Shown here piece by piece: positions 1 through 59,098 of a DNA stretch of 59,098 nt (position 1 is the stretch's first letter; the number at the start of each line of letters is the position of its first letter). The position numbers and the translations under genes were made by a program. The notes beneath the pieces were generated by a model. The model saw only the letters and a list, made by a program, of their open reading frames with translations. It did no database searches and was not told the origin of the DNA. The stretch is from the NCBI GenBank assembly GCA_016873165.1, contig VGXV01000024.1:1-59098 (forward strand), read 5' to 3'. Source of the DNA: Planctomycetota bacterium (GTDB lineage: Bacteria; Planctomycetota; Brocadiia; Brocadiales; Brocadiaceae).

Positions 1-102
1 ACTGGTGCGGATTTCTATAATCCGTAACTAAAAAACCTGAAAATACGGGTGCGGTCAATGGAATGAATGCTTTTGGACATTATAATTTTTTCATTTAATA
101 AG

Positions 103-125
103 GCAAAAAATCTACGATTTTTTGC
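103..125. repeat. Small AT-rich hairpin downstream of the radical SAM gene
   Basis: Ten-base arms (GCAAAAAATC / GATTTTTTGC) around a 3-base loop. It lies 56 bases past the stop of the minus-strand radical SAM gene and could end that transcript, although no clean T-run follows the stem. I see no gene in positions 1-180. Confidence 0.35.
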
Positions 126-180
126 TAGGGGAAATCTTTTTCGCTTGACAAAAGCCTTCTAATGGGTGACCCCTTACACA

Positions 181-1659
181 TTAAAGGACGTGTAATTTGC
201 TGACTTTACGGAAATGATAACCGAAAACCGCAAGGGTAATGGACAGGGGCAATAATTCGCGACGATGAACGTACGTCCATAACAAGAGTTTCCAAAATTG
301 GACGCGCTCACCGCCAAGGATACCGAGATGGCACATAGCGCGAAACAATGCCAAGATGTGATTGAAGGTAAACTGAGCTTTGATCTTCGGGGCTTTATAT
401 TCCCGGAAGAAGGTCTTTATGCGCTGATAATAGTTTTCCGGAGAATAAATGTGTCTCAATATATTTTTATATCCTTCCCGAAATGTATCGATATCCATGG
501 TAGGGACGATGTTCGTTGTACCGTCTACATTGTCACCCGACATCTGTCCAAGCAAACGCCCCTCTCGTTTTAGTCGCTCGTACAGCTTTGTCCCTGCCGG
601 GGCCTGAAGCAAGCCAATCATTGCAGACACGATCCCGCTTTTCTGGATAAAATCAATTTGTCGCTGGAAAATGGATGGTGTATCACTGTCGAAGCCTACA
701 ATAAAACCCGCTTGTACCTGCAACCCTGCCCGCTGAATACGCCGCACATCTTCGATCAGGTTACGGTTTTTGTTCTGTTTTTTGTTACATTCTGCCAAGC
801 TATCCGTATCCGGCGTCTCAATCCCCACAAAAACCGCATCGAAACCCGCCTCGGACATCATGTGCATTAGGGATTCATCATCGGCAAGATTGATGGAGAC
901 TTCCGTGTTAAACGGTAGCGACACATGTTCTTTTTGCCATTTGATTAAAGCAGGGAGCAATTCATCCCTGAGGCTTTTTTTGTTCCCGATGAGATTATCG
1001 TCTACGAAGAATACGGGTCCGCGCCACCCCATACGATAGAAACTGTTTAACTCAGCAATAATTTGTTCGGCGGTTTTCGTTCTTGAATTTCGCCCAAACA
1101 AAGACGTTACGTTGCAGAACTCGCAGTGATATGGACAACCACGTGAGTACTGTATGCTCATCGAGGCGTAGTGCCTGAGATCAGCCAACTCCCAAAGAGG
1201 CACCGGTGTTTTTTGAATGTCTGCAAAATGAGATGTGCTGTAAATACGCCTGGCGCAGTTATTCTTCAGGTCTTCCAAAAAGGACGGCAGGGTCATCTCT
1301 GCTTCGTTGAGTATGAAGTGATCGACATCCTCAAATTGTTCATGTTCACTCGTGAATAAAGGCCCTCCGGCAACCACTTTGAGGCCAGCCGCCCTGCAAC
1401 GCCGAATGATCTGCTGAGCTGACGTTCTTTGAACAACCATGCTGCCGATAAACGCATAATCCGCCCACGCCAGATCTTCATCCGTGAGCCTTGTCACATT
1501 GACGTCGATCAGGCGTTTTGACCACTCTGACGGCAGCATTGCGGCAACCGTCAGGAGTCCCAGGGGTGGAAAGGAGGCCTTTTTACGAACGAACTTGAGC
1601 GCGTGTTTGAAACTCCAAAATGTATCCGGAAACTCAGGGTATATAAAGAGTATATTCAT
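181..1659 (-). CDS. B12-binding radical SAM protein with DUF4070-type C-terminus
   Basis: A 492-residue radical SAM enzyme. Residues 1-140 form a cobalamin-binding Rossmann-like domain, with a conserved GGP near residue 98. The radical SAM core begins with the cluster motif C175-x3-C179-x2-C182, followed by a strand with VDDN near residue 220. Residues after about 370 resemble the DUF4070 region found in many B12 radical SAM proteins, including the hopanoid C-2 methylase HpnP. Such enzymes usually methylate or rearrange unreactive carbons. The substrate cannot be told from sequence, and no hopanoid genes lie nearby. The gene stands alone and reads away from its neighbours. Its base composition is more GC-rich than the intergenic DNA and than the AT-rich small genes to its right. 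Family assignment is firm, function is not. Confidence 0.85.
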   Translation of the reverse strand: MNILFIYPEFPDTFWSFKHALKFVRKKASFPPLGLLTVAAMLPSEWSKRLIDVNVTRLTDEDLAWADYAFIGSMVVQRTSAQQIIRRCRAAGLKVVAGGPLFTSEHEQFEDVDHFILNEAEMTLPSFLEDLKNNCARRIYSTSHFADIQKTPVPLWELADLRHYASMSIQYSRGCPYHCEFCNVTSLFGRNSRTKTAEQIIAELNSFYRMGWRGPVFFVDDNLIGNKKSLRDELLPALIKWQKEHVSLPFNTEVSINLADDESLMHMMSEAGFDAVFVGIETPDTDSLAECNKKQNKNRNLIEDVRRIQRAGLQVQAGFIVGFDSDTPSIFQRQIDFIQKSGIVSAMIGLLQAPAGTKLYERLKREGRLLGQMSGDNVDGTTNIVPTMDIDTFREGYKNILRHIYSPENYYQRIKTFFREYKAPKIKAQFTFNHILALFRAMCHLGILGGERVQFWKLLLWTYVHRRELLPLSITLAVFGYHFRKVSKLHVL

Positions 1660-1941
1660 TATGCTTCCCTAATTGAAAGTTTTCATAGTATAACATAAAC
1701 AAACTCGATATACAATGTATAAGAATTGATGATAGAAGATGAGAGGAGAGGAGAGGAAATTGCTTTTTCCCTTCAAGTATAATTTTTAGCAAAACCAAAG
1801 AAAATTGCAAGTATTTTTTATTTTATCAGCCCTATTGAACACCAAAGAAGAGAGAAAATGAAAAGGATGGTATGAAATTATAGAGACAACCTTTTGCATT
1901 AAAACTATTGGGAAAAAGGACAACCTGTATGATGTATTGCT

Positions 1942-2503
1942 TTATTTAAAGGTTAGTTCTTTTTCCCTTCTTTCAAGCAAGGTTTTGATATCTACAGGAC
2001 TTGATACATGAAGGGGACTCTTTTTTTCTCTTGTTTTGGCCTTGAGCAGGCAATCCAGCAATCCAGTTGTAATATTGGCAAATGCTTCCTCATGAAATTT
2101 TGCAACTCCTGCCTCAATAGTTTTATCCCCTTCCGCCAAACAGTTCATTTCCTCCAAAAGCTTAATAATTGCATAATAGTGAGATTTTACCCTATCTGCC
2201 AATGTTGCATCCATTCCAGAAAAGCCAATTTCGATTTGCATATTGATTGCAGAACAATATTTAGTTAGATCATTCAATGTAAGTTCATTATCAAATGCGT
2301 TTTCAATTTTTGATATTTTTCCTTGAGTAAATCCGGCTTTTTCAGCAAGTTCCTTTTGTGTTAATCCGGCTTTGCATCTCATTGCAAATAAAGCTTTTGA
2401 TATTTTGTTTGTTTTTTATTTCCTCCTCCAATGCTTTATTGAAATCTTCTTCATCGGAAATATCTTTAATCATTTCTAAAACGTTATTATATTTCTTCCC
2501 CAT
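1942..2503 (-). pseudogene. Frameshifted HigA-like XRE antitoxin
   Basis: The larger reading frame (stop at 1942, open to about 2415) holds an XRE helix-turn-helix with the motifs GLTQKELAEKAG and GKISKIE. An acidic stretch in another frame starts at an ATG at 2503-2501 (MGKKYNNVLEM, then DEEDFNKALEEE). The two read as one antitoxin if a single base is removed from the A-rich run near 2415-2430. The restored junction would read NKISKALFAMRCKAG, typical of the lead-in to this HTH family. The restored start lies 4 bases after the toxin stop, the usual toxin-first HigBA order. The C-terminal half of about 90 residues is an extension I do not recognise. A sequencing error or a genuine decaying gene would both explain the shift. 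Confidence 0.6.
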
Positions 2504-2507
2504 TTTA

Positions 2508-2801
2508 TTATCTCTTTCCCTTTCTTAAAGGCTTTATGTACTCTCTACATTCGTTAATATCGCCTTTTTGGTCTGTTTTATTGCCTATTGAAATAACATG
2601 CAGTGTTTTTGTTTCCGTATGCGGAAAAATATATAACCTGCTTTGCATTAATTTACCTTTCCCGCCTTTTTGATCTATCGCCTTAATGCCATCGGGTTCA
2701 ATGAATGACTGAAAATGCAATATATAGCTTCTCTTTGAATTATGAATACAGTATGTAGTATTTTCACCCTTGAAACTTTCCCCTGTTTGCTTATAATACG
2801 G
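2508..2801 (-). pseudogene. Start-less HigB/RelE-like toxin remnant
   Basis: The minus-strand frame is open from just after a TGA at 2804-2802 down to the stop at 2508, about 97 codons. It contains QTGESFKGENTTY, FIEPDGIKAI, GGKGKLMQSRLYIFP and DINECREYIK, the pattern I associate with a small toxin family paired with XRE antitoxins. Only an internal TTG at 2720 could start translation, and that would drop the first third of the domain. An ATG at 2808-2806 exists but is one frame off. I therefore read this as a toxin that lost its start through a small frameshift. The exact toxin family is uncertain. Confidence 0.5.
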
Positions 2802-2860
2802 TCAACATTTATGTGGTTTTATCTGTATTTGACATACATAATTTAAAAATGAAAATTTAA

Positions 2861-3496
2861 ATGCTTTATCTCTATCTTGACGAAAGCGGCGATTTAGGTT
2901 TTGATTTTTTTACTAAAAACCCCTCAAAGTATTTTACTGTTACAGTGATGCTGGTGCAAGGAATGGAAAACAGAAAGAGGATAGCTAAAGCTATAAAACG
3001 AACAATACAAAATAAATTGCTGAAGCAAAAAGGAACTGAATTAAAAGGGTCAAAACAATCTATAGAGATTAAGAAATATTTTTACAGACATGTAGAATCA
3101 GTGCCATTTGAAATTTACACACTTACCCTTAATAAAAGGCGTGTATACGATTACCTCACACAGAAGAAGGACAGGGTTTATAATTTTATTGCAAGAAATG
3201 TCCTTGATGTCATTCCTTTTGCAAATGCATCTGTAAGAATAGGGCTTGTGATAGACAGAAGCAAGAGCAAGAAAGAAATAAAAGAGTTCGATAATTATCT
3301 GATACAGCAATTAAGCGGAAGGATAGAGCCGAAAATACCGCTTGATATAGACCATCACCTTTCCCATGAAGACCTGCCTCTCCAAGCAGTTGATATGTTT
3401 TCCTGGGGGATTTTCAGGAAATATGAAAAAGATGACTGGGAATGGTTTAATATCTTTCAGGAGAAAATTAAGCATGATGATATTTATTTGCCATAA
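2861..3496 (+). CDS. DUF3800 domain protein
   Basis: A 211-residue protein with the DUF3800 hallmarks. These are LYLDESGDLG at residues 3-12, a central strand with GLVIDRSKS near 127, and a C-terminal LPLQAVDMFSWG near 173-184 with conserved Asp and Gln. The fold is thought to be RNase H-like with acidic active-site residues, but its biochemical role is not established. DUF3800 genes are common in accessory regions and often sit beside structured RNAs or mobile DNA. Here the gene follows a broken toxin-antitoxin pair and is followed 4 bases after its stop by a long folded RNA candidate. The protein appears complete. Confidence 0.8.
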   Translation: MLYLYLDESGDLGFDFFTKNPSKYFTVTVMLVQGMENRKRIAKAIKRTIQNKLLKQKGTELKGSKQSIEIKKYFYRHVESVPFEIYTLTLNKRRVYDYLTQKKDRVYNFIARNVLDVIPFANASVRIGLVIDRSKSKKEIKEFDNYLIQQLSGRIEPKIPLDIDHHLSHEDLPLQAVDMFSWGIFRKYEKDDWEWFNIFQEKIKHDDIYLP

Positions 3497-3500
3497 AAAA

Positions 3501-3587
3501 AGAGCGTGCCCTGTAAGTGCGTATCCTATGGCTTTGCCAACCTACGGAAGGGAACACCAAAGGAACTTACAGCGGGCTTACCGCTCT
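3501..3587 (+). ncRNA. Candidate DUF3800-associated structured RNA
   Basis: The 87 bases directly after the DUF3800 stop fold into one nested structure. Outer helix AGAGCG (3501-3506) pairs with CGCTCT (3582-3587). GCCC (3508-3511) pairs with GGGC (3574-3577), and TGTAAGT (3512-3518) with ACTTACA (3565-3571). Inside, CGTA (3520-3523) pairs with TACG (3543-3546), and TGGC-TTT-GCCA (3529-3539) caps a hairpin. About 23 Watson-Crick pairs in this order are unlikely by chance. From memory, several 'DUF3800 RNA motifs' have been described next to such genes; I cannot check which class this is. No T-run follows, so it is not a simple terminator. Confidence 0.6.
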
Positions 3588-3630
3588 ATTTGTTACATAA
3601 TGTTACAATTATAGATTTTTAATATCAAGC

Positions 3631-3691
3631 AAAAAAATAAGGGCTAGGTTGACGAACCGAAAAGCCGCAATCCTGAGCGGTTGCCCTTATT
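3631..3691 (-). terminator. Branched hairpin downstream of lipA (terminator or small RNA)
   Basis: AATAAGGGC (3636-3644) pairs with GCCCTTATT (3683-3691) and closes two inner hairpins, GGTT-GACG-AACC (3647-3658) and CCGC...GCGG (3665-3680). On the minus strand the closing stem runs straight into a T-run (plus-strand A's 3631-3637), 95 bases after the lipA stop. That is what a rho-independent terminator needs, but the three-way junction is unusual. On the plus strand it could instead be a second folded element after the DUF3800 gene. Confidence 0.5.
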
Positions 3692-3785
3692 CTCACCTTC
3701 AGGGGTTATTGCAGGAAATAACAGTATGTCAGAAAACATATCAAAATTAGAGGTATTTATACCGATATCATCATAGGTTGCTGCT

Positions 3786-4670
3786 TTAGTCAATCTTTTG
3801 AAACAGAAATTTATCTTTGCCTTCTAAAATACTTTCCGATTGTATCTTTGCATGGTAGGAACTCCTTACAAGCGGCCCGGACTCAACATGGAAAAAACCC
3901 ATCTTCTCTCCTTCCCTTTTTAATCTCTCAAACTCCATTGGAGTATAATACCGTTCAATAGGCAATGCATTTTTGCCTGGACGCAGATACTGCCCCAGCG
4001 TTATTATTTCACATCCTGCATTTTTAATATCTTGCATAGCCTCTATTACCTCATCCCACTGTTCTCCCAATCCCAGCATTATCCCTGATTTTGTCGACAG
4101 AAACAACCTTTCCTGCCGGGCAATCTTCAATAATTGTAATGATCTTTCATAATCAGACTCCGGCCTTACCTTTGGATACAACCGTCGAACAGTTTCTATG
4201 TTATGATTCAAAACATCCGGCTTTGATTCCGATACCATTGATAACGCATCAACAGACCCCAGAAAATCAGGAATCAGCACTTCCACCTTGCAATCATTCA
4301 CCAAATTACGCACACACTGAATTGTTTTTGCATAAATATGCGCGCCGCCATCCGGGACATCGTCTCTTGTTACCGATGTTATCACTACATATTTTAATTT
4401 CATCTCCTTAACTGCAGCGGCAATTCGGTAGGGTTCTTCTTCATCCAATCCCGCCGGAATTCCCTTCGCAACGGCACAATATCCGCATTTTCTGGTACAC
4501 ACAGCACCCAGTATTAAAAACGTTGCTGTTCTTTGATTGTAACATTCACCGATATTCGGGCACAATGCCGCATCACATACGGTTCGCAATCTATGTGCCA
4601 TCAATATATCCTTCACTTCTTTAAAATTTTTCCCAACAGGAAATCTTGCCCGTATCCAACTTGGCCTCAT
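3786..4670 (-). CDS. lipA: Lipoyl synthase
   Basis: Inserts two sulfur atoms into protein-bound octanoyl groups to form the lipoyl cofactor of 2-oxoacid dehydrogenases and the glycine cleavage system. The 294 residues carry the auxiliary-cluster cysteines C32-x4-C37-x5-C43 and the radical SAM motif C58-x3-C62-x2-C65. The C-terminal RSSYHA motif supplies the serine ligand of the auxiliary cluster. Length matches the family. No lipB or lipoate-protein ligase is seen beside it. It reads in the same direction as nth, 89 bases upstream. Confidence 0.97.
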   Translation of the reverse strand: MRPSWIRARFPVGKNFKEVKDILMAHRLRTVCDAALCPNIGECYNQRTATFLILGAVCTRKCGYCAVAKGIPAGLDEEEPYRIAAAVKEMKLKYVVITSVTRDDVPDGGAHIYAKTIQCVRNLVNDCKVEVLIPDFLGSVDALSMVSESKPDVLNHNIETVRRLYPKVRPESDYERSLQLLKIARQERLFLSTKSGIMLGLGEQWDEVIEAMQDIKNAGCEIITLGQYLRPGKNALPIERYYTPMEFERLKREGEKMGFFHVESGPLVRSSYHAKIQSESILEGKDKFLFQKID

Positions 4671-4759
4671 ATTGTTTCCTTACCTAATCAATATACCACT
4701 TATACATTTATAAATTCTTCTCTATGTTCTTAGTTTTTTATTCATCGACAAAAGTTCAC

Positions 4760-5407
4760 TTATCTGTGTCGTACCACCCCTACTTTTTTACAATAGGTAT
4801 TTACCGGGCAAAGACTGCATTTCGGTGAAACCGGCACACAAATATTTTGGCCATAAGTGACGAGAAGATCATTGATGCTCAACCAGTGTTTTGGAGGAAG
4901 CTTTTTGCGGAGGGCAAATTCGGTTTCGGTAGGATTTTTTGACTTGATGTATCCCCATCGATTAGTGATCCTATGCACATGAACGTCAACGCAAATACCC
5001 GGTTTTTTGTATCCCATGGAAACAACCAAATTTGCCGTTTTCCGTCCCACGCCATTCAATTTTAATAATTCATCTATTTCATCAGGAACCTTACCTTCAT
5101 AAATTTTTGTGAGTATTTCACAAATTTCTCTAATATTAGCCGCTTTTCGCCGGTAAAAACCCACCGGATAAATTAATTTCTCCAGTTTTTGCAGAGGAAT
5201 CCTTTTCATATCTTCAGGTTTATCCGCTATCGCAAAAAGCCGTTCCGAAGCCTCTTTTGTCGTTTGATCTTTCGTCCTCAAACTTAAAATACAGGATATC
5301 AATACATGGAAAGGAGTTCGTTCCCTGGAAATGGTTGTAACGGCAGGTTCAATAAACTCTTTATTTTTTTTCTTTATTGCAGTAAGGATTATGTCTATAT
5401 CAAACAA
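4760..5407 (-). CDS. nth: Endonuclease III
   Basis: DNA glycosylase/AP lyase that removes oxidised pyrimidines in base excision repair. The 215-residue protein has the helix-hairpin-helix LNGVGRKTANLV with catalytic Lys123 and the catalytic Asp141 in VDVHVHR. The C-terminal iron-sulfur loop is C190-x6-C197-x2-C200-x5-C206. Length and motif spacing match the E. coli-type enzyme. A strong bidirectional terminator lies just upstream of its start, so it has its own promoter or starts a unit with lipA. Confidence 0.97.
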   Translation of the reverse strand: MFDIDIILTAIKKKNKEFIEPAVTTISRERTPFHVLISCILSLRTKDQTTKEASERLFAIADKPEDMKRIPLQKLEKLIYPVGFYRRKAANIREICEILTKIYEGKVPDEIDELLKLNGVGRKTANLVVSMGYKKPGICVDVHVHRITNRWGYIKSKNPTETEFALRKKLPPKHWLSINDLLVTYGQNICVPVSPKCSLCPVNTYCKKVGVVRHR

Positions 5408-5423
5408 AAGTAAACCTTCAATA

Positions 5424-5463
5424 AAAAAACGGCAATATGCAGGTTTGCATATTGCCGTTTTTT
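5424..5463. terminator. Bidirectional rho-independent terminator
   Basis: An 18-base arm on each side of a 4-base loop, with core ACGGCAATATGCA / TGCATATTGCCGT. T-runs follow on both strands. It sits between the aquaporin stop and the nth start and would end aquaporin transcription. Confidence 0.9.
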
Positions 5464-5533
5464 CTTTTATTCTATAGAAACCTTTTTAGCCGTAAATTTA
5501 CAAATAGTAGTAATACCGTGATGTAGATGTATA

Positions 5534-6220
5534 TTATTTTCTGTTTTCCGAGAAAAGTTTATCATACACAATACCTGCTGCAATGCCACCAAGTATAGGG
5601 CCTATCCACCATACATAATGGCTGGTAAATTGACCGGAAGCAAGCGCAGGTCCAAATACGCGGGCAGGATTCATTGCACCGCCACTGATTGTTCCGCCTA
5701 TCAGAGAACCAAACAATACCACTAATCCAACAGCAAGCCCTGCAAATCCGGCAGATGCCCTTTTATCTACAAGTGTTCCGTATATTGTAAAAATCAAGAG
5801 GAACGAGATAATAAACTCCATCAGTATTCCTCTCCCAATAGAAACACCCGAAGCCAAGACACTCGTCCCTAAATGAACACTACTCAACGCATCAGGAAAA
5901 ATAACTTTTAATGCAAATCCACCTAAAATAGCGCCGCCGATCTGAGAAATTATATACATAATCGCAGTATTCGGCTCCATTCTTTTCGTGATCCAAAAAG
6001 ATATTGTTACCGCAGGATTAATATGGGAACCGGATACATAACCGATAGCATAAATGATGGTAATTACCACCACACCATAGGCAATTGAAAGTCCCAAAAG
6101 CCCAAAACCCTGTCCGCCAGACTGTCTCAAATAAAAATCAGCGCATACAGCACCAGCAGCAATAAAAACCAATGCGAATGTCCCAACGAATTCGGCTAAA
6201 TACTTTTTGTATGCATTCAT
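5534..6220 (-). CDS. Aquaporin (MIP family channel)
   Basis: A 228-residue, six-helix channel of the MIP family that conducts water and possibly small neutral solutes. Both pore motifs are intact: SGSHINPAVT with NPA at 68-70, and GGAMNPARVFGP with NPA at 184-186, followed by the selectivity-filter Arg. The short length and the second-motif context resemble AqpZ-type water channels more than glycerol facilitators, but the remaining filter residues were not assigned. The gene is monocistronic, with a strong terminator after it and about 640 bases without genes in front. In anammox bacteria such a pore might serve ammonia or water movement; that is only a possibility. Confidence 0.92.
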   Translation of the reverse strand: MNAYKKYLAEFVGTFALVFIAAGAVCADFYLRQSGGQGFGLLGLSIAYGVVVITIIYAIGYVSGSHINPAVTISFWITKRMEPNTAIMYIISQIGGAILGGFALKVIFPDALSSVHLGTSVLASGVSIGRGILMEFIISFLLIFTIYGTLVDKRASAGFAGLAVGLVVLFGSLIGGTISGGAMNPARVFGPALASGQFTSHYVWWIGPILGGIAAGIVYDKLFSENRK

Positions 6221-6577
6221 TCAGTTTTCTCCTGTAAGTTATTTTTAAGATTTAGCAAGAATATTTACCAAATCAACATTCCCCTTCATCCTATTTCATA
6301 ATCTTTTGCGGTATCTGATTTCTTAATCAATTAAATATACTTAAATATTCAAAAGCTATGAATTTGAGACAAATTATCACAATAAAAGAATGCTGTCAAG
6401 CAAAAAGAACCTAAAATACAACGAAAAAGATGTTTTTTGCGAAACAAAAGCGCCGAAAATTTTCTCTGCCCACCAACCGCAGCAAATAATGAGAAACTAT
6501 ACGACATTAATTTAATTCGGTTTATGAACAATGACCGGAGAACGATTTCTTACCACACCCAATGCAGTAATTATACT

Positions 6578-6609
6578 CAACTGGCGCAGTAAGCATACTG
6601 CACCAGTTG
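6578..6609. repeat. 32-base hairpin in the aquaporin-pssA interval
   Basis: CAACTGG then GCAGTA on the left pair with TACTGC then CCAGTTG on the right, with one C/A mismatch and a 4-base loop. No T-run follows on either strand, so a regulatory site, small RNA hairpin or REP-like unit is more likely than a terminator. Confidence 0.6.
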
Positions 6610-6653
6610 GGCATAAATCTGTAGTTAAAATAAAATACATGTTTCCATAAAAT

Positions 6654-6686
6654 TTTATAACTATTTGCATTTGTAATAGTTATAAA
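6654..6686. repeat. AT-rich 12-base inverted repeat
   Basis: TTTATAACTATT and its exact complement AATAGTTATAAA are separated by 9 bases. It lies between the aquaporin and pssA, about 175 bases before the pssA start. It could be a regulator site or a cruciform; no partner is evident. Confidence 0.5.
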
Positions 6687-6861
6687 GTATATTTTCGATG
6701 GGTAGTTTTTTTAGTCTGAATGGAATATAGTTTGTGTAGGGTTAAAACGATTTACAACAAAGCTTACTGGCTTATAAATCTTCATTAGGTTAAATTCATT
6801 CGTAAAATATCTCATTTGTATAATCCGGCATTTCATTGTTAATAATCAGGAGGCCCTTGGT

Positions 6862-7593
6862 TTGAGGATAAAAGAAAATTTTCCCACAATGTTGACTTCA
6901 GGCAATATCATGTGCGGTTTTATGTCCATTATGTGCGTTTTAAATCAAAAGTTCGAGATAGCCGCATGGCTTATAATAGTGGCTATGATCCTTGATGGTT
7001 TTGATGGAAAGCTTGCGCGTTTGATGAATACCACGAGCAAGATCGGCGCACAGCTCGACTCTATGGCAGATTTGGTGGCATTTGGCATTGCGCCGGCAGT
7101 CCTCATGACAAATATGTGCGGTAACAGCCCTACGGTTATTTCATGGGGTTTCGGTCTATTTTTCATGATGTGCGCCGCGTATCGCCTAGCAAGGTTCAAC
7201 ACACAAAAAGAAGATGGGATTAAAATACCAAGACACTTTTTCTCCGGCCTGCCCACAACACTTTCCGGAGGAACTGTTGCACAGCTTTGCATACTTCATC
7301 ACTTTATCTACACACGGTTTGGAATAGATATTATAATGAATTTGCTGCCATTTATTGTTTTTGCATTGGGTATTCTTATGGTAAGCAAAATACCTTTTTT
7401 TGATATTACCCGCAAAATTGGGAAGAAACAGGGCATGAAAGCGGTTATTTTAGAATTTTCTGCAGCAATTATCTATTTTATCATCACACCGGAACTGGCG
7501 CTTTCTTCCACTTTAACCTTCTATTTGATTATCTGCGGAACATACGGAATTCTGAAGAGAAAACACTTAAATGGAACAACCCAACCGGTTTAA
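6862..7593 (+). CDS. pssA: CDP-diacylglycerol-serine O-phosphatidyltransferase
   Basis: Makes phosphatidylserine, the precursor of phosphatidylethanolamine, at the membrane. The CDP-alcohol phosphotransferase signature D48-G-x2-A52-R53-x8-G62-x3-D66-x3-D70 is complete. About seven hydrophobic helices cover the 243 residues. Translation starts at TTG 6862, chosen because AGGAGG at 6850-6855 sits just upstream and the next ATG is inside the first helix region. The phosphatidylserine decarboxylase that usually partners it is not adjacent. A possible -10 box lies at 6819-6824. Confidence 0.9.
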   Translation: MRIKENFPTMLTSGNIMCGFMSIMCVLNQKFEIAAWLIIVAMILDGFDGKLARLMNTTSKIGAQLDSMADLVAFGIAPAVLMTNMCGNSPTVISWGFGLFFMMCAAYRLARFNTQKEDGIKIPRHFFSGLPTTLSGGTVAQLCILHHFIYTRFGIDIIMNLLPFIVFALGILMVSKIPFFDITRKIGKKQGMKAVILEFSAAIIYFIITPELALSSTLTFYLIICGTYGILKRKHLNGTTQPV

Positions 7594-7615
7594 CAGCAAC
7601 AATCAACAACAATGA

Positions 7616-7648
7616 GAAGTCAAAGTCTATTTAATAGACTTTGACTTC
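7616..7648. repeat. Perfect hairpin between convergent pssA and MBL genes
   Basis: A 16-base arm (GAAGTCAAAGTCTATT) pairs exactly with its complement across a 1-base centre. The right half encodes the last residues and stop of the MBL gene. There is no T-run, so it may act as a 3' end barrier for both convergent transcripts rather than a classical terminator. Confidence 0.65.
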
Positions 7649-8476
7649 CTCAATTCCGAATCTTTCACCCGCTTTGCTTAAATATCCCATACGGATTTTA
7701 GGATCGTGCTGGAATATCAAAAGCCAATGTTCTTCAAATGCCTGTTTTAGTATCTTTTTTTTGCTTTCCAATGTTTCCAATGGAAACAAATCATAACTTG
7801 CAATATAAGGATAATTCAAGTGGGCGGTGGTAGGTATCAGATCGGCCAGAAAAAATGCGATTTGTCCCTCAGATTCAATTTTCACACACTGATGATGGCG
7901 TGTATGGCCGCCTATTTTAATCAATGAGACACCCTTTTCGATTTCAATAACATCTTCCTCCACAAGCTGAAGATATTTTGGGTCGCCTATCGGCAAAAAG
8001 TCTTGTGCAATATAACTTCCCCTTGTTCTTTCATTAGGGTTCAGGGCAACTTCCAACTCCCCTTTCTGAATAAAATACTTTGCCTTTGGGAATGTAGGAA
8101 CAATTTCCTCATTCTCGTTTACGGTAGTATTCCCTCCCGCATGATCAAAGTGCAGATGGGTATTGACAACAACATCTACGTCTTTTGGTTGATAACCAAA
8201 CCGGTATAAGGACTCCAAAAGGTTTGATTTTTTATCTAATCCATATATTTGGCAAAACTTTTCGTCGTGTTTTGAGCCTGTCCCGGTATCTATCAGTATT
8301 TTAAACTTTTTTGCCACAACCAAAGGACATTGCAATGATAATTGCACCCTGTTTATTTCATCCGGCGGAAAAATTTTTTGCCACAGAACTTTTGGCACTA
8401 TGCCGAAAACTGCACCGCCATCTAGATAAATGGACCCATCAGAAACAGGATAAATTTCAAACTTTCCAAATTTCAT
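7631..8476 (-). CDS. MBL-fold metallo-hydrolase
   Basis: A 281-residue metallo-beta-lactamase-fold protein. The dinuclear zinc motif THLHFDHAGG (H107, H109, D111, H112) is followed by GGHTRHH near 189-195, FLADLIP with the bridging Asp near 212, and FQHDP near the end. The overall order resembles the lactonase/glyoxalase-like branch (AHL-lactonase family), but substrate cannot be assigned. No signal peptide is seen, so it should be cytoplasmic. It converges on pssA, with its stop inside a shared hairpin. Confidence 0.85.
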   Translation of the reverse strand: MKFGKFEIYPVSDGSIYLDGGAVFGIVPKVLWQKIFPPDEINRVQLSLQCPLVVAKKFKILIDTGTGSKHDEKFCQIYGLDKKSNLLESLYRFGYQPKDVDVVVNTHLHFDHAGGNTTVNENEEIVPTFPKAKYFIQKGELEVALNPNERTRGSYIAQDFLPIGDPKYLQLVEEDVIEIEKGVSLIKIGGHTRHHQCVKIESEGQIAFFLADLIPTTAHLNYPYIASYDLFPLETLESKKKILKQAFEEHWLLIFQHDPKIRMGYLSKAGERFGIEEVKVY

Positions 8477-8715
8477 TGATTATTTCCCTCAGCGAATTTC
8501 CTGAGAAAACTATAACGAGAATTCAAAAATTTTTGTTTATTATAATAAAAACGGGAAGGTAATACTACTACTTACTTTGGGAATTAGATGCTTCCCGTCT
8601 GGAACCAAAAAATTTTATTGAAAATCGAAACAACATTGTGTAGCTTTAGCGGCACCTGATGCTGAATATGTTTATTTTTGCAAGGAAACGAATCTAAAAA
8701 CACTAAAATAATAAA

Positions 8716-10143
8716 TTGCCGCTCCAAGTGAAAAACCAAACCAAATCCTTTTTTTTTAAAACAACATACATCGCATTGGTATTGATAGTTTCGCTACCTT
8801 CTCTGCTTTATGCTCAAACAACAAATCAAAGCGATAGTGATTTAGTCACTGGTCTGACAGAAAAAAGCGGCTTTACCTATAATAATTTTATTTCAGGTAA
8901 TTTTAGTACCCAATACGAGGGCCGTTGGGCAGGCGGGGATGACGACCACGATATGTACCAACGACTCCGCTTTAAAACAATGGATTTTTTCAATAACAAA
9001 ATTTCAATCTCCGGCTCCGGAAGATTGTCTGAGGATTTTGACGGACATGAATCGAAGGATGGGGCGTTCAGAGACATACTTGATTCTTACGACCATAGCA
9101 TCAACGGCCGGCTTTATTACTTTTACGCCGATATCAACGAGCCGCTTCTTGAAAAGTCACAACTCCGATTAGGCCGCCAATATCATTATTCCGTTGAAAA
9201 TATTTTGTTTGACGGCGCAAAATACGAACAGCAGATAGGGCCGGTGGAAACATATGCCTTTGGCGGTTTAAGGGCATCGCAGTACAGCAGCCCTGACGAT
9301 GACATGGTTGCGGGCGGCGGCGTTGCATTGCGGCCTTTTATTGACACCCATACCGCTCTGGACTATCTTCGCATTATTGATGACGACCACAGCGATGACG
9401 ATGAAATAGGATTGAGCGTATGGCAAAGGATATATGATGATCTCCACTTTTATGGGCGATATACCCTGTTAAACAATCTCCCAAAGGATCTCCTTGCAAA
9501 ATTGTCCTGGGATAAAATAGACTGGGATACAAGCCTGCAATTATCGTATTACCGATTCTTACATTCCCTCTCGGAACAAAGCAATGATATTTCTCCTTTC
9601 TATGAAATACTCGGCACTTTTGAGTCATTTGATCTCATCAGCCTCACCGGTTACAAAGGACTCGGGGAAAAATTCGGAATTTCCAGTGGGCTGGATTACC
9701 GGAACGTACTCGACAAAGATGAAGAAAATTCCTTTAATCACGATTACTACAGAAGTTTTCTCGCATTTAACGTAAATAATCTCTTTCTCAATGACTCAAA
9801 AATTACTTTCACTGTTGAATATTGGGATGCGAAAGGCGTTGACCACAGCGCTGATGCCGGAATCGATTTCGACAAAAAAATCAACAAGTTCGACCTCGGA
9901 TGCGGCACAAACTATTCTTTATATAAATATAATTTTGATGGGAGCAATACCCTGCAAACGATCCTTGACAATGAATACTCACGGGATATCGAACAAAAGA
10001 TCAATGTTCGTACCTACTATATGAGAATCAAATATCTATTAACGGAAAAATCAGACGTCAGTTTTCGATGGACAACGGAAAACAGCGATACTGATCCGGA
10101 AATGTATCACCAGTTACTGCTTTCGTATAGCATGAGTTTTTAG
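8716..10143 (+). CDS. Outer-membrane beta-barrel partner of the 14-heme cytochrome
   Basis: A 475-residue exported protein. A Lys-containing n-region and hydrophobic core (residues 15-32) end at a signal peptidase site near YAQ (33-34). The rest is alternating polar/aromatic beta-strand sequence rich in Asp and Tyr, ending in a C-terminal Phe (SYSMSF), as expected for BAM-inserted barrels. There is no heme motif. The cytochrome gene starts 19 bases after its stop, so the two are very likely co-transcribed. A barrel plus multiheme lipoprotein is the layout of porin-cytochrome conduits that move electrons across outer membranes, and that is my inference here. The start is TTG 8716 or GTG 8728; neither has a clear ribosome site. 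Confidence 0.8.
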   Translation: MPLQVKNQTKSFFFKTTYIALVLIVSLPSLLYAQTTNQSDSDLVTGLTEKSGFTYNNFISGNFSTQYEGRWAGGDDDHDMYQRLRFKTMDFFNNKISISGSGRLSEDFDGHESKDGAFRDILDSYDHSINGRLYYFYADINEPLLEKSQLRLGRQYHYSVENILFDGAKYEQQIGPVETYAFGGLRASQYSSPDDDMVAGGGVALRPFIDTHTALDYLRIIDDDHSDDDEIGLSVWQRIYDDLHFYGRYTLLNNLPKDLLAKLSWDKIDWDTSLQLSYYRFLHSLSEQSNDISPFYEILGTFESFDLISLTGYKGLGEKFGISSGLDYRNVLDKDEENSFNHDYYRSFLAFNVNNLFLNDSKITFTVEYWDAKGVDHSADAGIDFDKKINKFDLGCGTNYSLYKYNFDGSNTLQTILDNEYSRDIEQKINVRTYYMRIKYLLTEKSDVSFRWTTENSDTDPEMYHQLLLSYSMSF

Positions 10144-10162
10144 CAAATACCGGCAAAACATT

Positions 10163-11179
10163 ATGAGAAAAACGTACTATCTGCTTTTCATTCTTGCCCT
10201 ATCTTCAATCACCCTTATGAGCGGTTGCGAAGAATCCGGCATTCATTACAGCCACGCAAAACACGTTGAAAGAGGGCTTAGCGATTGCAATATTTGTCAC
10301 AATTATAAAGATGATCTGGAACCAAAATGGCCCAAAATGGCAAAGTGCCTCTCATGCCATATGAAGAAATTTGACACTTCCGATCCGAAATCATGCCTTT
10401 ACTGCCATACAAAACCAGGAATGAAAATAAAAGTGAAGCATGATGTGCCAAAAAGATATAAAGACCTGAATTTTTCTCACAAGACACATCTTGAAAAAAA
10501 TGTTGAATGCAAATCGTGTCACGAAAAAATAGAAACGAGCGATGCGATTACGGTAGACCTCTTTCCCGACATGTTCACCAACTGTGTTCCATGCCACAAA
10601 AAACAAGGGGAAGAAAAAGTCGCATGTAATATTTGCCACAAACACATAAAAAAGGATCGCATGCCACTATATCATGAAGACAGATGGGTCAAACATGAGG
10701 ATGTGCGATGGATACAAAAACATGGAAGTGAATTCTACTACAACAAAGACTATTGCCAGCGCTGCCATGTCGACCTCAACTGGTGCGTGGACTGCCACCG
10801 GGATCAAAAACCGCGGAATCACAATAATACATGGAGAAGGAAAACACACGGCTTTGCCGCTTCATGGGAGCGAAAGAAATGCAGTGTCTGCCATCTGGAA
10901 GACTTCTGCGAACGATGTCACTCAAACACAAAACCTTTAAACCATACCGCATCATGGGGCGGTTCCAATACAAGAAACCGGCATTGCACAAATTGCCACT
11001 TCCCCATATCAATGGTTTCATGCACGGTATGCCACCCTGATCCCGAACACTCTTCTGCAGGAGATACACCACATCCGCCTTTTACGGGAAACTGTGATGA
11101 ATGCCATCCGCATAACAGGGCGGGAGAAGCCCCACACCCTGACGCGTTTGGCATCAAATGTACCGCTTGCCACAGATAA
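10163..11179 (+). CDS. 14-heme c-type cytochrome lipoprotein
   Basis: A 338-residue protein with fourteen CxxCH heme-binding motifs in order: CNICH, CLSCH, CLYCH, CKSCH, CVPCH, CNICH, CQRCH, CVDCH, CSVCH, CERCH, CTNCH, CTVCH, CDECH, CTACH. That is one heme per 24 residues. The N-terminus has a hydrophobic segment ending in SITLMSGC, a plausible lipobox, so it is probably an outer-membrane or periplasmic lipoprotein. Many free His residues can supply the second axial ligands. With the barrel gene 19 bases upstream it forms a likely electron conduit across the outer membrane. It is not hydroxylamine oxidoreductase: the HAO-type spacing and crosslinking Tyr are absent. The electron donor is unknown. 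Confidence 0.93.
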   Translation: MRKTYYLLFILALSSITLMSGCEESGIHYSHAKHVERGLSDCNICHNYKDDLEPKWPKMAKCLSCHMKKFDTSDPKSCLYCHTKPGMKIKVKHDVPKRYKDLNFSHKTHLEKNVECKSCHEKIETSDAITVDLFPDMFTNCVPCHKKQGEEKVACNICHKHIKKDRMPLYHEDRWVKHEDVRWIQKHGSEFYYNKDYCQRCHVDLNWCVDCHRDQKPRNHNNTWRRKTHGFAASWERKKCSVCHLEDFCERCHSNTKPLNHTASWGGSNTRNRHCTNCHFPISMVSCTVCHPDPEHSSAGDTPHPPFTGNCDECHPHNRAGEAPHPDAFGIKCTACHR

Positions 11180-11209
11180 AAGAGGCTTTTTAACGGTATT
11201 GAAGAAGAT

Positions 11210-11824
11210 TTATTTCGTATCAGGACGTTCCGTACAGGGTTTATCGCCAGGTCCCGGCAGAGGAGCTTTTTTATTGCCTCCCGCGGTTTCCCCAGCGATC
11301 AAGGCCTCAACACTCGGATACGGATAAATCGTCTGCGCTTTGTTTTGCATAAGACCTCCGGTATCCGCAGTCGGGCCATACGTGCTGTATATCTCCCTTC
11401 CAATCATTCTGAGCAGCATCGTCATCTGTCCACGGTGATGGGCAGTATGGGCAATTCTCCTCGTGACAATCCAGGCACGTGAACGTTTGACATTAAAAAA
11501 ATTGACTTCTTCCTCCCACCATGAGTCGCTTTTCTCCCTCAAAACTGCCAAACGCTTTCCGGAATCCTCAGCATATCGTTGAATAAATTCCAGACGTGTT
11601 TCATTTGCCGGTAATGGCGGAGCGCCTACATCAATACCAAGCATGTTGCAAAACCACACATTCTCTCCCATACATTGATGAACCATATGTTCATGGGCAT
11701 TTCTTCCCCGTCTGTCCTGCGGATGCGGACGTCTTTTCAAATCTTCATCTTTAAACGTACTCCAGGTACTAAGCGTCTTTATCCGTTCTGTTTCATAGGT
11801 ATCTGTCAAAAACTTATATCCCAT
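11210..11824 (-). CDS. DinB-family protein
   Basis: A helical-bundle protein of the DinB/YfiT type, about 204 residues. Metal-binding histidines are likely within AHEHMVHQ near residue 44 and AHTAHHRGQ near 126, the usual two positions of the family's His triad. Family members include thiol-dependent transferases and stress-induced proteins of unknown activity. The start is ATG 11824, because AAAGGAG stands 7 bases before it; a TTG at 11830 would overlap that spacing. The gene follows a TetR regulator on the same strand, with a 30-base palindromic operator between them. Its expression is thus probably controlled by that regulator. The C-terminal 25 residues are Pro/Gly/Lys-rich and look disordered. 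Confidence 0.85.
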   Translation of the reverse strand: MGYKFLTDTYETERIKTLSTWSTFKDEDLKRRPHPQDRRGRNAHEHMVHQCMGENVWFCNMLGIDVGAPPLPANETRLEFIQRYAEDSGKRLAVLREKSDSWWEEEVNFFNVKRSRAWIVTRRIAHTAHHRGQMTMLLRMIGREIYSTYGPTADTGGLMQNKAQTIYPYPSVEALIAGETAGGNKKAPLPGPGDKPCTERPDTK

Positions 11825-11864
11825 CTGCAATCTCCTTTCATAAATTCACCGTAATGGCACAAAT

Positions 11865-11894
11865 CTTTCAAGGCAGACCGGTCTGTCTTGAAAG
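11865..11894 (-). promoter_or_regulatory. Palindromic TetR operator before the DinB gene
   Basis: A 30-base palindrome with a single mismatch pair: arms CTTTCAAG and CTTGAAAG enclose CAGACCGGTCTG. The core AGAC-N2-GTCT is shared with the operator in front of tetR at 12513-12528. It lies 41 bases upstream of the DinB start and 11 bases past the tetR stop. I see no T-run, so an operator fits better than a terminator. Confidence 0.75.
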
Positions 11895-11905
11895 AGTAAA
11901 TTTTT

Positions 11906-12496
11906 TTAGATAGCAATATTTAATAATATGCAAGCTGCATCCTGGGCAGCCTTAACAGGCCACACCTTCCCGTAATTTTGACTGGCAACAATCGCGCCCT
12001 CCACCAGAACATACACCCTATCAACATCTTTTTTTATATCAATGTGCTTATACCGATCACCAGAATCCTTTAACTCTGAAATCATTTGTTTCAAATATAC
12101 CTTCAGGTCGTCCTTATGTTTTACCACCTCAGCCCTGATCTTGCTATTCAAAGAGGGAACTTCAGAAGCAATATTTAAAAACGCGCACCCCCTGAAATTA
12201 CACTTTGTCATCCATTCGCTTAAAAACCCAAATACTCCTTTTATACGGTCTTCGATAGTTGCATGTTTCTCAACACTGCCTTTCAACCAGTTCATCCAGA
12301 CCACATGTCGCGCCTGCAAATACGCAACGCAAAGATTTTCCTTTGAAGAAAAATGGTGATAAAATGTTGCCTTTGCAACCTGCGACTCGGCAATGACCTG
12401 ATTAATGCCAGTAGCAAGATACCCCTGCTCGTAAAACAAACGCAACGCGGTTTCTATTATTCTGTCTTTCGGATGATTTTCAACTTTACTAATCAT
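11906..12496 (-). CDS. TetR-family transcriptional regulator
   Basis: A 196-residue repressor. The N-terminal helix-turn-helix (about residues 12-57) contains ALRLFYEQGYLATGINQV and AKATFYHHFSSKENL, the standard TetR signature. The C-terminal helical domain should bind a small ligand and dimerise; its shape recalls the TetR_C_11/NemR-AcrR-like branch. It probably represses itself and the downstream DinB gene, since both upstream regions carry the same AGAC-N2-GTCT palindrome. Its own promoter is positioned so that transcription would begin at or within a base or two of the ATG, which implies a leaderless mRNA. The inducer is unknown. Confidence 0.9.
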   Translation of the reverse strand: MISKVENHPKDRIIETALRLFYEQGYLATGINQVIAESQVAKATFYHHFSSKENLCVAYLQARHVVWMNWLKGSVEKHATIEDRIKGVFGFLSEWMTKCNFRGCAFLNIASEVPSLNSKIRAEVVKHKDDLKVYLKQMISELKDSGDRYKHIDIKKDVDRVYVLVEGAIVASQNYGKVWPVKAAQDAACILLNIAI

Positions 12497-12501
12497 GAAC
12501 T

Positions 12502-12530
12502 ACTATATTACAGACAGACTTGTCTGTCAA
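12502..12530 (-). promoter_or_regulatory. tetR promoter with overlapping operator
   Basis: On the minus strand a perfect -35 TTGACA (12530-12525) is followed after exactly 17 bases by TATAGT (12507-12502). The palindrome GACAGAC-TT-GTCTGTC (12513-12528) overlaps the -35 box and spacer, so a bound repressor would block polymerase. The tetR ATG (12496) begins 5 bases after the -10 box, which points to a leaderless transcript. Confidence 0.8.
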
Positions 12531-12666
12531 GGTAAAATAAAAAGAGGGCTTTAGTTTTTTCAATTTAGGTTTTACCATGCGGAGAAAAATACATTTGTCA
12601 TTCTTTATACCTCAGCGCCTCTATGTAAGTATATAATATCATTTATAAAAATATTTCTTCTCTGCA

Positions 12667-13230
12667 TTACGGGCGAAAATCTGAAAGAAGGTAATCAACT
12701 CCGTCGCTATGGCAATCAGCGCATTCGGAAATCCCTTTCCCGTAAGAAACGTCTTCATTCGTGCCGTCAAAGGTCTCATAGAACAACCACCCCTTCCCCT
12801 TCTTCCCGCTCTTCTTCTCTACCTTGATCATAACGGCATACCCAATCACCTCTTCCTCTTCGGAAAAATAGAGTTCCTTTATCATCGTCGCGCATCTGCT
12901 GAACGTTGTTTTCCCTTTATTCAAATCATCCACAAGGATTGGATTATAGTAGGTTCGCACATTGCCGCCATGCGGTCCGGTGGACTCATGTACCTCAGGC
13001 TCGGCAGTATACGTCTCACGATAATTACCCGCCTTGAGCCATTTCAACAACTTCTTTTTCTTTGTTGGAGGGACACTCTCATCCTTTTTGCAACCGGCTT
13101 CTGCTATCCCATTAATAGAATCACAAAGGAGAACCTCTAAGCTTGAGGAGAAAAGGAAAATAATAAACATGTACGCAAACACTATTTTTTTGCACATTTT
13201 TATAATTTTTTCATTCCGCATTATAAACAT
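12667..13230 (-). CDS. Cytochrome P460-like monoheme protein
   Basis: A 187-residue exported protein with a hydrophobic N-terminal segment (about 10-32) and one heme motif, CADCH, at 170-174 near the C-terminus. The body has the cytochrome P460 layout: HGGNVRTYYNP near 87-96, TMIKELYF near 115-122, GYAVMIKVEKKSG near 130 and GWLFYETFDG near 147. P460 proteins oxidise hydroxylamine or bind NO through a heme crosslinked to a Lys. I cannot say which Lys here would take that role; K118 is one candidate. In a hydroxylamine- and NO-handling organism this is a meaningful gene, but a plain electron-transfer role is also possible. It has no operon partner. Confidence 0.75.
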   Translation of the reverse strand: MFIMRNEKIIKMCKKIVFAYMFIIFLFSSSLEVLLCDSINGIAEAGCKKDESVPPTKKKKLLKWLKAGNYRETYTAEPEVHESTGPHGGNVRTYYNPILVDDLNKGKTTFSRCATMIKELYFSEEEEVIGYAVMIKVEKKSGKKGKGWLFYETFDGTNEDVSYGKGISECADCHSDGVDYLLSDFRP

Positions 13231-13433
13231 TCACCCAATCATTACATAGTCATGAGCAATTATTTTCCCAAAATGACGCTCGTTGTCAACTTGGGCGCAA
13301 GCCTACCGAGCAGGCAGGGAGTAGAAGGATTGCCTGTTCAGTGATACTTAGAATCTGTTCCTTATTTCGAAAATCTTATTTGTTTTACAATAACAACCAT
13401 CGGCCAAAATTGTGAATTTTTAATAGTATATAA

Positions 13434-14189
13434 TTAAATATTAACCATGTGTAACTTTACAGTCACTCCGGGCATCTCATGATAATCGTAATAATATACG
13501 CCTAGTCCATATTTATATTTATCCGTATAAGACCGAAGTTCTTCAGAATCTGATTCAAATAAAGTAAACCTAAAATCACGGTATATATTGTACTTGTCAT
13601 TGGAGCAATTTACTTTTATACGCAATTTGTAATCCCCTGGACTCCAGATAAATTTGCAATAAAAAAAATCTTTTGTCCTTTTTATAATCTCTTCATCTGC
13701 TTCAATTTTTGTATTTTTATCATTTTGTATCCTTGATTTTTTTTCTAAGTCATCTTTAATTTTCTTAACTAAACTTTTGTATTCTCTCTCTTCTGCAGTA
13801 GTAAAATCATTAAAAAAATTTGTTATGTGAGACCATTCTTCACAAGGAAAAAGTGTAAATCTTGTAAATAAAATAGCAACTTGTGGAACTTGTTCTTTAT
13901 AATAATTTTGTGCTTTAATTAAATAATTCGTTCCTTCTTCTTTAGTTAATTCCGCTTCAAAAGATTCAATCAACACTTTTCTTCCACCAATATTATTAAT
14001 TATTAGATGAAATTGCAGATATGGATTACCAAAAGAATGTGTTATGAGAACCTTTTCGTATACATTTAAGTCCAGCTTTCCTCGCCTTATTAGTCTGTAA
14101 ATAGGTTTCGATAGAGATATAATTAATGCCGCAAAAGCCACTAATACAGACCAAAAATTAAAATTGGCATAAAATGGTACATCAGCCAT
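13434..14189 (-). CDS. Membrane-anchored protein of unknown function
   Basis: I do not recognise this 251-residue protein. One hydrophobic helix near residues 12-28 (FWSVLVAFAALIISL) is followed by a basic stretch, RLIRRGK. This suggests an N-terminal anchor with the rest in the cytoplasm. The remainder looks like a beta-rich domain (residues 40-120 and 195-250) interrupted by a charged, probably coiled-coil segment (about 125-175). It is more AT-rich than the neighbouring housekeeping genes and stands alone between gene-poor stretches, which fits a transferred gene. Codon flow and length support a real gene. Confidence 0.6.
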   Translation of the reverse strand: MADVPFYANFNFWSVLVAFAALIISLSKPIYRLIRRGKLDLNVYEKVLITHSFGNPYLQFHLIINNIGGRKVLIESFEAELTKEEGTNYLIKAQNYYKEQVPQVAILFTRFTLFPCEEWSHITNFFNDFTTAEEREYKSLVKKIKDDLEKKSRIQNDKNTKIEADEEIIKRTKDFFYCKFIWSPGDYKLRIKVNCSNDKYNIYRDFRFTLFESDSEELRSYTDKYKYGLGVYYYDYHEMPGVTVKLHMVNI

Positions 14190-14424
14190 TGAATATTACA
14201 CTCCACAGTAACGTAAGGTATAATGGGACAAATCACTAATCAAATTTTGCTTCTAATTGCTTGCTCCTATTTCATTATTTCTCATCTTGCAAATAGCCAT
14301 TGAATCTTTTCGCTACCCATATAATCCGAATCGAACCATCATTTAGCCGCAATATGCAGACATCCATGCAAAGTGTGTGGGACGTGGAAAAACAAAACTC
14401 CCCTTTGCCCGGACAGGTATTTAT

Positions 14425-14715
14425 TTAAATTCTATGTTTCCAGTATTTTGGTTCTCTGTGTAAATGCATGACTGCTACAATATATATCAATTCCTTTTCT
14501 GCTGAATATAAGATTCCATATGGAAATCTTCGAACTAACGACCGACGAATATCATCTTCTATAACTGGCCAAGCTTCTGGGAAAGCTATTGTTCTCTCAA
14601 TAGCTGAATACACCTCAACCGCGAAATCATATCCTAATCCTGATTCCTTTTCCTCGTAATATTCGATAGCTTCAAGGAACTCTGTTTCTGCTTCAGGATG
14701 AAACAAATAGTTCAT
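14425..14715 (-). CDS. ParE/RelE-family toxin
   Basis: A 96-residue protein with the ParE-type start (FHPEAETEFLEAIEYYEE) and the core strand pattern RRFPYGILYSAEKELIYIVAVMHLHREPKYW. RelE/ParE toxins either cleave mRNA on the ribosome or poison gyrase; the long amphipathic N-terminal helix favours the ParE side. Its start overlaps the antitoxin stop by 4 bases (ATGA), the normal translational coupling of these modules. Both genes appear intact. Confidence 0.88.
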   Translation of the reverse strand: MNYLFHPEAETEFLEAIEYYEEKESGLGYDFAVEVYSAIERTIAFPEAWPVIEDDIRRSLVRRFPYGILYSAEKELIYIVAVMHLHREPKYWKHRI

Positions 14716-14936
14716 TTTGAGAACCTATTCCAAATCCTTCTAAATACTTCTTCTCCTGGCACTGCTTCTACTTTACCAGAATGAAGTTCCTCCAACCTTC
14801 GTTTGGCCACTGCTGCCCATTTTTTGTCTATTTCCGATTCCGGTGGGTTCAGGCTCTTTAATAAAGAATCAATGACCATAGTTCTTTCTTCAACAGGTAA
14901 TGAAATTGCTTCTGCTATAATATCTTTTATCTTCAT
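14712..14936 (-). CDS. Addiction-module antitoxin (PF09720-like)
   Basis: A 74-residue protein of the short 'addiction module' antitoxin family. It has the opening AEAISLPVEERTMVIDSLL and a C-terminal amphipathic region ending IWNRF that should wrap the toxin. It precedes and overlaps the ParE-like toxin gene. Antitoxins of this kind usually autoregulate with the toxin; I did not find a clear operator in the 78 bases before rnr. Confidence 0.88.
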   Translation of the reverse strand: MKIKDIIAEAISLPVEERTMVIDSLLKSLNPPESEIDKKWAAVAKRRLEELHSGKVEAVPGEEVFRRIWNRFSK

Positions 14937-15014
14937 ATTTACCTTACCTCAAAAGTTAATGTAAACTCCTCCAAAACATAGATGGTTTTTATATCTTTGA
15001 TAGCAAATATAATT

Positions 15015-17165
15015 TTACCGTGTATCCCGTTCCCTATTCCCACACAGAACAAAATCAATCTCCCTCTTTAAAAAATCGATTTTGTATATTTTTACCTTCA
15101 CCACGTCTCCAATGCGAAACATCTTTTTCCTTCGGGAACCTACAAGGGCCATGTGTTTTTTGCTTATCTCGTAGATATCGTCCTCAAGGGTGCGGATATG
15201 AACAAGCCCCTCCAGAAGGTATTCGTTTATCTGCACAAATAAACCATATTCCTGTACTCCGGTAATAACGCCTTCAAAGGTTGCTCCTATGCGGTTTTCA
15301 AAGAAGCGTAGCAATTTCAGCTTGATGATTTCCCTCTCTGCCTCTTCCGCCCGGCGTTCGGTAACGGAACAATGCCCCGCCCATTCGGGCAGGCAATTTT
15401 CCCACGTCTTTTTCACTATCGGCGACTTTAATTCACCGGAAAAATGCTGATCAAGCACCCGGTGGATAATGAGGTCGGGATAGCGGCGGATGGGGGAGGT
15501 AAAGTGTGCGTAGTGTTCAAGGGCAAGGGCAAAATGTCCGCTTTCTGTCGCCGAATAGATCGCCTGCTTCATTGATTTCAATAAGACAAGGTTAACGGTA
15601 TACGCCTCCGGCTTCCCGCGTATTTCCCGCAGAAAAGTCTGCAACTGATGTATTTTAAAGGGATCCACTCTGGTATTCTCAAGTCCGCGGACAAAATCGG
15701 CAAATTCCAGCATATCTTCTTCGTCAGGCTCAGGATGCGCCCGGCTTACCAGCGGCAGATTGTTCTCATGCATAAACGTCGCCACCATTTCATTTGCCAG
15801 GAGCATATACTCCTCAATGAGTTGATGAGAGACATCCCTTTCTTCTTTTTCAACATTTTCAACATTCCCGTCTGCGTTCAGTTTCAAAGAAACATCCGGC
15901 AGATCAAGCTCTATCGCCCCCCTGTCCATCCTGTTTTTGAACAATATTTGTGCCAGTCGCGCCATCTCTCCCAAAACATCTCTTACCTCTACCGGTATAT
16001 TCTCCACCGGTTCATTGTTAATAATTGCAGTTGCCTGCTTATAGGTTAATCGTTTTGTTACGTTGATGATTGAGTGTTTAATCGTACTTTTGAGTATATT
16101 TCCTTCCGAATCAAGCGTTACAAGAACGCTTTTGGTCAACCGGTCTTCCCTTTCCCTGAGGCTGCAAAGATTGTTCGATAATGCCTCCGGCAGCATGGGA
16201 ATGACCATTCCCGGCAAATACACACTGGTGCCGCGGAACCGCGCTTCTTTATCAATGGTCGTATCCTGTTTTACATAATAGGTCACATCAGCGATATGTA
16301 CCCCTAATTGCCAGTTGTTTTTTGCGTCCTTTTCGAGGGATACAGCGTCGTCAAAATCCTTGGCATCATCAGGGTCTATGGTAATTATCAGTTTCTCCCG
16401 CAAATCAAGCCGGGATTGTATTTCCCCCCCTGGAATCTTCTGGGGAATGGCTTCTGCTTCATCCAATACCTTTTTATGAAATGCCTGCGGCAGTTTGAAT
16501 TGATAGAGTATGGAATGGAGGTCTACCTTCGGATCGCCTTCTTTCCCTAAAATTTCCGTTATTTCGCCTTCGGGATTCAGGTGTCTTGATGGCCATTCGA
16601 TAATCTTAACCACCACTTTATCGCCCGGTTTTGCACCTTTTGTGACATCTTCCGCAACATAAACATCTCTGAACAGGCGCGCTTCATCCGGTATGACGTA
16701 TCTTAATCGTTTTGCCTTTTCAAAGGTGCCCACAATGACCGGATTAGCGCGTTTTAACACACTCACAATTTGCCCGGAATCGCTTCTTCTTTTTTCGCTT
16801 CTTCTCGGTATCTGCGTCAATTCCGGCAGACGGACGACAACGATATCTCCGTGCATGGCGGAACCCATGTTTTCTTCGTTTACAAAGATGTCTTTCCCTT
16901 CACCTTTTTTCACGGGAACTACGAAACCAAACCCCCTCGGGTTACAGTCCATAGCGCCCACCAGCAGGTTCACTTTTTTAGGATCGGCATATTGTTTTCG
17001 TTTTATTTTAACGATCTCTCCCCGAAATTCGAGATCCTGCAACATCTTGCAGAAATCCCGGTACTCCTGATCGCTGATCTCAAAATGTTCCGCCAGTTCT
17101 GCGGCGGTCATTGGCGTGTATTTTCTACTGTGGATAAATTGGATAATTGATACGGGTTCTATCAT
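15015..17165 (-). CDS. rnr: Ribonuclease R
   Basis: Processive 3'-5' exoribonuclease that degrades structured RNA. Domain order is complete: an N-terminal winged helix, two cold-shock OB folds (about residues 70-215), the RNB catalytic domain with the Asp-rich site IDPDDAKDFDDAVSL near 263-276, and a C-terminal S1 domain. I chose ATG 17165 (MIEPVSIIQF). The only longer option is a TTG inside the upstream gene. The start is 8 bases after the yhaM-like stop, so the two nucleases are probably one transcript. Confidence 0.95.
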   Translation of the reverse strand: MIEPVSIIQFIHSRKYTPMTAAELAEHFEISDQEYRDFCKMLQDLEFRGEIVKIKRKQYADPKKVNLLVGAMDCNPRGFGFVVPVKKGEGKDIFVNEENMGSAMHGDIVVVRLPELTQIPRRSEKRRSDSGQIVSVLKRANPVIVGTFEKAKRLRYVIPDEARLFRDVYVAEDVTKGAKPGDKVVVKIIEWPSRHLNPEGEITEILGKEGDPKVDLHSILYQFKLPQAFHKKVLDEAEAIPQKIPGGEIQSRLDLREKLIITIDPDDAKDFDDAVSLEKDAKNNWQLGVHIADVTYYVKQDTTIDKEARFRGTSVYLPGMVIPMLPEALSNNLCSLREREDRLTKSVLVTLDSEGNILKSTIKHSIINVTKRLTYKQATAIINNEPVENIPVEVRDVLGEMARLAQILFKNRMDRGAIELDLPDVSLKLNADGNVENVEKEERDVSHQLIEEYMLLANEMVATFMHENNLPLVSRAHPEPDEEDMLEFADFVRGLENTRVDPFKIHQLQTFLREIRGKPEAYTVNLVLLKSMKQAIYSATESGHFALALEHYAHFTSPIRRYPDLIIHRVLDQHFSGELKSPIVKKTWENCLPEWAGHCSVTERRAEEAEREIIKLKLLRFFENRIGATFEGVITGVQEYGLFVQINEYLLEGLVHIRTLEDDIYEISKKHMALVGSRRKKMFRIGDVVKVKIYKIDFLKREIDFVLCGNRERDTR

Positions 17166-17172
17166 AGCATCT

Positions 17173-18117
17173 TTATTTCTTATAGAGCCGCCGCTCAAAC
17201 ATCTTCACGTAATCCGTCCACGCGCTGCTATCATCTTTATGATCGCTGATGGCTTTAGAAGCTCCCTGAATCTTTGCGTCAAGATTATCAAGATAGTGCA
17301 GGGCAATTGCCTCAAGCGTGCCCGGTTTTACGGGAGAACCCCATTCATACTCCCCATGGTGACTCAATATGAGATGCAACAGGACGTTAAGGAGTTCCTG
17401 CGGAAATCCTTCAATCTTTGATGCCTTTTCATTCACCATAAGAACGCCTGATATGAGATGCCCCGTAAGCAAACCCTCATCGGTATACTGAAAACTCCGC
17501 TCGTACGATAATTCTTTAATTTTTCCGATATCGTGGAGGATCACACCGGCAATTAACAGATCCTTTTTGATCATAGGATAAAAACCGGCAAAATTAATTG
17601 CGAGTTTTGCAACCGAGAGAATATGCTCCAGCAATCCCCCCAGAAAAGCATGATGATACTGTGTTGCTGCAGGCGCGGCGCAAAATGCCGTAACAAATGA
17701 CTTATCAGTAAAAAAAGAGATGAGAAGTTTTGAAAGATACGGGTTTTTAACGGATTTAATAATCTCTTTCAATTCATTCAGCATTTCCTGCACATTTTTT
17801 TCGGTGCTTTGTACAAACTCATCCATGTGCACTTCTGACTCAGGGACAGGAATAATATCGCTAAGTTTAATTTGCAGTGAATTATTAAAGCTTTCTACCG
17901 TACCTTTAATCTTTACAAATTCGTCACTATTGAAACTATTACAAAGCTGGGGGCTTGCATCCCACTTTTTTGCATCGATATTGCCTGATTTATCCGCCAG
18001 TTGGAGGTTAAGATATGGTTTTTTGTCCTTCGTCTCGCGAACTTCCTTTTTGAGAACAAGGAAAACGTCTTCTACCTGATTACCACTCTTTAGATTTGAT
18101 ATGTATTGTCTGGACAT
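17173..18117 (-). CDS. YhaM-like 3'-5' exoribonuclease (OB-fold plus HD domain)
   Basis: A 314-residue protein. Residues 15-95 form an OB nucleic-acid-binding fold and residues 150-280 an HD hydrolase domain, with H165 in LLEHILS and the HD pair at 195-196 in GVILHDIGKI. This two-domain layout is that of YhaM, a Mn-dependent 3'-5' exonuclease. It lies directly upstream of rnr, and both probably act in RNA turnover. The 267 bases upstream to the UDP-sugar dehydrogenase hold no gene I can see. Confidence 0.88.
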   Translation of the reverse strand: MSRQYISNLKSGNQVEDVFLVLKKEVRETKDKKPYLNLQLADKSGNIDAKKWDASPQLCNSFNSDEFVKIKGTVESFNNSLQIKLSDIIPVPESEVHMDEFVQSTEKNVQEMLNELKEIIKSVKNPYLSKLLISFFTDKSFVTAFCAAPAATQYHHAFLGGLLEHILSVAKLAINFAGFYPMIKKDLLIAGVILHDIGKIKELSYERSFQYTDEGLLTGHLISGVLMVNEKASKIEGFPQELLNVLLHLILSHHGEYEWGSPVKPGTLEAIALHYLDNLDAKIQGASKAISDHKDDSSAWTDYVKMFERRLYKK

Positions 18118-18405
18118 TAATTTAAGCGGGATTTTTTTGAAAAGTCAAATTATGCATAAATTGTACGGCAGTAATTGTTTAAAGTCAAGAAATATAAAAA
18201 ACAAGGGATTATTACAGTAAAAATTTCTCTCCATGGAAAAGAATATAAAAATATGTCAAAAAAGCCGTTTCTGCATCAACATCTCACAAGTTATCCGAGG
18301 GAAAAAAGTCTTTCGTCACGTTAGCAACATTCCGATAATTATTTTTTTTTTGTTGCAATTTCTTTCCTAACTAACTAATATTTAATGTGTTACAAATTAC
18401 ACTAT

Positions 18406-18411
18406 TATAAT
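18406..18411 (+). promoter_or_regulatory. Possible -10 box close to a start codon
   Basis: A perfect TATAAT ends 12 bases before the ATG at 18424. No good -35 box is at 17 bases. If used, it would give a very short or leaderless 5' end for the dehydrogenase gene, which also lacks a ribosome-binding site. Confidence 0.35.
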
Positions 18412-18423
18412 CAATTTTTCACT

Positions 18424-19722
18424 ATGGAAAAGCTATTAGAAAAAATTAAAACAAAAAAGGCAAAAATTGGCATTATCGGCCTTGGGTATGTCGGACTCCC
18501 CCTTGCGCTTGAGTTTGTGCGCAACGGATATTGTGTTACAGGAATAGATAAAAACAAAGATCATGTCGATTCTCTCAACAGGGGAAAATCATACATTGGG
18601 GACGTCAAAGACGAAAATATTGCTCAATTTGTGGAAAAAGGACTTTTTATTGTAACTGATGATGCCAGCGCCATATCGACACTTGATGCAATGAGTATTT
18701 GTGTGCCAACTCCTTTAACAAAAACAAAAGACCCTGACATGTCTTATATTATCAATGTCAGCCAGGAAATAAAAAAGTACATGCGTAAGGATCAGCTTTT
18801 GGTTTTGGAAAGCACCACATATCCCGGAACAACCGGGGAGCTGGTATTGCCCATATTAGAGGGTGACAAGCTTAAGGTGGGAAAGGATTTCTATCTTGCA
18901 TTTTCACCGGAACGGGTAGATCCCGGGAACAAAATTTACGGCATTAAGAATGTCCCCAAAATTGTCGGCGGTGTTACAAAACAGTGCACAGAATTAGCCG
19001 GGAGTTTATATGGGCAGATCATTGAAAAAATCGTGCCTGTATCTTCCACAAAGGTTGCAGAGATGGTGAAATTGCTGGAAAATACCTTTCGCAGCGTAAA
19101 CATCGCCCTGGTAAATGAAATTGCAATCATGTCAGAAAGACTTGGCATAGACGTCTGGGAAGTTATTGATGCTGCCAAAACAAAACCATTCGGGTTTATG
19201 TCGTTTTATCCCGGACCAGGTCTCGGCGGACACTGTATACCCATTGATCCTTTATATCTTTCGTGGGTAGCGAAAAAAAATGGATTTGAGTTGCGGTTTG
19301 TCGCGCTTGCCGACCAGATCAACAGCGCTATGCCGGAATTTGTTGTTGAAAAAGTCATCGACGCATTGAACAATCTGGAAAAAAGCGTCAAGGGCTCGGC
19401 CATTCATATCCTCGGCGTTGCCTATAAGAAGGATGTTGACGATATTCGGGAATCGCCGGCGGTGGAAATTATGAATATTTTAAAAAACAAAGGGGCAAAA
19501 CTGACTTACACAGACCCCTACATTCCGAAAATTAACTATCACGGGCTCTCTGCAAAGTCCAAATCGCTCACGAAAGAATTTCTTTCAAAAATTGATTGCA
19601 GCGTTATTGTGACCGACCATAGCAATTTTGATTACGACTTAATCGTTTCTCACTCAAAATTAATAGTTGATACACGCAACGCTTTAAAAGGTTTTAACAA
19701 AAAACATATTTTTCGACTCTAA
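18424..19722 (+). CDS. UDP-N-acetylhexosamine 6-dehydrogenase (WecC/WbpA type)
   Basis: Oxidises a UDP-N-acetyl sugar at C6 to a uronic acid for surface polysaccharide. The 432 residues have the NAD-binding GLGYVGLPLA at 19-28, SPER at 161-164 and the catalytic Cys271 in GPGLGGHCIPIDP. The closing UDP-binding domain contains GVAYKKDVDDIRESP. The sequence is closer to the UDP-GlcNAc/ManNAc dehydrogenases than to UDP-glucose dehydrogenase. I started at ATG 18424 (MEKLL); an ATG at 18385 would add 13 residues unlike the family. It supplies precursors to the polysaccharide genes 7 kb downstream but is followed by glyS. Confidence 0.88.
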   Translation: MEKLLEKIKTKKAKIGIIGLGYVGLPLALEFVRNGYCVTGIDKNKDHVDSLNRGKSYIGDVKDENIAQFVEKGLFIVTDDASAISTLDAMSICVPTPLTKTKDPDMSYIINVSQEIKKYMRKDQLLVLESTTYPGTTGELVLPILEGDKLKVGKDFYLAFSPERVDPGNKIYGIKNVPKIVGGVTKQCTELAGSLYGQIIEKIVPVSSTKVAEMVKLLENTFRSVNIALVNEIAIMSERLGIDVWEVIDAAKTKPFGFMSFYPGPGLGGHCIPIDPLYLSWVAKKNGFELRFVALADQINSAMPEFVVEKVIDALNNLEKSVKGSAIHILGVAYKKDVDDIRESPAVEIMNILKNKGAKLTYTDPYIPKINYHGLSAKSKSLTKEFLSKIDCSVIVTDHSNFDYDLIVSHSKLIVDTRNALKGFNKKHIFRL

Positions 19723-19732
19723 TTTAAGGAAA

Positions 19733-19779
19733 ACCACCCCTTTCTCCCCTCCTTGCGAAGGAAGGGAAAGAGGGGTGGT
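19733..19779. repeat. Long hairpin between the UDP-sugar dehydrogenase and glyS
   Basis: About 22 bases on each side (ACCACCCC...TCCTT and AAGGA...GGGGTGGT) pair across GCG with few mismatches. It resembles the small palindromic elements found between many genes of this window. It may end the first transcript and is only 11 bases before the glyS start. Confidence 0.75.
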
Positions 19780-19790
19780 CATAATTTAAC

Positions 19791-21911
19791 ATGACTGATC
19801 TGCTCCTGGAAATAGGCACCGAAGAAATTCCTGCCGGTTATATAACTCCGTCTCTCAACCAGATAAAAACATTACTAGAGGAACGTTTTAAACATTTTCG
19901 CCTGGCGTTTCAAAGTATTTATTGCACAGGAACGCCAAGAAGATTGGTTGCTTTCATCAAAGGCTTGCCGGAAGAACAGGAAAGCATCAGCGAAGAAGTG
20001 CAGGGACCTTCTGCCTCAATCGCCTTCGATAAGGAAGGAAACCTTACAAAAGCAGGCTTGGGATTTGCCAAATCACAGGGCATAGAAAGCAGCGCCCTAA
20101 AAACAAAGAAAACCGCAAAGGGAGAATATTGTATCGCAATGAAACAAATTACGGGAGAAAAAACATTGTACCTATTGCCCGGTATGTTGGAAGAAATTAT
20201 CAAAAAAATATCCTTCCCGAAATCGATGAAATGGAAAAGCAACAACCTGTTTTTTGCCCGTCCGATCCGTTCAATCCTTGCATTATTCGGCAATAAGATT
20301 GTGCCGTTAAAAATAAACGATATAACTGCGGGAAAGTCCTTTTCCGGACATCCCTTTTTGTCCGGGAAAAAAATTGAACTCTCAACTGCAGACTGGAATC
20401 AGTATAAACAATTGCTTAAACAGGAAAAGGTTATTGTCGATATGGCTGAACGTCGCAATATACTGAAAGAAAAAATAACGCAACTAATGAAACCACATGG
20501 CGCAACACTTGACGATGAATCACTGCTTGATGAGGTTACGAATCTGGTGGAATATCCCAATGCCATCACATGCCAGTTTGACGAAAATTTTCTTGATATC
20601 CCCGATATTGTGATTGAAACGGCAATGAAAGAACATCAGAGATACTTTCCCATTAAAAAAAGCAATGGCAAACTGATAGAAAAATTTGTTGTCGCGTTGA
20701 ATCGTGACGAAAGTAACGAAAGCAGCCCCATTCAGGGAAATGAACGTGTCCTGAAGGCAAGACTTTACGACGCCCGTTTTTTCTGGAAAGAAGACAAAAA
20801 GATTCCCCTTCAAAGACGTGTGGAGGATTTAAAACAACTCGTTTTCCTCGAAAAGCTGGGGAATTATCATGACAGGACGAACAGAATTGTTTCTTTAACG
20901 GTTTATCTGTCGCATCAATTAATCAGATTTAATTATCCTCATTTTAGTATTAATACCATCGCTACTGCAAAACGCGCAGCGTTACTATGTAAAGCGGATC
21001 TCTTAACACTGATGGTGGGAGAGTTCCCGTCATTACAGGGAATTATGGGAAAGGAATATGCCGCATGGGAAGGAGAAGATTCCGCCGTTGCCATTGCAAT
21101 AGAAGAACATTATATGCCGCGATTTGCCACAGATAATATTCCGTCTTCAATAATCGGCGCTATTGTGGGACTCGCTGATAAGTTTGATACGATTTCCAGT
21201 TGTTTTGCCCTTGGATTGCTTCCAACCGGGTCGCAAGATCCTTATTCTCTGAGACGTCACGCTTACGGAATAATTCGCATCATAGAAGAACATGGATTTA
21301 ATCTGGAACTGAAAGAGGCGCTTGCGCAATCATTAAGCCTGCAACCCCCCTTCCCGCAAAAAAAAGACAACGAAATAATATCTGACATAAAGGGGTTTTT
21401 TAAGGATAGACTGTTTCAAATGAATATAGAAAAAGGATACCGTTATGATCTGGTGAACGCCTCCTTGAATGCAGGCGTAGGATTTGATGATATCTATGAT
21501 TATCTTCAGAGATTAAAAGACGTATCCCTTCTTTCAAAGGAAAAATATTGGCCGGAACTCGTCTCCGTGGTGGAAAGGACGTTCAATATCGGCAAAAAAG
21601 TAAATAGCCACGGATCAGTTAATGAACGATATTTGAGCGAAAAAGAAGAACAAAAACTATGGGAAGTTTACAACTGCAATAAAGATAAAATAGGACAACT
21701 AATAACAGACAAAAAATATGTCGAGGCCTCTTTCTCCTATTATGAGGCTTTTGCTGAACCCGTCCATATTTTCTTTGATAAGGTATTTGTAAATGTTGAC
21801 GATAAGGAAATTCGCAACAATAGATTATTATTAATTAAAAAAATTAATGAATTATACTCAGAGAAAATAGCCGACCTCTCGCAAATAGTCATGTCAGAAA
21901 AAAACCAATGA
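19791..21911 (+). CDS. glyS: Glycyl-tRNA synthetase beta subunit
   Basis: Beta chain of the two-subunit bacterial glycyl-tRNA synthetase, 706 residues, starting LLLEIGTEEIPAGYI as in the family. It contains HPF/NRDE-type motifs (KFVVALNRDESNES near 298-311) and a C-terminal anticodon-binding domain. The alpha subunit gene glyQ, usually adjacent, is not in this window, so the two are separated here. The protein appears complete. Confidence 0.95.
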   Translation: MTDLLLEIGTEEIPAGYITPSLNQIKTLLEERFKHFRLAFQSIYCTGTPRRLVAFIKGLPEEQESISEEVQGPSASIAFDKEGNLTKAGLGFAKSQGIESSALKTKKTAKGEYCIAMKQITGEKTLYLLPGMLEEIIKKISFPKSMKWKSNNLFFARPIRSILALFGNKIVPLKINDITAGKSFSGHPFLSGKKIELSTADWNQYKQLLKQEKVIVDMAERRNILKEKITQLMKPHGATLDDESLLDEVTNLVEYPNAITCQFDENFLDIPDIVIETAMKEHQRYFPIKKSNGKLIEKFVVALNRDESNESSPIQGNERVLKARLYDARFFWKEDKKIPLQRRVEDLKQLVFLEKLGNYHDRTNRIVSLTVYLSHQLIRFNYPHFSINTIATAKRAALLCKADLLTLMVGEFPSLQGIMGKEYAAWEGEDSAVAIAIEEHYMPRFATDNIPSSIIGAIVGLADKFDTISSCFALGLLPTGSQDPYSLRRHAYGIIRIIEEHGFNLELKEALAQSLSLQPPFPQKKDNEIISDIKGFFKDRLFQMNIEKGYRYDLVNASLNAGVGFDDIYDYLQRLKDVSLLSKEKYWPELVSVVERTFNIGKKVNSHGSVNERYLSEKEEQKLWEVYNCNKDKIGQLITDKKYVEASFSYYEAFAEPVHIFFDKVFVNVDDKEIRNNRLLLIKKINELYSEKIADLSQIVMSEKNQ

Positions 21912-21939
21912 TTTTATATGGAGCCTCTTTGGTTATTTT

Positions 21940-22635
21940 ATGTATAAAGCAGATAATATTAGTTTATACGCACATTTAAAAAACGTGCCATTGTTTAATA
22001 GCCTCACCAACGAACAATTGAAAATACTTTTCGAAGCAGGCATTACTAAAAATTTTCCAAAAGAGCGCATAATTGTTTACCAACACGACCCGGGAGATAC
22101 ATTTTATATTGTAGTTACCGGAAAAGTTAAAATCACCCTTTTAAATGAAGACGGGAAGGAAATTGTGCTTTCTCTTTTAAAGGAAGGTGATTTTTTTGGA
22201 GAAATGTCGCTTTTGGACAACGAAACAAGGTCTGCAAGCGCGGTTGCGATAGAAAACACGACTTTATTTTTGCTTACCAGAATACAATTCCACAAACTAA
22301 TTGCAACGTACTCTGACATATTGACAAAAATATTTAAAGAAATCTGCGCAAGGCTCAGGCACGCAAACGAAAAGATCGAAAGCCTGGCTTTTTTAGACGT
22401 ATACGGCAGAACAATTCGATTGCTTCAGCAGTTGGCACACGATCAGGGAGAAAAAACAAAAAATGGCATTGAAATATCACACGCCCCAACGCATAAAGAA
22501 ATTGCCAGCATGGTCGGTGCATCACGGGAAACAATAACAAGGATTATTAAAGTGCTGAAGGAAAATCACACCCTGGTATCTTACAAGGGCAGGAAAGTCA
22601 TTTTAAGAGAACATACCAACAAGTTATTTATATGA
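21940..22635 (+). CDS. Crp/Fnr-family transcription regulator
   Basis: A 231-residue regulator. An N-terminal cyclic-nucleotide-binding-type beta roll (about 15-130) contains GDFFGEMSLLDNETRSASAVA. A long dimerisation helix follows, then a winged HTH with THKEIASMVGASRETITRI at about 175-193. There is no N-terminal cysteine cluster, so it is not an FNR-type iron-sulfur sensor. The phosphate-binding-cassette Arg-Ser is present, so a nucleotide-like or other effector is possible. The gene follows glyS by 28 bases. A matching palindrome lies 22 bases downstream of its stop, in front of the next operon. Confidence 0.9.
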   Translation: MYKADNISLYAHLKNVPLFNSLTNEQLKILFEAGITKNFPKERIIVYQHDPGDTFYIVVTGKVKITLLNEDGKEIVLSLLKEGDFFGEMSLLDNETRSASAVAIENTTLFLLTRIQFHKLIATYSDILTKIFKEICARLRHANEKIESLAFLDVYGRTIRLLQQLAHDQGEKTKNGIEISHAPTHKEIASMVGASRETITRIIKVLKENHTLVSYKGRKVILREHTNKLFI

Positions 22636-22657
22636 TGATAAAATATTTTTAAAAATG

Positions 22658-22697
22658 TGACATGTGTCATATACGGAATCAAAAATAAGGCTATAAT
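22658..22697 (+). promoter_or_regulatory. Crp/Fnr-type site and -10 box before the ligase operon
   Basis: TGACA-TG-TGTCA (22658-22669) is a perfect 5-base inverted repeat centred at 22663.5. TATAAT lies at 22692-22697 with no good -35 box. With a start site about 7 bases after the -10 box, the palindrome is centred near -41, the class II activation position for Crp/Fnr proteins. The regulator gene is immediately upstream. Confidence 0.6.
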
Positions 22698-22869
22698 GTA
22701 TTTTAACAATCAACGTCTCCATAAGATTGTTTAAATACGTCAAAATATATTTTATTCGGTACTTTCGAGTCTAATCTATCGGTGATAAAAAATGATTAAA
22801 AACATAAGAACAGTAGCGAAAAAAAAGAATTGGCTTCCGTTCCGAAAAAAGGAAGGAGGATCGCAAAAC

Positions 22870-24378
22870 ATGAATGACAAATGCCACACCTTATCGGCAG
22901 TGTTAGAGCGCCATGCTAAAGAGACTCCGGAAAAAATTGCCATTATTTGCCAGCATAAAAAAATTAATTATAAGGAATTTAATAAAACGGCAAACTGTCT
23001 GGCAAACGAATTATTGAAGATAGGTGTTAAAAAAGGAGACCGGATAGGCTTAATGCTCCCAAGAATTCCCGAACTGGTGATAAGCTTTCTGGGAGTTGCC
23101 AAGACCGGCGGCATTGTTGCGCCAATCAACTATGAACTGACAAAAGAAGGCATAGAAACCATTTTCAAAAATATTGCCCCTGCGTGTCTGATAGTTCACA
23201 GTTCATATCTGGACCACGCAATTCAGTCGTTGCCGGGCAATACGCCGCTACCCATTATTGTTGTTGGAAAATACACGGGACGGGGCATCCCATGGAACGA
23301 AATCATGAACACGGGGAAAACCAATAATCCGGACCTTGATATTCAGCCCCATGATATTGTCTATTTAAATTACACCTCCGGTTCCACAGGAAATTCAAAA
23401 GGGGCGGAAACCACACATTCCAATATATACTGGAACACCATTTCAGCAATCGACATGCTTGGATTAAAGAATGACGATGTTCATCTGTGCATGTTTGCGC
23501 CCTTTGCTCATCCTCATGAAATATTTGCACGTCCTCTTTACCTGGGAGGAGCAATGGTGCTTGTCGAAAAAATTTATCCCAAAACCATAGCAAATACGAT
23601 TGCAACTCACAAAGTAACCTGTATGATGGGACTTGCCCCTTTATATGAAAATCTTCTGGAAATTCTCGAACACGAAACGTTTGATTTAAGTTCTTTAAGA
23701 ATACCCGAAAGCGGCGGCATGTATACCCGCACAAACCTTATAGAAACGTTTAAACAAAAAATAGGCGTCCCGATTATTCCGGTGTGGGGCAGTACGGAAA
23801 CAACCGGAATTGCCATTGCCAACCGTCCGGGTGAACTTATTCCGGAACGTTCCGTTGGAAAACCATGCCCAACGTATGAAGTAAAAATTGTGGGCTCCGA
23901 TAATAATGAACTTCCTCCGGGAGAAATTGGTGAAATGATTTTTAAAGGACCGGCAGTTATCCAAAATTATTATGGAAACATCGACCAAACTTGCTTTCAC
24001 AATGGATGGTACCATAGCGGCGATCTTGGAATAAAAGATGAAAACGGTTATTTTTATTTTATGGAAAGGAAATCCGGCATGATGAAGGTTGCCGGGCTAA
24101 AGGTGTATCCGCAGGAAATTGAGCGAGTGCTCATGGAACATCCTTCTATAAAGGAAATAGCGGTTATTTCGGTAAAAGACAGATTAAGAGGAGAAATTCC
24201 AAAAGCAATTGCCGTGTTACAACCGGGAATGGATTTAACAGAACACGAAATTATGGATTTTTGCAAAGATCGCTTGCCTCAATACAAAGTACCAAGAATA
24301 ATTGAAATCAGAAAAGATATTCCTAAAAGCAGCAGCGGTAAAATAAATAAGAAGATTTTGACACTGGAGCACGTATGA
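22870..24378 (+). CDS. AMP-dependent acyl-CoA synthetase/ligase
   Basis: An adenylate-forming ligase of about 502 residues. It has the P-loop-like NYTSGSTGNSKGAE, the motif WGSTETTG, the hinge region YHSGDLG and the C-terminal catalytic Lys in PKSSSGKINKK. It should activate a carboxylic acid as an acyl-AMP and pass it to CoA or a carrier; the substrate is unknown. I chose ATG 22870 because AAGGAGG stands 9 bases upstream; an ATG at 22792 would add 26 basic residues. The gene overlaps the following dehydrogenase by 4 bases and likely belongs to a Crp/Fnr-controlled operon. No acyl carrier protein is adjacent. Confidence 0.88.
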   Translation: MNDKCHTLSAVLERHAKETPEKIAIICQHKKINYKEFNKTANCLANELLKIGVKKGDRIGLMLPRIPELVISFLGVAKTGGIVAPINYELTKEGIETIFKNIAPACLIVHSSYLDHAIQSLPGNTPLPIIVVGKYTGRGIPWNEIMNTGKTNNPDLDIQPHDIVYLNYTSGSTGNSKGAETTHSNIYWNTISAIDMLGLKNDDVHLCMFAPFAHPHEIFARPLYLGGAMVLVEKIYPKTIANTIATHKVTCMMGLAPLYENLLEILEHETFDLSSLRIPESGGMYTRTNLIETFKQKIGVPIIPVWGSTETTGIAIANRPGELIPERSVGKPCPTYEVKIVGSDNNELPPGEIGEMIFKGPAVIQNYYGNIDQTCFHNGWYHSGDLGIKDENGYFYFMERKSGMMKVAGLKVYPQEIERVLMEHPSIKEIAVISVKDRLRGEIPKAIAVLQPGMDLTEHEIMDFCKDRLPQYKVPRIIEIRKDIPKSSSGKINKKILTLEHV

Positions 24379-25535
24379 AAGCGCTGGTTGTGGATGGTGA
24401 ATGGGTTCCCAGGAAGAGTTACTCTGTAAGCAGCGAAGAACAGGCTAAAAAAAGGGCAAATGTGGGAAGTCAGATATGGAAAAATACACGGTTTGAAATA
24501 AAAGATGTCCCCGTGCCCAACCCGAAAGATGATGAAATTCTTGTACGGATAAAAAGTTGCGGAATTTGCGGTTCTGACACCCATCTGTACGAAACCGATA
24601 AGGATGGATATATAATATTCTCCGGTTTGACGGAACTCCCCCGCATCATCGGACATGAATTATCAGGTATTGTTGAACAAACCGGCAAAAATGTCCGAAA
24701 CATAAAAAAAGGAGACTGGATTGCCGCGGAAAGCATCATGTGGTGCGGCATGTGCCAGGCATGCCGAAGCGGTTCTCCAAATCAGTGTAAGCATATTAAT
24801 TTAATGGGATTAAGCACAGACGGCGCTTTCGCTGAATATATTGCAATACATGAAAGATATTGCTGGAAAATTAATGATTTCCAGGAACTATATTCACAAG
24901 AAGATGCATTTGATATCGGCGCGCTCATTGAACCGGCGGGTTGCGCATACAATGGCATGTTTATTGTGGGAGGAGGATTTAATCCGGGAGCAATCGTAGT
25001 TGTATACGGCGCAGGCCCTATCGGCCTTGGCGCTATTGCATTGGCAAAAATTGCGGGCGCCAGCCAAATTATCGCATTTGACATAGTAGACGAAAGAACA
25101 CGCATCGCGTTGGAAATGGGGGCAGACTTTGCCTTTAACACGAATAAAATGAAAGACTGCGCACCCGGAGAAAAAGTTATGCAGATTACAAAAGGCTGGG
25201 GGGCCGACATACAAATAGAAGCTGCAGGCGCAGCCCCATTTACTATCCCCGAAATGGAAAAATCAATGGCCATTAACGGGAAAATAATATATCTCGGCCG
25301 CGCGGCAACAACAACATCAATGCACCTTGATATCCTTGTATCCGGTGCGAACAAAATTGTTGGGGCAAGAGGGCACTCAGGATACGCAATTTTTCCTTCT
25401 ATTATCAAACTTATCGCAGCAGGCAGGCTTGAATTGAAGAAAATGATTACCGCAAAATACCCTTTTACACGAATAATGGATGCAATCAAAGCTTCATCCA
25501 ACAGAACTGACGGAAAAATATTGATAAACGTTTGA
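24375..25535 (+). CDS. Zinc-binding medium-chain dehydrogenase (IolM-like)
   Basis: A 386-residue MDR-family NAD(P)-dependent alcohol dehydrogenase. The catalytic zinc site is built from C62 (CGICGSDTH) and H94-E95 (GHELSG). Structural zinc cysteines are C124, C127, C130 and C138, and the Rossmann motif YGAGPIGLGA is near 213. The N-terminal 35 residues and overall pattern resemble scyllo-inosose 3-dehydrogenase-type proteins, but no other inositol gene is near. The overlap with the acyl-ligase gene suggests that the two act on the same compound, possibly acid activation followed by alcohol/ketone chemistry. The substrate is unknown. Confidence 0.87.
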   Translation: MKALVVDGEWVPRKSYSVSSEEQAKKRANVGSQIWKNTRFEIKDVPVPNPKDDEILVRIKSCGICGSDTHLYETDKDGYIIFSGLTELPRIIGHELSGIVEQTGKNVRNIKKGDWIAAESIMWCGMCQACRSGSPNQCKHINLMGLSTDGAFAEYIAIHERYCWKINDFQELYSQEDAFDIGALIEPAGCAYNGMFIVGGGFNPGAIVVVYGAGPIGLGAIALAKIAGASQIIAFDIVDERTRIALEMGADFAFNTNKMKDCAPGEKVMQITKGWGADIQIEAAGAAPFTIPEMEKSMAINGKIIYLGRAATTTSMHLDILVSGANKIVGARGHSGYAIFPSIIKLIAAGRLELKKMITAKYPFTRIMDAIKASSNRTDGKILINV

Positions 25536-25615
25536 TTCGCGGCATCGTAATTTAATAATCAAAGATACATGCACGGCAAAAAATACATTGTTTATCGAGC
25601 TATATGGTTTTAACC

Positions 25616-25689
25616 GTAGGGTGGGCATCGCCCACCAAAACACTGTTTATCCCATGTTGCTTATTTTCGGTGGGCACTGCCCACCCTAC
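25616..25689. repeat. 74-base element with GTAGGGTGGGC inverted ends
   Basis: Two near-identical 21-base ends in inverted orientation (GTAGGGTGGGCA...CCCACC) surround a 32-base middle. Each end is itself a small palindrome. A related but more diverged element lies at 50546-50646. It sits in the 204-base gap before the Wza-like gene. Confidence 0.75.
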
Positions 25690-25739
25690 AGGAATTTGAA
25701 ATTCCTTAAACATTAAATTGAAAAGAAAGTTACGCTTAA

Positions 25740-26588
25740 ATGACAACGACAACTACCCATTCATTTCTGTATTACAAAGGAAAAGACATTGCTTCCGTAC
25801 TTTTAACATCTCTCTTTTTATTGTTAATTTTTTTTACCGGCTGCAGCTCCCCGGGCATAAAAACTGCCGCTGAAAATACTGAAGCACAAGAAGATCAAAA
25901 TGAGGAGATTGAAAAACCGGACAATATACAAATATCCCAGTTTATCATTGGAATAGGAGATTCGATTGATATTTCCGTTTACCGGCATGACGATCTTCAA
26001 AGATCTGTCCGAGTAAATAATTCCGGCAAAATAATGTTCCCTTTAATTGGAGACGTGCAGGCTGCCGGCATTGGCATCTTTGATCTCAGAGAAGAATTAA
26101 AAGAAAGGCTATCTTATTATATCGTTGATCCGCAGGTTATGGTAAACGTTACCGGCATACAAAGTAAAAAGGCCATTGTACTCGGAGAAGTTAATTCGCC
26201 CGGGTTTTTTGTGCTTGATACTGACATCAGCGTTATAGAAGCAATATCCAGGGCCGGGGGCGCCACAAGCAACGCGAAGCTGGGAAACGTCGTTTTAATG
26301 AGAAGGGCTAAAGAAGATAAACCAAAGATTTACGCTTTAAACATGAACGACGTGTGGAAAAAAGGCGATGTTTCACAAAATATGATGTTAGAACATGGGG
26401 ATGTCGTATTTGTCCCAAGAATGGTTATATCGAACATTGCAAGGTATTTTTCTTATTTTCAACAGATATTCAGCGCCATTATTAGTTTTGAAAGCGGCGT
26501 AATTCTATATCCTCAGGCAAGAGATGTATTAACTCATGGAGAAACAGAAACAGGAGGCGGAACTACAATTAACATACCTGTGAACTAA
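25740..26588 (+). CDS. Polysaccharide export lipoprotein (Wza/SLBB type)
   Basis: A 282-residue outer-membrane export protein. A hydrophobic segment ends in a lipobox-like FFTGC near residue 35, then an acidic linker. The Poly_export domain follows (FIIGIGDSIDISVYRHDDL near 65, VNNSGKIMFPLIGDVQAAG near 89). One SLBB repeat is present (VLGEVNSPGFFVLDTDISVIEAISRAGG near 147-175). It would form the periplasm-to-surface channel for the polysaccharide made by the genes that follow. It has only one SLBB repeat, fewer than E. coli Wza. Confidence 0.9.
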   Translation: MTTTTTHSFLYYKGKDIASVLLTSLFLLLIFFTGCSSPGIKTAAENTEAQEDQNEEIEKPDNIQISQFIIGIGDSIDISVYRHDDLQRSVRVNNSGKIMFPLIGDVQAAGIGIFDLREELKERLSYYIVDPQVMVNVTGIQSKKAIVLGEVNSPGFFVLDTDISVIEAISRAGGATSNAKLGNVVLMRRAKEDKPKIYALNMNDVWKKGDVSQNMMLEHGDVVFVPRMVISNIARYFSYFQQIFSAIISFESGVILYPQARDVLTHGETETGGGTTINIPVN

Positions 26589-26634
26589 AATAAGGGCGTA
26601 GTGGCAAAAAATCCGTTGTCTGCTGTCCAAGAAC

Positions 26635-28086
26635 TCATAGTCTTCTCTTTAAAGTAAAAACATTGACAATTGAAAATGTATAGAAGTGATAGTAATACCT
26701 GACAGCAACAAAAAGTAAGATATTTAGCAACATAACGCTGACCATATTTGAAAATGCTGTGCCATTTATACCATATTTAGGGATAAATACCAGATTTAAC
26801 GTTATGTTTACTATGGCAACAAAAAACATTATATTGCGGAAGATTTTTTGCTTTCCCGTCATGTTTAAAATATATGCAACCGGACCTGTCATGGTATTCA
26901 CCAGTTGTCCGGCAGTCATCATAATTAATGCGTTTTTCCCAAGTTGAAATTCTTCACCAAAGATTTTGAGAAAAAATGAAGGAAAAACAAAAAACATAAC
27001 CAGTACCGGAGTCGTTATCCAAAAAATGAGTTTTGTTACTTGTTGGGCTAGTTTTGCCAGGGATTTAATATCACCGTTCCCATAAAATTGGGCAAACTTA
27101 GGCGCCGCGATGCTATTAAATGCAAACAGCGGAATACTTGTCAGCGTTGACAGTTTAAAAGCGATATTATAAATTCCCACATCGCTTTCCGTCTTAAAAG
27201 CGCCAAGCAGTATTTTATCAGTCCATCCCATAAATAAACATAACGAGTTCGATATCAATATAGGCAATGATATATTAAGGAGAGTCGTATATTTAATTCC
27301 TGCTTCTTCTGGCACAATTGCAGGAAAGTTTAATTTGCTCAGCCATAAAAACACTGAAAGAAAAAATACAATTGAAATACTCACAGAATACGCAACAAAC
27401 GGCATATATTCCCACCTGTTGATAAAAAGAGCTATTGCCAATATGACTACGGAAAACAGTGGTATGGATAAGTCCTGTAAAAATGCGTATTCTTTAATTT
27501 TCTTAAGAGCCCTCAGACTTTCCGAATTTATGAAAACAATAACCATCGGAAGGATGATAAAAGAAACTATCTGGAAATAGGCCGAAAGGTAGGTTTTGTG
27601 AAACAGATTTTTTGCTATGCAGGGAGAAAGGAAATATAACAGGATACTGATAAAGACGCATGCGGGAACAATTATTTTTATTGCTTTCATATAGATATCA
27701 TGAATACGACCACTTTTGTTTTGAGAAGAATATTCCGCAATAAATCTTAATAATGTAGTCTCTATGCCAAGCCTCCCAAATACAGCGCAAATATTCAAAA
27801 ACGTGAGGAAAAGGGCAAATATTCCTGATGTATGGGCTCCGTATTTCCTTGTAATTATCAGCATTAATAAATAGGAAGCAAGTATTCCCGTTATCTTGAA
27901 AGCGAAAGAAATAAAACCGCTTTTAAGAAGTTCTTTCAGATTAATATCGCTTAATTTGGAAATAAATTTTTGGATTATTTTGGGCAAAGGCATAGGCGCA
28001 AAAAGCAGGTTCCGTGTGTATATGAAATATTCAAGATAGCGTGGAATGTTCCCGGAAATTATGGTATATTTGCTTTTTTCAGGCAA
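26635..28086 (-). CDS. Polysaccharide flippase (Wzx/MATE-like)
   Basis: A 483-residue, strongly hydrophobic protein with about 12-14 membrane helices starting near residue 58. The pattern (KITGILASYLLMLIITRKYG, IGIETTLLRFIAEYSS, YNIAFKLSTLTSIPLFAFNS) is that of the MOP-superfamily flippases that turn lipid-linked sugars across the inner membrane. It is the only minus-strand gene in this polysaccharide region and converges on the Wza-like gene. The gap of 46 bases between the two stops holds no clear terminator. Confidence 0.9.
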   Translation of the reverse strand: MPEKSKYTIISGNIPRYLEYFIYTRNLLFAPMPLPKIIQKFISKLSDINLKELLKSGFISFAFKITGILASYLLMLIITRKYGAHTSGIFALFLTFLNICAVFGRLGIETTLLRFIAEYSSQNKSGRIHDIYMKAIKIIVPACVFISILLYFLSPCIAKNLFHKTYLSAYFQIVSFIILPMVIVFINSESLRALKKIKEYAFLQDLSIPLFSVVILAIALFINRWEYMPFVAYSVSISIVFFLSVFLWLSKLNFPAIVPEEAGIKYTTLLNISLPILISNSLCLFMGWTDKILLGAFKTESDVGIYNIAFKLSTLTSIPLFAFNSIAAPKFAQFYGNGDIKSLAKLAQQVTKLIFWITTPVLVMFFVFPSFFLKIFGEEFQLGKNALIMMTAGQLVNTMTGPVAYILNMTGKQKIFRNIMFFVAIVNITLNLVFIPKYGINGTAFSNMVSVMLLNILLFVAVRYYYHFYTFSIVNVFTLKRRL

Positions 28087-28198
28087 TCATAACATTATGA
28101 TATATGGATTGCCTTTAATTTTAGACTTTATAGCAATTATTTACTGGCCGTGCAACTTAAAAGTATTTTATGAAGCTAAACCTCGTTAAAGGTGTCTT

Positions 28199-29800
28199 AT
28201 GAAAAATGGTGAGAAAGTATTTGTAATAGGGATAGATGGCGCAACTTTTGATATTATCGGCCCATGGCTGGAGCAAGGCAAATTGCCACATTTAAAATCA
28301 CTCATAGATAACGGATGCTCAGGCATCCTGGAATCTTCCGTTCCTCCGATAAGCCCGGTGGCGTGGCCTTCTTTCTTTACCGGTGTCAATCCGGGAAAAC
28401 ACGGGATATTTGATTTTATAGAAAAATCGAAAACAGACCAAAGCATTCGTTTTATGAACCGGACCAATTGTAAAGCGCAGCCTATCTGGGGGTATCTTAA
28501 TCAGGCAGGCTATACAACAACAATAATAAACATTCCAGGCACATATCCTCCTGATAAAATTGATGGATTTATGATTTCAGGATTAGACACCCCGAGCACA
28601 GACAGTGAATTTACCCATCCCAGTGAATTTAAAAACGAATTAAAAGCGGCAGTTGGCAATTATATTATTGACCTGGAACATAACCCCGTTTTAATGAATA
28701 ACCCCCGAAAATACCTTGAACATATGGTTGATATGGTCGGGATGCGTGAAAAAACCGCGCATTACTTAATGACCAAATATCCCGTTGACTTTTTTATGGT
28801 AGTTTTCACTGCAACAGACCGGGTGCAGCATTCGTTCTGGAGATATCAGGATAAAGAACATCCGGGGTATTCTCCAGGATTGGAGGACGCAATATATACG
28901 GTATACAAACGGGTTGATGACGCCATTGGAAGACTTCTGGACAATCTGGATGAATCAGCAAGTGTAGTTGTAATGTCCGACCACGGTATGTATGGCGTAT
29001 ATAAAAGCGTTGACGTAAACCGATGGCTGCTTGAAAATGGTTTTCTTGTCTTAAAGAAAGAATCCCCCGTTTTAAAAATAAAGGACTTCTACAAAAGGGC
29101 CAAAAGAAAATATCTGAAAAAAGCGGAAAAAATCCTCTTTGACCATTATATTGACTGGTCTAAAACGCGCGCCTATTTTCTTGGTTCATGGGGAAATATT
29201 TTTATCAACGTAAAAGGGAAGGAGCCCTATGGCATTGTAAATCCGGGAAAAGAATATGAATCAATACGAGAAGAAATCATACGTAAACTGAGTCCTCTCA
29301 CCGACCCTGAGAATGGAAAACCTGTCATTAAAACCATTTTGAAGAAAGAGGATATTTTTACCGGTGATTATTTTGATAAAGCGCCGGATCTCGTCATAAT
29401 GTGGAATGAAAAATACAACAGCATCAAAACTCTTTACGAAAAACTGAGATCCGGTGGCCGACACGGCGTCATTCAACCGTACAAACAATTGTGCGGAGAT
29501 CATGCGCCAAATGGAATATTCGTTTATAAATCGCCTCATGTGAAAAAAGGAATGACCAACATGAAGGCAAAAATTATTGACCTGCTGCCGACAATCCTTT
29601 ACACAATGGATGTCGCAGTGCCAAATTCTATCGATGGAAGAATTTTAAATGAAATATTTACCGAAGAATTTCTTAGTAAAAAATCAGCGAAATTTGACAA
29701 CAACATGTATATGTTCGAGACAGAAGAAGCATCAGTTTACTCAGATGAAGATAGCCAAAAGATAGCAGAACGGCTTACGGATCTTGGTTATTTCGATTAA
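28199..29800 (+). CDS. Alkaline-phosphatase-superfamily phosphodiesterase/transferase
   Basis: A 533-residue type I phosphodiesterase/nucleotide pyrophosphatase-like enzyme. Metal-site signatures are GIDGATFDII (D13), the nucleophile region SPVAWPSFFTG at 52-62, VVMSDHGMYG near 258 and CGDHAPNG near 432. No signal peptide is obvious, so it may act in the cytoplasm or on a membrane-associated lipid-linked substrate. Such proteins recur in exopolysaccharide loci, where they may transfer or remove phosphate-linked groups. It appears to begin a run with the radical SAM and glycosidase-like genes up to a terminator at 33613. Confidence 0.85.
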   Translation: MKNGEKVFVIGIDGATFDIIGPWLEQGKLPHLKSLIDNGCSGILESSVPPISPVAWPSFFTGVNPGKHGIFDFIEKSKTDQSIRFMNRTNCKAQPIWGYLNQAGYTTTIINIPGTYPPDKIDGFMISGLDTPSTDSEFTHPSEFKNELKAAVGNYIIDLEHNPVLMNNPRKYLEHMVDMVGMREKTAHYLMTKYPVDFFMVVFTATDRVQHSFWRYQDKEHPGYSPGLEDAIYTVYKRVDDAIGRLLDNLDESASVVVMSDHGMYGVYKSVDVNRWLLENGFLVLKKESPVLKIKDFYKRAKRKYLKKAEKILFDHYIDWSKTRAYFLGSWGNIFINVKGKEPYGIVNPGKEYESIREEIIRKLSPLTDPENGKPVIKTILKKEDIFTGDYFDKAPDLVIMWNEKYNSIKTLYEKLRSGGRHGVIQPYKQLCGDHAPNGIFVYKSPHVKKGMTNMKAKIIDLLPTILYTMDVAVPNSIDGRILNEIFTEEFLSKKSAKFDNNMYMFETEEASVYSDEDSQKIAERLTDLGYFD

Positions 29801-29819
29801 CTAATTTCAAACTGTTCAT

Positions 29820-29847
29820 GTAGTGGCAAGGCGTGCCTTGCTACTAC
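29820..29847. repeat. 28-base palindrome
   Basis: GTAG and GCAAGGC on the left are mirrored by GCCTTGC and CTAC on the right. It lies between the AP-superfamily gene and the radical SAM gene and belongs with the other short palindromes scattered between genes here. Confidence 0.7.
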
Positions 29848-29926
29848 GTTGTTAAAAGTCGCCGAAGGCCTAATTTAACCTTTAACATAATGGGGTAACA
29901 TAATAAAATATCCCCTTTTGCATTTT

Positions 29927-31294
29927 ATGAAAATTTTATTAGTTCAATCTTACCTTAAGGGAGATGTTTTCCCGCCGGTATATCCTTTGGGCATTTCATA
30001 TGTCGCGAGCTTTCTCTCCCGGCATGAGGTACGGATTTACGACCCGAACCTTTCATTGAATCCAACGGATGATTTAACAAAGGTAATTCAGGATTACCAT
30101 CCCCAGGTAATTGGTATTTCACTGCGAAATATAGACAATCAGTCACGAAAAAAACCTCTTAACTACTACGGGGATTTTCAGGATCTTTTGCATACAATAA
30201 AAAAAACAGCCCCATCCGCACACATCATCGTTGGCGGCACAGGATTTTCCATGTTTGCCAGGGAAATAATGGACACTAATTCAGAAATAAATTATGGCGT
30301 ATACCTGGAAGGCGAAGAAACATTATCCGAACTGGTAGACAACCTTGACCAACCGGACAAAGTAAAAGGAGTATATTACCGCAAAAACGGCACAGTCTGC
30401 TACACAGGATCAAGAATGCTTCCTCAATTTGAAAAATTTCCGGCGCCAAGAAGAGACATTGTCAATCCGGTTCCTTACAAAAGCGGAGAAGCGTCAATCG
30501 GAATTCAAACACAAAGAGGGTGTCCGTTGCACTGCGCATATTGCAATTACCCGGCATTAAACGGAAACCGTTTAAGATCAAGATCTCCTGAAAACGTTGT
30601 GAACGAAGTAGAGGCTCTTGTCCATACATACGGAATACAGCATTTTATGTTTGCAGATTCTCTTTTCAACAGGCCGCTGGAACATGCCGCCGGCATATGT
30701 AAGGAAATAATCCGGCGAAATCTTCAGGATAAAATCAATTGGATGTGCTGGCTGGACGTGCGGGGCGTTACGAAAGACTTTTTGCATTTATTGAAAAATG
30801 CCGGTTGCAGCGGAATCTCCTTTTCTCCTGATGGATTATCAACATCTTCATTAACTTCCCTGGGAAAAGGCATAAAGGAAAGAGACGTTTGGAATCTGTT
30901 GAAACTCATTGCCACTGATCCGCTCACGAAAGACATTAAATTCATTATTACCATGTTTATAAATTCACCCGGTGAAACATATTTCGGGATGATAAAAATG
31001 CTTTTTTACAAATTCGTTTCTCTTATTGTTAAGAAAATTTTAAAAAGAAACATAAACGTCCAGGTGGGGTGGATACGATTGGAACCGGACACTGAAATAT
31101 ACAACATCGCAATTAAACAGGAAATCATCTCGCCGGCCAAATCGCTTCTTCCTGCGAATACCGACGACATTAAAAATTTATTTTATTTAAATCCGTCTTT
31201 AAAATTTTTAGACATAGCTGTTCTCACCATGGCATCTATAGCTGAATCTGTTAAAGGCAAAATAAAACAAAAAATAATCGGGAGGGCTTCATAA
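29927..31294 (+). CDS. B12-binding radical SAM protein (polysaccharide region, copy 1)
   Basis: About 455 residues. The N-terminal cobalamin-binding domain (LLVQSYLKGDVFPPVYPLG, then IIVGGTGF near 103) is followed by the radical SAM motif C199-x3-C203-x2-C206 (CPLHCAYC). It differs from the other three radical SAM proteins of the window outside these motifs. It overlaps the next gene by one base, and the two are translationally coupled. Possible roles are methylation or rearrangement of a sugar or lipid precursor; the substrate is unknown. I used ATG 29927; a TTG at 29918 is also possible. Confidence 0.85.
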   Translation: MKILLVQSYLKGDVFPPVYPLGISYVASFLSRHEVRIYDPNLSLNPTDDLTKVIQDYHPQVIGISLRNIDNQSRKKPLNYYGDFQDLLHTIKKTAPSAHIIVGGTGFSMFAREIMDTNSEINYGVYLEGEETLSELVDNLDQPDKVKGVYYRKNGTVCYTGSRMLPQFEKFPAPRRDIVNPVPYKSGEASIGIQTQRGCPLHCAYCNYPALNGNRLRSRSPENVVNEVEALVHTYGIQHFMFADSLFNRPLEHAAGICKEIIRRNLQDKINWMCWLDVRGVTKDFLHLLKNAGCSGISFSPDGLSTSSLTSLGKGIKERDVWNLLKLIATDPLTKDIKFIITMFINSPGETYFGMIKMLFYKFVSLIVKKILKRNINVQVGWIRLEPDTEIYNIAIKQEIISPAKSLLPANTDDIKNLFYLNPSLKFLDIAVLTMASIAESVKGKIKQKIIGRAS

Positions 31295-33594
31295 TGCTGC
31301 ACAAAATACCACGATCTATTTTTGGCATTACCTTACTTCTTTTGATGCTGTCCTTTGGTTTTTCCTTTGACTCTGTCATCTATGCATGGGATGACGCCGC
31401 GCTTGATTCTCCTTTTGGATTTACCACATCCTTTTATGCGCCAAAAAGGAAAAGCAACGAGGAAATGATGAAAAAAAGAAAAAATTTCGACTTCGACGGC
31501 AAGCCCGGAGACAACCCCCCTTACGCAACTGCAATAGAACTTGGCGTTAAATGGGAACGGCAGTCAAACCCGGTTCTGGATTGGTCTTTTGTGCAAAGAG
31601 ATAAAGACTCAATTATAAACGGAAAATTCAACTGGGATATCCCGGATAACTTTTTAAAGAGAATTCCTGAAGATTTAAATATTGTTGTCACTATTAATGT
31701 CAATCCAATGCTATTGCGCCCGGGCACATGGGAGTTTGTCGTTCCGCAAGCAAAAGAGTCTTATATCGAATTTGTTAAAAAAGCAGTTGAACGATACGAT
31801 GGCGACGGAGAAGACGATATGCCAGGGCTTAAAAACCCTGTAAAATACTGGCAGGTTGAAAATGAACCCGAAGTTCAAATCAAAAAGAAACAGGGAGGCG
31901 GACCGGGAGGTCAAGGAGGTCAGGGAGGGCCACCGCCCGGCATGAACCAGAGAAGAGGGCCGGGAGGACCTGGAGGCCCCGGAGGGTTTGGAGGTCAAGT
32001 ACCTCAGGGACGCGGGCCTCAAGGGCCGGGAATGATGGGGGGACAAACTCAAAAGGGGAGTGAATGGATGGGATTTCTGGAACTCATCAATATTACTTCA
32101 GATGCCGTAAAAAGCGCTGATGAAAGCGCAAAAATACTGAGCGGAGGAATAGTAAGCCCACCGCCGCAAATGAGGGCTGAGCTTATCAATGAATTTTGGC
32201 TTCCGTTAATCAAGGCGCTTGACGAGAATTCCATAGACATATTTGATTTTCACTGGTTTGACGATAGCATTATCGATTCTTATGAAACTTACAAAACATT
32301 GCGTAACGCCCTTGACGAAAACGGATTAACCAATGTTGATATATGGATGACTGAAACAGGCTCAAGCAGTAAAGAAGGCGAAAAGGGACAGGCCATTCAA
32401 GTGATAAAACGATATGTATTCCCTCTTAGTTACGGTGTTAAAAAGATATTTTGGGCATGGGCATTAGTGGAAGGATGGCCGCCGTTTGATTGCCAATCAA
32501 TGTTTGAATACACCGGTTTGATATATGACGGCAATTGTCAGGGAGACCCCGGTTTCGGTGTAAAAAAACTGAGTTTTTACGCATATAAGCAGATGACGGA
32601 AAAACTCAAGGACTCACAGTGGGATAATATAGAGACAATTTCCAACGGCAAGAACAGCATATACGCATATAAATTCCCTCAGGAAGAGAAAGATGTTTAT
32701 GTGCTGTGGTATGAAAAAACCAGCGGAAAAACGAGCTTTAATTTAAAAGTTGCCGAAAATAGCAAGTACACGGTAACAGAAGCAATACCAAATGTTTCCG
32801 AGGGAAAACAACTGAGTTCTGCTTCAAAAAATATTTTCACCACAAAAACTCTGACGTCTTCAGGCACCACACTTTCCATTGAAATATCTTCTGTGCCTGT
32901 ATTCGTTGAGGGGAAGAAGGGAGATGATTCGGAACAAGCCTCTGAAGCTGAAGAAACCGATGAAAGCGAAGATGATGAGGAAACATCAGTATCTGAGGAA
33001 GAAACTGATGAGGGCGAAGATGAAGCATCGGAATCTGAAACGGAAGAAGGCACAGAACAAAAACCTACCATGGAAACCCAGCGCATGCAGGGGCAACCAC
33101 CGGCGGGAGGGAAACAAATGCCGCCTCAGAGACCTGCCATGGGAGGACCTTCAGGATCACCTCAACGCGGACAACCTATGCCGCCGGGTGGACAAACGCC
33201 GCCGCAACGCGGACTACCCCCTGATAGCGGTAAATCGTACCGCGATTTGGAAGTCTGGCAAAGTTCAATGGATTTGGCCGTTGATTGTTATAATTTGGCA
33301 AAAGACATTCCGGAAGGAGAAAATGACACTTTAGCCGGACAATTACAGCGCATCGCTTCATCCATCCCCGCAACTATTGCAAAGGGGCAGGCAACACAAA
33401 ATCCAAAAGAGTTTTTTAATCATCTTTCAATGGCAAATGGATCTGTTGCAGAACTGGAAACATATCTTCAAATCGCCGAACGGCTGGATTCTATAGATGC
33501 AAATCGTATAAAACAGCTTAAGAAAAAAGCTGAAGCGATTTCAAGTTCAATCAGAAACATGCAAAAACCTTTTGCTGATAAAATACAACATTGA
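31294..33594 (+). CDS. Exported GH-A-type glycosidase-like protein fused to a four-helix S23/IVP domain
   Basis: A 766-residue multi-domain protein. A signal peptide covers about 1-31. Residues 35-535 look like a clan GH-A TIM barrel: acid/base E191 in WQVENEPE and a possible nucleophile E354 in IWMTETGSS, followed by a small beta domain. A Gly/Pro/Gln-rich insert (about 200-253) sits right after the acid/base motif. Residues 541-590 are almost all acidic or Ser/Thr, 591-645 are Pro/Gln/Gly-rich, and 648-757 match the S23 / 23S rRNA intervening-sequence four-helix bundle (SYRDLEVWQSSMDLAVDCY...FFNHLSMANGSVAELETYL). I have not seen this fusion described. GGGAGGG before the start gives translation coupled to the radical SAM gene. 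Confidence 0.75.
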   Translation: MLHKIPRSIFGITLLLLMLSFGFSFDSVIYAWDDAALDSPFGFTTSFYAPKRKSNEEMMKKRKNFDFDGKPGDNPPYATAIELGVKWERQSNPVLDWSFVQRDKDSIINGKFNWDIPDNFLKRIPEDLNIVVTINVNPMLLRPGTWEFVVPQAKESYIEFVKKAVERYDGDGEDDMPGLKNPVKYWQVENEPEVQIKKKQGGGPGGQGGQGGPPPGMNQRRGPGGPGGPGGFGGQVPQGRGPQGPGMMGGQTQKGSEWMGFLELINITSDAVKSADESAKILSGGIVSPPPQMRAELINEFWLPLIKALDENSIDIFDFHWFDDSIIDSYETYKTLRNALDENGLTNVDIWMTETGSSSKEGEKGQAIQVIKRYVFPLSYGVKKIFWAWALVEGWPPFDCQSMFEYTGLIYDGNCQGDPGFGVKKLSFYAYKQMTEKLKDSQWDNIETISNGKNSIYAYKFPQEEKDVYVLWYEKTSGKTSFNLKVAENSKYTVTEAIPNVSEGKQLSSASKNIFTTKTLTSSGTTLSIEISSVPVFVEGKKGDDSEQASEAEETDESEDDEETSVSEEETDEGEDEASESETEEGTEQKPTMETQRMQGQPPAGGKQMPPQRPAMGGPSGSPQRGQPMPPGGQTPPQRGLPPDSGKSYRDLEVWQSSMDLAVDCYNLAKDIPEGENDTLAGQLQRIASSIPATIAKGQATQNPKEFFNHLSMANGSVAELETYLQIAERLDSIDANRIKQLKKKAEAISSSIRNMQKPFADKIQH

Positions 33595-33612
33595 TACATC
33601 TTGACGAATGCA

Positions 33613-33655
33613 ATCGTCCTGGCAGCTTCCAAAAGAACTGCCAGGATGATTTTTC
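33613..33655 (+). terminator. Rho-independent terminator after the glycosidase-like gene
   Basis: A 13-base stem (ATCGTCCTGGCAG / CTGCCAGGATGAT, one G-T pair) with a 12-base loop is followed by TTTTTC. It ends the AP-superfamily / radical SAM / glycosidase-like unit. Confidence 0.85.
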
Positions 33656-33674
33656 ATACTACCATTAATCACAG

Positions 33675-35117
33675 ATGAACTATTCTCTTATTCATAATAA
33701 AAAATTAAACATCTGCCGATGGATTATTGTTATCCCTTTTGGCATAGCAATATCTTCCACTGCATTTATTAATCCACTGGTAACCCTCATCCTGCTTAGT
33801 ATTACTTCTGTGGTGGCTCTTTCCATCTTCAGGCCGCATATTCCTTATCTTTTTGCAGTGATCCTTATTTCCTATATCAGCATTGAAATCAGAATATGGG
33901 GCGATTATCGAACATTTTTCAACCTTTCGGAACCGTTCATACTTTATTGCCTGTTCTGCTGGTTTATATCCCGCGGTTTAAGGATTTCAACGGAAGATTT
34001 TCAAATCAGGAAATATTTCCCTCTTATATTGCTATACGTGTGGGGATGCATTTCTATCCTCTGGAGTACTGAAAAAACAATGGGAATATATTATATGGCA
34101 ATGTTTTTTATCGCCTTATGCTTCTTCTTTCTCACCATAGTAAACTTAAACAGCTTTTTAAAAATTAAAATTGCCATCGCTTTTTTTGTCATTATGGGAT
34201 TCGTCAGCAGCATCGTATGCTATTATTCGCTTATATCAAATAAAACAATTGAGGACATATTATACCATTACAATGAACATCTGGTCCGTTTTGTATTCAA
34301 TCCCGAACAGATGTTGCGCGGGCAAGGATTCATGCACCCGCTTGCCACTGCATACTACCTTTCCCTGTCACTCATGCTGCTGCTTGGATTTATTTATACG
34401 GGAAACAAATTAACAAAATTTTTCCTGGCAATCATTGCGATAGTAATATTCGTAGCCTTGTTAACGACCCTGAGCAAAGGACCGTTACTTTCTTTGCTAT
34501 GCGGGCTTTATATTTTTACCATCTTAAATGCCTCTGTCAATAAACACGTTATTATCGTATGGACGCTTATTCTTTCTCTTATTGTATTTGGTTTTTTCCT
34601 CTCAAGAATCCCTACGAATGATTTTGCAAAGGCACTGGATTATACCTCCAAGACATCCACAGAAACCACCGATGAATCTTCTTCCTTAGGTTCGAGAATA
34701 AAGCGGTGGAAGAAAGGCATTCTTTCTATAAAGGATCATTACGGTCTGGGCGGCGGATCAGGTGGTTTTTTTACGTATCTTGATCCGGAAATCTGTTTTG
34801 ATAATTTATACGTTCATATATTCGCTGAATATGGATTGGTCGGCGTATTGTTGTGGATATGGTTTTTGATCTTGTCATGCAAAAGATTTATTCAGGCATA
34901 TATCAATTGTATCTCCACTGAATATAAAAAATGGATGCAGATCTATATTGCGGGTGTAGCAACGTTACTGCTCAATGCGGTTACCTCTTTTTCTCATACC
35001 TTTTTGCCTATATGGTTTTATTTGGGGATTGGACACGCTATGTCAATTGCAATTGACCGTGAAAACAAGAAAAGATCAGAAAACAAAAGAATGGATACCT
35101 TAAAATGTCGCTTATAA
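33675..35117 (+). CDS. O-antigen ligase / polymerase family membrane protein (Wzy/WaaL)
   Basis: A 480-residue protein with about 11-12 membrane helices. A large periplasmic loop near 310-385 contains SRIKRWKKGILSIKDHYGLGGGSGGFF and a following NLYVHIFAEYGLVGVLLW, the usual O-antigen ligase/polymerase signature. It would either polymerise repeat units or attach them to a lipid. It overlaps the Wzz-like gene by 13 bases, so the two are translated together, which favours a polymerase role. Confidence 0.88.
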   Translation: MNYSLIHNKKLNICRWIIVIPFGIAISSTAFINPLVTLILLSITSVVALSIFRPHIPYLFAVILISYISIEIRIWGDYRTFFNLSEPFILYCLFCWFISRGLRISTEDFQIRKYFPLILLYVWGCISILWSTEKTMGIYYMAMFFIALCFFFLTIVNLNSFLKIKIAIAFFVIMGFVSSIVCYYSLISNKTIEDILYHYNEHLVRFVFNPEQMLRGQGFMHPLATAYYLSLSLMLLLGFIYTGNKLTKFFLAIIAIVIFVALLTTLSKGPLLSLLCGLYIFTILNASVNKHVIIVWTLILSLIVFGFFLSRIPTNDFAKALDYTSKTSTETTDESSSLGSRIKRWKKGILSIKDHYGLGGGSGGFFTYLDPEICFDNLYVHIFAEYGLVGVLLWIWFLILSCKRFIQAYINCISTEYKKWMQIYIAGVATLLLNAVTSFSHTFLPIWFYLGIGHAMSIAIDRENKKRSENKRMDTLKCRL

Positions 35118-37210
35118 AACAATTCCTCGATGTAATCTCCAGAAGAAAGAAAATTGTTATTATTGTTGTGCTGGTTTTCACTTTATTGCCGCAATTACTG
35201 TCTTTTTCTTGCCGGTCTGTATATAAGGCTTCTTCACAACTCTGGATGCATACGAATGCGACTCAAACACAATACATGGGCTTACCGGCAAATATCAGTA
35301 ATTTCGAATATTCAGACAAAAACAAACTGGACAACACATTCTTTGCAATGCTAAAAAATCCCAAATCCCTGAAACGAATTATTTCAACTATGAATATTAC
35401 TGATGAAAAAGGCAGATTGGTTGAACCTGATAAATTTCTCATCGGAAGCGAATTCAACCTTTTTTTCAGCAGTGAAGGCATCGGAGTCGATGTTGTAGAA
35501 AGCGGTGATGTCATTGAAGTATCAGGCTACTCTTCTACTCCCGAAAGAGCAGAAAAGGTTGCAAATGCTGCCATTGATGCCTTTATGATACTGTATGCGG
35601 ATATTTTCAAAGACGAAGCGCGATTGGCGCAAAAAGCAATGAAAGGGCGGCTCGAATATGTAAAGAGAGAATTAAGAAAACTGGAAAGAAGATTGTTCCG
35701 GTATAGAAAAAAATACGAAATTATCGATGTTACTATGGAAATAGAACAGGGACTAAAACAATATTATAGCTATATTGACCTGATTCATCAAAATACGAAA
35801 ACTGCGGAAGAAGAGAAAAAGTCTCTGGAAGAGGTAACCAAAACCATCGCTGTAATTCCGGAACTCTACTTATCCGGCAAGGCCATCGAAAGAAATCCTA
35901 CATTAGAGGCATATAAACAGGAAATAGTATCTCTTGAAACAAATATCGCAAAACTAAAGGTTGATTTTACCGAAGCACACCCCGACGTTATTGCCACAAG
36001 GATGCAAATAGCAGAATATAGAAAGGCAATACATAAAGAAATTGAAAGAATCTTAGGGGATGAAAATTTTTCCAGAAATTCATATTATACCGATTTGGAA
36101 AAACGTTCTTTTGATACGAAAATGAATCTCGAAATCTATAAAACAACCGACTCTATACTCCGCAGTTTGGCAGATATCATTTACAAAAAAACGTTAAATG
36201 TAAAGAAAATAGAACTGTTATTTAATAAAATAGAACGTCAGCAATCATCTTTAAATACGGAGTTCACCAATCTGACAAAAGGCATTTCAGATACAGAAGT
36301 GCTATTAAGCATGAGTCCTTCAAACCTTGCGGTGCTCAACTATGCTGATGCATCAACACAGTCTTCTCCCTGTTTTCCGAACAGAATAAAGTTTTTTGCC
36401 GTCTCCTTGTTTCTCAGCATTGCCATAGCTTTTTCATTAATTTTATTGGAAGAATCTACCGACAAATCAATTAAAACACTTGCAGAAACACGCAAGGACT
36501 TTTATGGGAATGTGCTCTACGGTTTGCCGAAATATAAAATGATGTTTGGTCTCAACATCATCCCGAAAAAACTGCTTACTTATTTCCCAACACTCAAAGA
36601 AGAACTGTCATTGCTGAAGCAGAGGAACTTTGTCAGAAAAGTATTAAAAAACACCATGGTCAGGAATTCTGTCTGGAACATTATCTCCGGCGCAAAAATC
36701 GTTTCCGGCGATACAATTGCGCGGTCAATTCTATTTACCGGTGCGGAGAATGATGTAGGAACCTCCACTATCGCTCTCCTGGTGGCAAAAGAATTGACGG
36801 TTTCCGGCAAAAAAACTCTCTTGCTGGATATTTCTTCAACTTCTGAATGGCATTTACCGGCAAAAGACACCCTTTCGGTTAACAAAAAAATAATTCTCAA
36901 AAATCTCATAAGAAAAAGTGATTTATATGATATCGATATTTTACATTTTAAAGAAATTACCGACAGCCCCAGTATTGCCATGATTGACGGTATTTCCGAA
37001 CAACTAAATAATCTGGAATATGATCATATTATTATTGATACTGACCCTGTTATTGCATGCAACGATACCCTATTCATGTCTGCATTGGCAAACGTTGTCC
37101 TTTTGACAGCAAAACTCCGGAAAACCACCAAAGAAACAATCGAAGACTCTTTTGCCAAATTCAAACATTTGAAAGAATCTAAAATAGGAATTTTGATCAA
37201 CCAGATTTAG
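35105..37210 (+). CDS. Wzz/GumC chain-length protein with degenerate BY-kinase domain
   Basis: A 701-residue inner-membrane protein with a helix at about 17-34, a periplasmic coiled-coil region (about 170-400) and a second helix at about 428-447. A cytoplasmic P-loop domain follows (from about 530). The Walker A position reads TGAENDVGTST, lacking the Lys of the usual GKS/T, and the Walker A' reads LLLDISSTS instead of LLIDxDxR. Only the Walker B-like IIIDTDP near 642 is normal. The C-terminus has no tyrosine cluster. It probably sets polysaccharide chain length, with a kinase domain that cannot phosphorylate or bind ATP normally. Confidence 0.85.
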   Translation: MSLIKQFLDVISRRKKIVIIVVLVFTLLPQLLSFSCRSVYKASSQLWMHTNATQTQYMGLPANISNFEYSDKNKLDNTFFAMLKNPKSLKRIISTMNITDEKGRLVEPDKFLIGSEFNLFFSSEGIGVDVVESGDVIEVSGYSSTPERAEKVANAAIDAFMILYADIFKDEARLAQKAMKGRLEYVKRELRKLERRLFRYRKKYEIIDVTMEIEQGLKQYYSYIDLIHQNTKTAEEEKKSLEEVTKTIAVIPELYLSGKAIERNPTLEAYKQEIVSLETNIAKLKVDFTEAHPDVIATRMQIAEYRKAIHKEIERILGDENFSRNSYYTDLEKRSFDTKMNLEIYKTTDSILRSLADIIYKKTLNVKKIELLFNKIERQQSSLNTEFTNLTKGISDTEVLLSMSPSNLAVLNYADASTQSSPCFPNRIKFFAVSLFLSIAIAFSLILLEESTDKSIKTLAETRKDFYGNVLYGLPKYKMMFGLNIIPKKLLTYFPTLKEELSLLKQRNFVRKVLKNTMVRNSVWNIISGAKIVSGDTIARSILFTGAENDVGTSTIALLVAKELTVSGKKTLLLDISSTSEWHLPAKDTLSVNKKIILKNLIRKSDLYDIDILHFKEITDSPSIAMIDGISEQLNNLEYDHIIIDTDPVIACNDTLFMSALANVVLLTAKLRKTTKETIEDSFAKFKHLKESKIGILINQI

Positions 37211-37239
37211 TCAAAAGAACGTTAATTTATTCAATCTGG

Positions 37240-37267
37240 GTAGGGGCTGAAAATTTTCAGTCTCTAC
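37240..37267. repeat. 28-base palindrome before the acyltransferase gene
   Basis: GTAGGGGCTGAAAA is mirrored by TTTTCAGTCTCTAC with two imperfect positions. It ends 26 bases before the acyltransferase start. Confidence 0.6.
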
Positions 37268-37293
37268 ATGTGTTTGCAAACAAAGGTAGCGAA

Positions 37294-38256
37294 ATGCCCG
37301 ATTTAAACATAAAAAACATTATTAATTTTTCTGAAACAGCAAAGGTGTTTTTTCTCTACTCTCTTCGGTATTCAATCCCTTACTTGCCGTTAAACCTAAA
37401 ACACACCCTTGCTGACAGACTTGCTGCTGTGTCATCACATGGAGAAAAAGCCGTAGTTATGAAAAGCGAATTGGAATTGCTGTTTGGCAAAGAAAAGTTT
37501 ACTGGCTCGGAAATCAGCGAAATAATAATAGAATGCCTTCGTAATTTCAGAAAAGATCTTTTTGAAATATGGTCATTCCCAAAATTGAATAGCAGAAAAG
37601 CAGAAGACCTTTGCGCCATTGACGGAATGGAACATTTGGAAAACGCCCTGAAAAAAGGCAGCGGGGTGATAATAGCGCTTTGCCACTTTGGCTCATACAA
37701 GATGATACTCCCCTGCCTTGGGTATAAAGGATATAAAATAACACAGGTCGCTGCGAATCCTCTCGATTTAACGGGCAAAGACAAGTCAATCGTAAAAAAC
37801 AAGACTATGGAAATTGAATTTCAATGCGAGAAAAGTCTTCCTGCGCATTTTTTTTACATAGGAACCACACCAAGACAAATTTACCGGGTTTTACAAAACA
37901 ACGAAATACTTGTTATGTCACTTGACGGAATATTGGATCCCAATAGAATCTCCGTACCCTTTTTACAAAGAAAGGTAAGGCTCTCCCCCTCCCTTGTAAA
38001 AATCGCAGAAAGAACAAAAGCAACGATATTGCCTGTTTTCACGGTAAGGGAGAAAAACGGCAAACACAGGATTATCATTGACAATGAAATCCCGTTAGAA
38101 AATGGCGGCGATAAAGAAAAACAGGAAATAAATGTATTATCAAAGTTTGGCAGTTTAATGGAACGGTATGTTAGAGAATTTCCAAGTCACTATCTCTGGT
38201 ATTTATACAAGAACAAAACAGAGCCTCCGCCTATCGGCAGTATCATAATTGATTAG
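37294..38256 (+). CDS. LpxL/HtrB-like acyltransferase with altered HX4D motif
   Basis: About 320 residues, similar to lipid A late acyltransferases. It carries a hydrophobic N-terminus, ALCHFGSYKM near 128-137, IYRVLQNNEILVMSLDG near 203 and VRLSPSLVKIAERTKATILPVF. The catalytic motif normally reads HX4(D/E). Here H131 is followed at the fifth position by Lys (HFGSYK), so the acidic partner is missing. The protein might still acylate through a different residue or have another role. It probably adds an acyl group to a lipid or glycolipid made by this locus. ATG 37294 is preferred; a GTG at 37270 would add 8 residues. Confidence 0.78.
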   Translation: MPDLNIKNIINFSETAKVFFLYSLRYSIPYLPLNLKHTLADRLAAVSSHGEKAVVMKSELELLFGKEKFTGSEISEIIIECLRNFRKDLFEIWSFPKLNSRKAEDLCAIDGMEHLENALKKGSGVIIALCHFGSYKMILPCLGYKGYKITQVAANPLDLTGKDKSIVKNKTMEIEFQCEKSLPAHFFYIGTTPRQIYRVLQNNEILVMSLDGILDPNRISVPFLQRKVRLSPSLVKIAERTKATILPVFTVREKNGKHRIIIDNEIPLENGGDKEKQEINVLSKFGSLMERYVREFPSHYLWYLYKNKTEPPPIGSIIID

Positions 38257-38300
38257 TTATCCAGTAACAAAATTAATTTTGTCAGGAGGGTATTTTTATC

Positions 38301-39743
38301 GTGAACAAAAAAGCTACCTTTATCGCGCCATATGATGATTTAATGGCATACGGCATCAGAATCCTTTCATCATCCTTGAGAAAAGAAGGGTTTTCAACGG
38401 AAATTATATTTACGCCGCATATTTTAAAACAAACGGATGCCCATTCTATTGCCTCATTAACGGATACCATAAAAGAGATGACCTATGATTCATACTTTGT
38501 GGGAATATCATTTTTCTCATGCCATTTCAATGCAGTAAAAACACTTACGGAAGCATTGCGGAACAAAATTGACATTCCCATAATGTGGGGAGGGAAACAT
38601 ATTTCCGCCCGGCCTGAAGATGCCGCAGGGTTTGCCGATATTGTCTGTATTGGTGAAGCGGAAATCGCAATAAAAAACCTTCTCAACGCAATGAGAAAAA
38701 ACGAAGATTATTCCAATATAAACGGATTTTGGTTTCTCGAAGATGGAAATTACAAAAAGAATCAGCTTGCCCCCATCGTCGAAGACCTTGATCTGCTGCC
38801 ATACCCCGATTATTCTTTAGAGGGGCATTATCTTTGGGATGGTAAAACAATGCACAAAATGACCAGGGAATTATTATGCGAGCATTTGAAAATAGTCGGA
38901 ACGGTAGTCTATCAAACCCTATCTTCACGCGGATGTCCGTATAGCTGCACCTATTGTTCCACCTTTAAAGCCCTTTATTCTGACAGCGGATATCTGAGAT
39001 TTCGCACCGCGGAAAATGTCATTGGTGAACTGAAAGAAATGAAATCCCGTATTCCCGGCATGCAGGCAATAACGTTCTGCGATGACAACTTTTTTGCCCT
39101 GAAAGAAGATCAATTGGAAAAATATGCCGCGTTATATAAAAAAGAAATCGGTTTGCCGTTGCGTTGTCTGGCACATGCGCATGATATCAATAAGAGGAAG
39201 TTAGAAATACTTGTTGATGCCGGTATGAATGAAGTACAAATTGGCATACAGACAGGCAGCGAAAAAACCAGAAAGCTTTATAAAAGAGGCCCTTCTTGCG
39301 ATAAAGTTTTGGATTCCGTCAGATTAATAAACCAATTCAAGGGAAAACTCATGCCCTTCTATGATTTTATTATCGACAATCCGTTTGAAGAAGAAGAAGA
39401 TCTCATTGAGACTCTGCATATGATTCAAAAGTTCCCCAGACCTTATCGCTTGAACGTATTCTCTCTTATTTTTCTCCCCGGCACTGAATTACAAAAAAGA
39501 GCGCAGGAAAAAGGGCTTATTATTGACATGACACGACAATTTGAATCGAGAAAAAAGAGTTATATTAATTTCCTTTTTTACCTCTATTGCCGCCCTATTC
39601 CACTATGGATTATGGGCATACTCGTTTCAAGACCAATGTTAAAGATAATGAAACACAAATTTATAGTTGATCTTTTGTATTTCATAAGGGATTCAATAAA
39701 ACGACTGGTAAAGGGCAAGGCCGATGCGTGGGCTCCGGAGTAA
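38301..39743 (+). CDS. B12-binding radical SAM protein (copy 2)
   Basis: 480 residues. The cobalamin-binding domain (FVGISFFSCHFNAVK, then MWGGKHIS near 95) precedes the radical SAM motif C212-x3-C216-x2-C219 (SRGCPYSCTYCS). The strand FCDDNFF near 255 is typical. The start is GTG 38301 with AGGAGG 12 bases upstream. It is followed 11 bases later by the GT9 gene, so it likely works on the same glycan or lipid. The reaction cannot be assigned. Confidence 0.87.
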   Translation: MNKKATFIAPYDDLMAYGIRILSSSLRKEGFSTEIIFTPHILKQTDAHSIASLTDTIKEMTYDSYFVGISFFSCHFNAVKTLTEALRNKIDIPIMWGGKHISARPEDAAGFADIVCIGEAEIAIKNLLNAMRKNEDYSNINGFWFLEDGNYKKNQLAPIVEDLDLLPYPDYSLEGHYLWDGKTMHKMTRELLCEHLKIVGTVVYQTLSSRGCPYSCTYCSTFKALYSDSGYLRFRTAENVIGELKEMKSRIPGMQAITFCDDNFFALKEDQLEKYAALYKKEIGLPLRCLAHAHDINKRKLEILVDAGMNEVQIGIQTGSEKTRKLYKRGPSCDKVLDSVRLINQFKGKLMPFYDFIIDNPFEEEEDLIETLHMIQKFPRPYRLNVFSLIFLPGTELQKRAQEKGLIIDMTRQFESRKKSYINFLFYLYCRPIPLWIMGILVSRPMLKIMKHKFIVDLLYFIRDSIKRLVKGKADAWAPE

Positions 39744-39754
39744 GATAAAAACAG

Positions 39755-40786
39755 ATGAGTAGCAATATTTTATTAATCAAGACACATGCTTTCGGCGATG
39801 TATTGCTTACTACTCCGGCAATACGCGCAATTTACAAAAATAACCCGGCAGGTAAAATTTACTATTTTACCTGCAAGTGGTCTTCAGGGGCGCTGTATAA
39901 TAATCCCTATATTACAAAAACTTTTGTATTGGACGATGACGCACTGTTTGGAAGAAAATTATATAAAATTCTTCCTCTCATTATAAAATTAAGAAGATAT
40001 AAATTTGAATCTATCATTATTTTCAGCGCATCGAAATTCATCCATTTTCTTTCATGGTTGATAGGAGCGCCAAAAAGGGTGGGGTTCGGCAATAGCAGTT
40101 TTATTACCCACAAGGTCAACCCGTCAGTATTACAAAATCACTATGCCGCCGAAGCATACAATACATTATTGGAACCACTATCTATACGGAATGATGGAAC
40201 AAAACTCGATTTTCAGACAAAAGAAGTATGCCTCCCTGAAAATTTGAATAATTTTCTCGAAAAATATAAACCGAATATTATCGGACTTTTTTGTGGCGGC
40301 GGGAAAAATCCCCGCGATACGGTATTGACAAAACAATGGGGCGCTAAAAAATTCATTGAACTTGCAAAATTGCTTTCTGCCGATGGATACGGATTCCTGC
40401 TTTTTGGTTCGAAAGATGACTGCAAAGTAAATGCGGCAGTGAAAGACGAACTCAAATATTCTGCTTTTGATTTGAGCAGCCAATATTCTCCAAACGAAGC
40501 GGGATATTTAATGAAAATGTGCAAACTTTTCATTACCAACGATTCCGCCCCCTTTCATATTTCTTATGCGCTTACTATCCCGACTGTCTGTATCTTTGGC
40601 CCCAGCAATTCGAAATTGCTTTCACCGCAATTGCCATTTTGCAGACACATACAAAGTAAGGCAGAATGCAGCCCTTGTTACGGAAATGATATTTTCAGCG
40701 GATGCACAAACCCTGTTTGCATGGAAAGTATTTCTGCAAATGACGTTTACAAAGAATGCAGGTCTCTGTTAAGTAAAAAAATTTAA
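39755..40786 (+). CDS. Glycosyltransferase family 9 (heptosyltransferase-like)
   Basis: A 343-residue GT-B fold enzyme of the heptosyltransferase family. The N-terminal IKTHAFGDVLLTTPAIRAIY is the family opening, and the C-terminal FITNDSAPFHISYALTIPTVCIFGPS is the donor-binding region. A cysteine-containing tail (SPCYGNDIFSGCTNPVCM) matches WaaF/WaaC relatives. It probably adds a sugar to an LPS core or other lipid-linked glycan at the cytoplasmic face. It lies between two B12 radical SAM genes in a compact run. Confidence 0.9.
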   Translation: MSSNILLIKTHAFGDVLLTTPAIRAIYKNNPAGKIYYFTCKWSSGALYNNPYITKTFVLDDDALFGRKLYKILPLIIKLRRYKFESIIIFSASKFIHFLSWLIGAPKRVGFGNSSFITHKVNPSVLQNHYAAEAYNTLLEPLSIRNDGTKLDFQTKEVCLPENLNNFLEKYKPNIIGLFCGGGKNPRDTVLTKQWGAKKFIELAKLLSADGYGFLLFGSKDDCKVNAAVKDELKYSAFDLSSQYSPNEAGYLMKMCKLFITNDSAPFHISYALTIPTVCIFGPSNSKLLSPQLPFCRHIQSKAECSPCYGNDIFSGCTNPVCMESISANDVYKECRSLLSKKI

Positions 40787-40855
40787 TTAGTAATATGTTA
40801 TTCAGTTTGTTTATACGCAACTACAATAAACTTATTTTTTAGAAAGGCAGCGGCT

Positions 40856-42325
40856 GTGAAAGTCTTACTCATCAATCCTCCCTATTTAAAAAAATTCTCG
40901 CGTCCTCAGCGGAGTCCCGCTGTGACGAAGAGCGGCACTCTGTATTTTCCGATGTGGCTGGCATACGCCACCGGCGTTTTAGAACAGAAAGGGTTTGAAG
41001 TTGACCTCATAGACGCACCAGCCGATAACTTTTCTATAGAAAACATCATTGAAAAAACCGGTACATTTCAACCAAACCTTATCGTTCTTGATACAAGCAC
41101 ACCAAGCATTGATAATGACATTACTGTCGCCCGCAAACTCAAAGAAACATGCCCAGGTGCATTTATAATACTTGTCGGAACACACGTATCAGCGCTCCCG
41201 GAAGAAGTGCTTAACAAAGACACATGCATTGACGCAATCGCCCGAAACGAATATGATTACACGCTTCCCGATCTCGCCAAAACCCTCTCGGAAAAAGGCG
41301 ATTTAAAAAACGTTCAGGGAATAAGCTACAGGAACGGCAGCAAAATCATCCATAATCCCGGAAGACCCTATATTGAAAATCTCGATGAATTACCGTTCGT
41401 AAGCACGGTGTACAAAAAATTTCTCCGGATAGAAAATTATTTTAATCCCAACGCTCTCTACCCTATGGTCACCATTACCACCTCAAGAGGATGCCCTTTC
41501 CCATGCACCTTTTGCGTTTATCCACAAACGTTAATGGGGAGAGGGTTCCGGCAAAGAAGCATTGAAAATGTTGTAGAAGAGATGGAATATATCACCAAAA
41601 ATTTCCCTCAGGCAAAGGCAATTTTCTTTGAGGACGATACGTTAACCGTGAATAAAAAACGATGCAAGGAACTTGCCGAAGGCATTCTGAAAAAGAAAGT
41701 TAACATCTCATGGACGGCAAATGCCAGAGTCGGCCTGGACTATGAAACGATGCAAACAATGAGGATAGCGGGCTGCAGGTCTCTATGTGTAGGGTTTGAA
41801 AGCGGAAGCCAGCAGGTGCTGGATAACATGAAGAAAAAACTCAGTCTCAGCGAAATGGAATCTTTCATGGCAAATGCGAAAAAAGCGGGCATGTTAATAC
41901 ATGGCTGCTTTATGGCAGGGCTTCCGGGCGAAACAAAAAAAACCCTTCAGGAAACATTGCAACTTGCAAAAAGGCTGAACCCGGACACCGTTCAGTTTTA
42001 CCCCGTCATGGTATATCCCGGAACAGAAGCATATACATGGTATAAAGAAAAGAGATTGATAACTACCGACAATTTCTCCGAGTGGCTTACGCCGGAAGGC
42101 TTGCATAACACCGTAATCAGCACGGAAGAGTTATCTTCTTATGATCTTGTCAAATTCTGTGACGATGCAAGAAGGTCTTTTTATTTAAGACCGGGCTATC
42201 TTCTTTACAAACTGAAACAAATGATTGTACATCCCGGAGAAATAAAGAGGACGTTAAAATCCGCAAAAACATTTTTCAAATATCTGCTGAGAGGCTCTGA
42301 CATAAAACCAAAAGCCCAATGTTAA
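40856..42325 (+). CDS. B12-binding radical SAM protein (copy 3)
   Basis: 489 residues. The cobalamin-binding domain (LLINPPYLKKFSRPQRSP, then ILVGTHVSALP near 105) precedes C213-x3-C217-x2-C220 (SRGCPFPCTFCV). The strand IFFEDDTLTV and the later LCVGFESGSQQVL are normal for the family. It starts at GTG 40856. The RGxGFRxRSxENVVEEM stretch is seen in many polysaccharide- and lipid-associated B12 radical SAM proteins. It appears to close the polysaccharide run. Confidence 0.88.
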   Translation: MKVLLINPPYLKKFSRPQRSPAVTKSGTLYFPMWLAYATGVLEQKGFEVDLIDAPADNFSIENIIEKTGTFQPNLIVLDTSTPSIDNDITVARKLKETCPGAFIILVGTHVSALPEEVLNKDTCIDAIARNEYDYTLPDLAKTLSEKGDLKNVQGISYRNGSKIIHNPGRPYIENLDELPFVSTVYKKFLRIENYFNPNALYPMVTITTSRGCPFPCTFCVYPQTLMGRGFRQRSIENVVEEMEYITKNFPQAKAIFFEDDTLTVNKKRCKELAEGILKKKVNISWTANARVGLDYETMQTMRIAGCRSLCVGFESGSQQVLDNMKKKLSLSEMESFMANAKKAGMLIHGCFMAGLPGETKKTLQETLQLAKRLNPDTVQFYPVMVYPGTEAYTWYKEKRLITTDNFSEWLTPEGLHNTVISTEELSSYDLVKFCDDARRSFYLRPGYLLYKLKQMIVHPGEIKRTLKSAKTFFKYLLRGSDIKPKAQC

Positions 42326-42414
42326 GTGCATAGTTATTGTTGATCACTGTCTTTAATTTATGATAGTATTCTAGCATTCTATAGAATAAAGATAAAAAGG
42401 AGGGGGTTCGCCTT

Positions 42415-42645
42415 GTGAAGATAACGTTCTCTCGTCATGCAAAAAGAAGGGCGAGACTATATAAAATTCCAGAGTCAGCAATTTTGAAGATTCTACAAGG
42501 GAAGGAATGACATCCAGGTACTTACGAAATCATAGAAAACGCAGAAGAAGGATTTAAGTATCCACTAAAAATTGTAGTTGCCGTGGAAGATGATATACTT
42601 ACAATAATAACAAACTATCCTGTAAAGAAAGGAAGAAAGGGATGA
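42415..42645 (+). pseudogene. DUF4258-like toxin interrupted by an in-frame UGA
   Basis: From GTG 42415 (AGGAGG 11 bases upstream) the frame reads KITFSRHAKRRARLYKI and then LKILQGKE before a TGA at 42508-42510. It continues without a shift as HPGTYEIIENAEEGFKYPLKIVVAVEDD and ILTIITNYPVKKGRKG to the stop at 42643-42645. Both halves fit a single DUF4258 domain of 76 residues, so only the UGA breaks it. The stop overlaps the DUF2283 start by 4 bases, as in an intact pair. A point mutation is the simplest explanation. UGA recoding is unlikely because I see no obvious SECIS-like hairpin. Confidence 0.75.
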
Positions 42646-42869
42646 AAGTATATTACGATGATGATGTAGATGCTTTGTATTTAAAGCTGGGAGAGGAAAC
42701 TCCTGAAGGGGTCATAGAAATGGCAGAAGGAGTTAATTTAGATACAACTTCAGAAGACAAGATCGTGGGTATAGAAATTTTGAATGCTTCTAAGAAGATA
42801 GATTTAAAAACGATACTCTCTTACACTCTTGAATTTGAAAAAGATTTAATAACCCAAAGGACTGCCTAA
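42642..42869 (+). CDS. DUF2283 protein, probable antitoxin
   Basis: A 75-residue protein of the DUF2283 family (MKVYYDDDVDALYLKLGEE, then GVNLDTTSEDKIVGIEILNASKKI). DUF2283 genes are commonly paired with DUF4258 genes and have been proposed as toxin-antitoxin partners. The upstream partner here carries a UGA, so this antitoxin may be orphaned. Confidence 0.85.
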   Translation: MKVYYDDDVDALYLKLGEETPEGVIEMAEGVNLDTTSEDKIVGIEILNASKKIDLKTILSYTLEFEKDLITQRTA

Positions 42870-42878
42870 CAATCATAA

Positions 42879-43061
42879 CGGATTCCTTTTTATATTTTCC
42901 CCGCAAATGGAAATGGCAAAATATTTATTACTATCAGAAAAAATATTTTAGATAAATATAACGGTGATATTCAAAAATATATGGATTATCTCAAAAACAG
43001 AGAATTGAAAGATCTTCCAAAGATAAAATCCTTAATCGAAAAAAACAATATACAAATGTAA
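42879..43061 (+). pseudogene. Orphan C-terminal gene fragment
   Basis: An open frame of 60 codons right after a TAA, with no start codon before its middle. It reads NGKIFITIRKNILDKYNGDI and then KYMDYLKNRELKDLPKIKSL, which looks like real protein. I do not recognise the family. Most likely it is the tail of a deleted gene. Confidence 0.35.
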
Positions 43062-43151
43062 AACAACATCAATCCAATTAAGCAACTGCTAAAAAATCGC
43101 CACTTGTTTTCTGTATTTCTAAGAAAAACATAGCCGCTTATTCGATTTTAG

Positions 43152-43336
43152 GTAACAGTTCACCCACCCCTAAATCCCCTCCCAGGAGGGGACTGGGACT
43201 TCTTGCATCCTCTCTTGGGACTGGGACTTCTTGCATTCCTCTCTTGGGAATGAACTTCTTGTATTCCCCTCTTGGGAGGGGCTAGGGGTGGGTCCTTTTC
43301 AAATACCGGGACAATCCGGAAGGGGTGAACTGTTAC
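43152..43336. mobile_element. MITE with IS66-type ends and an 8-bp target duplication
   Basis: Perfect 14-base inverted ends, GTAACAGTTCACCC (43152-43165) and GGGTGAACTGTTAC (43323-43336), enclose 157 bases without coding capacity. GATTTTAG directly abuts both ends (43144-43151 and 43337-43344). Ends beginning GTAA with 8-bp target duplications are the known marks of the IS66 family, so this should be a non-autonomous element moved by an IS66 transposase. The middle holds a G/C-rich palindrome and a three-copy tandem repeat. It inserted 27 bases before the C39-like gene start. Confidence 0.88.
43189..43273. repeat. Three 28-29-base tandem units inside the MITE
   Basis: Units start at 43189, 43217 and 43246. 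The first two share GGGACTGGGACTTCTTGCAT and end in CCTCTCTT; the third is diverged. The array lies between palindromic CCCCTCCC / GGGAGGGG arms of the MITE. Unit length and absence of spacers exclude a CRISPR array. Confidence 0.8.
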
Positions 43337-43363
43337 GATTTTAGAACATTCACAAAGAAAAAA

Positions 43364-44080
43364 ATGCAGAGGAAAATTCGGTATATATTGTTTATCATAG
43401 TTCTATGCTACTTTATTTTACCACGCACGCTCGTCAGCCAAACTATTCCTTACCCACCAGGGATTGAATTAGGGGGGTCTGCGAGCTATTTGGGGAGGGC
43501 AAATCATAATTCCTCGCCATATTACAAACACCCGGATTTTTACCGTATGGACAATACTGACAGCCGCACAATCCTACCACACTTCGCGACGTACCAGCAA
43601 ACCACCGACTATACCTGCGGGCCGGCAGCCTTGTTAATGGCTGCTTATTACCGGGGCGTGCTGCTTAATGAACTGGAAATTGCTAAAGCTACAGGAGCAA
43701 ATAAAAAAACGGGGACTTCCACAGAACAGATGGTTCACTATCTGAAAAACACCGGCTGGAAAGTCCGTTCCAGTCTTACCGAGCCTGAAATTGCTACCCT
43801 ACATTTTTTGAAACATCAGATAAAAAATGGCAACCCTGTAATGGTGGAATGGGTTGATTGGGCAGGCCACTGGCAGGTAGCAATTGGGTATGATGACGTG
43901 GGCACTCCCGCTGAAGTGTCAGATGATGTATTAATCATGGCAGATCCATACGATACATCCGATCACTTGCAAGATGGATACGCCATTGTTCAGGCAGACC
44001 GCTTTCAATCTATGTGGTTTGACCACGATCTTCTCCCTAAAAACCAGAGGAAGCGGCAATGGATTATTTTCTCCCGCTAA
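43364..44080 (+). CDS. Exported C39-like peptidase
   Basis: About 238 residues with a signal peptide or anchor (MQRKIRYILFIIVLCYFIL, cut near LVSQ). The papain-like C39 fold shows the catalytic Cys in QTTDYTCGPAALLMAAY, the His in GHWQVAIGYDD and the Asp in MADPYD. It may cut peptides in the periplasm or act in surface-protein processing; no ABC exporter is nearby. ATG 43364 is preferred. A GTG at 43325 would place the first 13 residues inside the MITE end and its target duplication, which cannot be original. Confidence 0.82.
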   Translation: MQRKIRYILFIIVLCYFILPRTLVSQTIPYPPGIELGGSASYLGRANHNSSPYYKHPDFYRMDNTDSRTILPHFATYQQTTDYTCGPAALLMAAYYRGVLLNELEIAKATGANKKTGTSTEQMVHYLKNTGWKVRSSLTEPEIATLHFLKHQIKNGNPVMVEWVDWAGHWQVAIGYDDVGTPAEVSDDVLIMADPYDTSDHLQDGYAIVQADRFQSMWFDHDLLPKNQRKRQWIIFSR

Positions 44081-44196
44081 TTTCTCTTTTCATAAGAGCA
44101 TTCCCAAAGAACTTTTCATACACCACTTTTCCCTTTCTGGCTATGGCAGTCAAACAGGCAGCAGAAATGTTACAAACCCGAACCCGCAAAGCCAGA

Positions 44197-44472
44197 TCAG
44201 CCGCCGGCAATGGCGGGTACGACCGATATATAATCACCGTCTTTTACCGGTGTTTCCAGATTATTTAAAAATCTGATGTCTTCATCATTGAGATAAAAGT
44301 TAATAAATCTTCTTATCTGTCCGGAATTATCGCAAATCCTTTCTTTTATGCCTTTATAATTCGCTTCCAGGTTGCTGATAATCTCACCAATATTCTTTCC
44401 TTCGACCTTTACTTCTTCAACTCCATTCGTAAAGGTTCTCAGTGGCGTAGGGATACGCACAGTTACCGACAT
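44197..44472 (-). CDS. MoaD/ThiS-type ubiquitin-like sulfur carrier
   Basis: A 91-residue beta-grasp protein ending in the required Gly-Gly (SVVPAIAGG), so it can form a C-terminal thiocarboxylate. The N-terminus VTVRIPTPLRTFTNG and the VKDGDYISVVPA strand are typical. The cognate user is unknown: MoaD-like carriers serve molybdopterin, thiazole, cysteine (CysO) or homocysteine synthesis. It follows ahcY by 65 bases on the same strand, and a SAM-riboswitch-controlled threonine-synthase homologue lies 6 kb away. A sulfur-transfer role in methionine or cysteine metabolism is therefore plausible. No moaE or moeB is adjacent. Confidence 0.85.
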   Translation of the reverse strand: MSVTVRIPTPLRTFTNGVEEVKVEGKNIGEIISNLEANYKGIKERICDNSGQIRRFINFYLNDEDIRFLNNLETPVKDGDYISVVPAIAGG

Positions 44473-44537
44473 AATTCCGCTCCTTTAAATTTTATAGTTT
44501 ATTGCGAATACTATTTTGTTTCCTCAAATAACAATTC

Positions 44538-45938
44538 TTAATATCGATAGGTATCAGGTTTGAATGGGCCTTCTATGGGAGTACTGATATACTCAGATTG
44601 CTGTTTTGTCATACGGGTAATCACCCCGCCAAAGCCTTTCACCATTTCAGCGGCAACCTCTTCATCCAACTTTTTGGGAAGAACCTGAATGTACACCGGT
44701 TTCCGCTCTGATTTTGGTTTGCTTGCCCATGCCTCACGATAGAGAAACATCTGCGCAAGCACCTGATTGGAAAACGAACCATCCATAACACGGGATGGAT
44801 GGCCAGTCGCATTGCCAAGGTTTACAAGCCTTCCCTCTGAAAGAAGGATAATGTAATCTTCCTTGTCATTTGATCTGTATATCGTGTGAACCTGCGGCTT
44901 CACTTCTTCCCATTTCCAGTTTTCACGCATAAATTTCGTATCAATCTCAAGATCAAAGTGTCCAATATTACAAACAATTGCTCCCCGTTTAACGGCAGCC
45001 AGCATATGACGGTCGCATACATTTACATTACCTGTAGTCGTTACGATCAAATCGATCCTGGCCATCAATTCTTTATTTATGCATTCCGGGGAACCGGTGT
45101 TGATCCCTCCTTTGTAAGGAGAAACCACCTCATATCCGTCCATGCATGCCTGCATTCCACAGATGGGATCAATTTCTGAAATGCTGACGATCATGCCTTC
45201 CTGACGTAAACTCTGGGCAGAACCCTTGCCAACATCGCCGTAGCCGATAACAAGGGCTTTTTTCCCGGAAAGAAGAATATCGGTGCCGCGTTTAATAGCA
45301 TCATTTAAACTATGGCGGCATCCGTATTTATTGTCATTTTTAGATTTGGTTACCGAATCGTTGACGTTTATGGCAGGAACTTTAAGCTGCCCTTTTCTCA
45401 GCATATCATGCAGACGATGCACACCTGTGGTGGTCTCTTCCGTAATGCCATGAATTTTTTCAAGCATCGCAGGATATCTCTCATGAACCATTAAGGTAAG
45501 ATCACCGCCATCATCAAGCAACATATTAGCATCCCAGGGTTTGCCATCTTTAAGAACGGTCTGTTCAATACACCACTCGTATTCTTTTTCCGTCTGCCCC
45601 TTCCATGCATAAACAGCAACGCCGGAATCCGCCATGGCCGCTGCGGCGTGGTCTTGCGTGGAAAAGATGTTACACGAAGACCAGCGGACTTCGGCGCCAA
45701 GAGCGCGAAGGGTTCTGATCAAAACTGCTGTTTGTATTGTCATGTGGATACAACCAATGATTTTAGCGCCCTTAAGCGGCTGCTCTTTCTCATATTTTCT
45801 CCTGAGATTCATCAATGCAGGCATTTCAGATTCCGCAAGGATAATTTCACGATGCCCCCAGTCCGCAAGGCTGATATCCGCCACTTTATAATCCTGCTGA
45901 GAACTAACGCCGGCTTTTTTGTAATCCAACATAACCAT
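44538..45938 (-). CDS. ahcY: S-adenosylhomocysteine hydrolase
   Basis: Converts S-adenosylhomocysteine to adenosine and homocysteine, closing the methyl cycle with metK. The 466 residues contain the NAD-binding [13 protein letters not shown], the AhcY signature [11 protein letters not shown] and the C-terminal [11 protein letters not shown] followed later by DTYRY. I used ATG 45938, since AGGAG stands 7 bases upstream; longer frames begin before that site. The MoaD-like gene follows on the same transcript. A hairpin lies at the likely 5' end of the mRNA. Confidence 0.96.
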
Positions 45939-45985
45939 TCTTATACTCCTTATTGACAAGGTTTAAGTTGCGCTTATAAACAACT

Positions 45986-46019
45986 TTCGCCGAGGATACT
46001 CGGCGAACTAAACATTATA
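45986..46019 (-). promoter_or_regulatory. ahcY promoter and 5'-end hairpin
   Basis: A perfect minus-strand TATAAT lies at 46019-46014. About 7 bases later the predicted transcript would begin with the hairpin TTCGCCGAG / CTCGGCGAA (46007-45986, 9-base arms, 4-base loop). Such a hairpin at the very 5' end can protect mRNA or respond to a ligand. It is too small to be the known SAH riboswitch. The -35 region is weak. Confidence 0.55.
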
Positions 46020-46288
46020 CTTTTCCCGTTTTATAGAAGGTATATTATAAGGAATGCTGAGAAATATTCAACCATTTTCCCAATATATTATCTACACTTA
46101 TCTCATTATAATACAAAATGTTGTAAGAATTTCCCGAAAATTACCAATGCCACCTTACGTTCAATTTAAGTTGGAAATTTTCTTCTTTTTTGTAATTATT
46201 CAAACCTGACAATTATCATTAAATACGGCAGAACCATCACCAAAACAATGTGCCGCAAGACAAATGAATGTCAGGTTGTGTTTCTCAG

Positions 46289-46500
46289 GGGAGCATTCCC
46301 GATTTTTTGTGAAAATCGACTACCGTATATCATGCCGGATATGAAAACATCTTCAATTTACAGGAAAACGCAGCCCTTCGACGGAGTTTATCCTGAGCGG
46401 TAAAAGATGCTTCGACTCCGCTCAGCATGACATAAGCGAAGGGCTCAGGGTGACCGTGAATGTTATCTATAAAAAAGCATGTCATGCTGAGCGGAGCCTT
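46289..46500. mobile_element. Truncated MITE of the GGGAGC family (left end only)
   Basis: Starts with GGGAGCATTCCCGA and TTTTTTGT as in the complete copy at 48672 and shares internal stretches with it (CCGxATATGAAAA, CCCTTCGAC, GTCATGCTGAGCGGAG). The right inverted end is absent. Homology stops where another palindromic element begins at 46501. The 270 bases between the ahcY promoter and this copy hold nothing I recognise. Confidence 0.65.
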
Positions 46501-46592
46501 GTGGGTGGATTAAGCGGAGCGAATCCACCATTTATGCGATAATTGTTGGTGGATACGGCGCAAAAACCAGCGCCTTTATCCACCCTACCCAC
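46501..46592. repeat. 92-base element with GTGGGTGGAT inverted ends
   Basis: GTGGGTGGAT at the left and ATCCACCCTACCCAC at the right are approximate inverted repeats. Inner copies of ATCCACC/GGTGGAT form a nested palindrome. It directly truncates the restriction-gene fragment, whose reading frame ends inside the element. Confidence 0.6.
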
Positions 46593-47244
46593 ACTGGAAA
46601 TCATCCTGCCAGTTCTGCCCTTCGCAGCCATTATCGGGCAAAAGCGGGTCATTCCAGAAGATTTTCATATCGTCAAAGTCGGCGCGCAGGCGGTCAAGGA
46701 CTATGATATTGGGGGCAATGACAAGAAAGTTGGTGGAAAGCCTGGAATCTTCTTCGTAGAGTTTATGGAAATAGCACCAGGTAATGATGAGGCTCATTAC
46801 CTTGGTCTTGCCACTTCCGGTCGCCATTTTTACTACAAGGCGAAGCCATTCTTCGTCGAACATGCCGGTCGATACCGCACCGGAGGAGTCATAGCGGATC
46901 AGGTCGTACTTATCTTTGACCTTGACGACTTCGTAGAGGTAAATAACGGTCTCAATGGCTTCCCGCTGGGCGAAGTAATAGCGGAACTCAAACATGTTGC
47001 CATCTGATTTCGGGAGAATATGCTCTGTGTGAAACCACCACGAAAGCAGGGCCTTTGATGTTACCGACGCGCCTTCATAATGATTATCGCGCCACGATTT
47101 GACTTCTTTACGAATTTTGGAAACAAGGGGCGGCAGCAGCTTCTCGTAGCTCGTCTCCCGCAAGGTTTCATCCGCCGGAAACCAGCGGTATTCTGGATTG
47201 AGGATTTCATAGGGGGATGTCGGGAAAGAAGGATGAATAGCCAT
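46585..47244 (-). pseudogene. Type III restriction endonuclease (Res), N-terminal fragment
   Basis: The first 216 or so residues of a Res subunit. SPYEILNPEYRWFPADE near the start, LLSWWFHTEHI near 67 and the helicase Walker A MATGSGKTKVMSLI near 139-152 are intact. The frame then ends within an inserted palindromic element after QNWQDDFQ. A full Res is over 800 residues, so the remaining helicase motifs and nuclease domain are lost. Its ATG overlaps the stop of the KilA-N gene by one base, showing the original operon. Confidence 0.8.
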
Positions 47245-48064
47245 TATCTGCCACCTTCTAGTTTTTTAATACCGCTGTCATCGGTCAGGAGCTTCATCTG
47301 CTGGATCGCGATTTTATTCAGCTTTAGGAGCCGTTCACCCTGTGGCAGTCCATCGGCGATAAAATGGGCATTCAGATTTTCGAGGTTCGACAGACAGACA
47401 AGCTGGGAAATATCGGCATAATCACGAATATTCCCTTTTTTGTCGGGATTCGTATCGCGCCACTCTTTAGCAGTTTTTCCGAACAGTGCCATATTGAGGA
47501 CATCGGCTTCTGATGCATATATGTTATTGATCTGCTGTTTGGAAAGTTCCGAGGGAATCAGGTTTTCCTTGATGGCACCGGTATGAATCCGGTAATTTAT
47601 TTTTGTCAGATTTCGCCGGATATCCCAGCCAAGTTGTTTGCGTTCCTCGTCTTTCAGACGCTGAAATTCTTTGATGAGATAGAGTTTGAATTCTGAAGAT
47701 ATCCACGATGCAAATTCAAAGGCGATGTCCTTATGAGCATACGTGCCGCCGTATCGCCTGACTTCGAGATGAGTCCAGTGGCATGGGTGGATTCAATCCA
47801 TCTTTGAGGCGATAGCACAAAGTAATTACTTCCGGCTTCACTTTTAAACCTCTCGAATTCGAGAGGTTTAAAATCGGGATTGCTTAATTTTTCCCACAAA
47901 CCCAGGAACTCGATCGTGCTTCGGTTCCGCATCCAATTATTGATAATCGCAAATGGTTCTTGCTTGTTTCGATATTTGGCAATATCGGTCAATGAAATAT
48001 AATCCTCTTGTTCCCTTGAGATGATGCTTATTTCATTGCCCTGTACAGATATTTTCTCTACCAT
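47244..48064 (-). pseudogene. KilA-N domain gene with a single-base frameshift
   Basis: A KilA-N DNA-binding protein of about 273 residues that sits between mod and res in this type III operon. ATG 48064 follows an AGGAG site. The N-terminal part (EKISVQGNEISIISREQEDY, SLTDIAKYRNKQEPF, WIESTHATGLISKSG) runs into a shift near 47750. In the next frame it continues as YGGTYAHKDIAFEFASWIS, then GWDIRRNLTKINYRIHTGA, and finally ALFGKTAKEWRDTNPDKKG to the stop. Exactly one base is missing, so this is either a recent mutation or a sequence error. It would have served in regulation or with the restriction system. Confidence 0.8.
47843..47874. repeat. 32-base perfect palindrome inside the KilA-N gene
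   Basis: A 16-base arm (TTTTAAACCTCTCGAA) and its exact complement meet at CGAATTCG. It encodes DFKPLEFERFK without breaking the frame. Two similar palindromes lie upstream of the gene. Confidence 0.85.
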
Positions 48065-48084
48065 TGCAATCTCCTGTTTAAGGT

Positions 48085-48149
48085 TTAATTCCCTCGAATT
48101 CGGTGGAATTAACATCAGACTTTCCAAACCCGTCGAATTCGACGGGTTT
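48085..48149. repeat. Two CGAATTCG-centred palindromes upstream of KilA-N
   Basis: 48126-48149 is a perfect 24-base palindrome (arm AAACCCGTCGAA). 48085-48112 is a 28-base palindrome with two imperfect positions (outer arms TTAATTCC / GGAATTAA). They lie 21 and 62 bases before the KilA-N start, as operators would. The same core occurs inside the gene at 47843-47874. Confidence 0.75.
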
Positions 48150-48256
48150 AAAAGTCGCATTGATTTTGCCATTGTTTACCCCTTTACTTAACCAAGAATG
48201 CATGCAAATGGCCGCTAATATTTTTTTGATTCGCGTTTATTGGCGTTCATTAGCGG

Positions 48257-49057
48257 TTACCTTCCCACGCTGACATCAATAATCTTCATGGTGTCGTTCC
48301 CGAAAATGTCCACTACCTTGACGGCAATTTTATACCGTCCGGGCTGGCAGTCGTGAAACGATGTTTTTAGTTCCAGGGTACGGTCTTTTTTTGTGCGAAA
48401 CGATTGCCATTCGTTTTCAAATATAAAGTCGCCCGTCCACACTTCCTCCATTTCTCCGGTGGCTCCATTTTTTGTGCGGACAATCTCCCGTTTGGATTCG
48501 AAGTTAAAATCCACGCTCCAGTAGTCAATCCAGTCTGTCCATTTTTTGGTAAGGACGTCACGGGTTATGACGCCATCCTTGTCTTTGGAAACCTTAATGA
48601 TCTTGCCGCCTTCCACTACAATCTTGTTCTTGCCGTTGCCGAGTGAAGCGGCGGTGGTGTGAATAGCAAACGGGAGCATTCCCGATTTTTTGTAAATAAA
48701 ACAATTCTGCCGAATATGAAAAGTTCCTCATGTCACTGAGAAACTCAACCCTTCGACTCCGCTCAGGGTGACAGTTCGAGTCATGCTGAGCGGAGTCGAA
48801 GCATACTATAAATGATGAGTTACAAAAAGTCGGGAATGCTCCCATAGCAAACTTGCCAAGGTCTGAACCGATCCACTTACGCCCCAGCTTTTCGGCAACG
48901 GCCAGCGTAGTGCCGGAACCGCAGAAAAAGTCGGCTACGATGTCGTTTTCGTTTGTTAGCCAATCCGATATAACGGATAATAACTCTTCATGCTTTTCAG
49001 TCGCATAATTAGTGGCTAATCTTTGGTTCTTATTGAATCCCAAAGGGTACTTGCAAG
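48257..49057 (-). pseudogene. Type III restriction methyltransferase (Mod) remnant split by a MITE
   Basis: The upstream part (49057-48853) has [17 protein letters not shown], the SAM-binding [19 protein letters not shown] and [11 protein letters not shown]. Translation then enters a MITE (48672-48843). Beyond it the frame resumes as FAIHTT and runs directly into the C-terminal region ([54 protein letters not shown]). The normal segment after AIHTT is missing, so an internal deletion preceded or accompanied the insertion. The N-terminus, including target-recognition and DPPY, is also gone, replaced by the TIR fragment. The 9-base target duplication ATAGCAAAC encodes part of KFAI on both sides. 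Confidence 0.82.
48672..48843. mobile_element. GGGAGC-family MITE inserted in mod
   Basis: 172 bases with near-perfect inverted ends (GGGAGCATTCCCGA / TCGGGAATGCTCCC, continuing into TTTTTTGTAA / TTACAAAAA). The 9-base target duplication ATAGCAAAC is at 48663-48671 and 48844-48852. Inside is a palindrome built on CCCTTCGACTCCGCTCAG. It has no coding capacity. Confidence 0.9.
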
Positions 49058-49212
49058 TTTTTTAAATTTTGGATAATTGAAACGGTCCATTCGGCTGTTG
49101 GTTCAATATCATCATGCGCTAAAAATGGTTCGAACCCCTTTAGTATCAGGGAAAGACGGATTTTTCCTGCGGTTTTTTTATGTTCTGTCAGATAGCTAAG
49201 GAATATTTTCAT
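49045..49212 (-). pseudogene. TIR-domain gene, truncated, in cassette position
   Basis: The first 50-odd residues of a TIR-like domain: MKIFLSYLTEHKKTAGKIR, then LKGFEPFLAHDDIEPTAEW. TIR domains bind NAD and act in signalling or antiphage defence. The frame ends at GIQ where the DNA switches to the Mod remnant, so at least two thirds of the domain is missing. Its ATG is 10 bases after the attC-like site, the usual spacing for an integron cassette gene. Confidence 0.65.
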
Positions 49213-49222
49213 AATTTATTCC

Positions 49223-49296
49223 GTATAACGCCCAAGCTCAACATCTGCTATGAAGCGTAGCAAAAAATAGCAGTCAGATGGAGTGTTTTGTTAGAT
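49223..49296 (-). other. attC-like integron recombination site
   Basis: On the minus strand the 74 bases start with ATCTAAC (fits RYYYAAC) and end with GTTATAC (near GTTRRRY). Between them, CTC-CATCTG...CTAT and ATAG...CAGATG...GAG can pair into an imperfect hairpin with extrahelical bases. The site directly follows the end of a small antitoxin gene and directly precedes the TIR gene, on the same strand. No integrase gene is in the window. Confidence 0.55.
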
Positions 49297-49649
49297 ATGC
49301 TGATTGCCGTGCTATTTTCATTAAATTGCGCAGGGCTTCACTGACAGCGGCATCATCGGGAAATACCGCCGCCACATCAGGACGGGAGCTTTCCCAATTT
49401 TTTGTAAATCAAAATAAAGCCGACCATAAAGGATCGGCGCTACCATGCAATATGTGTCGTAGCGCGGGTGGTTTATCCCCCGCATAATACCTCCACATTT
49501 TACAAAAAATTGGGAATGCTCCCATCAGGACTCAGGAGAACGAGATTTGTCCCCTTTTTATATTCCTTGTGATATTTGCCCCTTATCCCTTTGTCCAAAT
49601 CTTTTCGCTTGTATTCTTTTCTCATCTCTTCATGTTTAACCGTCTTCAT
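49274..49649 (-). pseudogene. Small antitoxin-like gene interrupted by a MITE
   Basis: From ATG 49649 (GAGAGG site upstream) the frame reads EEMRKEYKRKDLDKGIRGKY and HKEYKKGTNLVLLSPD up to the MITE at 49523. After the MITE, VAAVFPDDAAVSEALRNLMK continues in the same sense to a stop in the attC-like site. Removing the MITE and one copy of its target duplication restores a protein of about 75 residues. Its KGTNLVLLxPDVAxVFPD pattern is a widespread small antitoxin family. The toxin partner is not beside it. Confidence 0.75.
49384..49523. mobile_element. GGGAGC-family MITE inserted in the antitoxin-like gene
   Basis: 140 bases with inverted ends GGGAGCTTTCCCAATTTTTT / AAAAAATTGGGAATGCTCCC (one mismatch). 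The 8-base target duplication ATCAGGAC lies at 49376-49383 and 49524-49531. Its middle differs from the copy in mod. Non-coding. Confidence 0.9.
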
Positions 49650-50126
49650 ATATTTTCCTCTCTTTTTTTGTTGCGCGCCTTGCGCTTATTATTCGTGTAT
49701 TATTGTTGCTCTGTATGAACGACAACCAATAACCGGCCTGTTATGGAGCCGCCAAAAGTCAGGTATCTATGCTCTCGTATGGAATGCTCCGGTAGACACT
49801 AACACCTGAATTAGACAGCACAGCAACCTTCTGGTGTGGGTTCAAGAGACGCATTGCAATGCGTCTCTACAACATCCCATGGTTTTATGTTGCCGGTTAC
49901 ATCTTCGATTGTACATAGCAACTTTATCTGTATAAACTTGTGGGTTCAGGTTGAAAAACCTGAACCCGCTATAGGAAAGTTTAATTATACTGCCCATTCG
50001 CAGTAATATAATAAAGCAGGGAAAACCTTTATAAATTACCCGTTTGACCCAGTCTGTTTACTCAACCCACTTTTAACACAACTGATTAATTTCAGCAATA
50101 TTGCGTTATTTTCCTGCCCTGCCGTA
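49650..50126. other. Gene-free interval with two palindromes
   Basis: No gene is visible. A perfect 24-base palindrome (arm AGAGACGCATTG) lies at 49847-49870. A hairpin with arms GGGTTCAGGTT / AACCTGAACCC lies at 49942-49967. Both resemble the short palindromic elements found elsewhere in the window. Confidence 0.6.
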
Positions 50127-50441
50127 TTAATTAATGATTTGAGTTAATTCATTTTTTCTCATTTCAAGCCCTGCGATTTTTGATCTCAATTCTTTTATTT
50201 CCTTATTTATTTTTTTCAATTCATTCTTAGCCTTTTGCTTATGAAACAAATCTTTCCCAAATTTTTCTTCAGCCAATTTTTCAACTTCTGATCTGAGTAA
50301 TCTAAAATATGGATTCCCGTATATACTACCCTCTCTAAATTGGAGCTTTCCCTCATTAATTGCCTTCATGATATCATCTTGTGTCAATCCAAATTCTTTA
50401 AAAGCAGTCTTATCGCTTAGAGTGCTACCTTTTTTGTCCAT
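50127..50441 (-). CDS. Small HTH-like/coiled-coil protein of unknown function
   Basis: A 104-residue protein I cannot name. The N-terminal half (FGLTQDDIMKAINEGKLQFR, then NPYFRLLRSEVEKLAEEKFG) looks like a compact winged or MerR-like helix-turn-helix. The C-terminal half (about 72-104) is a Lys/Glu/Leu-rich coiled coil. It is likely a small dimeric DNA-binding or adaptor protein. It closes the accessory zone and has no partner. Confidence 0.65.
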   Translation of the reverse strand: MDKKGSTLSDKTAFKEFGLTQDDIMKAINEGKLQFREGSIYGNPYFRLLRSEVEKLAEEKFGKDLFHKQKAKNELKKINKEIKELRSKIAGLEMRKNELTQIIN

Positions 50442-50545
50442 TCATAATTTGTATCATTATAAGGCATAGAATTTCTCCTTCAGATCGATTCTTTATTGGT
50501 AAATTATGGGGAATACCATGCTTAATCTTTCGTAAGCTGTAACAT

Positions 50546-50646
50546 GTAGGGCATGGCATTGCCTGCCAGATTAAACAAATTCCCAAATAGCCACCGGATA
50601 TATGTCTTTACATCTATTTCAATTCGGTAGGCGGTGCCTACCCTAC
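50546..50646. repeat. Diverged GTAGGG inverted-end element
   Basis: GTAGGGCATGGCATTGCCTG at the left and GGTAGGCGGTGCCTACCCTA at the right form imperfect inverted ends, each a small palindrome, as in the element at 25616-25689. It fills most of the gap downstream of thrC. Confidence 0.55.
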
Positions 50647-50704
50647 TGCTGAGTCAATATTAAGTATTGCGCCCCGGATCCGGAATCACCTGATTAATTA
50701 CCTG

Positions 50705-51949
50705 TCAACGCGCAACCGCCATTTTTTCTTCCATAACGGCGTCAAATTCCGCAAGGGACGGGTTAATAATTTTTGGTTCGACCAGTTTCCCCAAAACGGC
50801 TTCCTGTGTCTTTAAACCATTTCCGGTAATGGAAATAACAATAGATTCATCACGCGGTATCTTTCCCTGTTCGATCAGTTTTTTCGTGACCGCCACGGTA
50901 ACTCCGCCGGCAGTTTCCGTAAAAATACCTTCCGTTCTTGCCAGCAATTTAATACCCTCAACAAGTTCGTCATCCGTTACATCTTCTGCCCATCCGCCGG
51001 AAACATTAATGCTTTTCACCGAATAAAAACCATCCGCAGGATTTCCGATTGCTATCGACTGCGCTATGGTATTGGGTTTTACCGGACGTATCACATCCGT
51101 CTTTCCTTTGACCGCCGTAGTAATCGGAGCGCTTCCGCTGGCCTGGGCGCCGTGCAATTTTGTATCCGCGCCGTCAATAAGACCCAGTTTAACGAATTCT
51201 TTTATTGCCTTCCCGATTTTTGTAATTAATGATCCGCCTGCCATGGGAACTACAATATGTTTTGGCGCCTTCCAGCCAAGTTGTTCAAGAATTTCATAAC
51301 CAAATGTTTTTGAGCCCTCACCATAGTATGGCCTTATGTTAACATTTACAATAGCCCATCCATATTTATCAGCAATTTCAGAACATAACCTGTTTACATG
51401 GTCATAATTCCCTTTTACTTTTATCACATTAGGATTATATATCAGAGTGCCGATAATTTTACCTTGTTCAAGGTCGGCAGGCATAATAATATAGCTTTCC
51501 AGGCATGCCTGAGCAGCCTGGGCTGCCACTGAATTCCCCAGATTGCCGGTGGTAGCACATCCGACAGTCTTATAACCAAATTCCTTTGCTTTTGTCAATG
51601 CAGTTGAAACGACCCTGTCCTTAAATGAAAATGTAGGATAATTTACCGAATCATTTTTTATATAGAGTTCCTGTACCCCCAAAACTTTCGCCAGATTATT
51701 CGCCTTTACCAGCGGTGTAAATCCCACCTGGCTCCCGACTGTCGGCTCGCCGTCTACCGGAAGCAATTCCCTGTAACGCCACATTGTATTGGGACGCGAT
51801 TTGATAACATTTCTGTTTAAGACCTTTTTGATGCCATCATAATCGTAATCGACCTCCAAAGGCCCGAAACAAAAACTGCATACATGCAATGGTTCTTTTG
51901 GATATTCTTTTTCGCATTCCCTGCATTTCAACCCTTTTACGTAGCCCAT
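50705..51949 (-). CDS. thrC: Threonine synthase (or phosphohomoserine-using homologue)
   Basis: A 414-residue PLP enzyme. An N-terminal zinc ribbon (C9-x2-C12, C24-x2-C27) precedes the fold-type II core with the PLP Lys110 in PTFSFKDRV and the phosphate-binding GGVTVAV-type stretch. Threonine synthase converts O-phosphohomoserine to threonine. The gene is preceded by a SAM-I riboswitch and terminator, so it is switched off when SAM is plentiful. That fits a methionine or sulfur gene better than a threonine gene. An alternative is homocysteine formation from phosphohomoserine. No thrA or thrB is adjacent. Confidence 0.88.
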   Translation of the reverse strand: MGYVKGLKCRECEKEYPKEPLHVCSFCFGPLEVDYDYDGIKKVLNRNVIKSRPNTMWRYRELLPVDGEPTVGSQVGFTPLVKANNLAKVLGVQELYIKNDSVNYPTFSFKDRVVSTALTKAKEFGYKTVGCATTGNLGNSVAAQAAQACLESYIIMPADLEQGKIIGTLIYNPNVIKVKGNYDHVNRLCSEIADKYGWAIVNVNIRPYYGEGSKTFGYEILEQLGWKAPKHIVVPMAGGSLITKIGKAIKEFVKLGLIDGADTKLHGAQASGSAPITTAVKGKTDVIRPVKPNTIAQSIAIGNPADGFYSVKSINVSGGWAEDVTDDELVEGIKLLARTEGIFTETAGGVTVAVTKKLIEQGKIPRDESIVISITGNGLKTQEAVLGKLVEPKIINPSLAEFDAVMEEKMAVAR

Positions 51950-51973
51950 TTTTTTCTCCGTATCTTTTCAGCA

Positions 51974-52016
51974 ATAAAAAAAGCCTCTTTCCTAAAAATA
52001 AGATAGGATGAGGCTT
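51974..52016 (-). terminator. Riboswitch-controlled terminator before thrC
   Basis: On the minus strand AAGCCTC and CCTA (written as GAGGCTT complement) form an interrupted stem at 52016-51981, followed by a seven-T run. The 5' part (AGATAGG, 52001-52007) can instead pair with the riboswitch P1 strand, giving an antiterminator. Confidence 0.9.
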
Positions 52017-52031
52017 TTGTTTGTTTCTCCC

Positions 52032-52152
52032 ATCTTATCTCTTCCCAAAACTTGAGACAGGAATTAGCACCTGCACCGTGTTCTGATATAATCTCAACAG
52101 GCCGGTTGCTGTGGCTTCATAGGGCCAGTCCCTCTGCCACTCCAGATAAGAT
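52032..52152 (-). promoter_or_regulatory. SAM-I (S-box) riboswitch
   Basis: On the minus strand the leader runs ATCTTATCT (P1), GAGTGGCAGAGGGACTGGCC, GAAGCC, GCAACC, then GGTGCTAATTCC and closes with AGATAAGAT (P1'). These are the conserved S-box blocks in order. P1' can alternatively pair with the segment just before the terminator, the usual OFF-switch design. With SAM bound, P1 forms and the terminator stops transcription of thrC. Confidence 0.95.
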
Positions 52153-52238
52153 ATATAATTTAAAAATTCTACCTGAAATCAGGTAAACAGTCAATTGTTA
52201 ATCATGAAACACAAAACAAGCAGTGTACAAATTTCCCT

Positions 52239-53549
52239 TTAATCCATTTTATTTATCACAATACCGGTAATTAATTTAGGATAAAAATACGTTGACTTTG
52301 GAGGCATTACCTTGCGCGCCAGAGCAATTTCCCTTACTTGTTCTATCAGAGTAGGCCGCAAAATAAATGCAACCTGAAAATCACCTGATTGCACCAGCGA
52401 TATGGCTTCTGTTTCATTCTTTACATACTTTATAAAATTTTTCAAACCCGCCTCGCCGGAATGTATTCCCAATATCCTGTTTATGATAACACTGTGAAGA
52501 ATACCGGCGTCTAACCGCTTCCATTCAGGGTGATCATTGGCAAACACTTTATCCAGGACATTCTCACCGTTCAACTGCAAGAGGTAATATTTGTCAGTTT
52601 CACCGACATACATCACAAAACTGTGAGGTTTGCTATCACTATTGAGTTTTTGCATAGCAGCGCCGATTTCGCTGTCATTATCCAGTTGTTCAATCTCAAA
52701 GAAATCTTTCAGACGATGGAGCATCTGGTTAGGATTAAAATCCTTTATTTGACGAACTGCCCGATGGAAAGGAAATATCTGCAATCCCGGATTGTTCATG
52801 GAAACACAGACCATCATCACATAATCCGAAGGCAATTCCCCGTGTTGTCCCCCATTTTCTTTATGCCGTTGCTCTTTATACACTAACGATGTTTCATAAC
52901 GATGGTGTCCATCGGCAATGAAAAGGGCTTTTCCCTTCATAAGCTCAGTGACTGTATGAATTGTCCGCTTTTCCTTAATAACCCAAAGCCTGTTCGTTAC
53001 CCCGCTGCCGTCAATAAATTCCATTTCCGGTTTTGATGGAGTTGCTGAAAGCAAATAGTTATCAACAGCATTATCTTCATCGGGAAAAAGCGCAAATATT
53101 GAACTGAGGTTTGCTTTGCATGATTGCATAAGTTTAAGCCGATCAGCCTTAGGGCCGGGAAGGGTCTGCTCGTGAGGATAAATGGATCCTTTATCAAATG
53201 GCTCCAGTTTTACCAATGCAATAAAGCCCCTGCGAATAAAATGCTTATCTCCATAGGAAAATTCCTGATCATAAATGTAAATTGACGGCTCGTCCTCCTG
53301 CTTCATTATTCCCGCTTTTACCCAATCTCCAAAAAATTCCGAAGCGCGGGTGTATCTGTTGTTCGTTTCGGTATCTTCAGGAAATTCCTTTCCCAGGTCT
53401 AAACGAATAATGTTATTCGGATGATTTTTGTAATACTGCTCCTGTTCTGACGGAGATATAACATCATAGGGAGGAGTCATCACTGCCGAGCAATCCTTTA
53501 TAATATTCAGATTGTATCTCAAACCTCGAAAAGGTCTTATTATTGCCAT
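52239..53549 (-). CDS. DUF1015 family protein
   Basis: A 436-residue protein of the DUF1015 family, recognised from IIRPFRGLRYN at the start, TPPYDVISPSEQE near 32, YPHEQTLPGPKADRL near 124 and FIADGHHRYETS near 207. The biochemical role is not established; some members are called SpoVR-/kinase-like. It follows metK by 27 bases, so it is part of the waaA-metK-DUF1015 unit. It is complete. Confidence 0.9.
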   Translation of the reverse strand: MAIIRPFRGLRYNLNIIKDCSAVMTPPYDVISPSEQEQYYKNHPNNIIRLDLGKEFPEDTETNNRYTRASEFFGDWVKAGIMKQEDEPSIYIYDQEFSYGDKHFIRRGFIALVKLEPFDKGSIYPHEQTLPGPKADRLKLMQSCKANLSSIFALFPDEDNAVDNYLLSATPSKPEMEFIDGSGVTNRLWVIKEKRTIHTVTELMKGKALFIADGHHRYETSLVYKEQRHKENGGQHGELPSDYVMMVCVSMNNPGLQIFPFHRAVRQIKDFNPNQMLHRLKDFFEIEQLDNDSEIGAAMQKLNSDSKPHSFVMYVGETDKYYLLQLNGENVLDKVFANDHPEWKRLDAGILHSVIINRILGIHSGEAGLKNFIKYVKNETEAISLVQSGDFQVAFILRPTLIEQVREIALARKVMPPKSTYFYPKLITGIVINKMD

Positions 53550-53576
53550 ATTTTACGACCACGTACCTTTCTTTTT

Positions 53577-54743
53577 TTAAACACCGGCAGCTTTTTTCAA
53601 TGCATCCACCATATCGGTCTTTTCCCAGGTAAATGAGCCTTCTGTGCGTCCAAAATGACCATGTCGGGCAGTGAGCTTATAAATCGGCCTTCTCAGATTC
53701 AACCTCTTGATAATGCCACTGGGCGTCATGTCAAAAACTTTTTCACAAATCTGCGTAAGCTTTTCGTCCGGCAGTTTACCGGTTCCTTCAGTTGTAATAT
53801 GAATAGCCAGCGGTTTTGCAACTCCAATTGCGTATGCCACCTGCGCCTCACATCTGTCCGCCAAACCCGCAGCTACGATGTTTTTCGCAATATGTCTGGC
53901 TGCATAACAGGCGCTTCTGTCCACCTTCGTAGGATCTTTTCCGGAAAAAGCGCCTCCGCCATGACGTCCCCATCCTCCATACGTATCAACGATAATTTTC
54001 CTGCCGGTCAAACCACAGTCCCCCTGAGGACCTCCGATTACAAAACGCCCTGTCGGGTTAATATGATAAATCGTTTTATTATCGAGCAAGTTTGCCGGTA
54101 TCACCTGTTTGGCAACCTTCTCAATCATGTCCGTTTTAATAGTATCATATTTGACATCGGGAGCATGCTGGGTAGAAATAACAACCGTATGCACCCTGAC
54201 AGGTTTATGGCCGTCATACTCAACCGTAACCTGGGACTTGGCATCCGGACGCAGATACTTTAACGTTCCATTTTGTCTCAATTCGGCATGTTTTATGATC
54301 GCCCTGTGCGCCAGCATAATCGGAAGCGGCATTAATTCCGGCGTATCATTGCAGGCGTAGCCGAACATCATCCCCTGATCACCGGCCCCTTCTTCTTTAT
54401 GGAGTCCTTCACCGCTTACTCCCTGTGAAATATCCGGTGATTGTTTACCAATGCTTGTAATAACAGCACACGTATTATAATCAAACCCCATAGACGCATC
54501 GGTATAACCTATTTCTTTTATTGTACTTCTTACGATATCGGGAATATTTACATTCGCCTTTGTAGTAAATTCCCCCGCAACAAAAGCAACCCCCGTTGTC
54601 ACCAACGTTTCGCAAGCTACCCTGCTCATCGGGTCTTGCTCCAGCATAGCATCCAATACGCCATCGGATATCTGATCGGCAATTTTGTCAGGATGTCCCA
54701 TGGACACAGATTCCGAAGTAAATAAATACCTTCCGCTCCTCAT
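53577..54743 (-). CDS. metK: S-adenosylmethionine synthetase
   Basis: Makes SAM from methionine and ATP. The 388 residues contain [16 protein letters not shown] at 16-31, the signature [13 protein letters not shown] near 120 and [19 protein letters not shown] near 258. It starts with ATG 54743, overlapping the waaA stop by 4 bases. Unlike thrC it has no SAM riboswitch. SAM made here feeds the many radical SAM and methyl-transfer enzymes of this genome. Confidence 0.97.
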
Positions 54744-56062
54744 AGTAGTACAGCCCTCTCTTTCAAAAAATGTTCTTTCAATATATTCATATTACGATCT
54801 ACAACACCCATTTGTCTTATTACCGTTAATTGCGCTCTTCTGCCAATTTCCCCGGACTCTTCCGGATGTTCCAATAAGTATGTTATTGTTTTTAACAGTG
54901 ACACTTCATCTTCCACCACCATAATTGCTTTTGCTTCTCTAAGCAGGCGCACTTCCTCCTTAAAATTAAAGGTATGCTGCCCAACAATTACAGGCTTAGC
55001 CAAACCGGCGGGTTCCACCATGTTCTGCCCTCCCTGGGGAATCAAACTTCTTCCTACGAACACACAATCAGCAATACTATAGATAGCAAACAACTCTCCC
55101 ACCGTATCGACAACAATGATAGTATCTTGTTTATATCTAAGACTGACACCCTTTCTGCCTTTATCAAGCAATGATTTTTTCACATAGGCAAACCCCATGG
55201 TTTCTATCTGCTTTCCAATATCAGCAACTCTTTCAATATGGCGAGGCACAATAATCAGCCGTAACTTGTCAAACTTTGTGCAAAGGCTTTTAAATACTCT
55301 CAAAAGAATAATCTCTTCGCCTTCAAATGTGCTTCCACAAACGATAACCTTTTCATCAGCCCCGATTTCAAACAGTCTCAACAACTGTTCTTTTGTATCT
55401 GCAGGAATATCAGTCACAATATTATCATATTTCATATTCCCGGTAACGGAAATCTGAGGTTCCGGTATCCCCAGTTCTTTAAGGCGGACGGCGTCAGCCT
55501 GCGTTCTTGCACAAAAAAGATTTTCCTCTGTTGAAAGATTTTTAAAGAACGTATTTGATAAACGGCAAAATAACCGATACCACCTGGCAGATTTCTCTGA
55601 TATTCTTGCATTCACCAAAACAACAGGTATACATCTTTGTGCAGCAGCGATTATAAAATTCGGCCATATTTCCAGTTCAATTAATAGTATGAACTGAGGC
55701 CTTAATCTATTTAATACTTTATCAACCACCCAGCTCAAATCGAGCGGAAAATAAAATATCCTCTTTCCCTCAAAATATTTCTCTGCAACGGAGAATCCCG
55801 TATTTGTATTAACAGACAATACTACCTCAAATCCATTAAACTCTTTCTCTATGGATTTTACAAGAGGTTTTGCAGTCAAGACCTCACCCACGGAAGCACA
55901 GTGAATCCATATACAGGGGTTTCTATCATTTTTTACCTTAACAAACCCCAAACGCTGTAATAATCCTGCGCGAAATCGCTTATTCAGTAAAAGCTTGACA
56001 AAAAAATAAGGAGAACCAAAGGCAAGGGCTGTTACATAAAAAGCATCAAAAATCGTAGGCAT
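54740..56062 (-). CDS. waaA: 3-deoxy-D-manno-octulosonic acid transferase
   Basis: Attaches Kdo to lipid A precursors at the inner membrane. The 440-residue GT-B protein begins with a membrane-associated helix and has [17 protein letters not shown] near 52-68, [14 protein letters not shown] near 125-138, [18 protein letters not shown] near 346 and a C-terminal nucleotide-sugar domain. Its presence implies an LPS-type outer membrane. It overlaps metK. Confidence 0.95.
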
Positions 56063-56140
56063 GCGAAAAGGAAAGAATTTTATAATAAATACGCAACATT
56101 ATTTTGACAAGTATATCAATAAAGCAACAATGCCTGCAAA

Positions 56141-58777
56141 TTATTGTGTCCTGCCGCAACATTGTTTGAATTTTTTCCCACTGCCACATATGCAAGGCTG
56201 GTTTCTCCCAACCTTCACACCAACCTTTATCGGTTCAACTTTTCTTTCTTTCTGTGCTTCCTCACTTGTACTTTTTTCCTGAACAGGAGCGCTTATAGGG
56301 TCGGGTGGCCCCTGTATTCTTTCCTTTCCGGAAACTTCATGATGGATGAATGTTAGCGGATGCAATATTTCCTTTCTCTCCGACTCGTCTACTATTTTCA
56401 GTTTAAAAATAAGATCAGTCACTTCATCTTTTATGGACATATTCATATTTTCAAACATACCGAGCGCTTCCCGTTTATATTCTATTCTCGGATCAACCTG
56501 CGCATATCCCCGTAATCCGATACCGGATCGTAAATGGTCCATAGCATATAAATGATCTTTCCACTTTGTGTCAATTTTTTCCAGCAAAAGAATTTGCGCT
56601 ATCTTCTCCATTTCATCCTTACCGATGGTATTTTCTTTTTCCTCGTAAGCATCAAATGCCTTCTGTTTCAAGAATTCATTGATATTCTGGCGGGTTTTCT
56701 CTTCGACTTCATTTAAATCAATTTGTATGCCGAATTTTTGTTTAAACCATGCGGATAAATCAAAATGGTCTTCAGCGCTTTCAGCATCTCGCCCATCGTC
56801 TTCTATACTTTTTGTTTCAAATGCATAGTTTGCCATATCATTGATGCTATCTTCTATCATTTGCTTGATATAATCGTATAAGTATTTTCCCTCAAGCACA
56901 TCTTGCCTCAGCCCGTATATTGTTTTTCGCTGCTGGTCCATGACCTCATCATATTCAAGCAGGTGTTTTCGTATTTCGAAATTGTGTGCTTCTACTTTCT
57001 TTTGCGCCCTTTCTATGGATTTTGTAACCATAGAGTGCTCGATAGCCATACCCTCTTCCATGCCAAATGTTTTTAGGAGAGAACTCACCCGTTCAGAAGC
57101 AAAAATACGCATTAAATCATCCTGTAAAGAAACATAAAAACGTGACGACCCTGGATCACCTTGTCTGCCGGCACGCCCTCGAAGCTGATTATCAATACGC
57201 CTTGCTTCATGCCTTTCAGTGCCTACAATATGGAGTCCTCCCAAGGCAGCGACGCCTTCTCCTAAAACAATATCAGTACCCCTGCCCGCCATATTCGTAG
57301 CAATGGTAACATTAGCCGGCTGCCCGGCCTTTGCAACTATCTGCGCCTCACGCTCATGGTGCTTCGCATTCAACACTTCGTGTTCGATTCCTTCTCTCCT
57401 GAGCTTCTCGCTTAAAAATTCTGATTTTTCAATCGATACTGTTCCAACCAATACCGGCCTTCCCTGTTTATGCACTTCAACGATTTCCTGAACAATGGCA
57501 TCGTATTTTTCTTTTTCCGTTCTGTACACCCTGTCGCCAAAATTTTTGCGTTGTAAAGGTTTATTCGTAGGGATAGTAACAACTTCCAGTTTATAAATCT
57601 TATCAAATTCAGCAGCTTCTGTTGAAGCGGTACCCGTCATTCCGGAAAGTTTCTTGTATATTCTAAAGAAATTCTGAAGGGTTATAGTGGCAAGCGTTTG
57701 ATTTTCTTCTTTAATGCGCTGGTGCTCTTTTGCCTGTACGGCCTGATGCAATCCATCACTCCATTGACGGCCTTCCATCAATCTTCCGGTAAACTCGTCT
57801 ACGATAACAACTTCACCATTTTTTACAATATAATCCGTATCATTTCTGAAAAGATAATGGGCACGGAGCGCTTGTTCAATGTAATGAGGCCATTCCATAT
57901 TTGTGCCGGTATAGAGGCTATCGACATTTAAAAATTTTTCAACCTCTTCGATGCCCTCTTCTGTAAGATGCGCCATGCGTTCTTTTTCTTTTATCTCGAA
58001 ATGTGTTCCCTTCTTTAACTTTCTGGCGATTTTGTCTGCTATGTAATATTTCTCAGTAGACTCTTCCGCAGGGCCGGAAATGATTAACGGTGTACGTGCT
58101 TCATCAATGAGGATACTATCCACCTCATCAACAATCGCAAAATGTAAACCACGGCTGATTTGTACCTGCTCCTCCGACCTTACTTTCATGTTGTCGCGAA
58201 GATAATCAAAACCGAATTCATTATTGGTGCCATAGGTTATGTCACACAAATAAGCATCTTTTTTTTCATTATAAGGTTGATGTGACTGAATAGCCCCTGC
58301 CTTTAATCCTAAAAACTCATATAACGGAGACATCCAGTCTCTGTCACGCTTTGCCAGATAATCATTCACCGTCACAATATGCACGCCTTTCCCAGATAAA
58401 GCATTGAGATATGCAGGCAGAGTAGCAACGAGGGTCTTACCTTCACCAGTGGTCATTTCGGCAATTTTGCCCTGATGCAATACTATGCCGCCAATAAGCT
58501 GCACGTCAAAATGCCTCATTGTTTTGTCCGGGCTGTCAGCATTTGGAGCCAACAGGATTCTCCTGCTTGCCTCTCTCACCGTCGCAAATGCTTCCGGTAA
58601 AATATCATCCATTGTTTCACCTTTTGATAACCTTCCCTTATATTCATCAGTTTTTTGACGTAATTCAGCGTCGGTCAAAGATTTCATCTTTGGCTCAAGG
58701 GAATTTATTTGCTTTACAATCGGATATATCTTTTTTAATACCCGATCGTTTGAGGTTCCGAATAATTTCGTTATCAT
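56141..58777 (-). CDS. secA: Protein translocase ATPase SecA
   Basis: The motor of the Sec pathway, 878 residues. It has Walker A MTTGEGKTLVA near 108, VDEVDSILIDEARTPLI near 215-231, the second nucleotide fold with GRGTDIV and RGRAGRQGDPG, and the C-terminal zinc-binding SEC-C motif CICGSGKKFKQCCG. Length and domain order are normal. It lies 78 bases upstream of waaA on the same strand. Confidence 0.98.
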   Translation of the reverse strand: MITKLFGTSNDRVLKKIYPIVKQINSLEPKMKSLTDAELRQKTDEYKGRLSKGETMDDILPEAFATVREASRRILLAPNADSPDKTMRHFDVQLIGGIVLHQGKIAEMTTGEGKTLVATLPAYLNALSGKGVHIVTVNDYLAKRDRDWMSPLYEFLGLKAGAIQSHQPYNEKKDAYLCDITYGTNNEFGFDYLRDNMKVRSEEQVQISRGLHFAIVDEVDSILIDEARTPLIISGPAEESTEKYYIADKIARKLKKGTHFEIKEKERMAHLTEEGIEEVEKFLNVDSLYTGTNMEWPHYIEQALRAHYLFRNDTDYIVKNGEVVIVDEFTGRLMEGRQWSDGLHQAVQAKEHQRIKEENQTLATITLQNFFRIYKKLSGMTGTASTEAAEFDKIYKLEVVTIPTNKPLQRKNFGDRVYRTEKEKYDAIVQEIVEVHKQGRPVLVGTVSIEKSEFLSEKLRREGIEHEVLNAKHHEREAQIVAKAGQPANVTIATNMAGRGTDIVLGEGVAALGGLHIVGTERHEARRIDNQLRGRAGRQGDPGSSRFYVSLQDDLMRIFASERVSSLLKTFGMEEGMAIEHSMVTKSIERAQKKVEAHNFEIRKHLLEYDEVMDQQRKTIYGLRQDVLEGKYLYDYIKQMIEDSINDMANYAFETKSIEDDGRDAESAEDHFDLSAWFKQKFGIQIDLNEVEEKTRQNINEFLKQKAFDAYEEKENTIGKDEMEKIAQILLLEKIDTKWKDHLYAMDHLRSGIGLRGYAQVDPRIEYKREALGMFENMNMSIKDEVTDLIFKLKIVDESERKEILHPLTFIHHEVSGKERIQGPPDPISAPVQEKSTSEEAQKERKVEPIKVGVKVGRNQPCICGSGKKFKQCCGRTQ

Positions 58778-58882
58778 ATTTTCAAAAATAATGTTTAAAA
58801 AAATTTTATGATTAAGTAATGATAAGTTCTCATTTTAAGCGAAGATGAATGTTTATGTCAAGGCATTGTTACAGTGGTAACC

Positions 58883-58925
58883 AAAAAAAGAAGGCTGTGG
58901 ACTTCATTTATCCACCAGCCTTCTT
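58883..58925 (-). terminator. Rho-independent terminator of the fhs gene
   Basis: On the minus strand AAGAAGGCTG-G-TGGA pairs with TCCACAGCCTTCTT around a 9-base loop and runs into seven T's. It lies 49 bases after the fhs stop and before secA. Confidence 0.88.
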
Positions 58926-58974
58926 CTTTTATACCTGCGATGTGCAAAATCTTTCAAATCCTACTGTAAAAATA

Positions 58975-59098
58975 TCAGAAAAGTCCCTTTACCTTTCCTG
59001 TTTCCACATCGACATCAACACGACGAAATGCGGGGTCGGAACACGTTCCGGGCATGAGTTTTATATTTCCCGCTATCGGCACCACAAACCCGGCCCCC
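58975..59098 (-). CDS. fhs: Formate-tetrahydrofolate ligase, C-terminal end (partial)
   Basis: The last 40 codons of a gene that runs off the window. [17 protein letters not shown] and [14 protein letters not shown] match the conserved end of formate-tetrahydrofolate ligase (GAGF.VP..G.I..MPG ... ID...G.I.GL). The enzyme activates formate for folate-dependent C1 chemistry and the Wood-Ljungdahl methyl branch. The call rests on a short stretch. Confidence 0.7.

Follow-up and report, generated by a model that had tools for sequence, protein, structure and literature searches.

A predicted GH39-like glycosidase fused to an S23/IVP four-helix domain in a polysaccharide locus of the anammox genus Kuenenia

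Results

The fusion gene and its locus

The window, by which we mean the whole stretch of DNA analyzed (59,098 nucleotides), belongs to the anammox genus Kuenenia, and its relevant features are listed in Table 1. An intact open frame at 31294..33594 on the plus strand encodes a protein of 766 residues, in which a signal-peptide-like N-terminus, a glycosidase-like barrel, a low-complexity linker, and an S23/IVP domain follow one another. The start of the gene shares one base with the stop codon of the upstream B12-binding radical SAM gene (TAATG), and a Shine-Dalgarno-like gggagg stretch is present, in agreement with the translational coupling proposed in a previous sequence-only reading of this DNA. 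Neither BzaD (TIGR04385, 261 bits) nor the ladder-lipid family TIGR04072 (227 bits) matched the upstream product above its cut-off. Three B12 radical SAM genes share this one locus. The nearby Wza-, Wzx-, Wzy-, and Wzz-like genes and the glycosyltransferase family 9 gene place the glycosidase gene inside a polysaccharide synthesis and export cluster, which is the setting of PslG-type enzymes. The radical SAM and glycosidase genes are also coupled, and adjoin similar genes, in G040, which belongs to another genus of the family; the glycosidase there has no S23 domain. Among the 33 family genomes, seven possess a close ortholog of the radical SAM gene and seven possess the glycosidase gene; six have both.

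Table 1. Features of the fusion gene and of the surrounding polysaccharide locus
Feature	Position	Strand	Evidence
Wza-like polysaccharide export protein	25740..26588	+	PF02563 + SLBB
Wzx-like polysaccharide flippase	26635..28086	-	PF01943/PF01554
Type I phosphodiesterase/sulfatase-like protein	28199..29800	+	PF01663, E 5e-48
B12-binding radical SAM protein, coupled upstream gene	29918..31294	+	Pfam B12-binding + Radical_SAM
Signal-peptide-like N-terminus, residues 1-32	31294..31389	+	Hydrophobic core, possible cleavage after IYA, read from sequence
GH39/PslG-like GH-A (beta/alpha)8 barrel + C-terminal beta-sandwich (predicted), residues 33-541	31390..32916	+	Profile, AlphaFold, Foldseek
E191, predicted acid/base, NEP motif	31864..31866	+	Invariant in 32 family members; aligned with PslG NEP Glu
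Gly/Pro/Gln-rich loop after NEP motif, residues 200-255	31891..32058	+	Residues 202-252 predicted disordered
E354, predicted nucleophile, TETG motif	32353..32355	+	Invariant in 32 family members; aligned with PslG STEWG Glu
Acidic low-complexity stretch, residues 542-592, net charge -24	32917..33069	+	Sequence composition
Pro/Gln/Gly linker, residues 593-645	33070..33228	+	Sequence; length variable
S23/IVP four-helix domain, residues 646-766	33229..33591	+	PF05635, predicted fold, dN/dS
T694 to K697, at the N and E positions of the NIAEG motif	33373..33384	+	Compared with 65 standalone S23 proteins
Wzy/O-antigen ligase-like membrane protein	33675..35117	+	PF04932
Wzz/chain-length determinant fused to BY-kinase-like domain	35105..37210	+	PF02706, TIGR03007
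LpxL-type acyltransferase	37270..38256	+	PF03279
Second B12 radical SAM protein	38301..39743	+	Pfam
Glycosyltransferase family 9	39755..40786	+	PF01075
Third B12 radical SAM protein	40856..42325	+	Pfam

The glycosidase barrel

A Pfam search with residues 1-540 matched no glycosidase model at E<=1, the GH39 family model included, and the assignment of the barrel therefore rests on profile and fold comparison. A profile built from eight family members matched the GH39 beta-xylosidase 1px8 (E 4e-5) and PslG (E 0.005), and aligned the glutamates of the NEP and TETG motifs with the corresponding glutamates of PslG, in which Glu165 serves as the acid/base and Glu276 as the nucleophile (PMC11912335). 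The AlphaFold model (pLDDT 84.2, pTM 0.85) consists of a barrel and a C-terminal beta-sandwich, and its best Foldseek matches were GH39 5z3k, PslG 9g17/5bx9, and GH39 5jvk. In the predicted structure, the putative catalytic glutamate pair lies after strands 4 and 7 of a (beta/alpha)8 barrel, as in the GH-A clan. The sequence-only reading had assigned the barrel to GH-A, with E191 in NEPE and E354 in TETGSS as the catalytic pair and a Gly/Pro-rich loop following the acid/base residue. The two glutamates, which are invariant in an alignment of 32 family members, and the loop were found where it had placed them; its GH-A assignment gained nothing from Pfam but is reached, at GH39/PslG, by the profile and the fold. 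The assignment of the barrel to the GH-A enzymes, with a predicted retaining-type mechanism, is fairly firm. The family is wide, with 306 related stretches passing tblastn confirmation in one scan of the genome contigs.

The Gly/Pro/Gln-rich loop differs in length among the three Kuenenia orthologs and is missing in the Kuenenia paralogs. The relative from Candidatus Magnetomicrobium (L065, 5995-7692), 47% identical, has a low-complexity insertion of another composition directly after the NEP motif, and hence this position seems to acquire disordered inserts independently. In two relatives from another genus of the family (L060, 6537-8444; L061, 7856-9517), a beta-sandwich-like segment (TSAVPN..GKDV...PVFVE) is located N-terminal to the barrel and is preceded by helical repeats, so that the domain order is apparently permuted. 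The window genome also encodes two tandem barrel paralogs with neither the S23 domain nor the Gly loop (L059, 5777-7354 and 7385-8842). They follow a malate-dehydrogenase-like gene, and K. hertensis has one paralog there (L062).

Identity and altered residues of the S23 domain

Residues 650-753 matched PF05635 (E 1.4e-27, 96.4 bits; cut-off 33.8), and the domain also matched TIGR02436 (84.7 bits; cut-off 24) and the solved S23 protein 2gsc (E 2.3e-13). The S23/IVP identity, for which the sequence-only reading had suggested an HMM check, is upheld by both family models. The model of the domain comprises four helices (pLDDT 92.5) and superposes on the chains of 2gsc with a TMt of 0.91-0.93 (rmsd 1.2 Å at 0.93), showing the four-helix fold of the solved members. 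The setting is different from that of the family, since the domain is part of a protein of 739-766 residues, not a standalone ORF of about 110-150 residues. No Rfam match was found in 24000-46000, and thus no 23S rRNA intervening sequence of the kind that harbors the original S23 members was seen there.

The fused domains also depart from the standalone proteins at signature positions. The NIAEG motif in helix 2 is replaced with TIAKG in all three fused proteins. Among the 65 standalone S23 proteins compared, the residues lost in the three fused proteins are conserved at 100% (N694), 98% (E697), 88% (R701), and 83% (R685). W655, Q683, R686, S690, I695, A696, G698, G716, and E720 are kept. The net charge of the fused domains is -1 to -3, whereas that of the standalone ones averages +0.9. 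The loss of near-invariant residues suggests that the fused domain has probably taken on a new role in place of the ancestral one, and it weakens the expectation of the sequence-only reading that the fusion may reveal what the standalone bundle binds.

PMC4990558 describes S23 proteins as having no known function and, citing Lin et al. (2006), presents one of them, 2gsc, as a toroidal homopentamer built from four-helix bundles. The solved S23 structure 2rld likewise contains five chains. Homology links the family to Avd, which serves the reverse transcriptases of diversity-generating retroelements as an accessory protein (PMC10053308). Our model matched Avd (4dwl) with a TMt of up to 0.87, and Avd in reverse-transcriptase complexes (8ub7 series) was also matched; the statement of the sequence-only reading that S23/IVP proteins lack a known function is therefore incomplete. 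No reverse transcriptase was found with Pfam among the window ORFs scanned.

Conservation and selection

The fusion architecture is common to all three Kuenenia species compared, and the proteins are 78-81% identical. One of the genomes carrying it is a single contig of 4.4 Mb, in which the neighboring genes on both sides match. An alignment of the three orthologs is gap-free in the barrel and in the S23 domain; the lengths of the Gly loop and of the linker differ. The N-terminus (residues 1-32) evolves fast, with 50-56% identity. The acidic stretch and the Pro/Gln linker pointed out in the sequence-only reading are both present. The former is, however, much shorter in the two sister species, and the acidic half of the linker carries a net charge of -23 in the window species versus -8 and -9 in the sister species; the strong acidity is mainly particular to the window species, which refines that description.

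The dN/dS values among the three species were 0.11-0.13 for the S23 domain, 0.05-0.12 for the barrel, and 0.16-0.35 for the linker. The synonymous divergence of the S23 domain is near 0.9-1.0, and in all three species the domain is free of indels and stops. The S23 part is thus under strong purifying selection. In the S23 tree, the fused clade is sister to one standalone S23 protein of the same family (support 96/84) on a long stem of 0.83 changes per column; the tree was built on few columns, and the placement is moderate. Rapid change along the stem and constraint thereafter are the pattern expected of a change of function. Separate translation of the S23 domain from an internal start was considered and rejected, because the window species and G031 have no in-frame start at the domain border; of the three species, K. 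hertensis alone has an ATG at that position.

Rarity of the fusion and standalone S23 genes

A search for other proteins with both domains, as proposed in the sequence-only reading, supported the rarity of the architecture. No further fusion appeared in 80 glycosidase loci, and none of the 79 outside Kuenenia has an S23 domain in the glycosidase ORF. In 392 genomes of the phylum, the ~150 best-scoring S23 matches included no convincing fusions besides those of the Kuenenia trio; weaker-scoring fusions may lie below this range. S23 proteins occur in 70 of the 75 genomes of the class, and apart from the Kuenenia fusions those listed lie in frames of up to 224 residues. Long frames in G237, G336, G294, G327, G323, and G175 were examined as fusions and rejected; they are mostly G+C-rich, gene-unlike frames upstream of the internal start of a standalone S23 gene, or slight extensions of one. 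In the plasmid collection, S23 proteins were standalone only, and no report of an S23-glycosidase fusion was found in the open-access literature.

The window genome contains standalone S23 genes as well. Two are located co-directionally between RND-efflux-like genes (L005, 1462-1836; L006, 1468-1842), one among aminotransferase/sugar genes (L003, 1483-1884), and one among flavoprotein-like and UbiD-like genes (L002, 1486-1854), the latter two also co-directional. Around these four genes, the spacing ranges between a slight overlap and about 110 bases; the neighbors were identified by eye. They look like small cassettes placed between genes of unrelated operons. Such co-directional genes in narrow operon gaps suggest how the fusion may have arisen. 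A further copy with an internal TGA (L007, contig C2, 34286-34588) is probably a decayed gene.

Discussion

We give about an even chance to the explanation that the fusion protein as a whole is an exported glycosidase of the locus polysaccharide whose S23 bundle has been exapted as an oligomerizing module. The enzyme would most likely be an exported, retaining-type endoglycosidase acting on the polysaccharide of its own gene cluster. Its job may be the editing, release, or clearance of misplaced polymer, by analogy with GH39 PslG in Psl synthesis; PslG affects the production, and is proposed to affect the release, of its polymer (PMC9075953). In an ancestor of the genus, a standalone S23/IVP gene would have been fused in frame to the end of the glycosidase gene, with a flexible low-complexity linker between the two. 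Secretion or sorting tails occupy the same C-terminal position in other relatives of the enzyme, indicating that the C-terminus is a usual site for accessory modules. The bundle would then have been remodeled from NIAEG to TIAKG, and selection would have kept it as an accessory module. Its most likely task would be to assemble the enzyme into homo-oligomers, such as a ring of about five subunits as in the solved S23 proteins, which could let several catalytic heads work jointly on a single polymer. Of the roles compatible with the fold, self-assembly into a ring is the simplest. Some observations count against this explanation. The linker is long and poorly conserved, implying that a fixed geometry of the catalytic heads is not required, and the solved S23 protein 2gsc is titled as cytosolic. 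The changes at R685, N694, E697, and R701 could also abolish the pentamer if these positions make subunit contacts. We are more tentative about the bolder version, in which an intracellular S23/IVP protein was recruited as an extracytoplasmic scaffold for a multivalent glycosidase ring and the loss of the NIAEG residues reflects an ancestral activity given up, with only the scaffold retained; we think it somewhat less probable than not.

The main rival sees the S23 domain as an adaptor for docking or targeting. It would bind the polysaccharide, an envelope protein, or another assembly protein encoded at the locus and hold the enzyme at the synthesis machinery, without having to self-assemble. 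The long, flexible linker and the sorting tails of the relatives would suit such a role, the remodeled signature residues suggest a new ligand, and PslA, PslD, and PslE help to keep PslG at the inner membrane (PMC9075953). No partner is visible, however, and the five chains of 2gsc and 2rld, the former described as a pentamer in PMC4990558, favor self-assembly; we regard docking as unlikely but as a serious competitor. The S23 part could instead be a functionless passenger of a neutral gene fusion. The standalone genes in the gaps of unrelated operons would make a chance in-frame fusion easy, and the linkers are unconserved, but the low dN/dS at such a synonymous divergence, with the domain intact in three species, makes this improbable. 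An Avd-like role in binding nucleic acid or ribonucleoprotein, in this case extracellular DNA or RNA in the biofilm, is suggested by the resemblance to Avd, both in 4dwl and in the reverse-transcriptase complexes. We consider it very improbable because of the negative charge of the fused domains and the loss of R685 and R701, and the window ORFs scanned contain no reverse transcriptase. The possibility of an artefact of assembly or binning, the former of which the sequence-only reading had raised and which could be entertained because the window comes from a 191-contig draft, is practically negligible. Two other species share the architecture, with matching gene order on both sides, and the single-contig 4.4-Mb genome refutes an assembly error.

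S23/IVP proteins are abundant, and a fusion that is fixed in one genus and maintained by selection allows one of them to be tested in a defined setting and cell compartment, next to a defined partner activity. The natural change of N to T and of E to K, at positions otherwise nearly invariant, points to residues on which the function of standalone S23 proteins may depend. The locus also supplies anammox biology with a candidate enzyme for polysaccharide processing in bacteria that are grown as biofilm granules.

Among known systems, Avd (4dwl) shares the fold class of the S23 domain but is only 8-10% identical to it, and no retroelement gene was seen at the Kuenenia locus. The S23/IVP proteins of PF05635/TIGR02436, such as XCC0516 (2gsc) and BT_0352 (2rld), have the four-helix fold and the family profile in common with the Kuenenia domain; they stand alone and possess NIAEG in the 65 compared, whereas the Kuenenia domain is C-terminal and possesses TIAKG. 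CmGH1 and other GH39 beta-glycosidases (5z3k, 5jvk, 1px8), barrels with a catalytic glutamate pair, include the best fold matches, but the identity over the fold alignments is 10-14% and, as described above, the Kuenenia protein lies beyond the reach of the Pfam glycosidase models. PslG, the retaining endo-beta-glucosidase of the Pseudomonas aeruginosa Psl locus, differs in its sequence (14% identity over the fold alignment) and in its solved chains of about 415 residues, which have no S23 domain. It is nevertheless the second-best fold match, shares the GH-A barrel and the NEP/TE(W)G glutamate pair, and, like the Kuenenia enzyme, is encoded inside a polysaccharide biosynthesis locus.
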